In this document: positions 1 to 30,341 of the stretch, in pieces
Layout of the letters: every line of letters starts with the position of its first letter
Position numbering within the stretch: position 1 is the first letter of the stretch
IMG/VR virus record: IMGVR_UViG_3300033153_006210
Span: 1 to 30,341 of that record
From: a virus
Reading direction: 5' to 3' (one strand)
DNA length: 30,341 nt
Translations under genes and position numbers: made by a program
The notes under the pieces: model-generated
The model's database searches: none
Told to the model about the DNA's origin: nothing
What the model saw: the letters and a program-made list of their open reading frames with translations, nothing else

Positions 1-84
1 AACGAGGTTAAAAACTGCTGCTCTAAGGTGTGTCCTTTGTACCCTTATCGACCTTACCAGATTTCTAAAAACCCCCGTGGTTAA
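1..84 (+). CDS. C-terminal end of a conserved phage Cys-motif protein (partial)
   Basis: Frame 1 is open from the window edge to TAA at 82-84, giving 27 residues. They contain EVKNCCSKVCPLYPYR. From memory, the pattern EVK-C-x3-5-CPLYPYR is typical of the C-terminus of a widespread small phage protein whose upstream part carries a C-x2-CC cluster. The Cys residues suggest metal binding, but no function is established. The N-terminal part lies outside the window. A similar Cys-Pro-Tyr-Arg ending occurs in the nuclease at 6118-6978, so the fragment could instead belong to such a protein. Confidence 0.6.
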   Translation, partial: NEVKNCCSKVCPLYPYRPYQISKNPRG

Positions 85-92
85 GGTTTTTT
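67..92 (+). terminator. weak terminator-like hairpin
   Basis: AAAAACC (67-73) can pair with GGTTTTT (85-91) across an 11-nt loop, and the 3' arm runs into a T stretch. It overlaps the stop codon of the partial gene. The stem is AT-rich and short, so it may be only a pause site. The rest of 93-196 holds no gene or clear signal that I can see. Confidence 0.3.
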
Positions 93-196
93 GCTCGTAG
101 AATCCACGAACTCAGATTAGTTGAACAATTATTCCAATGGGATACTAAACCGCTTAGAATTTAATTTTAGGTACTCTGAGCTATCTTGAGTAAGAT

Positions 197-245
197 TACT
201 TATATGCCTTTATTTGTGCAAAAATTTGTAATATATTTTTTGCTG
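197..245 (+). repeat. AT-rich direct repeat, copy A (possible promoter)
   Basis: This 49-nt stretch, starting TACTTATAT and ending GCTG, is closely similar to 421-470. It contains a TAATAT -10-like hexamer at 229-234 but no TTGACA at the expected distance. It ends just before the ribosome binding site of the gene at 259. It may be a duplicated promoter or a protein-binding site. Confidence 0.5.
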
Positions 246-258
246 AAAGGAAATGATT

Positions 259-417
259 ATGGCTTATTTAATAGATGACTTAACTGGAAATAGAAAAAAT
301 ATTGATGGTTGTTGGTGGATTACACGCCCGTTAAAAGGCCCCTTTTGGTCCAAAGTTAAAGATGCTTGGCGAGTATTGGTGGGCAAGTGTGATGCTATAA
401 AATTTTATAAACAGTAG
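259..417 (+). CDS. hypothetical small phage protein (52 aa)
   Basis: ATG at 259 is preceded by GAAAGG (246-251), a good ribosome binding site; the same GAAAGGARATGATTATG layout precedes the gene at 12516. The product starts MAYLIDDLTGNRKN and contains a Trp pair (CWWITRP) and a second Trp-rich segment. There is no membrane segment or motif I recognise. It lies between the two AT-rich repeats, so it may be a one-gene transcript expressed early. Function unknown. Confidence 0.65.
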   Translation: MAYLIDDLTGNRKNIDGCWWITRPLKGPFWSKVKDAWRVLVGKCDAIKFYKQ

Positions 418-420
418 AAA

Positions 421-470
421 TACTTATATATCTCTATTTTATATGAAAAATTATAATATATATCTCGCTG
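421..470 (+). repeat. AT-rich direct repeat, copy B (possible promoter for a structured RNA)
   Basis: Second copy of the element at 197-245, sharing TACTTATAT at the start, AATATAT in the middle and GCTG at the end. It includes TATAAT at 452-457. It lies directly upstream of the GC-rich island at 475-600, which would place a transcription start around 464-470. Confidence 0.5.
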
Positions 471-474
471 ACTA

Positions 475-600
475 CACATCCCACGCCACCCCTCCTTTTC
501 TTCGGGACGGGCTACCTACACCCCACAGGGGGTGCACAGCCGCTGGACTTGGCTAATTCCTTCTATGTCGGCGGATAGGCCTTATGTGCCGACAATACGT
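475..600 (+). ncRNA. candidate structured non-coding RNA (GC-rich island)
   Basis: About 120 nt of clearly higher GC than its AT-rich surroundings, with no convincing gene. Visible stems: CCC/TCC with GGA/GGG around 490-511 (with a C(UUCG)G tetraloop as an alternative); CACCCC 519-524 with GGGGTG 529-534, loop ACAG; TGTCGGC 566-572 with GCCGACA 588-594, 15-nt loop. A GC-rich hairpin-dense island in an AT-rich genome is typical of functional RNA. Strand is inferred from the upstream AT-rich repeat. I do not recognise the family. Confidence 0.45.
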
Positions 601-656
601 TACAATTGAATACATACGCAGAAGATAGAGTATCACCCCTGTATTTGATTTTATGC

Positions 657-685
657 TTGACATTGTAACCGCTTTATGGTATAAT
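657..685 (+). promoter_or_regulatory. sigma70-type promoter P1
   Basis: TTGACA at 657-662, a 17-nt spacer, then TATAAT at 680-685 preceded by TGG (extended -10). Predicted start is near 692, which coincides with the ATG of the next gene, so the transcript may be leaderless. Confidence 0.85.
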
Positions 686-691
686 GCCGGT

Positions 692-874
692 ATGAACGAT
701 AGAGAACTACAAGCAATTGACAGGTTTGCAAAAATGCCTTTGTCCCGACTAAGATATTATCAACGGTTGAACGAAATACAGACACAGCTTGCTTATCGTC
801 TTAAAAGGACAGCGGCCTTGGAGCGGCTACAAAAGATGTCAACGATTTTAGCTGCTGCGGTGGATAAAAAATAA
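692..874 (+). CDS. hypothetical helical protein (60 aa), possibly leaderless
   Basis: The reading frame is open from 653, but an internal ATG at 692 is chosen because a consensus promoter occupies 657-685 and its transcript cannot contain the earlier ATG. The product (MNDRELQAIDRFAKMP start) is basic and predicted all-helical, with regularly spaced Leu/Ala and Arg; no known domain is recognised. No Shine-Dalgarno sequence fits between promoter and ATG, so initiation would be leaderless. Probably an early host-interaction protein; function unknown. Confidence 0.65.
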   Translation: MNDRELQAIDRFAKMPLSRLRYYQRLNEIQTQLAYRLKRTAALERLQKMSTILAAAVDKK

Positions 875-882
875 AAAAAGAC

Positions 883-911
883 TTGACATTGACTTCTAAA
901 TATGTTATACT
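883..911 (+). promoter_or_regulatory. sigma70-type promoter P2
   Basis: TTGACA at 883-888, 17-nt spacer, TATACT at 906-911. The -35 is preceded by AAAAAAAGAC, a flank shared with the promoters at 2446 and 5633. It drives the genes from 937. Confidence 0.8.
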
Positions 912-936
912 TTGTATAGTTAAAATAAAGGGGCTT

Positions 937-1065
937 ATGATGAAAATAAGGCATGTTCGCAGGTTAAAGGGTTACGGTTGTTGGATTGGCCGAAAGTACG
1001 GAGATAAGGGCTGGGGATACAGATATTTCTGTATATGTGGTTACTTGTTTGTGTTAGTTTATTGA
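937..1065 (+). CDS. hypothetical basic/aromatic peptide (42 aa)
   Basis: Start chosen at ATG 937 (or the adjacent ATG 940) behind AAAGGGG at 927-933. The longer upstream frame would begin inside promoter P2. The N-terminal half is Arg/Lys/Gly-rich (RHVRRLKGYG), and the C-terminus is aromatic and hydrophobic with two Cys (FCICGYLFVLVY), which could insert in a membrane. First gene of the P2 transcript. No recognised family. Confidence 0.55.
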   Translation: MMKIRHVRRLKGYGCWIGRKYGDKGWGYRYFCICGYLFVLVY

Positions 1066-1087
1066 AGCTTGTTGTAAGGTTCTGAAA

Positions 1088-1168
1088 ATGAATGATACAC
1101 AGACAATATGTTTGTTGATGTTGATAATGGCAGTTAGCGGCGTTGTCGCTGTAATGTTAGGAGATTGA
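1088..1168 (+). CDS. 26-residue membrane peptide
   Basis: ATG at 1088 has TAAGG about 8 nt upstream. The product is almost entirely one hydrophobic helix (CLLMLIMAVSGVVAVML) with a short polar N-terminus. Its TGA stop (1166-1168) lies inside the translation cassette of the next gene (GGAGATTGACTATG), two nucleotides before the next ATG, which supports real translation. Function unknown; one of several very small membrane peptides in this arm. Confidence 0.5.
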   Translation: MNDTQTICLLMLIMAVSGVVAVMLGD

Positions 1169-1170
1169 CT

Positions 1171-1305
1171 ATGAAAGAGATTCTTGGAGATAGAGCTATT
1201 TGGGAGCTACGGAATATGAAGAAGGCCTTAGAAACATTTTCTATTCTCAATACTCCTGAAGAAGACGAGAGATTAGAAGCTGTTAAGGCTATGCTGAGAA
1301 AATAA
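1171..1305 (+). CDS. hypothetical acidic helical protein (44 aa)
   Basis: ATG 1171 follows the cassette TTAGGAGATTGACT. The product (MKEILGDRAIWELRNMKK start) is charged and predicted to form two helices around a TPEEDER turn. No membrane segment, Cys or known motif. It sits in a run of cassette-linked small genes. Function unknown. Confidence 0.6.
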   Translation: MKEILGDRAIWELRNMKKALETFSILNTPEEDERLEAVKAMLRK

Positions 1306-1325
1306 ACCTTGTTAGGAGATTGACT

Positions 1326-1463
1326 ATGTTAGACTTAAAGAACACTGTGAAAATAGAGATTGACTGGCGAAGTGAGAAGTCTATCGAATTAGCAGAAAAG
1401 GCAAAGCTTGACCTTGAAAATGAATTGACGGTATCGGCGTTAGTTTATGCAAAAGAGAAATAA
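1326..1463 (+). CDS. hypothetical helical protein (45 aa)
   Basis: ATG 1326 follows TTAGGAGATTGACT (1311-1325). The product is rich in Glu/Lys (SIELAEKAKLDLENEL), consistent with a short strand followed by a helix. No recognised family. Spacing to both neighbours is set by the same cassette. Confidence 0.6.
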   Translation: MLDLKNTVKIEIDWRSEKSIELAEKAKLDLENELTVSALVYAKEK

Positions 1464-1483
1464 AACTTGTTAGGGGATTGACT

Positions 1484-1624
1484 ATGTATGAGTTACTTGT
1501 AGTAGCAGACGACGGACGTGTAGTTCTAAGACAAGAATATGCAACGTGGTCGGCGGCAGCTTCAGACGCTTGGTACTATGAAATGAAGGAAGGTTATACA
1601 GATATAACTATAACGCGTCGTTAA
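1484..1624 (+). CDS. hypothetical small protein (46 aa)
   Basis: ATG 1484 follows TTAGGGGATTGACT. The N-terminus is a beta-like segment (MYELLVVADDGRVVLRQ), followed by an aromatic helix (WSAAASDAWYYEM) and a final strand (TDITITRR). The layout suggests a compact alpha/beta fold similar in pattern to DpnD/PcfM-like or DUF1508-like small proteins, but this is only an impression. It is followed by a stable hairpin. Confidence 0.6.
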   Translation: MYELLVVADDGRVVLRQEYATWSAAASDAWYYEMKEGYTDITITRR

Positions 1625-1632
1625 ACCTTTCA

Positions 1633-1666
1633 CCCTTGCCCCGTTTGTGTGTGGACGGGGTTCGGG
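1633..1666 (+). terminator. strong intergenic hairpin, possible terminator or processing site
   Basis: CCCCGT (1639-1644) pairs with ACGGGG (1655-1660), extended by CCC (1633-1635) with GGG (1664-1666) across a symmetric TTG/TTC internal loop. There is no U-tract directly after it, so an mRNA-stability or processing role is as likely as termination. Confidence 0.4.
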
Positions 1667-1693
1667 TAAGTGGTTTATTGATAAGGAGATAAA

Positions 1694-1780
1694 ATGAAGT
1701 ATCTAATTACAAAACTAATCGGTAGCGAATGGTATGAGATTTTGATATTGACGATGTTTGCTTATTTGGCTCTTTGTTAG
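1694..1780 (+). CDS. 28-residue membrane peptide
   Basis: ATG 1694 follows a perfect AAGGAG at 1683-1688. The product has an amphipathic N-terminus (MKYLITKLIGSEW) and a hydrophobic C-terminal helix (EILILTMFAYLALC). Its good ribosome binding site makes translation likely despite the length. No family recognised. Confidence 0.5.
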   Translation: MKYLITKLIGSEWYEILILTMFAYLALC

Positions 1781-1828
1781 TGAAGGACAAAAAGAATTAA
1801 AACAAGTGTTTGAAACAGGTGTTTAACT

Positions 1829-1915
1829 ATGGATAATGGCTTTGCTTTTATTATTAGTGCTTTGATAACAATAAGTGTTTTATGGTGTACTTATTGTTTG
1901 ATAAGTTTATTGTAG
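1829..1915 (+). CDS. 28-residue membrane peptide
   Basis: ATG 1829 has AGGTG upstream at a usable distance. The product is a single transmembrane helix (FAFIISALITISVLWC) with hardly any polar flank. It lies among other membrane peptides and cassette-linked genes; function unknown. Confidence 0.4.
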   Translation: MDNGFAFIISALITISVLWCTYCLISLL

Positions 1916-1931
1916 TCGCAGTTAAGGGAGT

Positions 1932-2123
1932 TTTAAAGCTAAGATAGAGTACGCTCCAGACGGGCAACATTATCAAACGATTAAGACCGCTAAAACGGCG
2001 ATAAAGTTATGGGACTTCTTTTGTTTTAGTCTTGATATAAGACAACAAATAAACTGTAATCCTTCGGCAAAGTTTCGGCTTGTTAGTGAGAATAACAACA
2101 TTATTGGCTATTTACCACGATAA
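1932..2123 (+). pseudogene. protein-like reading frame without a start codon
   Basis: An open frame with coding character (KAKIEYAPDG start; ends NNIIGYLPR) follows a strong AAGGGAG (1924-1930), but contains no ATG, GTG or TTG near it. The first residues KAKI match MKAKI/MRAKI at the starts of the genes at 9976 and 10170, and the codon where ATG would sit is TTT (1932-1934). It is either a gene that lost its start codon, one using a rare start (ATA at 1944), or a sequence error. Function unknown. Confidence 0.45.
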
Positions 2124-2152
2124 CGAATACTTAAAGATTAAGGGGAATTACG

Positions 2153-2437
2153 ATGTACCAAACAATTACAAAATCTGACTTTAGGGACGCATTTGTTGCA
2201 ATGGACAGACAAAATCAATTTAGTTATGACGGATTAGGTGTACTCTATGACTTTTTGGAAGACAATGAATACGGGGAATTAGACGTTATTGGCTTATGCT
2301 GTGATTTTACAGAATATAACTCTTTGAGAAGCTTTCAACAAGATTATGGCGATGAATATAAGAACATGGGTGATATTAGAGATATGACTGTTGTCTTGGA
2401 TATACCAGATGGCGGTTTTATTATAGAAGTATTTTGA
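2153..2437 (+). CDS. conserved phage protein of unknown function (94 aa)
   Basis: ATG 2153 follows TTAAGGGGAATTACG. The product has the pattern SDFRDAF...FSYDGLGVLYDFLE...ELDVIGLCCDFTEY. I recognise this as a common accessory protein in phages and environmental contigs (FSYEGL..LF.YLEE...DVIALCCEYTEY), with no assigned function. It is acidic, has a conserved Cys-Cys pair and no membrane segment. Promoter P3 begins only 9 nt after its stop, so it may be the last gene of the P2 transcript. Confidence 0.75.
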   Translation: MYQTITKSDFRDAFVAMDRQNQFSYDGLGVLYDFLEDNEYGELDVIGLCCDFTEYNSLRSFQQDYGDEYKNMGDIRDMTVVLDIPDGGFIIEVF

Positions 2438-2445
2438 GAAAAGAC

Positions 2446-2474
2446 TTGACATTGGTTTGTATTTATGGTATAAT
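2446..2474 (+). promoter_or_regulatory. sigma70-type promoter P3
   Basis: TTGACA at 2446-2451, 17-nt spacer ending TTTATGG, TATAAT at 2469-2474. It shares the AAAAGACTTGACATT and TTATGGTATAATG flanks with its sister promoters. It drives genes from 2521 with a leader of about 40 nt. Confidence 0.85.
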
Positions 2475-2520
2475 GTTGAACAGTGAAGACGTAAGCAAAG
2501 GTAAGTTAAGGGGATTGAAA

Positions 2521-2676
2521 ATGTGGTTATGTTTGAGTTGTGGAATAACAATGACTGATGATGAGGCTGATAATCAAATGGCCGAATATGGCACAGCCGC
2601 CCCTTGTTGTTGTGGTGGTGCAATGGTTGAGATGTGTCAAGAGGCCACAGATGAGGACGAAATAGACTACTTTTAA
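2521..2676 (+). CDS. small zinc-ribbon-like protein (51 aa)
   Basis: The frame is open from 2434 but would start inside promoter P3. ATG 2521 follows TTAAGGGGATTGAAA and is clearly the start. CLSCG near the N-terminus and PCCCGG at about residues 33-37 make a four-Cys cluster suited to a zinc ribbon; the tail is acidic (EATDEDEIDYF). Stop TAA is part of the next gene's TTAAGGGG signal, so translation is coupled. Role unknown; it could bind nucleic acid or a host protein. Confidence 0.65.
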   Translation: MWLCLSCGITMTDDEADNQMAEYGTAAPCCCGGAMVEMCQEATDEDEIDYF

Positions 2677-2686
2677 GGGGATTAAA

Positions 2687-3091
2687 ATGGCACGTAGTGT
2701 TGAAACTGTCGGAGACAATGTAACTTACTTTGACTGCTCTGCTTTTGATGAGTGGAGCTTTGAAGATTTGGTAATAAACTTGCAAGATGGGATTAAAGCT
2801 CGGTTTTCAAGTATGGTAAAAGTGAATAAGTGGACAGAGTATCCTTATCGGGAAAACTATATCATACTTGAAAATGATTTTGTTTGTGTGAGTATATCGC
2901 AGTATTGCGATTGCGGTGCTGTAAGTGTGTACGTCAATCCAGACTGTGAGATACCGGAATTGGCCGAGTATTGGATTGATAAGACTTATTACTCGGCGAT
3001 ACGGGGTATTGTAAAGCGATTTACTACTGTGATAAACCGAATTGGAACATTCTCAAATGGTGAAAGTGTCTATGAAAAAGCAATTGACTAA
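2687..3091 (+). CDS. hypothetical protein (134 aa)
   Basis: ATG 2687 follows TTAAGGGGATTAAA. The mixed alpha/beta sequence begins MARSVETVGDNVTYFDC and contains a Cys-x-Cys (QYCDCGAV) in what looks like a beta hairpin. No transmembrane segment, catalytic motif or family that I recognise. It is the longest product of this accessory run. Its stop overlaps the cassette of the following gene. Confidence 0.65.
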   Translation: MARSVETVGDNVTYFDCSAFDEWSFEDLVINLQDGIKARFSSMVKVNKWTEYPYRENYIILENDFVCVSISQYCDCGAVSVYVNPDCEIPELAEYWIDKTYYSAIRGIVKRFTTVINRIGTFSNGESVYEKAID

Positions 3092-3102
3092 GGGGATTGA
3101 CT

Positions 3103-3399
3103 ATGAGTGATTACATTATTGTTACAGACTATGAAAAGGTATCATCAGACAGTTTCTACCTAACTGATGAGTGGTTAAGTCATAGTAGCTGCTGTGATAT
3201 GACACCACAACAGATAAGATGTATAGCTGAAGCTGGGGAATTGTTTGAAGCCTTTATTGTGTCTGCTTTCGCTTACTGCACATACCAACAAATGGACTCA
3301 CAAATGGTGTATATTGACGCGGATAATAATGTAATTGTGCATTGTGAGTCTGAAATTATTGGAAACAGGCACGAAAGTTGTGAAAAATACGAGATGTAA
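3103..3399 (+). CDS. hypothetical protein (98 aa)
   Basis: ATG 3103 is chosen because it follows AAGGGGATTGACT; a TTG two codons upstream falls inside that signal. The product starts MSDYIIVTDYEKV and carries six Cys, including a Cys pair (SHSSCCDM). It could be a small metal-binding protein, but no recognised motif is present. Cassette-linked to both neighbours. Confidence 0.6.
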   Translation: MSDYIIVTDYEKVSSDSFYLTDEWLSHSSCCDMTPQQIRCIAEAGELFEAFIVSAFAYCTYQQMDSQMVYIDADNNVIVHCESEIIGNRHESCEKYEM

Positions 3400-3410
3400 G
3401 GGGGTTAACT

Positions 3411-3677
3411 ATGTTAGACCAGTACGGAGATAAAGTCCCTGATGACTTAGTGAGCTTGTCTTGCGGGCCGGATGGATTTGATGTCGATGAGTTAGAGATA
3501 ATTGATAAAGCTCGCTGGTATGAAGTAACCCACGCTTGGGGAGTTGATTTGGCAGTGTCTTTTATAGAAGTAGAGGGTTTAATTGATGAGCCTCTTGGGG
3601 ACACACCCATTGATGTTCAGTATATAGACCGAATATTACACCGTTACAATGATGAGGACGGGTTTTATCACGCATAA
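3411..3677 (+). CDS. hypothetical acidic protein (88 aa)
   Basis: ATG 3411 follows AAGGGGGTTAACT. The protein is strongly acidic (DKVPDDLVSL, DVDELEIIDKA, RYNDEDGFYHA) without membrane segments or zinc motifs. The acidity would fit a DNA mimic or inhibitor of a host factor, but that is speculation. Family not recognised. Confidence 0.6.
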   Translation: MLDQYGDKVPDDLVSLSCGPDGFDVDELEIIDKARWYEVTHAWGVDLAVSFIEVEGLIDEPLGDTPIDVQYIDRILHRYNDEDGFYHA

Positions 3678-3701
3678 AAAAGGTAAAAGTTTAAGGGGAT
3701 A

Positions 3702-3920
3702 ATGATGGTAATGAAAAAAGATTTAACTGATGTCGGGGATAAGGACTATGAAAGCCGCAAGGATGAGTTTATATTTTGCCCCCGCTGTGGTGGGGAAACC
3801 AGCGGCACACGTGGAGATTACTGGAGTCTGCCTGATGAGTATGTTTTCAAGTGTGGGTGTGGCTGTGCTGACTTAGCTCTTGTAAGGCGTAAAGTTGAGC
3901 TGCAAGTGATAAAACAATAA
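3702..3920 (+). CDS. zinc-ribbon protein (72 aa)
   Basis: ATG 3702 follows TTAAGGGGATA; ATG codons at 3705 and 3711 are also in frame. CPRCGGETSG and KCGCGCADLAL form a typical zinc ribbon separated by about 23 residues. Such ribbons occur in phage transcription or nucleic-acid-binding accessory proteins. No enzymatic domain. Confidence 0.65.
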   Translation: MMVMKKDLTDVGDKDYESRKDEFIFCPRCGGETSGTRGDYWSLPDEYVFKCGCGCADLALVRRKVELQVIKQ

Positions 3921-3930
3921 AGGGACAAAA

Positions 3931-4170
3931 ATGTGTCAATACATTACAGAAAAAGAACGTGTAACTAAAATTCATTGGTACTTAACGGGGAGATATAACC
4001 TTTTACCAGCCCCACAAGAGCCTTACTTTAGTGAAGAGCCTTGTTCTTGCTGTGGTTCTGATTTAGCGGGGAAAAGATATGTTTTTACGGGTACAGCGGG
4101 CAAAGAACATACCGCTGAGAAAGTAGTTGACAGTTGTTGTGCTGATTGTTTTCACCACTTGTTTTGTTAA
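3931..4170 (+). CDS. Cys-rich phage protein (79 aa)
   Basis: ATG 3931 follows AAAGGGACAAAA. Two Cys clusters, CSCCGSDLAGKRY and DSCCADCFHHLFC, flank a beta-like central segment and resemble a treble-clef or zinc-ribbon unit. A similar arrangement (C-x2-CG...G.RY...C..C...) is common in phage hypothetical proteins. Stop TAA merges with the next ribosome binding site (TTAAGGGAATTGG). Confidence 0.65.
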   Translation: MCQYITEKERVTKIHWYLTGRYNLLPAPQEPYFSEEPCSCCGSDLAGKRYVFTGTAGKEHTAEKVVDSCCADCFHHLFC

Positions 4171-4181
4171 GGGAATTGGTT

Positions 4182-4262
4182 ATGGAGTTTTGGGAATTAT
4201 TTTTATTTGCTTGTTTTGGCTATGGGTTTGGCCTTTTCGTGGGTTATCTTATTTGGGGGTGA
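4182..4262 (+). CDS. 26-residue membrane peptide
   Basis: ATG 4182 follows TTAAGGGAATTGGTT, a variant of the recurring start cassette. The product is one long hydrophobic helix with Gly spacing (LFLFACFGYGFGLFVGYL), which suits helix packing. Its TGA ends three nucleotides before the next ATG, so the two are translationally coupled. Possibly an early host-membrane effector; function unknown. Confidence 0.5.
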   Translation: MEFWELFLFACFGYGFGLFVGYLIWG

Positions 4263-4264
4263 TT

Positions 4265-4429
4265 ATGGATTGTCAAGATACTCTTATCTGTCTGCACTGT
4301 GGCTGGGAAGGTGCAGCAGATGAAGAAAAGAATCCAATATGTGCTTATGGGGTTTGTCCTGAATGCGGGCACACAAACTTAAGGTGGAAAGATTACTATG
4401 AGAAAATCAAAAACAAGTCTGATAAATAA
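4265..4429 (+). CDS. zinc-ribbon protein (54 aa)
   Basis: The frame extends upstream to 4127, but ATG 4265, behind GGGGG and two nucleotides after the preceding stop, is the credible start. CLHCGWEG and CPECGHTNLRW form a classical zinc ribbon with a conserved G/W after each knuckle. The C-terminus is Lys-rich. It overlaps the next gene by 32 nt. Confidence 0.7.
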   Translation: MDCQDTLICLHCGWEGAADEEKNPICAYGVCPECGHTNLRWKDYYEKIKNKSDK

Positions 4430-4604
4430 GTCTGCGGTGAAAAAATATATCCTGAACAAGCTCGCAGAAGATAGGCCACATTTGGGTTTTACAAGGGTAT
4501 CAGAGTCGGCGTTGCTATTGTTAGAGGCGAAGTTGCAGGATATGTTAGACCGGGCGGTGCATACTCACAGCAGTAGCGGACAAACGTTTCGAGATTTAGT
4601 TTAA
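4398..4604 (+). CDS. small conserved phage protein with histone-fold-like pattern (68 aa)
   Basis: ATG 4398 lies inside the preceding gene. The basic N-terminus (MRKSKTSLINKSAVKKY) leads to the pattern FTRVSESALLLLEAKL and ends GQTFRDLV. I recall similar short phage proteins (SAVKK...FTRVS..F...EAK....GKT). The RVS-loop, long amphipathic helix and G-x-T-x3-D ending resemble the archaeal histone order (RVSDDA...GRKTIKAEDI). The family match is from memory; the histone reading is inference. If right, it would bind DNA as a dimer. Confidence 0.65.
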   Translation: MRKSKTSLINKSAVKKYILNKLAEDRPHLGFTRVSESALLLLEAKLQDMLDRAVHTHSSSGQTFRDLV

Positions 4605-4619
4605 GTTTAGGAGACTATA

Positions 4620-4694
4620 ATGGATACTGTGTTATTGCAGATACTACTTGGAACTATTTTTGGTATAATGTTTTGGATGTTATTTTTTTCTTGA
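4620..4694 (+). CDS. 24-residue membrane peptide
   Basis: ATG 4620 follows TTTAGGAGACTATA. The product MDTVLLQILLGTIFGIMFW followed by MLFFS is a single transmembrane helix. The same frame stays open after its TGA for another 29 codons, giving an acidic Cys-containing tail, so readthrough or a former longer protein is possible. Confidence 0.45.
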   Translation: MDTVLLQILLGTIFGIMFWMLFFS

Positions 4695-4715
4695 CTTTCA
4701 GCTTATGAAAAAGCA

Positions 4716-4784
4716 ATGGAAAGCGAAAACCAGCTCTGTATAGACTGCGAAATAGAGTGTTTGAAAATTGAGGAAGTGTCTTGA
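4716..4784 (+). CDS. possible 22-residue Cys peptide or remnant
   Basis: ATG 4716 lacks a good ribosome binding site. The peptide (MESENQLCIDCEIECLKIEE) is acidic with C-x2-C and a third Cys. It is in frame with the preceding 24-residue peptide, separated only by its TGA, so it may be the broken C-terminal part of that gene. An overlapping 12-codon frame at 4705 is less convincing. Confidence 0.25.
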   Translation: MESENQLCIDCEIECLKIEEVS

Positions 4785-4799
4785 TTAAGGGGATTGACT

Positions 4800-4931
4800 A
4801 TGAAAACAATAAGGCCAAAATCGGATGTAACTTGTCGAAAAATGAACTGTATTGAGCGAGAAAATCAAGGTAAGATAAAACTGTCTTGTAAAAATTGTAA
4901 TTCGCGAAAGATATGTTTAATGGCAAATTAA
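4800..4931 (+). CDS. Cys-rich zinc-binding peptide (43 aa)
   Basis: ATG 4800 follows TTAAGGGGATTGACT exactly. Five Cys in CRKMNCIE and CKNCNSRKIC on a very basic background suggest a small nucleic-acid-binding zinc knuckle. It is followed with no gap by the cassette of the next gene. Confidence 0.6.
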   Translation: MKTIRPKSDVTCRKMNCIERENQGKIKLSCKNCNSRKICLMAN

Positions 4932-4942
4932 AGGGGTTAGCT

Positions 4943-5110
4943 ATGAGTAAAAAAGACTTACCTTTAGTTGATGTTATTGCAAGTGGTTATGAGTGGACGT
5001 GTCCTGAGTGCGATAAATTAAATAAAGAAATAGAGTATCGGGGGGCTTATACTTGTCAAAATTGTGGACGAGAGGTTGAAGCAGACTCCCCAGAACACGC
5101 CTATTACTAA
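4943..5110 (+). CDS. zinc-ribbon protein (55 aa)
   Basis: ATG 4943 follows AAAGGGGTTAGCT; the longer upstream frame lacks a binding site. WTCPECDKLN and YTCQNCGREVE form a textbook zinc ribbon, a common small phage domain. The acidic C-terminus ends HAYY. Coupled through cassettes to genes on both sides. Confidence 0.7.
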   Translation: MSKKDLPLVDVIASGYEWTCPECDKLNKEIEYRGAYTCQNCGREVEADSPEHAYY

Positions 5111-5132
5111 TAGGGGCTTGAGGGGATTAGCT

Positions 5133-5339
5133 ATGAAAAAACTTGAAAGACTTAGAAAAGAGGCCTTAGAATCTTGTAAATTTAGAGGGCATAAAATGAG
5201 GCCTTTTGCCCGAACATCCCGACATTGGTGGCATTCTGAGTGCCATATTTGTGGTAAGCATGTTTTGGTTAAAGATAGCCCCACACCTAACGGTATTGAG
5301 ATTAGTGGTGAAGCTGTTGCTTTGAGTTGTAAAAATTAA
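5133..5339 (+). CDS. conserved phage zinc-binding protein (68 aa)
   Basis: ATG 5133 follows GAGGGGATTAGCT. The pattern SCKFRGHKMRPF...W-HSEC-x2-CGK...PNGIEISGEAVALSC matches a protein I recognise as frequent in phages (C-x2-RGH-M..F...C..CG..V...P.PNGI.I.GEAVA..C). Cys and His positions suggest one zinc site. Function unknown. Confidence 0.75.
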   Translation: MKKLERLRKEALESCKFRGHKMRPFARTSRHWWHSECHICGKHVLVKDSPTPNGIEISGEAVALSCKN

Positions 5340-5350
5340 GGAGATTAGCT

Positions 5351-5566
5351 ATGTTTTATAGGGTAAGTGTAAAAGAAGTGCATAATCAGTATGTTTGGGT
5401 TGAGGCAGACAATATCGCCTGTGCTATTAGAAAAGTGGAAGATGGTAAAGGGGATAATTTGGAATCTCCTGCGGAGTATGAATATACTCTTGAATCGGAT
5501 GAGTGGGGGGTAGAAGAAGAAACTACGCAAAATATAATTGATGCGTATAAGCACTCTCAAAGATAA
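5351..5566 (+). CDS. DpnD/PcfM-like small protein (71 aa)
   Basis: ATG 5351 follows AAGGAGATTAGCT. The sequence YRVSVKEVHNQYVWVEADN, then AIRKVEDG, follows the DpnD/PcfM C-terminal pattern: a Y-x-V-x-V-x-E strand, a V-x-V-x-A strand, then a helix with A-x3-V. It ends in an acidic tail. Such proteins accompany plasmid or phage accessory genes; their biochemical role is unknown. It is followed by a terminator and a promoter, so it ends a transcription unit. Confidence 0.65.
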   Translation: MFYRVSVKEVHNQYVWVEADNIACAIRKVEDGKGDNLESPAEYEYTLESDEWGVEEETTQNIIDAYKHSQR

Positions 5567-5580
5567 TCCCCTTATCTTAT

Positions 5581-5612
5581 AGCTGGCGAGGATGTAAGTC
5601 CAGCTTTTCTTA
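5581..5612 (+). terminator. rho-independent terminator
   Basis: AGCTGG (5581-5586) pairs with CCAGCT (5600-5605) across a 13-nt loop, and the 3' arm runs directly into TTTCTTAATTTT. It sits just after the gene ending at 5566 and just before the promoter at 5633, an ideal position to insulate transcription units. Confidence 0.6.
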
Positions 5613-5632
5613 ATTTTATTGTAAAAAAAGAC

Positions 5633-5661
5633 TTGACTTTTGTGTTGATTTATGGTATAAT
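5633..5661 (+). promoter_or_regulatory. sigma70-type promoter P4
   Basis: TTGACT at 5633-5638, 17-nt spacer ending TTTATGG, TATAAT at 5656-5661, with the AAAAAAAGAC flank before the -35. The next ATG is at 5671, about 9 nt after the -10, so the mRNA would be nearly leaderless. Confidence 0.85.
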
Positions 5662-5670
5662 GAGGGTACT

Positions 5671-5817
5671 ATGAAACGAAAACCAAAAGTAGCTGAAATT
5701 GTAGGCAGAATAGAGGCGTTTCTTAACGATGTTGATACGGAGTTAGCCGATATATTGGACGTTTATAACTATATTTTCGGGGACTTGACAGAGGATGATG
5801 TGGATAATACGGTATGA
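5671..5817 (+). CDS. hypothetical acidic helical protein (48 aa)
   Basis: ATG 5671 is the first start after promoter P4; only a few leader nucleotides are possible (GAGGG lies within them). The basic start (MKRKPKVAEIVGRIEAFL) is followed by an acidic helix (DVDTELADILDVYNYIF) and an acidic tail. No family recognised. Confidence 0.6.
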   Translation: MKRKPKVAEIVGRIEAFLNDVDTELADILDVYNYIFGDLTEDDVDNTV

Positions 5818-5956
5818 AAATTATACGAGAAAAAAACATAAAGAAGAGGCGGAGTGCCTTGAAAAAATATTGAATTATTTGGTTCACAAAAAGATTATGA
5901 ACAGCCTGTTTTCATTTGGAAAGGTTAAGACTTGTTATGAAGATGACAAAAAATAA
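5795..5956 (+). CDS. hypothetical basic protein (53 aa)
   Basis: ATG ATG at 5795-5800 lies within the preceding gene, directly after AGAGG. The frame gives MMWIIRYENYTRKKHKEEAE followed by a helical segment (CLEKILNYLVHKK) and ends just inside the next gene. It fills the otherwise empty 5818-5936. The competing 19-codon frame at 5814 is less gene-like. Initiation is not certain. Confidence 0.4.
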   Translation: MMWIIRYENYTRKKHKEEAECLEKILNYLVHKKIMNSLFSFGKVKTCYEDDKK

Positions 5957-6131
5957 AAGATTTAGTATAAGGCCCCGTTATCACTTTAACATGTGGGGGC
6001 TTCCTTTTGCTTTATTTTGGGACTTTAATAGTATTTATAAACAAAAAATAAAAAGAGGCTGGTTTTTTCGTGGAACAATAAGGTTTTTATGTTTTAGTTT
6101 CTCAATAGGTTTCGACAGTGAAGATAATTAA
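5937..6131 (+). CDS. hypothetical aromatic-rich protein (64 aa)
   Basis: Start taken at ATG 5937 (alternative ATG 5943), with AAAGG about 12 nt upstream. The sequence has FNMWGLPFALFW, a basic stretch, then FLCFSFSIGFDSE. A protein with the same WGLPF...FFCFYLYIE layout is encoded at 11232, so the two are distant paralogues. Small phage proteins with the (L)PF...FLCF.F.I pattern are common; their function is unknown. It overlaps the next gene by 14 nt. Confidence 0.6.
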   Translation: MKMTKNKRFSIRPRYHFNMWGLPFALFWDFNSIYKQKIKRGWFFRGTIRFLCFSFSIGFDSEDN

Positions 6132-6978
6132 AAATATCCCAGAGGGAATCTACCAACGGGTTTTGGCTAATGTTCAAAAACCAGACCCAGATATTTTGAG
6201 GGTAACTGAGTTAATCAATCCCCCTTTGATTAAGAAGCTGGCTCTACGGTATTGGGATGACCTTAATCCGTTAGCTTCTGAATTTTTGTGGAGCTTATTA
6301 GGCTCTGCAATACACGCTGAGTTAGCCAAAGAAGCTGATGGGGTTCTTATTGAGCAGAGGGTTACAAAAGATGTGTTTGGTATAACGTTATCCGGCCAAG
6401 TTGACAGATATGAGATTGAAGACAAAACTATTGCAGACTATAAAGTTACGTCTGTTTGGTCTATTTTATTAGGACTAAAGCCGGAGTGGGAAAAGCAGCT
6501 TAACCTTTATAAGTTTTTATTAGAGTCTGAGGGATACCCTGTTGAGCAGTTAAAAATACATGCAGTATTACGTGATTTTCAAACAGGTAAAGTGGCACAG
6601 GCCAATTATCCTGCGATACCTTTTATGACACTTGATGTGCCTGTTTGGAACAACGAGAAGATTAGTAGCTATATTGAGGAACGGGTTGCAATACACAAAG
6701 CAGAGCCATTGCCTTGTACTATGGCAGAGCGTTGGCAAGACCCTCCTTGCTATGCGGTGATGCAAAAAGGTCGTAAAAGTGCAGTTAAGGCTTCGTATAA
6801 AGATGAAAATGGAGAAAAAAGTGCAATAAAAACAGAAAGCTATGCCAGGGTATTGATGGCGGGCATTAAAAAACCGAATTTATATATTGAAGAAAGACCG
6901 AGTGTTGCAAAACGGTGTAAGGACTACTGCCTTTGTCGAGATTTCTGTCCGTATAATCCGTATAGAGGAGATAAATAA
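6118..6978 (+). CDS. PD-(D/E)XK nuclease, RecB/Cas4-like
   Basis: GTG start at 6118; 286 residues. Nuclease motifs are visible in order: G-x3-H-x-E at 62-68, GQVD with D96, the DYK triad at 107-109 (D-Y-K), and QLNLY at 127-131. The C-terminus has a Cys cluster (CKDYCLCRDFCPYNPYR, about 266-282), reminiscent of the Fe-S Cys of Cas4/AddB-type nucleases, although the usual N-terminal Cys is not evident. Known members degrade or process DNA ends; here a role in phage recombination or replication is inferred from neighbouring NinB-like, SSB and helicase genes. It overlaps the next ATG by 1 nt. Confidence 0.85.
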   Translation: MKIIKNIPEGIYQRVLANVQKPDPDILRVTELINPPLIKKLALRYWDDLNPLASEFLWSLLGSAIHAELAKEADGVLIEQRVTKDVFGITLSGQVDRYEIEDKTIADYKVTSVWSILLGLKPEWEKQLNLYKFLLESEGYPVEQLKIHAVLRDFQTGKVAQANYPAIPFMTLDVPVWNNEKISSYIEERVAIHKAEPLPCTMAERWQDPPCYAVMQKGRKSAVKASYKDENGEKSAIKTESYARVLMAGIKKPNLYIEERPSVAKRCKDYCLCRDFCPYNPYRGDK

Positions 6979-7301
6979 TGGCATATCCAAAAGATGCAAA
7001 AGAACAATTGTATATAATACGCCAGTCATGTTTGAATCGGGCTGTTGATTTATTTATCGCAGATAAAATAAAACCCGGCAGACTTGAAGCAGTTGCGGAG
7101 TATTTTGTGGGCTGTATATACAGCAAATTAGGGCTACCTGTGGGAGCGGCATTTAGTGAGTCTCAAACTCAAGGTGCAATTGTGCTTCAAAGCTCGCTTA
7201 ATCGAGCCACAGACTTAGTTGTTGCCGGAATAATTGAAACAAAAGAAATTATCAGTAGTATGTCTTTATTTGCAACGTATGTGTATGAGGGCTTGAAGTG
7301 A
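6978..7301 (+). CDS. hypothetical protein with an internal tandem repeat (107 aa)
   Basis: ATG 6978 overlaps the upstream TAA. Two related halves are visible: RQSCLNRAVDLFIADKI-(x)-FVGCIYSKL and LQSSLNRATDLVVAGII-(x)-FATYVYEGL. The pattern LNRA-x-DL...YVYEGL resembles a short helical unit often seen at the C-termini of phage SSB/recombination-region proteins. All-helical, no catalytic motif. Coupled to the nuclease upstream, so probably part of the same recombination module. Confidence 0.65.
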   Translation: MAYPKDAKEQLYIIRQSCLNRAVDLFIADKIKPGRLEAVAEYFVGCIYSKLGLPVGAAFSESQTQGAIVLQSSLNRATDLVVAGIIETKEIISSMSLFATYVYEGLK

Positions 7302-7468
7302 AAAAAGCTATTTTTTATGGGACTATAAAAAACGGGAATCTTGAATTAGACCGACTTGCCCTGTTTCTTGAGTATATAAAAACTTGGAAAGAGGGCGAAC
7401 GAGTTGAGATGACAATTAAGCAAGAATCCCAAGATAAAACAGCAGAGCAATTTGCCTATCCTGCGTAG
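7298..7468 (+). CDS. NinB-like recombination protein, N-terminal part (frame-broken)
   Basis: GTG 7298 overlaps the previous gene. The product (VKKAIFYGTIKNGNLELDR...GERVEMTI...KTAEQFAY) matches the start of a common phage family: a short beta domain followed by (S/T)-x-EQ-x-AYY-x-GVV-x-PL. It stops at TAG 7466-7468, exactly where GVV-PL should follow. The missing part continues in the adjacent frame (7465-7695). NinB-type proteins assist recombination; assignment is from pattern memory. Either an indel or a translational frameshift splits the gene. Confidence 0.7.
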   Translation: MKKAIFYGTIKNGNLELDRLALFLEYIKTWKEGERVEMTIKQESQDKTAEQFAYPA

Positions 7469-7695
7469 TACAGCCACTTGCTGACCATTTGGGCTATACA
7501 AAAACAGAATGTGATGGGGTTCTTTGTAAGCATTTGCTAACAGAAAATCCTGGGACTAAAAAAGAATATGTAAAGTCTAAGTCTGATTTGAATCGTGCAG
7601 AGTTAGCTCGGTTTATAGACGGGGCTATAATGTTAGCCGCCCAACAAGGTGTTGTAGTAGCTCCACCAAACCCTAACTGGAAATTAAGTAAATGA
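7465..7695 (+). CDS. NinB-like recombination protein, C-terminal part (frame-broken)
   Basis: In the -1 frame relative to the upstream part, the sequence reads VVQPLADHLGYTKTECDGVL, then SKSDLNRAELARFIDGAIML, AAQQGVVV and PNPNW, matching the remainder of the family (VV.PLIAEHLGYT..E....L; AA...GI.IPDPN). No start codon with a ribosome binding site exists for it alone; the first start-like codon is TTG 7489. The break lies at about 7457-7465. No X-XXY-YYZ slippery site is evident there, so an indel (real or artefactual) is more likely than programmed frameshifting. Confidence 0.65.
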   Translation, partial: VVQPLADHLGYTKTECDGVLCKHLLTENPGTKKEYVKSKSDLNRAELARFIDGAIMLAAQQGVVVAPPNPNWKLSK

Positions 7696-8213
7696 AAACA
7701 TGTGAAAGTTGTAAGTGGTTTGGTGGATATACCGGGGAGTACTTTGCTGAGTGTAAAAAGTACTGGTGTGCTAAACTCAACGGCAGCCACTGTTATGTTA
7801 AAGATATTTGTAAATTTTATGAAAGGAAGACTATGACTGATAAAGAAGCATATCGACATTTACAGGCTTCGTGGGTTAGGGATAACAACGTGAAAGTTGG
7901 GGATATTGTTAAGGTGCTTAGAGCACCTACTACCCCAGAGGAGTTAGGTTATGGTGGACTGGAGGTAGATGAAAAAAGAAGATATGTCGGTGGAACTTTT
8001 GAGATTATAGGATTAGGAATGCTTGGGGTAAAAAATCTTGCTGTAGTTTTGGATGTTCCAGACTCGCGGTTTAATTGTTTCCCATTCTTCTGTCTTGAAG
8101 TTGTTAAAAAAGCCGAACCTAAAATTAAGATTACTTGCGAGGTTAATGGGAAAGTAAGTAAGTTGTCAGATATAAGTGAAGAAACACTGCTTAAAATAAG
8201 GAGACAATCGTGA
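7692..8213 (+). CDS. Cys-rich domain fused to a duplicated KOW-like/unknown domain (173 aa)
   Basis: ATG 7692 overlaps the preceding TGA. Residues 1-46 are a Cys-rich unit (CESCKWFGG...CAKL...C). From residue 48 the sequence MTDKEAYRHLQASWVRDNN is paralogous to the protein at 8514 up to the shared C-terminus (SEETLLKIRRQS). An internal ATG at 7833 has its own AAAGGAAG, so a shorter product may also be made. VGDIVKVLRAP resembles a KOW/SH3-like beta start, but this is weak. Its last codons contain the binding site for the GroES gene. Function unknown. Confidence 0.7.
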   Translation: MKTCESCKWFGGYTGEYFAECKKYWCAKLNGSHCYVKDICKFYERKTMTDKEAYRHLQASWVRDNNVKVGDIVKVLRAPTTPEELGYGGLEVDEKRRYVGGTFEIIGLGMLGVKNLAVVLDVPDSRFNCFPFFCLEVVKKAEPKIKITCEVNGKVSKLSDISEETLLKIRRQS

Positions 8214-8521
8214 GAACTCTAAAACCAATCAAAACCCGCATTTTACTAAAAGAAATCAAAAGAGAGGAAAGCTCTGGGGGAATCAAACTCCCAAGCAACG
8301 CATACGCCGTGTTTAGTGAAGGAAAGGTTATTGCTGTTGGGCCGGGAGTTACAACAACTGACGGTAAAGAAATTAAGCCACAGGTAAATTTGGGGGATGT
8401 CGTTCTCTATGCTGCGGAGGGTCCGGGGATAATGGACATTGATTTTGAAGGAGAGGACTATATAATTCTTCTCGACGATAGTTATGTGTTGTCAATTGTT
8501 AAGGAAGCTGAAAATGACTGA
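8210..8521 (+). CDS. groES: GroES-like co-chaperonin (103 aa)
   Basis: GTG 8210 follows AAGGAGACAATC. The sequence follows cpn10: LKPIKTRILLKEI, the mobile-loop region EESSGGIKLPSNA, GKVIAVGPG, LGDVVLYAAEGPG and EDYIILLDDSYVLSIV. Length is typical (about 95-110). GroES caps GroEL to fold client proteins; phage versions such as T4 gp31 act with host GroEL, usually to fold the capsid protein. No GroEL is present here, so use of the host chaperonin is inferred. It sits between two paralogous genes (7692 and 8514) and overlaps the second. Confidence 0.85.
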   Translation: MRTLKPIKTRILLKEIKREESSGGIKLPSNAYAVFSEGKVIAVGPGVTTTDGKEIKPQVNLGDVVLYAAEGPGIMDIDFEGEDYIILLDDSYVLSIVKEAEND

Positions 8522-8906
8522 TAAAGAAGCATACCAACATTTACAGGCTTCGTGGGTGAGGGATAACGATGTGGAAGTTGGGGATATTGTAAAAGTTTTG
8601 AGAGCACCTAAAGACAACGAGCTTGGTAGTCGTGTTTTTTGTACCGAAGCAAAAAAAGAAATGGTAGGAAATAATTGTCAGGTACGAAGCATAAGGCCAA
8701 ATGGGGTTTGTTTGAACGGTTGGGCCTTCCCCTTTTTCTGCGATTATTTACGTGTGGAAAACGTGGGCTGTTGGCCTTTTTTCTGTCTTGAAGTTGTCAA
8801 AAAAGAAGTACCTAAGATTAAACTAACCTGTGAGGTTAATGGCAACACTGTGCCACTAAGTACTTTAAGCGAAGAAACACTACTTAAAATAAGGAGACAA
8901 TCGTGA
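8514..8906 (+). CDS. paralogue of the 7692 gene's C-terminal domain (130 aa)
   Basis: ATG 8514 is chosen behind AAGGAAG; it overlaps the GroES stop. The product begins MTDKEAYQHLQASWVRDND and ends LKIRRQS, as in the 7692 protein; the central part differs and carries FPFFCDYLRVENVG. Both genes end with the same DNA, AATAAGGAGACAATCGTGA, which supplies the binding site and GTG of the next gene (GroES or SSB). A tandem duplication of a gene plus its downstream start signal is the simplest explanation. Function unknown. Confidence 0.7.
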   Translation: MTDKEAYQHLQASWVRDNDVEVGDIVKVLRAPKDNELGSRVFCTEAKKEMVGNNCQVRSIRPNGVCLNGWAFPFFCDYLRVENVGCWPFFCLEVVKKEVPKIKLTCEVNGNTVPLSTLSEETLLKIRRQS

Positions 8907-9298
8907 ATAGGGTAATTCTATACGGAAATCTTACAAAAGACCCAGAGTTTAAGAGCATCGGGACTACAAACGTAGCAAACTTTGGCATTGCCATAAACCG
9001 CCGAACCAAAGCTGGACAAGAAACGACTTTTGTTGATATTTCTGCATTTGGCAAAACCGCAGAGAATATAGCCAAATATTTTACCAAAGGCAAGTCAATT
9101 CTTCTCGAAGGTAGGCTGAAATTGGACGAATGGCAAGACAAGACGACGGGCGGAAAACGAAGCAAGCTGAAAGTTGTAGCCGAAAGATTTGAGTTTGTGG
9201 GAACTAATCAAAACGGTGGGCAACAACAAGCAGCCCCACAAAGCTACTCTGGAACGCAACAGGCACCTACGGCTGCACCGGCTTCACCCTTTGTCTGA
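8903..9298 (+). CDS. ssb: single-stranded DNA-binding protein SSB (131 aa)
   Basis: GTG 8903 follows AAGGAGACAATC. OB-fold hallmarks: NRVILYGNLTKDPEF, NFGIAINRR, TTFVDISAFGKTAENIAKYFTKGKSILLEGRL, LKVVAERFEFVG. A Gln/Ala/Pro-rich linker follows. The extreme C-terminus is ASPFV rather than the acidic DDIPF tip that bacterial SSBs use to recruit partners. It coats single-stranded DNA during phage replication and recombination. Followed by a structured intergenic RNA. Confidence 0.95.
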   Translation: MNRVILYGNLTKDPEFKSIGTTNVANFGIAINRRTKAGQETTFVDISAFGKTAENIAKYFTKGKSILLEGRLKLDEWQDKTTGGKRSKLKVVAERFEFVGTNQNGGQQQAAPQSYSGTQQAPTAAPASPFV

Positions 9299-9310
9299 GA
9301 CTATATGAAA

Positions 9311-9431
9311 GAGTAAGCCCCGCAGGGCGGGCAGTACTGCCTTAAGTGTAAACCCCTCATGGCGGGCAGTCTGGTGAGTAAAACGGGAGACCTTCCCAAT
9401 GTTCGGTGATACGACTAACGGCCAGACTGCC
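9311..9431 (+). ncRNA. candidate structured RNA or cis-regulatory switch
   Basis: GC-rich stretch with two related units, both containing GGCGGGCAGT (9326-9335 and 9361-9370). GGCAGTACTGCC (9330-9341) is a perfect palindrome. GGCAGTCTGG (9365-9374) pairs perfectly with CCAGACTGCC (9422-9431), enclosing GGGA/TCCC and TCG/CGA mini-hairpins. The two GGCAGT and two ACTGCC segments allow alternative pairings. The last stem is followed by TTTT and then AAGGAG for the gene at 9449, so it could control that gene or act as a stand-alone RNA. Confidence 0.55.
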
Positions 9432-9448
9432 TTTTCAAGGAGATTGAT

Positions 9449-9682
9449 ATGGGTACAAAAATAACACTAACAAAAAGAGTAGCGTATTTAGAGAAGGAAT
9501 TAGCATCTCTGATAAAGATAAGCACTTGTGAGCATAAACACTTATCAGTTAATATAGATAGTGATGGATATTTATGGGACTACACTATTTGTCGAGATTG
9601 TGGCTTGCATTTATCCTACAAACCTTATTCAGGTCGAAAATTTACAAAGCAAGTAAAGAAAATTTTTAAACAGTTTGCTTGA
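9449..9682 (+). CDS. small zinc-binding protein (77 aa)
   Basis: ATG 9449 follows AAGGAGATTGAT directly after the structured RNA. An N-terminal coiled-coil-like helix (KRVAYLEKELASLIK) precedes CEHKHLSV and ICRDCGLHLSY, a ribbon-like Cys/His set. The C-terminus is very basic (GRKFTKQVKKIFKQ), suggesting nucleic-acid binding. Its expression may depend on the upstream RNA structure. Confidence 0.65.
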   Translation: MGTKITLTKRVAYLEKELASLIKISTCEHKHLSVNIDSDGYLWDYTICRDCGLHLSYKPYSGRKFTKQVKKIFKQFA

Positions 9683-9695
9683 TAAGGAAATTGAG

Positions 9696-9986
9696 ATGGC
9701 TAAAAAATTTGTTAAACCTACTCCAAAAGAAGTAACCGAGTATGCTTTAAGTATTGGTTATGTTCTTGACGGTGAGGCATTTTGCGATTTTTATGAATCT
9801 AAAGGTTGGTTGGTTGGACGTAGTCCGATGAAGTCCTGGCCCGCAGCAGTGAGAACCTGGAAGAGGATGGAGAGGAAGAGGCATAACAGCACTCCTTGGG
9901 GGTATGACGGACAAGAGAACCCACCAAAAAAAGTAGGCGGTAAAACAATAAAAGAAAGATATTTGGAGAGTTGCAATGAAAGCTAA
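9696..9986 (+). CDS. replisome-organizer C-terminal-like protein (96 aa)
   Basis: ATG 9696 follows AAGGAAATTGAG. The pattern PTPKEVTEYALSIGYVLDGE, then FCDFYESKGWLVGRSPMKSW and AAVRTWKRM, is one I recognise from the C-terminal domain of phage DnaT/DnaD-like replication proteins (PT.EEV..Y....G...D...F.D.YESKGW..G..PMKDWKAAVRTW). Here it is a stand-alone protein without the usual N-terminal winged helix. It lies two genes before a DnaB-like helicase, which fits a helicase-loading or primosome role. Confidence 0.75.
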   Translation: MAKKFVKPTPKEVTEYALSIGYVLDGEAFCDFYESKGWLVGRSPMKSWPAAVRTWKRMERKRHNSTPWGYDGQENPPKKVGGKTIKERYLESCNES

Positions 9987-10185
9987 AATTAAACAAGGCT
10001 CTTTTGGGCACTATTGGTGGGTAATTTATGAAAGTAACGGGAGGTTTGTAGCGGGGGGGCCAGTGTGTTCTCACAAAAGCTCTGCTATGCGGGGTTTGAA
10101 AAAGTTTATTAAAAACTTTTCTTCCCTTGCGATATTAGAGTTAGACAAAAATTCAGATTTGGAGTTGATATGCGGGCTAAGATAG
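9976..10185 (+). CDS. small protein, paralogue of the 10170 gene (69 aa)
   Basis: ATG 9976 lies 11 nt inside the previous gene. The pattern MKAKI...YWWVIYESNGRFV, then GGPV and SAMRGLKKFIKN, is shared with the next gene. The strand-NG-strand-SA-helix layout is vaguely like DUF1508/YegP units. No catalytic residues. Function unknown. Confidence 0.65.
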   Translation: MKAKIKQGSFGHYWWVIYESNGRFVAGGPVCSHKSSAMRGLKKFIKNFSSLAILELDKNSDLELICGLR

Positions 10186-10370
10186 TTCAGGACGAAATTT
10201 GGGGCGGTCATTGGTGGGTAATTCTTTACAACAATGGGAAGGTTGTAACAGAGGGGCCAACCTATACCCGCAGAGATAGTGCCAAACGGGGGCTTTTTAG
10301 GTTTCTTCGTAAGATAAGATACGAATTTATTGAATTTGAGGGGGTTTGGATATATGAAAAACTTATCTGA
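10170..10370 (+). CDS. small protein, paralogue of the 9976 gene (66 aa)
   Basis: ATG 10170 overlaps the end of the 9976 gene by 16 nt. MRAKIVQ...HWWVILYNNGKVV, then EGPT and SAKRGLFRFLRK, aligns with the 9976 protein throughout. Tandem duplication is clear at the protein level. The 3' end overlaps the start of the helicase gene. Confidence 0.65.
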   Translation: MRAKIVQDEIWGGHWWVILYNNGKVVTEGPTYTRRDSAKRGLFRFLRKIRYEFIEFEGVWIYEKLI

Positions 10371-11232
10371 AAATCTTGACAATGTGTTCGAGAAACTAAA
10401 AAACCCGGACAAAGGGATTACAACAGGTTTTTACCAATTAGACCAAATGCTCTTAGGGTTTAAACCCTCGGAGTTAATCGTGGTCGCAGGTCGTCCAAGT
10501 ATGGGTAAAACGTCTTTGATGACAGACTTTGTGTTAAGCGCCAGCCGAGAGGGGCCGGTAACTATTTTCTCTGCGGAAATGTCGTTTCAGATTTTGGCTG
10601 AACGAATGATTGCTAACCTTGCCAATGTAAATTTACACGCTATCAAACAAGGGGGAATAACCGAAAAAGTCGCCATAGATATTAACAAGGCTCTGAATTG
10701 CTTAAAAGAAAGACAAATACTTATTAGTGATGCCGCACCTTTGACCCCCTTGTATATAAAGAATGTCTTGAGACCAATCCCCAATCTAAATAAAATCTTT
10801 TTGTCTCCCCCAGAAATAAAGACAGGTTGTGTGTTTATTGACTATCTTCAATTACTTGGTGCTGATATGGGCACTGGGCGGGCTTATGAAGATATGGGAA
10901 ATATCACCAAAGATATAAAAAATATTGCAAAAGAATTAAGAGTGCCGGTAGTTCTTTTATGCCAACTCAACCGCGAAAATACTAAAAGAGAATCGCACGA
11001 ACCAAGACTTTCGGACCTTCGGGATTCAGGCAAAATAGAAGAAAACGCTGATGTAGTTTTGTTAATACACCGACCTGACTATTATAATATCAAAGAAGAC
11101 GTTGATAGTCAAGACGGCGGAGAAGCTTCTATTATTGTGGCCAAAAACCGCAACGGTCCTGTAGGGAAAGTACCGGTTGTTTGGTTAAGTGAAATGATGA
11201 GTTTTAAGGAAATACAGTTGGAGACTTTTTGA
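10354..11232 (+). CDS. dnaB: DnaB-type replicative helicase (RecA-like domain only)
   Basis: ATG 10354 is chosen behind GAGGGGG; an upstream TTG at 10330 has no support. 292 residues: ITTGFYQLDQMLLGFKPSEL, Walker A GRPSMGKT at 46-53, FSAEMS (about 72-77), Walker B CVFIDYLQLL (159-168), CQLNRE (203-208) and LSDLRDSGKIEENADVV (219-235). These are the DnaB C-terminal motifs. The N-terminal domain of bacterial DnaB is absent, as in T7/SPP1-type or stand-alone phage helicases. It unwinds DNA at the phage fork and probably works with the primase at 11627. Confidence 0.93.
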   Translation: MKNLSENLDNVFEKLKNPDKGITTGFYQLDQMLLGFKPSELIVVAGRPSMGKTSLMTDFVLSASREGPVTIFSAEMSFQILAERMIANLANVNLHAIKQGGITEKVAIDINKALNCLKERQILISDAAPLTPLYIKNVLRPIPNLNKIFLSPPEIKTGCVFIDYLQLLGADMGTGRAYEDMGNITKDIKNIAKELRVPVVLLCQLNRENTKRESHEPRLSDLRDSGKIEENADVVLLIHRPDYYNIKEDVDSQDGGEASIIVAKNRNGPVGKVPVVWLSEMMSFKEIQLETF

Positions 11233-11474
11233 TGAAATTTGAATGGAAAAAAGAAAAACATGACGGAATGATTGTTTGTGGTATAAATTGCACAGAGTGG
11301 GGGCTTCCCTTTTCAATACGCCCCTATTTTGGGAAGTATGATAAGACTCTAAAAACATCTTCTGATGGAAGTATTGAATTTGCAAAAAAAGAGTCAATGG
11401 GCTGGTGTGGGGAAATTACAATAAGTTTTTTTTGTTTCTATTTGTATATTGAGTTAAGTTGGTGGCATATATGA
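11232..11474 (+). CDS. hypothetical aromatic-rich protein (80 aa)
   Basis: ATG 11232 overlaps the helicase stop (TGATG). EWGLPFSIRPYFG and ITISFFCFYLYIELSWWHI match the layout of the protein at 5937 (WGLPF...FLCFSFSI). Beta-rich appearance, no catalytic motif. It overlaps the next gene by 4 nt (ATGA). Confidence 0.6.
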   Translation: MKFEWKKEKHDGMIVCGINCTEWGLPFSIRPYFGKYDKTLKTSSDGSIEFAKKESMGWCGEITISFFCFYLYIELSWWHI

Positions 11475-11626
11475 TTACAAAAAAACAACTTGAAGAAGTG
11501 ATGCAAATAGTAAAAGAATTTGAAGATTGGATGGAAACTGAAGACCCCAATGCTTTTAAATACTTACCACGTTTGGGAATATCCCCAGAAGAGCTTGAAA
11601 AAACGGCAAAAGAGGGGGGGTGGTAA
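11471..11626 (+). CDS. hypothetical acidic helical protein (51 aa)
   Basis: ATG 11471 overlaps the previous TGA. The product (MITKKQLEEVMQIVKEFEDW, then PRLGISPEELEKTAKEGGW) is helical and acidic, resembling small helicase- or primase-associated factors only by position. It ends immediately before the primase ATG, so the two are coupled. Confidence 0.6.
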   Translation: MITKKQLEEVMQIVKEFEDWMETEDPNAFKYLPRLGISPEELEKTAKEGGW

Positions 11627-12457
11627 ATGCTCCGGTGTACAAATGAAAACCCGTGCCCTGTTTGTGGGCGGTGTGCTGATGGGTGCTTATACTCAGAAGA
11701 TGGTGAGGTCGCTATCTGTGTGCGAACTCCAGAAGGTGCTGTAAAGAATACAGGGAACGGCTGGTTACATATTCTTAAGCCCGGAAAGTTCAAACCAAAA
11801 CCGGTCAAACCCAAAAACCTGCACACCAGCATCTTAAACTGGAACTTGTTGAACGATGCTTATACGGAGAATCTGAGATATTTTTATGACGACACTTTAA
11901 ACATTGGACACTCCCTCGTTGATGAAGTATGCAGAGCCTGGGGTGTCAAACCAATTACTTTAAAAATAATGAATATCGGTTGGCACGGGGACTGTTTTAC
12001 TTTTCCAGTGAGAAACGCAGAAGAAAAGCCTATCGGGTTGCAGAGGTTGTATTCTGACAATTCAAAAAGATTAGATAAAGGCAGCAAGATGGGACTTCTT
12101 ATTCCAAGACTAAATTGGGATGATTTGCCAGAGAACTGGACTCTTTATATCTGCGAGGGGTTGTCGGACACAGCTACAGCTATTGATATGGGCTTGAGGG
12201 CTATCGGAAGGCTGTCGTGTGGTACAGGTAAAGAACATATTATAAATTTTTGTACAAAAAAGAAACCTTCTCAGATTATAGTGATTGCTGATAGGGATAA
12301 GCCGGGAGTTGCAGGTGCAAAAGTTCTCGCAAAAACCTTAGATGATAAAAACTTTGATGCAAAAATTCTTTTGCCAGAATATAAAGATTTGCGGGAGTGG
12401 GTAAAAAAAGACGGCCAAAAATTTGTATATAATAAAATTATTTCCTTGACTTCCTGA
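11627..12457 (+). CDS. zinc-ribbon/TOPRIM primase-like protein (276 aa)
   Basis: ATG 11627 abuts the upstream TAA behind GAGGGGGGG. An N-terminal zinc-ribbon region (C10, C13, C16, C20, C31) is followed by EGAVKNTGNGWLHIL. The TOPRIM core has LYICEGLSDTATA (catalytic Glu at 177) and IIVIADRDKPG (D222 and D224), then GAKVLAKTL. This is the layout of phage DUF3854/Toprim_2-type primases. Synthesis of RNA primers with the DnaB-like helicase nearby is inferred. Promoter P5 lies in its last codons. Confidence 0.85.
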   Translation: MLRCTNENPCPVCGRCADGCLYSEDGEVAICVRTPEGAVKNTGNGWLHILKPGKFKPKPVKPKNLHTSILNWNLLNDAYTENLRYFYDDTLNIGHSLVDEVCRAWGVKPITLKIMNIGWHGDCFTFPVRNAEEKPIGLQRLYSDNSKRLDKGSKMGLLIPRLNWDDLPENWTLYICEGLSDTATAIDMGLRAIGRLSCGTGKEHIINFCTKKKPSQIIVIADRDKPGVAGAKVLAKTLDDKNFDAKILLPEYKDLREWVKKDGQKFVYNKIISLTS

Positions 12458-12474
12458 CTTAATTATGGTATAAT
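12446..12474 (+). promoter_or_regulatory. sigma70-type promoter P5
   Basis: TTGACT at 12446-12451, 17-nt spacer ending AATTATGG, TATAAT at 12469-12474. It overlaps the end of the primase gene. An ATG-led mini-frame lies at the predicted start, and the first real gene is at 12516. Confidence 0.8.
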
Positions 12475-12515
12475 ATGAAAATGAAAATAATATAAGAAAA
12501 CGAAAGGAGATGATT

Positions 12516-12695
12516 ATGAAAAAAGTGATAATTATAGGTGCTGTAATATGGGGTCTTTTAGGGGCAGTCGCTTATTTCCATGCCGCAGAAGAAAGAAAGA
12601 GGTTTAAGATAGGGCCTCGTCCCTTTTTCCTAATAGACCCTTGGTTTTATGATTCGTTATTACATGGTTTGATAGCTTTTTTATATGAGTTTTGA
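12516..12695 (+). CDS. small membrane protein (59 aa)
   Basis: ATG 12516 follows AAAGGAG (12503-12509); ATG 12510 is too close to it. The N-terminal helix VIIIGAVIWGLLGAVAYF is a signal anchor or transmembrane segment, followed by a basic loop and a C-terminal amphipathic helix (LLHGLIAFLYEF). First gene after promoter P5. It could be a host-membrane effector; no family recognised. Confidence 0.65.
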   Translation: MKKVIIIGAVIWGLLGAVAYFHAAEERKRFKIGPRPFFLIDPWFYDSLLHGLIAFLYEF

Positions 12696-12698
12696 GAT

Positions 12699-12866
12699 AT
12701 GGAAAAACTTGAATATACAAAATTGACTTCACAAGATAGCTCTGTACACACCAAAGACTGTATTTGGTGTATTTGGAATTATCCTGAAGTGCCTGTTGCA
12801 CAGCTACTGGATGAGCTTGTGATTCGTTTTGAAAAAACATTTGGGGATAAAGATGGAGAAACTTAA
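12699..12866 (+). CDS. hypothetical protein, paralogue of the next gene (55 aa)
   Basis: ATG 12699 lies just after the previous stop; the binding site is weak (GAG). Its start (MEKLEYTKLTSQD) and end (VIRFEKTFGDKDGE) match the start and end of the 12853 protein, while the middle (CIWCIWNYPEVPVAQLL) differs and carries C-x2-C. This suggests duplication followed by replacement of the centre. It overlaps the next gene by 14 nt. Confidence 0.55.
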   Translation: MEKLEYTKLTSQDSSVHTKDCIWCIWNYPEVPVAQLLDELVIRFEKTFGDKDGET

Positions 12867-13017
12867 ACTTACAAAATTTACAAAAAATGATGTAAACCAC
12901 CATCTTGAGGACATTGATGAGCTAAACAAAAGACATGCTCAATTGTCTGACATTGTTACAATGACAAGATATGAAATAAGATTTGTAAAAACATTTGGAG
13001 CTAAGGATGAAAATTAA
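12853..13017 (+). CDS. small conserved-type phage protein (54 aa)
   Basis: ATG 12853 lies in the end of the previous gene; an upstream in-frame start has no binding site. MEKLKLTKFTKNDV, HHLEDIDELNKRHAQL and RYEIRFVKTFGAKDE follow a helical layout that I associate with small phage proteins of the form HL..I..LN.RH.QL.....R.EI.F. All-helical, function unknown. It overlaps the following gene by 11 nt. Confidence 0.6.
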   Translation: MEKLKLTKFTKNDVNHHLEDIDELNKRHAQLSDIVTMTRYEIRFVKTFGAKDEN

Positions 13018-13207
13018 CGCCTATATCCCGTTAAGAGATGAGCAATCCAGACTAAGGCTATTTTTAGAAGAATACGAGAGAGTATGTAAGAGGTATAGTT
13101 TGTTAATCTCTTCAACCGAAAAAGTTGTTGAACGGATAGATATATGTGGGAATGATTATCTTCCAGAGCATTTGGCCTATCTTAAAGAGGGGGGCATTAA
13201 CACATGA
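13007..13207 (+). CDS. hypothetical helical protein (66 aa)
   Basis: ATG 13007 follows AAGG within the previous gene. The sequence (MKINAYIPLRDEQSRLRLFL, then YERVCKRYSLLISS) is mostly helical and charged, with a short C-terminal segment (DYLPEHLAYLKEGG). It overlaps the ATG of the HNH gene by 4 nt. No family recognised. Confidence 0.6.
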   Translation: MKINAYIPLRDEQSRLRLFLEEYERVCKRYSLLISSTEKVVERIDICGNDYLPEHLAYLKEGGINT

Positions 13208-14070
13208 AAAAGCCTAAAAAAAGCTGCCCTGTGTGTGGAAGTAAATTTATACCCAAACACAAAAATCATAAGTACTGTTCCGTACATTGTAAACAGCAAA
13301 ATAATAAAGGCTGTTTACCTAAGAAAAAATGTAAATTTTGCGGAAAACTGTTTAAGCCGTGGAATACTCTACAACAATTTTGTAATGTGGTTTGTTATAA
13401 CAAGCAACGCCAAAAAAATTGCAAGATTCCATCAAGAAGAATAAAATCTGTTGTAAGGGTTTGTGAGGAATGTGGTAAGGAGTTTCACCCTTACTCTCGC
13501 AGCACCGGGAAATTTTGCAGCCCGGATTGCTATTGGACCAATTATCGAAAAAATCACCCGCCGCAAACAAAGAAATGTGAAATATGTGGAAAAGACTTTG
13601 TCCCGTGGTCGAGACATGGTTCAAAAAACAGGCCGCCTGCGAAATACTGTTCGCACACATGTGCTGGTTTAGGGATAACCCAAAATAAAAGGAAAAGCCC
13701 CAAAGCCCAAAAGGCAAGAAAAACTACTTCAAGCTTAGACAATCTTTGGAGGCAGTTGGTTTATCAAAGAGCAAATAATCGGTGTGAATACTGCGGCAAA
13801 TCTGGCAGGCTAAATGCTCATCATGTTTTTAGCAGAAGTAATTACAGTGTACGGTGGGATTTGGATAATGGGGTGTGCTTATGTGTTTCCCACCACATCT
13901 TTGGTCAAATGTCTTTTCACAAAGCTCCTATTGAAATGTTAGAATGGTTAAAAGAAACACGTGGGGAAAAATGGTACAAAAGGCTACGGAAAAAGGCAAG
14001 GACTATTAGAGATGTGCGGGAAACTAAAGAAGAAGCATTGAAGATACTGAAAAAAGAAAAAGAACTATAA
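13204..14070 (+). CDS. HNH endonuclease-like protein with four tandem zinc ribbons (288 aa)
   Basis: ATG 13204 overlaps the previous TGA. Four consecutive ribbon units are visible (C8/C11-C25/C29, C43/C46-C60/C64, C87/C90-C105/C109, C125/C128-C149/C153), each with C-x2-CGK-x-F...YCS/FC..C. A C-terminal HNH domain then starts at CEYCG (194-198) with LNAHHVF (204-209), W-D-LDNGV and SHH. HNH enzymes nick or cut DNA; it may be a homing or packaging-related nuclease, with the ribbons giving DNA recognition. The basic tail supports DNA binding. Confidence 0.85.
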   Translation: MKKPKKSCPVCGSKFIPKHKNHKYCSVHCKQQNNKGCLPKKKCKFCGKLFKPWNTLQQFCNVVCYNKQRQKNCKIPSRRIKSVVRVCEECGKEFHPYSRSTGKFCSPDCYWTNYRKNHPPQTKKCEICGKDFVPWSRHGSKNRPPAKYCSHTCAGLGITQNKRKSPKAQKARKTTSSLDNLWRQLVYQRANNRCEYCGKSGRLNAHHVFSRSNYSVRWDLDNGVCLCVSHHIFGQMSFHKAPIEMLEWLKETRGEKWYKRLRKKARTIRDVRETKEEALKILKKEKEL

Positions 14071-14282
14071 ATGGTTGACCCAAGACAAGGCAGGGGCCGC
14101 GGGGCGATGAACTTCAAGGCATACAGAAAAAACTATGACCAGATTTTTACTCTGTGTAAGAATAAAGATTGCCCATTGCGATATACGTGTGGCAGGTTTC
14201 TCGCCACACCCTTTATGGCGTTTGTGAGTTTTATTGTGAATGCTGTACCAAAACTGATTTTGACAAACTGGAGAATTTATAA
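14071..14282 (+). CDS. Cys-rich protein with a probable frameshift
   Basis: ATG 14071 abuts the HNH stop (alternative ATG 14107). The first part has FTLCKNKDCPLRYTCGRF, a familiar small phage Cys motif. In that frame the tail becomes hydrophobic and runs to 14331, 50 nt into the next gene. In the -1 frame the same region encodes YGVCEFYCECCTKTDFDKLE and stops at TAA 14280-14282, one base into the next ATG (TAATG), as is typical here. A shift around 14185-14215 therefore probably breaks one gene. Function unknown; metal binding likely. Confidence 0.55.
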
Positions 14283-14656
14283 TGCAAAAAAGTACCATAC
14301 CTTATCCAAAAAAAATTATAGTAGATTTTGATGGAACTTTGTGTGAGAACAAGTTTCCAGAAATAGGTAAATACCAAACTGGAGCAAGAGAGGCTTTACA
14401 AACTTTTCGAGATAAGGGTTGTCAAATTGTCATACACTCTGTGCGTACTGCGGCTAACTGGGGAAAAGAGAATCAAAGAGTACATGCCCTTGCTATATTA
14501 AGGTTTTTAGAGCTTTACAGAATCCCTTATGATAAGTTACTATTAGAACATGACAAGCCTTTTGCAGCAGCATATATAGATGACCGGGGGGTTAGTTATA
14601 GGGGCAATTGGGAACAAACATTATTAGATACATTAAGCTTGTTGGAGAACAAATGA
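14282..14656 (+). CDS. HAD-superfamily phosphatase-like protein (124 aa)
   Basis: ATG 14282. Motif I is IIVDFDGTLC (nucleophile D15, D17); CQIVIHSVRT supplies the motif II Ser/Thr; DKPFAAAYIDDRGVSY supplies Lys and the motif IV Asp pair. The length fits a minimal, cap-less HAD enzyme. It may act on nucleotides or polynucleotide ends, a common phage use, consistent with the nucleotide-related genes downstream. Substrate cannot be read from sequence. It overlaps the next gene by 4 nt. Confidence 0.8.
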   Translation: MQKSTIPYPKKIIVDFDGTLCENKFPEIGKYQTGAREALQTFRDKGCQIVIHSVRTAANWGKENQRVHALAILRFLELYRIPYDKLLLEHDKPFAAAYIDDRGVSYRGNWEQTLLDTLSLLENK

Positions 14657-14799
14657 AAATATACTGTGCGTGTAATGGAAAAAAGTGTAGCGGGGTTTGT
14701 CGTAAAAAACATCTTTACAGACCACGAAAACATTTCAAAAGATGCCCCGCAGCTTACGATGTAAATGAAAATGGAAAAGAAATCAGAAAGGAAGAATAG
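14653..14799 (+). CDS. Cys-rich basic peptide (48 aa)
   Basis: ATG 14653 overlaps the HAD stop (ATGA) behind TTGGAGAAC. Cys residues in CACNGKKCSGVC plus one further Cys, on a basic background (RKKHLYRPRKHFKR), suggest a metal-binding nucleic-acid-associated peptide. No family recognised. Confidence 0.6.
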   Translation: MKIYCACNGKKCSGVCRKKHLYRPRKHFKRCPAAYDVNENGKEIRKEE

Positions 14800-15065
14800 T
14801 GCCGTATATAAATAACTATTATAAGAAAAAGTTTGAACCTTTGGTTGACTCCCTTGAGGTAACCCTCCCAGGCGTTCTTAATTTTGTGATAACAAAAATA
14901 TGCCACAATTATATTAAACACAAGGGCTTAAGATATGCTACCTTAAACGAAATTATTGGAGTTCTTGAGTCGGCAAAAATGGAGCTATACCGACAGGTGG
15001 TTGGACCTTACGAGAGTAAGAAAAAATCTCTAAATGGTAATATTAGTAAACTTGATAAGGAGTAA
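14799..15065 (+). CDS. conserved phage protein, DUF6899-like (88 aa)
   Basis: GTG 14799 shares its G with the preceding TAG, behind AAAGGAAG. The pattern MPYI...FEPLVDSL, GVLNFVITKI, then YATLNEIIGVLESAKMELYR, and VVGPYE matches a widespread phage family that I know as DUF6899 (LNY.IT.L......Y...N..IGVLE..K.E.YRR...PYE). Function of that family is unknown. The family name is from memory. Confidence 0.75.
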   Translation: MPYINNYYKKKFEPLVDSLEVTLPGVLNFVITKICHNYIKHKGLRYATLNEIIGVLESAKMELYRQVVGPYESKKKSLNGNISKLDKE

Positions 15066-15067
15066 CT

Positions 15068-15199
15068 ATGCAAGTAGAAACAGACTTTACAAGTAAAAAA
15101 CACACTTTGAAATTTAAAACAGGTAAAAAGATTGACTTAACCAAAGAAGAGAGCAATGAGCTTAATGAGTGGCTTAATCGAAAACTAAAGGAGAATTAA
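15068..15199 (+). CDS. hypothetical small protein (43 aa)
   Basis: ATG 15068 follows AAGGAGTAACT. Two beta strands (KHTLKFKTGKKIDLT) precede an acidic helix (EESNELNEWLNRKL). The compact beta-beta-helix layout is plausible as a small regulator, but it is not recognised. Ends one base before the next ATG. Confidence 0.6.
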   Translation: MQVETDFTSKKHTLKFKTGKKIDLTKEESNELNEWLNRKLKEN

Positions 15200-15538
15200 A
15201 TGACTGATACAGAATTTAATGAAATTGTTGCTAATCGATGTACAGAAATAAATAGAATTTTAGGAAAAAAAGCCGAAGAGTATGCCAGAGGGGACCGGCT
15301 TAGTAATTTCAAAAAAGCCGCAAAATTAGTAAACTGTACTCCAGAAAGAGCCTTGTTTGGGTTTGTTGCAAAGCACATTATAGCTTTAATGGACTTTATT
15401 GATGATATTGATAAGGGAGTTGTTCAAACACAAGACCGCTGGAATGAAAAAATCGGGGACATTATCAATTATATGATTTTATTGGAGGCCTTAATTATAG
15501 AACGATTGGAGAATAATGGTGCTAAAGAGAAAAATTAA
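15200..15538 (+). CDS. DUF1599/Nmad1-type nucleotide-related protein (112 aa)
   Basis: ATG 15200 behind AAAGGAG. The sequence has the family signature KAEEYARGDRLSNFKKAAKL, then GFVAKHIIALMDFI and NEKIGDIINYMILLEALI, i.e. EYA..DRL.NF...A....AL.G...KH..SL.D.......EKI.D..NY..LL.A. This helical fold is related to MazG/dUTPase-like all-alpha pyrophosphohydrolases and is called nucleotide modification associated domain 1. A role in phage nucleotide metabolism is inferred. It overlaps the following gene. Confidence 0.8.
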   Translation: MTDTEFNEIVANRCTEINRILGKKAEEYARGDRLSNFKKAAKLVNCTPERALFGFVAKHIIALMDFIDDIDKGVVQTQDRWNEKIGDIINYMILLEALIIERLENNGAKEKN

Positions 15539-15932
15539 AGTATATGTGTCCCACTATATTCGCGGACCAGAAGGCAATGCGGCTTCTAAAAAAACAATAG
15601 ACACCAATATTGCGAAAACTAAAGCGGTCTGCCAACAATTAAGAATACGTTTTGGGAGTAACCTTGACCTCTATGTGCCCGCAGAAATGGATGAGTTTCC
15701 TCAAATTGCAATGGAAATAGGTTATTTGACTATCAAAAAAGTTCTCGATATTGATTGTATTATTGTTTCTGGTTGTGATGCTTTGATATTGCTGGATTTT
15801 GAACACTGTCTTTCTGATGGAATGCTCGAAGAAAGAAGAGCAGCACTTGAATGTGGCATCCCCATATACTCCCTTGATGGGATGGACGAAGTAAGCTTGG
15901 AATTGTTAAGGGTGTGGTTGGAGAGCCTATGA
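15516..15932 (+). CDS. nucleoside 2-deoxyribosyltransferase-like (DUF4406-like) protein (138 aa)
   Basis: ATG 15516 lies 23 nt inside the previous gene. The Rossmann-like features are VYVSHYIRGPEG at the start, DLYVPAEMDEF, IDCIIVSGCDALILL, then SDGMLEERRAALECGIPIYS. The order strand-HPIRG-like loop, P-A-E, cD-x-D/L and E-x3-A-x3-G-x-P resembles DUF4406 and nucleoside 2-deoxyribosyltransferase folds. It may salvage or modify deoxynucleosides together with the neighbouring DUF1599 and HAD proteins. Substrate unknown. Confidence 0.7.
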   Translation: MVLKRKIKVYVSHYIRGPEGNAASKKTIDTNIAKTKAVCQQLRIRFGSNLDLYVPAEMDEFPQIAMEIGYLTIKKVLDIDCIIVSGCDALILLDFEHCLSDGMLEERRAALECGIPIYSLDGMDEVSLELLRVWLESL

Positions 15933-16123
15933 CTTGTAAAGATTGTACATATTATATAAGCCATGAGGACCACGAAGAATTGAAAAACAAAACTACTGGT
16001 TGGTGCCCTTCATGGTGTCTTTGTAGTTTTTGGTGTAATGCAGGAACAACAGAAAACGATTGGAGAAAAACTTGTTGTCATTTTAGGGGAAAATTGGAAG
16101 GAGGGCGTTATGCCAAAAAATAG
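15929..16123 (+). CDS. Cys-rich small protein (64 aa)
   Basis: ATG 15929 overlaps the preceding TGA; GGAGAG lies just upstream. CKDCTYYI, then WCPSWCLCSFWC and CCHFRG give nine Cys in 64 residues, similar in style to the Cys domain at 7692 (CESCKWF...). Zinc binding is likely. It overlaps the metallophosphoesterase start by 14 nt. Confidence 0.65.
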   Translation: MTCKDCTYYISHEDHEELKNKTTGWCPSWCLCSFWCNAGTTENDWRKTCCHFRGKLEGGRYAKK

Positions 16124-16811
16124 AATATTAGTAATTGGGGACTTACACCTGCCCGCAGTACGAAAAGGTTACTTGGAGTTTTGCCAGGACCTTTATGAGC
16201 AATGGGGCTGTAACCGGGTAGTTTTCATAGGGGATGTGATTGACCATCACGCCATATCTTTTCACGCAAAACATCCACAAATGCCAGGCCCAACAGACGA
16301 GTATGAGTTAGCTTTAGAGTGCGTTCAAGAGTGGTATAAGGCTTTTCCTAAAGCCAATGTTTGCCGGGGAAATCACGATGACCGGATTGTGCGGCTGGCT
16401 GAGTCAGTTGGAATCCCCGAAACTTTCCTACAGCCCCTTAACAAGCTTTACCAAACGCCCGGTTGGGTATGGGATTGGGACTTTGTAATTGATGACATTT
16501 ATTTTTTTCACGGAGAAGGGTGTTCGGGAATTCATCCCGCTTTTAATGCAGCCAAAAAGATGCTACTAAGTACAGTGATGGGACATATTCATACTGCTGC
16601 GGGAGTAAAGTGGTTGGCAAATCCCAAAAGACGTATATTTTCTATGGATGTATCTACCGGAATTGATGACAGGAAAATGGCCTTTGCTTACGGAAAACAC
16701 GCCAAACAAAGGTCAATGTTGGGGGCTGGGGTTATTGTTAATGGTATCCCGTATTATGAGCCTATGCCGATAGGTAGGGGGGAAAAATACTGGGATGGTA
16801 ATTTTAAATAA
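16110..16811 (+). CDS. calcineurin-like metallophosphoesterase (233 aa)
   Basis: ATG 16110 is chosen behind GGAAGGAGGG; the open frame to 16038 lies in the previous gene. Metal-binding motifs: GDLHLP (D11, H13), GDVIDHH (D42), RGNHDDR (N88, H89), FFHGEG (H134) and MGHIHTA (H159, H161). This is the complete set for a two-metal phosphoesterase. Phage homologues may act on nucleic acids or nucleotides; the substrate is not evident. It closes the nucleotide-related cluster. Confidence 0.92.
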   Translation: MPKNRILVIGDLHLPAVRKGYLEFCQDLYEQWGCNRVVFIGDVIDHHAISFHAKHPQMPGPTDEYELALECVQEWYKAFPKANVCRGNHDDRIVRLAESVGIPETFLQPLNKLYQTPGWVWDWDFVIDDIYFFHGEGCSGIHPAFNAAKKMLLSTVMGHIHTAAGVKWLANPKRRIFSMDVSTGIDDRKMAFAYGKHAKQRSMLGAGVIVNGIPYYEPMPIGRGEKYWDGNFK

Positions 16812-16828
16812 AATAAGGAAAATAACAA

Positions 16829-17263
16829 ATGAAACAGCTTCTAAATCAAAAAATTACGGAACTTCAAGCTGAGCTTTCTTTATATCGAAAAGGGTTTTGT
16901 GTAGCACACCAGCCTTTACCAGAAGGTAGTTATAAAGGTTGTTACTGTTGTGATTTAGTACATCTTCAACATAAGCTCACGGAAGCATGTGCTGAGAATG
17001 AGAGACTAAAAGACGCCCTGTTAAACCTACAGACTTATGACCTTAGCGGAGATTTAGAGTATATTGTAGATAACGCTCTAAACCAGGGCAAGACTACGAA
17101 CAATGAACTATGTGCAGAAACTGAGAAATTAAAAAATGCACTTCGCAAAATATGTGCTTCAAAAGAAATTATGGAAGCCCGTAGATTTGCAAGGGAATCT
17201 TTAGAAACTCTAAACCAATGCCAAGATAAGGGTAACAACCATCCCACCGAGAGTAACAACTAA
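16829..17263 (+). CDS. coiled-coil protein (144 aa)
   Basis: ATG 16829 behind AAGGAAAAT. The start (MKQLLNQKITELQAELSLYR) is coiled-coil; two related segments, CAENERLKDALLNL and CAETEKLKNALRKI, indicate internal repetition. Central Cys (KGCYCCDL) may bind metal. It is the last rightward gene, and its final 54 nt overlap the end of the leftward holin gene. Many phage proteins with ENERLK...ALR.I......A..IA..AL are of unknown function. Confidence 0.65.
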   Translation: MKQLLNQKITELQAELSLYRKGFCVAHQPLPEGSYKGCYCCDLVHLQHKLTEACAENERLKDALLNLQTYDLSGDLEYIVDNALNQGKTTNNELCAETEKLKNALRKICASKEIMEARRFARESLETLNQCQDKGNNHPTESNN

Positions 17264-17392
17264 TCCCCCTACGAAAGTCAATAGGATATAAGTTGCTCTC
17301 TTGTGGTGTAAAAGGTGGTTGCTTAGCATTGTTTTAACCCAGCCCATATCTGTCTTTAGTTCTATTAGAATTTCGTGGTCTTTATCTTGCAT
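17210..17392 (-). CDS. XhlA-like holin (60 aa)
   Basis: Start chosen at the ATG at 17392, which overlaps the stop of the large virion gene by 11 nt; the frame is open to 17437, but that start lies deep in the upstream gene. Layout is typical of XhlA/holin proteins: acidic helical N-terminus (MQDKDHEILIELKTDMGWVK), short basic patch (HHKRAT) and one transmembrane helix (ILLTFVGGLVVTLGGMVVTL). Known members permeabilise or localise endolysin at the host membrane at lysis. No endolysin is recognised in the window. The 3' end overlaps the opposing coiled-coil gene. Confidence 0.75.
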   Translation of the reverse strand: MQDKDHEILIELKTDMGWVKTMLSNHLLHHKRATYILLTFVGGLVVTLGGMVVTLILALV

Positions 17393-20300
17393 AAACCTGT
17401 TCCAATGAAAGTAAATCGTCTCTGTTTGCAGTGTCAATTAAATTCTTTCGCACTGTTTTTTTACCCTCACTAACAACGTAATCCAGTAGCTCGTTTTTTT
17501 GTACGTCTGTAAGTTTTTTCCATCGAGGATTATTTATAATCTTAGGTAAAACATACTTCAAAGTAGTGCCTACGCTGTCTTGATATTGTTGATACCTTTT
17601 ATCGTTTAAGAACCAATCCGCACCTATACGTCTGCTCAATCCCCCAACAGTTACACCGGCTTTTTTCATCTCGTTCTGCACAAAGGGTGGAAGAGTCTTG
17701 AAGACTTTTCTACCTATATCCTGCTGCTCCTCTACCATTTTACCGATAAAATCATAATTAGTTCTTTCAGCTCTTATCTTTTCTTCCCGTAACTCAATCT
17801 GAGGATGAAATTCTTTGATAACCTTTTGTGCCTCTGGCCCTACCTCATCCCATTTTTGACCAAAAATTTGATAGGCAATCTCATCTTTATACATTTTTAG
17901 TTTTTTGTTATCAGTCATTGGGTAGGTCTGTACACCAACGCCATGAAAGGCTAATGTGCCCCCAATAGCCCCTTCAATCAAACCCTGGTATTTAAGAGCA
18001 TCGTATAAGTCTTGAATTACTAAAGGTGTCAGCATTCGAGCAGATTCCCGCAGAACACTTGTAGTGGTTAATTCCACCGGCTCTCCTGTAAAAGTTTCTC
18101 CCCTTTTTATATCAGCCGCCAATTGCATTGGGGGAGCAAACTTACTCTGTATAAACCGCCAAATTGTTTCCTCGGCATCAATTCCTTGAATTTCCCCGGT
18201 ATCCGTTACCTTGCGTTCACCAGTCATTAACTGAGCCATCAACCTTACCATAGGGGAAAACCCTGCCCAAGGGTCTATTCTCATATCACCATAACGAACT
18301 TTGCCCCAATCAGACGAGCGGGGGTCTTTTTCAACAGTAACCCCCTTAATCAAAGACAGCAGCCACAGTGTCCCCACCGTACTGCCAATCCAAACAGCTA
18401 ACTCTCGTGCCAAAGCTTTATTATAGTAGCGACCTTCGGGTCGAGTTAAAACAATATCTAAACCTACCCGCCCCCTTGCCACATTAAGCCGGGGAGAGAA
18501 AAAAACAGCATTTAACAAAGGGGCTAATTGCTTAGCTTTTTTTGGAAGCTCACCTCTGCCTGTAATATCATTAGTAACTGCGGCTATTTTATCATAATCT
18601 GAATCTGAGGCCCCTGTCCCCTCTAACTCAGCAGCCTTGTTTGCAAAATAGTTATACCGAGTAATATTCGCAGCAGTAGTATATGCCAAATTACTTCGTT
18701 TTATCACCTTACCAATACCATAAGGTAAATTTTCTGCTAACTGAGATTGAAAAAGCTCTTCTCTTTTGCCTTTTCTTTTAGAGCGGGGGTCTGTAAAATC
18801 AACATCGTGTTTAACGGCCTTATCATAATACTCACTTTTTTGAATATCACTCCAGACCTTATCTGCAACATACTGAGCATCCGGCGAAAGAAAAACTTGA
18901 TATGACTTCGCCATCATTTTACCAAATTGTTTAGGCATTGAAAATAAAGTCAACCAACCCTGTCGTCCACCAAAAGAAACGTCAAAAGAAGCCAACATTG
19001 CTCTTGGAATATTTAGCACATCCATCGCAAAATTCCAAAGAACCCCCTTTTTGGTTGTTCCCGCTGCCTGAACATTTTCTGCAAACTTAGCACCAAAGTG
19101 CTTTTCTAATAGCTTAAACTCACTACCCGTTGGTAAAACCCCTTGTTCAAAAATCTTATTAAAAGCTAACTCACAGTTCATTCTTTCAAAAGGCCTGAGT
19201 CTTGGGCTTCTCCTAATATCTAACCGTATAGACTCCACCTCATCTTGAGTAAATTCTGCCGTTTCTCCAATAGGCTTAAAAACCGGGCGACCCTCTAAGG
19301 CCCCACTTAATTTTTTCATTCCTTTGTATAATAGCTCTTTTTTACCACTTGCTTCTGTAATCTCTCTCGCTTCCCCAATTCTTTTGGCCCTCTCCTGTGA
19401 ACGCCTCTTTTCCATAAGCTGTAAGTCAGCCTTAGTTGCTTTCTGTATTTCCGCCGAAGCTCTCATCAACTTATCATTAGCTGTTTCTGTACTTATTTTT
19501 GTAGAAACTTTTACGTCCCTGTTATTCTTTTCTTCCAGAGAAATCTCTGTTCCCCCCTCTTTTCTTACCTCAAAAACACCCTCCGTACTCATACTCTCAC
19601 TTAAAACCGCAGCATAGGCATCTGCGTCTGTGGGGTTATCAAACTCACCAGCTAAGTTATCTGTGCCCGCCTTGTAAACTTTGTACGCCCCACCCTCTTG
19701 TGTTATGCTTTTCTCAGCCATTATCTTATCTTCTATTGAAGCGACCTCTCCTTCTCCCAGCTCCATAGCAGCTTCAACGTCCCTCTGTGCAAACTGCTCC
19801 TTTAAATTTCCAGAGGTCTCTGCCCCTGAATTAAAGTAATCAATTTGTTTTATTTGAGTTGCCTGGTTGATTCCACCTAAAGTCGCCCTTCCGCCTGCAA
19901 ATAAACCACCTGCCAAAGCACCCCCCGCAGCTTCCATTGCTCTGCGGGTAAGAAAATCACCAAAATCACCCTCTGGCTCAATGTTCCTCAACATCCAAGG
20001 CACTGCTTCACTTGTAGTACCCTGCAAAGATTCTTCTATAGCTTCTGCGGTAGCATGTTTTACCAGCTGCCCTGTAACTTTTCCACCCGTTTTTGCCAGT
20101 TCTTTCCAAGCTTTGTTACGGGCAAGGTGTTTTATCGCCTGAAGTGAGGTTCCTTTGCCAATCCTCATTAACCTACCAAAACCCCAAGCTTCAATAAGAC
20201 CGTTTATTCCACCAACAATTAGTCTTTCCTTGTCCGCCTCTGCGTCAGTTGCTCCAGTTGCTTTTGCACTATCATAGGCCTCTTCCCCCATAATACCAAA

Positions 20301-20765
20301 AGCAGCCATAAAAGCCCCAACCGGCCCAGCAGTTAGCCCCCCGACAGTAGTAGCTGCCATATAAAGGGCTGCTCCACCAAAAACATCCGCTGCAAATCTT
20401 TTAGCACTGGGTGTAGGAGACCGGAGCGTTCTTGGGTCTTTTGTAGCCCACTCTGCGGTCTCTTCAAATTTACCCGCCTGTTTTCCTATCCAGTTTAACC
20501 CAGGTTTATCTGCAAGAACAGAAAGATGGTGAATTGAGCCTGCCAATTTACCAAGCACGCTTGCAGTATTTCTTTCTAAACTATCTGATAATTGGTAAAA
20601 AAATGGCTTATCTTTTGCTTGTGCCTCAATATAAGGAGCACCAGGGTCTCCTGTTGGAATCCGAGTTAACGGTTGAATTTCAGGAGGTCTATCAACAAGA
20701 TGTGCAAACCTATTTATAGAAGTTTCAGTAACGTTGGATTTAAGATGTGCAAATCTATTTTCCAT
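17382..20765 (-). CDS. large internal/ejection-type virion protein (1127 aa)
   Basis: ATG at 20765 behind AAAGGG. The N-terminus has two copies of NRFAHL (residues 3-8 and about 18-23), like the repeated NPFDQFD-type motif at the start of phage polyvalent/ejection proteins. A Gly/Ala-rich hydrophobic region follows (GGAALYMAATTVGGLTAGPV), then long helical stretches. The C-terminal half contains LLNAVFFSPRLNVARGRVG and VEKDPRSSDWGKVRYGDMRI, then DPWAGFSPMVRLMAQLMTG, a motif set that I recall from large phage internal virion proteins. It probably enters the host with or before the DNA. No transglycosylase or polymerase motif seen. Confidence 0.7.
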   Translation of the reverse strand: MENRFAHLKSNVTETSINRFAHLVDRPPEIQPLTRIPTGDPGAPYIEAQAKDKPFFYQLSDSLERNTASVLGKLAGSIHHLSVLADKPGLNWIGKQAGKFEETAEWATKDPRTLRSPTPSAKRFAADVFGGAALYMAATTVGGLTAGPVGAFMAAFGIMGEEAYDSAKATGATDAEADKERLIVGGINGLIEAWGFGRLMRIGKGTSLQAIKHLARNKAWKELAKTGGKVTGQLVKHATAEAIEESLQGTTSEAVPWMLRNIEPEGDFGDFLTRRAMEAAGGALAGGLFAGGRATLGGINQATQIKQIDYFNSGAETSGNLKEQFAQRDVEAAMELGEGEVASIEDKIMAEKSITQEGGAYKVYKAGTDNLAGEFDNPTDADAYAAVLSESMSTEGVFEVRKEGGTEISLEEKNNRDVKVSTKISTETANDKLMRASAEIQKATKADLQLMEKRRSQERAKRIGEAREITEASGKKELLYKGMKKLSGALEGRPVFKPIGETAEFTQDEVESIRLDIRRSPRLRPFERMNCELAFNKIFEQGVLPTGSEFKLLEKHFGAKFAENVQAAGTTKKGVLWNFAMDVLNIPRAMLASFDVSFGGRQGWLTLFSMPKQFGKMMAKSYQVFLSPDAQYVADKVWSDIQKSEYYDKAVKHDVDFTDPRSKRKGKREELFQSQLAENLPYGIGKVIKRSNLAYTTAANITRYNYFANKAAELEGTGASDSDYDKIAAVTNDITGRGELPKKAKQLAPLLNAVFFSPRLNVARGRVGLDIVLTRPEGRYYNKALARELAVWIGSTVGTLWLLSLIKGVTVEKDPRSSDWGKVRYGDMRIDPWAGFSPMVRLMAQLMTGERKVTDTGEIQGIDAEETIWRFIQSKFAPPMQLAADIKRGETFTGEPVELTTTSVLRESARMLTPLVIQDLYDALKYQGLIEGAIGGTLAFHGVGVQTYPMTDNKKLKMYKDEIAYQIFGQKWDEVGPEAQKVIKEFHPQIELREEKIRAERTNYDFIGKMVEEQQDIGRKVFKTLPPFVQNEMKKAGVTVGGLSRRIGADWFLNDKRYQQYQDSVGTTLKYVLPKIINNPRWKKLTDVQKNELLDYVVSEGKKTVRKNLIDTANRDDLLSLEQVYAR

Positions 20766-20780
20766 TTATATCCCTTTAAA

Positions 20781-21407
20781 CTAACCAGGCCAACCAAAAG
20801 GTTCACGCATTGAGCTTTTCAAAACAGGCGTTTTTCTTCCCTCTCCAATAAGAGTTTTATAAACTTCCGCTATTTTACCTAAATCCCCTTCTGCCAAAAT
20901 TTCTCGTACCGTTACTTGTTCCGCACTGTTCATGTTAGGCAGCTCTTCTTGAATCTTTTTAGTAAACACCTCTAAATTTGCCCGCCTTGCAGCTTCCCGC
21001 TCTGCTTTTTCTCTGGCCGCAACTGCTTCTGGATTTTTTGCCGCATTTATTGCTGTGATTCTATCTCTTTGTTCTGGGCTTAAATCTTTTGGTAAAGTCC
21101 TTTCCCCCATTGCAGCTCTCACCGCTTCCCCCATCCAATTTATGGGCTGCCCCGTTCTCTTTGGAGTTGGCAGCCCTTTAACTTTCATAACCGCATCCTG
21201 ATATTGTTGGGCAGTCAAATAGCCATCCCCACCCATTTCCACAGGAGCTTTTTCTGCCAAGGCCTTGAGCTTAGCGTCTAACTCTTGTTGCTGTCTTTGT
21301 TCCTGCATTAGTTGATTTTGAAACATAGCTTCTCGTCTGGCTCGCTGCCTGATATTTGTGCATATCCAGATAAGCATCAAACTCAGCCATCTCTTTTTGA
21401 TGTGCAA
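20781..21407 (-). CDS. virion-associated Ala/Gln-rich protein, C-terminal part (frame-broken)
   Basis: From about 21350 leftward this frame encodes RQRARREAMFQNQLMQEQRQ and a long charged helical protein ending FGWPG. The nominal start at 21407 (MHIKKRWLSL) has no binding site and is an out-of-frame reading of the overlapping gene at 21271-21567. Joining KY (upstream frame) to RQRARREAMF through a single-base (+1) shift near 21351 gives a continuous protein of about 261 residues. Position next to the ejection protein suggests a structural or internal virion role. Confidence 0.6.
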   Translation of the reverse strand: MHIKKRWLSLMLIWICTNIRQRARREAMFQNQLMQEQRQQQELDAKLKALAEKAPVEMGGDGYLTAQQYQDAVMKVKGLPTPKRTGQPINWMGEAVRAAMGERTLPKDLSPEQRDRITAINAAKNPEAVAAREKAEREAARRANLEVFTKKIQEELPNMNSAEQVTVREILAEGDLGKIAEVYKTLIGEGRKTPVLKSSMREPFGWPG

Positions 21408-21567
21408 GCTGTCTTTCTTGTGCAGCAGTTTGAGCCTGTATCTGCATCATTTGCCTGTTTATTGCATCTTGCCTTGCAGCAGCTTCGCGGGCGGCTGTAG
21501 CCTGGCCAGCAAGCTGACCTAACCGAGCGTATGTTCCTACATCTGCGTGCGAAACTCTTATACCCAT
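21271..21567 (-). CDS. virion-associated Ala/Gln-rich protein, N-terminal part (frame-broken)
   Basis: ATG at 21567 behind AAGGAG. MGIRVSHADVGTYARLGQLA, then Ala/Gln-rich helices (MMQIQAQTAAQERQLAHQKE), is typical of small proteins encoded beside podovirus ejection proteins. Beyond MHKYQ (about residue 72) this frame becomes Ser/Thr-rich and stops, while the overlapping frame continues the same helical composition. It is therefore read as the N-terminal part of a gene that continues to 20781. Confidence 0.6.
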   Translation of the reverse strand: MGIRVSHADVGTYARLGQLAGQATAAREAAARQDAINRQMMQIQAQTAAQERQLAHQKEMAEFDAYLDMHKYQAASQTRSYVSKSTNAGTKTATRVRR

Positions 21568-21578
21568 AAATCAACTCC

Positions 21579-21776
21579 TTACTCTTTTTCCAAAGGTTCA
21601 GGGTTTATCTCAAACAATGTTATGTTTTTTACATACTTTTGTTTTGCTCTTTTTATTGCATTTTCAAAAAAGTCAGAGCACTGTCGATTTATTTCAGCCC
21701 TTATATCTTCTTTGGTGTATCCCAGGTATCTCAAAGCTCTTTTTCCATCATCTGTAATTTCAATCGTAACGTCCAT
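21579..21776 (-). CDS. hypothetical protein (65 aa)
   Basis: ATG at 21776 behind GAAAGGA. MDVTIEITDDGKRALRYLGY, then KEDIRAEINRQCSDFFENAI suggests an N-terminal strand followed by charged helices. No known motif. Located between the tail fibre and the Ala/Gln-rich virion protein, so a minor virion or assembly role is possible. Confidence 0.65.
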   Translation of the reverse strand: MDVTIEITDDGKRALRYLGYTKEDIRAEINRQCSDFFENAIKRAKQKYVKNITLFEINPEPLEKE

Positions 21777-21798
21777 AAAATCCTTTCGTTAATTTTTC

Positions 21799-24700
21799 CT
21801 ATACAAAAGCAATTTGATGGTCTGTTCCCCCATCATCAGTAAACCAAAGTGTGTTCGGTGTAGTGTTTTTAACCCATATCTGGCCATAGCCAGCAATGCT
21901 TGTTTGTGCTGTAGCTCTTTCTTTTAACTCTAATGGAGCATTAAACATATTTATATCATCTGTTCCCTCTTGATATATTGAATATGCTGTGCCTACCAAA
22001 GCATTTGATTGGTCTTGTATCCATAAGCCATAATTTGTAGTAATCTCCCCAGTACTGGTAAAAAATGGCGAACTTACCATTAAAGCCGCAGCTTTAGTTA
22101 TGTTCCCAGTACCGGTACTAACAACAGCAAATGTTGCACCCTTTGCCAAAGCTACCAAACCCGACCCTGCTTGATAAACTTGACACACCAAACCAGTAAT
22201 ATGATTCGTAACCTGGAACGCAGAATTATGTATAGTAACGTATTTAGCTGCTGTTGCATAATTAGCATTTGCTGTTGGAGAAAAGTTTGTTACTGCAATA
22301 AGACCGATATGACCCCCTGTTGTAAAAGTAACATCGTGTGTAATTGCCCCATTTATATCAAGCCCACCAAATGTAGGAGCAGCATCTGAACTATAATCCT
22401 GGCTTACAATAGCATCATCTTCGACAGTAAGCATTTTACTCGCAGCAGAAAAATCCAATGCTCCCGCGTTTGTAGCACAAGCGGTTAGTAAATTAGCCGC
22501 TGTATAGTTTGCCGCCGTTAGTGCTCCTGTAATGTTAGCCGTGGATGACACTGTAAGTTTTCCGGTAACTTCTACCTGGTCATCCGTATTATTAAACACA
22601 AGCATTGGCGAATTATCACTATAGCCAACACCACCATTATCTGTCATCAACAATATGTTGCCAGTTACCTGAACATCCCCTGTAACAGCTAACATTCCCG
22701 GTACAACAATATCACCATCTGCTTCAATCTGAATTGCCTGGTTTGTTGTTACCGAACCAACCCAACCAGCATCCGGGATTATGATATTAGACGAATAAGT
22801 GGCTGTGCCTGTTATAACTACATCACCAGCATAAGTAACGGTAGTCCCAGCTACCGTTATAGCAACTCCAGCAGTTCCACCTATTTGTAAATCATCTTCG
22901 TAAGCCCGGACATAATAGGAATCTATTGTATCGTCGTAATCCGCCCCTGTGTATAAGTTTAAGGTCCCACCATAAACCCCTGCACTTGGGCCATAGGCAG
23001 TTATTATTCCTCTGGTAGTATCACCCACCCCAGCAATAATGCTTCCACTTGCTACGTAAAAATCAACGTTGCTACGATTTCTTGTTACCCCTATATCTAA
23101 AGATGAAACTCCGCCAATTTCCAAAGATAGGTCTCCAGAAGCCCTGTTGATACTTCCACAAGTAACCTCACCGGAGCTAACTGTAAGATTTACACCTGTG
23201 ATATTATTAAACTGGACATCGTCTGCTATACCTAAACCTATTGAAGTTCGTGCTGTAGCTCCAGACTCAGCAACCCAGGTAGAGCCATCTCCTACAATAA
23301 AGTTACTGTCGGTAGGAGTAAGCGCCATTATTGCAGCACCTAATGTATGCTCCGCAGCAGTAAGATGATAATACTCGTTAGCTTGCCCCCCTTGCAACCC
23401 AGCTAACTCATTGTGGTCAACTGTAATATCCCGCTCAAATGTAAAATACTCTACGTTTTCTACAACCAGGTTATCTGAACCTTGCCGGATTATAACCTTA
23501 GCTAATAAACACCCCATCTTGTCTATAATAGGGGGCAAGTTTGCTGGAATATCATCATTCTCTGCGTCTGTCAAAGTACTGTTAATTTGGCCATACACTA
23601 CTATAATATGCTCGTCATCTGGATGAACAAATATCCAGTTGGTTGTATATTTATTTACTGTAAGATTTGCTAATCCCGTACCGGCTTCTACATTATTATA
23701 CTGAACATTATCTAATGCAGTATAATGAGCACCACCATTGTTGTCTTTAACCTCTTTAACCCAAGCAGAAGTTGTTGGGTTATAGTAAAAATAATCAAAT
23801 GTATCAGTATCAGATGTATCTTTTTCTGAAAATGAGTATTGATTTATTCCACGATAAAAATAGCCTGAACTAATTGTAAAGTTCCGTGTTCCTGTACTTG
23901 CTACTGCACAACCAGAGCTTTTTTCAATATTGCGTAATTTACTGGCCCTATGATGTAGTTTTCTTACACCGTCATTAAGCCTTAATCCTGCAATAGAATA
24001 GTGTAAAGTATCATCGGCTTCTTTGAGACAATGCCCTATTCCGATTGCATTGGTTCCGGCAGGACTACTTTCAGAAGTAGCTATTGTACAAGGTTCCCCG
24101 TATGTCAATATGATGTTATAAAAGACGTCCGCAGCAGCAAGGGCCACGTTATCTTGCTCAGCCAAGGTTACTTTCGTGAGTGTCCCGGTCTCAGAATCAG
24201 TAGTTCTGAGCATCGCTGTCAAAGCACCAACTTTGACCGTACCAGCATTTGTCCCTTCTGATATTTCACCACCTGTCATAATCATCGGGGATAGTGCAGT
24301 ATTTGTGTTTATAAACACAGGGTATGAGTCTGTGTCTATATCTTGTGGGGTTGAGAGCGTAATTGAACCAGCCCCGTTTGTTACTAAGACTTGCTTAGCT
24401 GTTTCAGTTAATGCAGCAAGCACTGGGTCAGCACCAGCGCTGCCGATGGGAATTTGTCCGTTCGTTGCTACGCCCAAAGCCGTAATTGGGTCTGTTCCCG
24501 AACCCGCCAATAAAGAGTGGTTTGTTAGAGTATCTGTACCTATTCCCCCCTTGCTGACTATTAGCGGATTGACAATCCCTACGGTTATTGTTCCATCACC
24601 GTCATCAGCAATGTCTATTTCGTTTGCTGTTCCAGACACCCAGTTTGTTAAATCCGAAACAGAGGTTAGTTGTTTGCTTACATCAGTTTGAACTAACTGA

Positions 24701-24867
24701 CTTGCGGTAAGTCCATCTAAAGTAAGCCCCTCAAAAGTGGGCGAAGCATCTGTACCGAGACGCAGATGACCTAACTGCTGTAGTGCCTGCCGAGTTTTTA
24801 CCGAAAATTCAATGGCACTGTTCCAACTATCTCGTTTTATAATATGTGGTATATTTGTTAAAGACAT
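21799..24867 (-). CDS. tail fibre / receptor-binding-type protein (1022 aa)
   Basis: ATG at 24867; binding site weak (AAAGAAA). Long, Gly/Thr/Ser/Asn/Asp-rich, few charged residues and regular short beta repeats throughout, the composition of a trimeric beta-structured fibre. Two copies of the phage fibre motif are present: SPTFEGLTLDGLTASQLV (about 43-60) and APTFGGLDINGAI (C-terminal third). The C-terminus (GYGQIWVKNTTPNTLWFTDD) resembles the end of many environmental phage fibres, where W-F-TDD-G precedes the terminus. Likely host-receptor recognition; ligand unknown. Confidence 0.8.
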   Translation of the reverse strand: MSLTNIPHIIKRDSWNSAIEFSVKTRQALQQLGHLRLGTDASPTFEGLTLDGLTASQLVQTDVSKQLTSVSDLTNWVSGTANEIDIADDGDGTITVGIVNPLIVSKGGIGTDTLTNHSLLAGSGTDPITALGVATNGQIPIGSAGADPVLAALTETAKQVLVTNGAGSITLSTPQDIDTDSYPVFINTNTALSPMIMTGGEISEGTNAGTVKVGALTAMLRTTDSETGTLTKVTLAEQDNVALAAADVFYNIILTYGEPCTIATSESSPAGTNAIGIGHCLKEADDTLHYSIAGLRLNDGVRKLHHRASKLRNIEKSSGCAVASTGTRNFTISSGYFYRGINQYSFSEKDTSDTDTFDYFYYNPTTSAWVKEVKDNNGGAHYTALDNVQYNNVEAGTGLANLTVNKYTTNWIFVHPDDEHIIVVYGQINSTLTDAENDDIPANLPPIIDKMGCLLAKVIIRQGSDNLVVENVEYFTFERDITVDHNELAGLQGGQANEYYHLTAAEHTLGAAIMALTPTDSNFIVGDGSTWVAESGATARTSIGLGIADDVQFNNITGVNLTVSSGEVTCGSINRASGDLSLEIGGVSSLDIGVTRNRSNVDFYVASGSIIAGVGDTTRGIITAYGPSAGVYGGTLNLYTGADYDDTIDSYYVRAYEDDLQIGGTAGVAITVAGTTVTYAGDVVITGTATYSSNIIIPDAGWVGSVTTNQAIQIEADGDIVVPGMLAVTGDVQVTGNILLMTDNGGVGYSDNSPMLVFNNTDDQVEVTGKLTVSSTANITGALTAANYTAANLLTACATNAGALDFSAASKMLTVEDDAIVSQDYSSDAAPTFGGLDINGAITHDVTFTTGGHIGLIAVTNFSPTANANYATAAKYVTIHNSAFQVTNHITGLVCQVYQAGSGLVALAKGATFAVVSTGTGNITKAAALMVSSPFFTSTGEITTNYGLWIQDQSNALVGTAYSIYQEGTDDINMFNAPLELKERATAQTSIAGYGQIWVKNTTPNTLWFTDDGGTDHQIAFV

Positions 24868-24886
24868 TTAGTTTCTTTGAAACTTA

Positions 24887-25711
24887 TTAGGCATACGGGT
24901 TGTAAGAGTATTTTTTCATTGTTTCACTTACGCTTTCGTATGGGCTGATTCCCGTAAATGGCGTAAAATAAGGGTTACGGTACTGCTCTGGAGTCGCGTA
25001 GCCCCTGACAGCCCCGTGAGCTTCGGCAAGGTCTCCAGAATATCTCCAAGTTCCGCCACCCATATAAGTAGCACCACTTCTTGACATTTCCATCCCCGCT
25101 TGAGACATACTGGGCGGCCCTTTTACATATTGATATTGTGGAGTAGGCCTTCCACCAAAACCACGGCCCCCACTTCCGCCGCTGCCTCCAGTAGGCATAA
25201 AAGAGGAAGTATAGGGACTTGGCCTTGTGCTCCCTTGACCACCCCCACCACGCCCTCCGGTAGCATAAGACCCAGTACGCCTACTTGGTTGATTAGAAGC
25301 TTGTGCTGCCAATTGTGCAACTGTGGCATAGTCAGGCCCAATATCTTCACGAGCTTGAATTGCAGTAGCCTTGCCACCCAAGGCCTGAGCAAGCCTCCCC
25401 ATACGAACATCCTCAAGCTTTAATCTCGCAGGCATACCAACTTCGGCCTCCCACTTTTGACCCAATCCCGCTGTTATGGAAGTCCCAAACAAGCCGGAGC
25501 TAATTAAATCCTGGGTCTCCGCCGCAACTGTTCTACCCTTTTCTCTCTCAAGTTCCGCTTCGGCACCTTTCAGATATTCCCCACCAGGCTGATATTGAGA
25601 TATAATTTTATCATATATCGCTAAAGCCTGTGCATACCTTTGCTCGTTAGATAAACGTGCAGCTTCTTGCTGCTCAGTAAACTTACCTATTATTTCATCA
25701 ATATTTGCCAT
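24887..25711 (-). CDS. glycine-rich virion-associated protein (274 aa)
   Basis: ATG at 25711 behind GGGAG. Residues 1-115 are helical and charged (IDEIIGKFTEQQEAARLSNE, then EYLKGAEAELEREKGR). Residues about 150-195 form a Gly/Ser-rich linker (GGRGGGGQGS, GGSGGSGGRGFGG). The C-terminus is aromatic (RNPYFTPF, KKYSYNPYA). Placement between the nozzle-like and fibre genes suggests a tail or internal virion protein. No family recognised. Confidence 0.65.
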   Translation of the reverse strand: MANIDEIIGKFTEQQEAARLSNEQRYAQALAIYDKIISQYQPGGEYLKGAEAELEREKGRTVAAETQDLISSGLFGTSITAGLGQKWEAEVGMPARLKLEDVRMGRLAQALGGKATAIQAREDIGPDYATVAQLAAQASNQPSRRTGSYATGGRGGGGQGSTRPSPYTSSFMPTGGSGGSGGRGFGGRPTPQYQYVKGPPSMSQAGMEMSRSGATYMGGGTWRYSGDLAEAHGAVRGYATPEQYRNPYFTPFTGISPYESVSETMKKYSYNPYA

Positions 25712-27874
25712 TTACTTAATTCTCCCGCCAGGTTCTACGTTTCCAATTACAGATTCTACCGCCCAGGTTTTATCTGCTGTGCTGTTCCCAAGTTTGATAC
25801 CAAGATAAGCTCCACGCACCCTTTTACGTATTCTTTCTTTTCTCCCTGTGCCACTTAAAGTCCCACTCTCCAAAGCAGCAGCTCCATCCACAATATCTTC
25901 TAAAACAGTTTCAGCGTCATTTCCTTTGTACAAAGCATAACTTACACTGTCCGTATCCCCAAAATCACCACCAGCAGCACCACCAGCGGTCGTTACTGTA
26001 AGAGAGGTAAGTTTACCTTCGTGGTCCCCATCTGCTGCTAATGGTTGAATTGGTAAAGTACAATAACTGTTTATCGCAGTATCACTTGCTCCTGAATCGT
26101 CATCTTTTGCTGTGTCGTCAAATTTCCTAATATAACCGTCTTGACAGGCTAATAGCAAATCTGCGTAAGCTTTATTATTAGCTGCGTAATAAAACATCCC
26201 ATAAACACCGCAAGCCGTTGGATAGCTTTCAGGAAAAAATCCCCCAGTTCTCAAATCATACCAGTAATTTGAGTTTGCTCCTGTTGCTAAAACTGTAATA
26301 CAAACTAAGATACCCCTACGTTTTCTATCATAGCCCAAACTAATCCTGTGTGTAGAGGGGTTAACATTTTCATCTGCAATAATATTTGGTATTGTGTTCT
26401 CAGTAAGACACTTAATAGCCCCAAATCCTGCGGGCATTATATATATCCCGTTTGTCCCCCAAAAATACAAATTATCATCACCATCAAAAGCCCAACTGCT
26501 CGCACCAAAAATGCCAACAGTTAAATCTATGGGGTCTAACTCGCCGCCTTTTGCAGGGTCCCCCCTAAGAACATAAATAGTGCTTGCCCCACCAAATATT
26601 AAGTAATCATCTTTATACGGAATTAAACAAGTTATAACATCACCAATTTCTCCAGCCTCAGCATTATTGCCAACTACCGGAGATTGCCCATCGCTTGCAA
26701 GATAAGCATAGTCCCAAATATCTGCTTGCCTCGACATATACCATTGGTGAGGATAGTTTGGGTTTCCCGCTAATACCACACGCCCTCGGTATAAACACCC
26801 AAGATAAGCCTTCGCAGGAAATACACCGTGTTGAGGTAGTATGCCAAATGTTTTTGTAGAGCCTATTGCCTGCCCATATTTAGCCACTGAAAGAACTATG
26901 TCAGGATATGTAGTGTAATCATACCAAAGGGGGGTATCTGAAGCTTCACTAACTACGTCCGGCTTAGGTGCAGGGTTTGGGTCCATTGTGGCAGTCTCAT
27001 CCCCCGAAGTTAAAGTGTAACCAGCCGTAGTTACAAATGTTCCACTGGTAGTATAGCCGTAAATATACCTCTTGGTGCTGTCCACAAAATCAACTACCAT
27101 TGTAGCCCCGCTGGTAGTTTGAGTTAAAATATCCCCCTTTGCCGGAGGAGAAGTCAGCTCATTTCCTGCACCTAAATCAATTCTTGTGTTTATAAAATCA
27201 GCTACCTTTAGATTTGTACCGTTTACTATGATTACTTTTTGAAATGCCTCAAAGGCGGCAATTTGTTCAGAACAGTCTAAATCTTGGTCCGAAGCAGCAA
27301 GCTCTGTCAAAGAACCCTCAGTATCTTCATAGCTCAAACTATTATCCGCAATAACGACCAACTTCTTAGTGGCATATCTATCAGCAGGAACAGAAGCTAC
27401 TCCCCAAACTTGGAAATTAGCATCCTTTGTAGCATCTGGAGTCCAGCTTGCTCCACTGTCATCCGAAGTATAATAATCGTTATCCGCGTACTCATCAGCA
27501 CCTTTGTAGTAACAACGCCAAGCTTCAGCACCCCCAACATCATTACTCCGCATAACTATTGCGTATTGAGTACCCTTAATTAGTTGGGCATAAGTATCCA
27601 TTGTGAAAGTGGTTAAAGATGCAGGTGCAGCGAGAGGTAACGTAGCTGTTCCAGAACATAGGTCCACACCGTCTGGAACTCCTGCTACAATAGTTTGAAT
27701 GCCCAAAGTTAGTATAACAACCCCCGCACCTGTTTTTCCTACCCATGCTTTTACATAATTTACCCGATAGTCCTGTGTAGGGGTAAAGGCTTGGGCACAC
27801 CAGTCAGCATTGTCAGTATTCAAAGTTGAATCATCTGCGGCAGTATCCATATAATTAAATTTTTGTGCAGCCAT
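25712..27874 (-). CDS. tail nozzle / DNA-stabilisation-like protein, main part (720 aa)
   Basis: ATG at 27874 behind AGAGGAAAG. Residues 20-125 look like a jelly-roll module (AQAFTPTQDYRVNYVKAWVG). Residues about 350-500 carry beta-propeller-like repeats: LGCLYRGRVVLAGNPNYPHQ, WYMSRQADIWDY, DVITCLIPYKDDYLIFGG, STIYVLRGDPAKGG, GGELDP. This matches the LYRGRLVLAG...W..SR..DP.DW...L.......L....G......G.P pattern of P22 gp10-like and related phage nozzle proteins. The family's usual N-terminal segment is encoded separately at 27883-28119. Confidence 0.75.
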   Translation of the reverse strand: MAAQKFNYMDTAADDSTLNTDNADWCAQAFTPTQDYRVNYVKAWVGKTGAGVVILTLGIQTIVAGVPDGVDLCSGTATLPLAAPASLTTFTMDTYAQLIKGTQYAIVMRSNDVGGAEAWRCYYKGADEYADNDYYTSDDSGASWTPDATKDANFQVWGVASVPADRYATKKLVVIADNSLSYEDTEGSLTELAASDQDLDCSEQIAAFEAFQKVIIVNGTNLKVADFINTRIDLGAGNELTSPPAKGDILTQTTSGATMVVDFVDSTKRYIYGYTTSGTFVTTAGYTLTSGDETATMDPNPAPKPDVVSEASDTPLWYDYTTYPDIVLSVAKYGQAIGSTKTFGILPQHGVFPAKAYLGCLYRGRVVLAGNPNYPHQWYMSRQADIWDYAYLASDGQSPVVGNNAEAGEIGDVITCLIPYKDDYLIFGGASTIYVLRGDPAKGGELDPIDLTVGIFGASSWAFDGDDNLYFWGTNGIYIMPAGFGAIKCLTENTIPNIIADENVNPSTHRISLGYDRKRRGILVCITVLATGANSNYWYDLRTGGFFPESYPTACGVYGMFYYAANNKAYADLLLACQDGYIRKFDDTAKDDDSGASDTAINSYCTLPIQPLAADGDHEGKLTSLTVTTAGGAAGGDFGDTDSVSYALYKGNDAETVLEDIVDGAAALESGTLSGTGRKERIRKRVRGAYLGIKLGNSTADKTWAVESVIGNVEPGGRIK

Positions 27875-27882
27875 ACTTTCCT

Positions 27883-28119
27883 CTAATCACTTACAGTAGA
27901 TACCGTACAGATTGTAACTGCTGGAGCACTTGCTGAACCTACCCTATCGCCGTCGCCCCACTTCTCAAGTCCTGGACGCTGACCTATACGAACTTTGTTT
28001 TCTAATACATCACGAGCACGCACATTATTCAAGTGGGCACTTGTTAAAGCTGGTGAAGTCTCGACTGCCCCGCCACGATGCAAGCCCTTTATGGGCAAAC
28101 TAAACGCTATGTGTGCCAT
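27883..28119 (-). CDS. N-terminal segment of the tail-nozzle-like protein as a separate gene (78 aa)
   Basis: ATG at 28119 overlaps the protease stop (TAATG). PIKGLHRGGAVETSPALTSA, then HLNNVRARD and VRIGQRPGLEKW, is the beginning typical of nozzle/stabilisation proteins (P..G......P..T....N.R........RGGQRPG). The frame ends at a TAG that doubles as the start of the next binding site (TAGAGGAAAG), so the split looks genuine rather than an indel. The two products may assemble together. Confidence 0.65.
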   Translation of the reverse strand: MAHIAFSLPIKGLHRGGAVETSPALTSAHLNNVRARDVLENKVRIGQRPGLEKWGDGDRVGSASAPAVTICTVSTVSD

Positions 28120-28778
28120 TACTCACACTCCTTCATTGCTCTATTTGCATAAAACTGATTCAAAAATAAGCGGGCCACCTTACTTGGTACAATAAATGTA
28201 ATATTGTTACCGCCCCCGCCAACAAGAATCCCTACAACATTCCCCCAACGATTAAATATACCACAACCAGAATCGCCGGGGTTGCCCGCAATATCCAATT
28301 GAATTACCTGCTTACTTCCAAAAGTAGGAATACTCCTGGACAATTTACCAATTACCCCTTGGAAAAAACTGTTATTTAGCCCATACCTTGAGCCAATCCC
28401 AAAAACAGTTTGCCCAACAAAAGCTTCGCAGAACGATAATCTGGATTTGGGAAGTTCCCCGTCTGCATCAAAAATAATCAAACCAAGGTCAGTATTAGCC
28501 GCCTCGTAAAACTCTGTTGACATAAACCGCTTGCCATTATCTGTTGTAATCTGTATCTCATTAGCGTCATTAACAACGTGTCTGGCAGTTAATATAATTC
28601 CATTATCTACAATTACACCGGAGGCCTGTCCTCTTAGAAACCCGTCTGACCAAATATGTACTGTTACTACAGAGTCTCGAACTCTCAAGGCTGCGAAGGG
28701 TATGCTAAACCACACCATAAGAAAAAGAGAAATAGCAAGCAAAGCAACCTTTACGGCGCGCCCATTACGCTTACACAT
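28119..28778 (-). CDS. membrane-anchored trypsin-like serine protease (219 aa)
   Basis: ATG at 28778 behind GGAGAGG. The hydrophobic segment VALLAISLFLMVWFSIPFAA (11-30) is a signal peptide or anchor after a basic start. Chymotrypsin/HtrA-fold motifs: LTARHVV (H67), NTDLGLI (D97), AGNPGDSGCG (S170), completing the catalytic triad, then GNVVGILVGGGG. No PDZ domain. Known members are degradative or processing proteases. Within a virion module it might process virion proteins or act in the host envelope; its anchor argues against an ordinary capsid protease. The stop overlaps the next ATG. Confidence 0.85.
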   Translation of the reverse strand: MCKRNGRAVKVALLAISLFLMVWFSIPFAALRVRDSVVTVHIWSDGFLRGQASGVIVDNGIILTARHVVNDANEIQITTDNGKRFMSTEFYEAANTDLGLIIFDADGELPKSRLSFCEAFVGQTVFGIGSRYGLNNSFFQGVIGKLSRSIPTFGSKQVIQLDIAGNPGDSGCGIFNRWGNVVGILVGGGGNNITFIVPSKVARLFLNQFYANRAMKECE

Positions 28779-28787
28779 TTCCTCTCC

Positions 28788-29123
28788 TTATTTTAGGTAC
28801 AATAAATCTACGCTATCCGCAGCAGTGCCAAAAAAGTACAACAAGTTTGTATTTGACACGTTCAATTCAAGTGGTCCGACAGACAATGGGGCAGTAGCTA
28901 CAGTGTCCCCGCCGTGCGGTATGTCAATGCCCAAAACATCAGAAGCAGCAGCCCCCACATTTACACGAGCAACCAAAGTATTGTCGTATGGTTGGGTAAT
29001 ATACACCTTTCGACAGGGTTGGTCTGCCCCCTGACCTAAGCCATCATCATCAAGGGTAATTCTTTCTGCACCACCAGCGTCCGACACAGCTTCAGAGTTT
29101 AAGCCTGCTGTTGTTCTTGCCAT
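28788..29123 (-). CDS. small virion-like protein (111 aa)
   Basis: ATG at 29123 behind AGAGGAGA. MARTTAGLNSEAVSDAGGAE, VYITQPYDNTLVARVNVGAA and GPLELNVSNTNLLYFFGTAA give a beta-sandwich impression with Gly/Asn/Asp turns, like head decoration or tail-associated proteins in phage structural modules. No specific family recognised. Confidence 0.65.
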   Translation of the reverse strand: MARTTAGLNSEAVSDAGGAERITLDDDGLGQGADQPCRKVYITQPYDNTLVARVNVGAAASDVLGIDIPHGGDTVATAPLSVGPLELNVSNTNLLYFFGTAADSVDLLYLK

Positions 29124-29138
29124 AAGTATTCTCCTCTA

Positions 29139-29603
29139 TTAACTACGATATTTGTTAGGGTATCCTTTTGAAAGCTCAAGATGAGTAGTAAGATAATAAA
29201 CCTCCACCAAAGCCTTGCCCGCAGTAACATCACCCCAGTCTGTGCCCTCATCTACTCGCAGATAAACAGACTGTTCAGAGGCAATAAACTCCAGAGGGTC
29301 TTCGGCACTATCCCCAACTACCCCAACGCTGCTGAGGTCAAGATTTGCACCATCGCAAAACTCGTCCTCACCGCTGGACTTGCCAATCTTCAAATTGTTT
29401 GTTCCACCGTCAAAGGCTTCTTCAATTTTAACCCTACTACCAATCACAAAGCTGCCTGCGGGGATTTTTTGGCTCATTGTGAGTGTACCGTACTGTCCAC
29501 CACCATCAGTGAAATCCGAGTGGTCCACCCACTGGGATACCTTGTCTATACCAAGCCCAACAGGACCATTAACCATCCCAAATAAAATCGAATTTTGATT
29601 CAT
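29139..29603 (-). CDS. small virion-like protein (154 aa)
   Basis: ATG at 29603 behind AGGAGA. DFTDGGGQYGTLTMSQKIPA, GSFVIGSRVKIEEAFDGG and DLSSVGVVGDSAEDP, then VYLRVDEGTDWGDVTAGKAL, fit a pattern that I recall from small structural proteins near phage connector genes (FTDGG..GT..L...IPAGA.V.G..V.....F.GGT.....G). Predicted beta-rich. Exact role unknown. Confidence 0.65.
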   Translation of the reverse strand: MNQNSILFGMVNGPVGLGIDKVSQWVDHSDFTDGGGQYGTLTMSQKIPAGSFVIGSRVKIEEAFDGGTNNLKIGKSSGEDEFCDGANLDLSSVGVVGDSAEDPLEFIASEQSVYLRVDEGTDWGDVTAGKALVEVYYLTTHLELSKGYPNKYRS

Positions 29604-29626
29604 TACATTCTCCTGTAAATTTTTAA

Positions 29627-30220
29627 CTATTCGTAAATGTCCTCAACAAGCTCTAATTGCCTGATGATACTATAATCCGCCCTATGCAAACCACCATCAA
29701 ACACTCTTCCTACCGTCTTAGGGGCATTTTGAAGGTCTGTTTGTATAAGCCCCTGAATTAACCTCTCCGCCTCCTGGTTGTGTGCTCCTACCACATCATC
29801 CATTTGCAACTCAGCCGCAGCAAGACAACACTCCAGAATTGCCTCCGAAGCCCAAGGTCCCCCAACAAACAAATCATCATCCTCTACTGGTTTGGGGGGA
29901 GACATCACATAGGAAAAATTCAAGGTATAAACATTCCCCGGTGTCGGATTAAAAATTACCTCTTTCAATGTGCCTATCTCTTTGATATACTTACCGTTTC
30001 TAATCGCAAATATATAAGGATATGACGTGGAAGAAGCAATTGTGCGAGCAGCCATTATCTGACTAACAGACCTCTCTCTCATTGAGGGCAAAGCTTTGCC
30101 CCCCGCGAAACTAAATGGTCGAGTCAAATAACCAAAATCCGCAGGAAGGTCATATTGCCATTGTCCCGAAACTGTGAGGATTGTACCGTGTTGTTTAAGG
30201 AATGACCACACGTGGGGCAC
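29627..30220 (-). CDS. head-completion/adaptor-like protein, main part (197 aa)
   Basis: GTG at 30220 follows GGGGAG by 8 nt. VWSFLKQHGTILTVSGQWQY, DLPADFGYLTRPFSF, then YTLNFSYVMSPPKP and SEAILECCLAAAE match a phage family (WSFL.....T......YDLP.DFG....PL.Y...; ILE.CLAAAE) that I associate with head-tail connector or adaptor proteins. Members normally start with a helical domain ending just before WSFLK; that start appears in another frame at 30124-30279, so this gene seems N-terminally damaged or re-started. Confidence 0.7.
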   Translation of the reverse strand: MPHVWSFLKQHGTILTVSGQWQYDLPADFGYLTRPFSFAGGKALPSMRERSVSQIMAARTIASSTSYPYIFAIRNGKYIKEIGTLKEVIFNPTPGNVYTLNFSYVMSPPKPVEDDDLFVGGPWASEAILECCLAAAELQMDDVVGAHNQEAERLIQGLIQTDLQNAPKTVGRVFDGGLHRADYSIIRQLELVEDIYE

Positions 30221-30279
30221 CCAACAAACTCCCCGACTAAGCTATACATATTTTGAAAGGTCTGCTCAAGTGTACTCAC
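30124..30279 (-). CDS. probable original N-terminus of the adaptor-like gene (frame-broken)
   Basis: GTG at 30279 follows AAAGGAG by 6 nt. It encodes STLEQTFQNMYSLVGEFVG, the expected first helices of the adaptor family, then runs out of frame across the sequence that codes for VPHVWSFLKQ in the 197-residue frame. The family normally has about 40 more residues between these points, so a deletion with loss of frame near 30220-30225 is suspected. Alternatively it is a separate 51-residue protein with CPTC. Confidence 0.5.
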   Translation of the reverse strand: MSTLEQTFQNMYSLVGEFVGCPTCGHSLNNTVQSSQFRDNGNMTFLRILVI

Positions 30280-30300
30280 TAAAGACTCCTTTAAGATTAG

Positions 30301-30329
30301 GTAAGCCGGAGGGTTACTCCGGCCTACCC
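30301..30329 (-). promoter_or_regulatory. leader hairpin with upstream -10-like hexamer
   Basis: A GCCGGAG/CTCCGGC 7-bp stem with a 5-nt loop (30305-30323), extended by GGTA/TACC, lies between a TATAAT on the minus strand (30330-30335) and the AAAGGAG at 30286-30292. A -35 would be beyond the window. It may be the 5' leader of the leftward late transcript, or a hairpin after an upstream gene; no U-tract follows on either strand. Confidence 0.35.
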
Positions 30330-30341
30330 ATTATAAAAAAT

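Follow-up and report, generated by a model that had tools for sequence, protein, structure and literature searches.

An undescribed, very probably structured RNA element downstream of ssb in a group of uncultured phages

What occupies the gap between ssb and the following gene in this phage genome, and does it hold a structured RNA with a role of its own? The window, i.e. the whole stretch of DNA analysed here, is the full 30,341-base virus record IMGVR_UViG_3300033153_006210. In it, ssb (8903-9298, + strand; Pfam SSB, E 5e-27; PHROG 44, E 2e-39) is separated by 150 nt from the gene of a 77-aa CxH...CxxC protein (9449-9682, + strand), called here the zinc protein, for which no match was found in Pfam, PHROG or the named phages. 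The window DNA itself matched no named phage, and the best identities to named-phage proteins were 49% for ssb and 38% for DnaB. An IMG/VR protein search with ssb gave two close relatives, IMGVR_UViG_3300033141_003411 (L001) and IMGVR_UViG_3300033148_004295 (L002); in a fourth relative, L054, the ssb is 72% identical. Homologues of the zinc protein are encoded in L001 (60% identical) and L054. The phage group that carries the element is small, little known and uncultured. Upstream of ssb, a GroES-like gene (8210-8521; Pfam Cpn10, E 3e-17) lies between two related ORFs in tandem (7692-8213 and 8484-8906); these ORFs share the start EAYxHLQASWVRDNxVxVGDIVKVLR and the end SEETLLKIRRQS, and a similar arrangement is seen in L001 and L002. 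Far downstream, a minus-strand block of the window contains a gene for a trypsin-like protease (28119-28778, - strand; Pfam Trypsin_2, E 1e-17).

The element proper is about 67 bases long (9365-9431, + strand), is present once in the window and probably adopts an overall three-way junction. Its closing stem P1 is formed by the 5' side GGCAGTCTGGT (9365-9375) and the 3' side GCCAGACTGCC (9421-9431). As proposed in the initial annotation, GGCAGTCTGG (9365-9374) and CCAGACTGCC (9422-9431) form a perfect stem of 10 bp, followed by TTTT and then by the AAGGAG of the next gene; all these coordinates were confirmed on the sequence, and we add an eleventh pair, U9375-G9421, which is invariant in all three phages. 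P1 encloses a 45-nt core. The core opens with the strand AGUAAAACG (9377-9385), identical in the three phages and found once in the window, whose final G is also the first base of the P2 hairpin GGGA-GACCU-UCCC (9385-9397). P2 is predicted with a probability of 0.95-0.99 and shows G-U pairs and double changes in the relatives. The following segment (9398-9413) comprises the joining strand AAUG (9398-9401) and a short variable hairpin, P3 (about 9403-9414), with a putative pairing of UCG 9403-9405 to CGA 9412-9414 in the window; P3 is firm in L001 only (GUAC/GUAC) and its pairing is insecure in L002. A second strand identical in the three phages, ACUAACGG (9414-9421), runs into the 3' side of P1. 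The U4 run after P1 (9432-9435) belongs to a UUUUC that is also found in L001, and L002 has UUUAA at this place.

Additional contacts within the core may exist. AGU 9377-9379 could pair with ACU 9414-9416 in all three phages, and since these letters never vary, covariation does not speak for or against this pairing. A weak contact of the P2 loop (ACC 9390-9392) with the P3-side GGU 9405-9407 might also be formed, as in each of the three sequences 3-4 bp can be drawn that join the P2 loop to the 5' strand of P3. The upstream near-repeat (9311-9364, + strand) with its palindrome GGCAGTACTGCC lies outside the conserved element and has no counterpart in L001 or L002. The palindrome is indeed present at 9330-9341. 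As it lacks a spacer, however, the one fold open to it alone is a hairpin of 4 bp (GGCA/UGCC around GUAC), which is predicted to be about 28% formed.

To what extent could such a fold arise by chance? When the 150-nt gap was shuffled 5000 times with its dinucleotides kept, 24 of the shuffles had a perfect stem of at least 10 pairs, so that the stem alone is suggestive without being conclusive. Folding of the 72-nt element gave z = -3.67, with 2 of 200 shuffles doing equally well, and the wider stretch 9300-9450 is unremarkable (z = -1.44). The decisive evidence came from the comparison of the three phages: P1 reads GGCAGUCUGGU/GCCAGACUGCC, GGCAACAAUU/GAUUGUUGCC and AAGCAGCU/GGCUGCUU, i.e. the letters differ and the pairing is kept. 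Among these three sequences, double changes affect 6 of the 8 compared P1 pairs and 7 of 15 pairs overall; such compensatory changes had been named beforehand, in the initial annotation, as the test of a structured RNA. When the partners were slid along the alignment as a control, double changes remained in just 1-2 pairs. Furthermore, 97.8% of the alignment cells pair, against 20-53% with partners slid by 1-3 columns, and the covariation score is 0.82, against 0.10-0.29 in the slid controls. With the window sequence left out, a covariance model (R3) trained on L001 and L002 alone recovered the window copy at 9368-9428 with 49.7 bits (E 5e-9).

The fixed letters of the core stand out from their surroundings. 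When the three intergenic regions were aligned, 32 of 315 columns were identical and the sole identical run of at least 5 was the 9-base core; the second core strand is misplaced in this free alignment and correctly placed in the alignment of the element. In the neighbouring ssb gene, 222 of 453 DNA columns are identical. Judged against these two levels of identity, the core letters seem to be under selection. On the + strand, no reading frame stays open in all three copies, so that no coding frame is shared by the homologues. The U-G that closes P1 is present in all three phages and P2 contains a G-U in L001 and L002; these kept G-U pairs speak for an RNA of the + strand rather than an element of the other strand or of DNA. 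A search of Rfam 15 gave no match at the gathering cut-off in the window, L001, L002 or L054, and at E up to 10 just a spurious 12-bit piece of Mu-gpT-DE (9430-9451). The element is therefore undescribed, outside every Rfam 15 family; the initial annotation, too, had been unable to assign it to a known class. Collectively, the covariation of the stems, the fixed core, the lack of an Rfam match and the lack of a shared frame point to a real, undescribed structured RNA, and we regard a conserved RNA fold as very likely.

Three members of this family were found in the IMG/VR scans, one copy per phage. The copies of L001 (about 5552-5623) and L002 (5478-5538) are, as in the window, near and downstream of ssb. 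In L001, a 50-aa ORF lies between ssb and the element, and the zinc-protein gene comes after it; in L002, the element directly follows ssb and is followed by a different ORF instead of the zinc gene. The region of L002 directly 3' of the element (5541-6083) carries several GC-rich hairpins besides this ORF, which looks HNH endonuclease-like by eye and gave no match in a Pfam search. A strict pattern scan of IMG/VR returned 34 loci, the real ones being just those of the L001 and L002 contigs. Two relaxed scans, in which the closing stems were checked (and, for one of them, the loci were checked by covariance model as well), gave no new member among the matches listed. Likewise, IMG/VR routes through neighbouring genes (ssb, DnaB, PDDEXK and the KFVKPTP protein), followed by mismatch-pattern and model searches, led to none beyond the three. 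A pattern scan of GTDB yielded 24 loci, at best 21.6 bits, with unconvincing closing stems, and a model search of 399 + 395 genomes from two phyla, sets that contained no positive control, found none. Since the pattern scans demanded the core letters almost exactly, diverged members were possibly missed. Among the literature matches listed for the core strings, no such RNA was found.

Several candidates were rejected. L246, from the GTDB scan, with 9 pairs, many of them G-U, and no model match, was read as chance. So was L053 9710-9764, which scored 23.7 bits (E 0.0095) with the two-sequence model only; it has an 8-bp stem with UCUAAC, but AAAACG is missing and the locus extends into the 5' end of an ORF. 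The 92-nt gap of L054 (9066-9157) was considered as a diverged copy and failed the model search. Another hairpin region, GGCAGG...CCUGCC with GGUAAACGG, occupies this gap and folds no better than shuffles. In L054, ssb and the zinc gene are retained and the element is missing, so that it is dispensable within the group.

What might such an element do? Tentatively, and with a little under even confidence, we propose a putative cis element at the boundary of ssb and the next gene in the early mRNA. The genes around the element are all co-directional and no promoter-like site was found on the + strand from 9041 to the element, so that its co-transcription with ssb is likely; these features, together with its position behind ssb, render a cis-acting role in the early mRNA the most likely one. 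In this view, transcription of the early operon would produce a small RNA domain from the + strand of 9365-9431, and the long P1 would present a three-way-junction-like core, in which the joining strands stay fixed while helices and loops drift. The domain would act in cis within the polycistronic mRNA, where ssb borders on the next gene. Its stable fold and, in two of the three phages, the short U run behind it may serve as a partial transcript end or as a processing or decay barrier, which would give ssb a different dose from the downstream genes. The fixed core could be the docking site of a factor, either a host or phage protein or a ligand. This boundary role is supported by UUUUC directly after P1 in the window and L001; against it stand the shortness of the U run, the UUUAA of L002, the varying flanking genes and the lack of the element in L054. 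A scan for intrinsic (Rho-independent) terminators called none at P1 on the + strand; a stem and U4 are present, but a 45-nt core replaces the short loop. The short U run and the lack of a terminator call make a plain terminator less likely. The ribosome-binding site of the next gene is not sequestered by the element, and the spacing to the next start codon is different in each phage.

Other roles have to be weighed against this one. The initial annotation had proposed a bistable switch with mutually exclusive pairings, and the strands required for it exist in the window, where pairing is possible for ACTGCC 9336-9341 with GGCAGT 9365-9370, and for GGCAGT 9330-9335 with ACTGCC 9426-9431. However, the first of these alternatives has a predicted probability of about 0.0002 and costs 4.2 kcal/mol, and the upstream strands, including 9336-9341, exist in neither relative. 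The switch is thus unsupported and largely refuted by the relatives, which makes it highly improbable and limits the element proper to 9365-9431. A single-stranded DNA hairpin for replication, packaging or recombination, functionally next to ssb, would likewise keep P1 by double changes, and ssb does adjoin; nevertheless, the U-G and G-U pairs are kept on the + strand and correspond to A-C mismatches on the other, and in L001 an ORF intervenes between ssb and the element, hence we find this reading improbable. A trans-acting phage small RNA, processed from the ssb message or terminated within it and titrating or blocking a host factor, would fit the single copy, the neighbours that are fixed on neither side, and a fold that is compact and stable and has a U run at its end. 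The lack of a close upstream promoter-like site on the + strand, and of a long conserved unpaired seed besides the two short core strands, render it unlikely.

Two further proposals give the fixed core a function of its own. The element may be a candidate self-cleaving ribozyme of an undescribed class, whose cleavage would separate ssb from the next gene in the early mRNA. Its small three-stem layout, with invariant core strands and freely changing helices, and the absence of a constant neighbour gene and of an expression platform would suit this role; indeed, variable stems, fixed junction letters and an intergenic phage site are the pattern of hammerheads. On the other hand, Rfam ribozyme families were unmatched even at E 10 and the hammerhead core letters are absent, and we consider this reading unlikely. 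A candidate riboswitch aptamer, binding a ligand and regulating the gene behind it through termination at the U run, is quite unlikely: the fixed core inside variable helices, the U run after P1 and the related zinc-protein genes downstream in the window and L001 are in its favour, but the downstream gene of L002 differs, no antiterminator strand is conserved, and the proposed alternative strand is absent in the relatives and its pairing is predicted to be almost unpopulated.

When a small RNA combines fixed junction letters with stems that change freely, its core usually serves binding or catalysis. The element could accordingly be taken for the first representative of a new small RNA class, a candidate ribozyme or aptamer with the core AGUAAAACG/ACUAACGG in an early operon, which we consider rather unlikely. 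If this were true, phages would possess another small ribozyme or aptamer class; otherwise, the element would be an ordinary mRNA boundary element. At about 67 nt, it can easily be made and tested.

Among known systems, the hammerhead ribozymes have the core CUGANGA/GAAA, and purine-class riboswitch aptamers are small RNAs with a three-way junction. Hammerheads have been recorded in intergenic regions of the phages PaP3 and Bcep176 (PMC3088659), and the element resembles them in its small size, three stems, fixed core, free stems and location between genes. It differs from them in its unrelated core and in the lack of an Rfam hammerhead match. With purine-type aptamers it shares a P1-closed junction and conserved joining strands, whereas an Rfam match, an expression platform, an alternative strand and a constant downstream gene are all lacking here. 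Structured RNA motifs of unknown function have also been catalogued by comparative genomics (PMC2864571, PMC8040213). Unlike the catalogued motifs, with which it was compared through Rfam families only, the element has three members and lies outside Rfam 15; like them, it is intergenic and is recognised by covariation.
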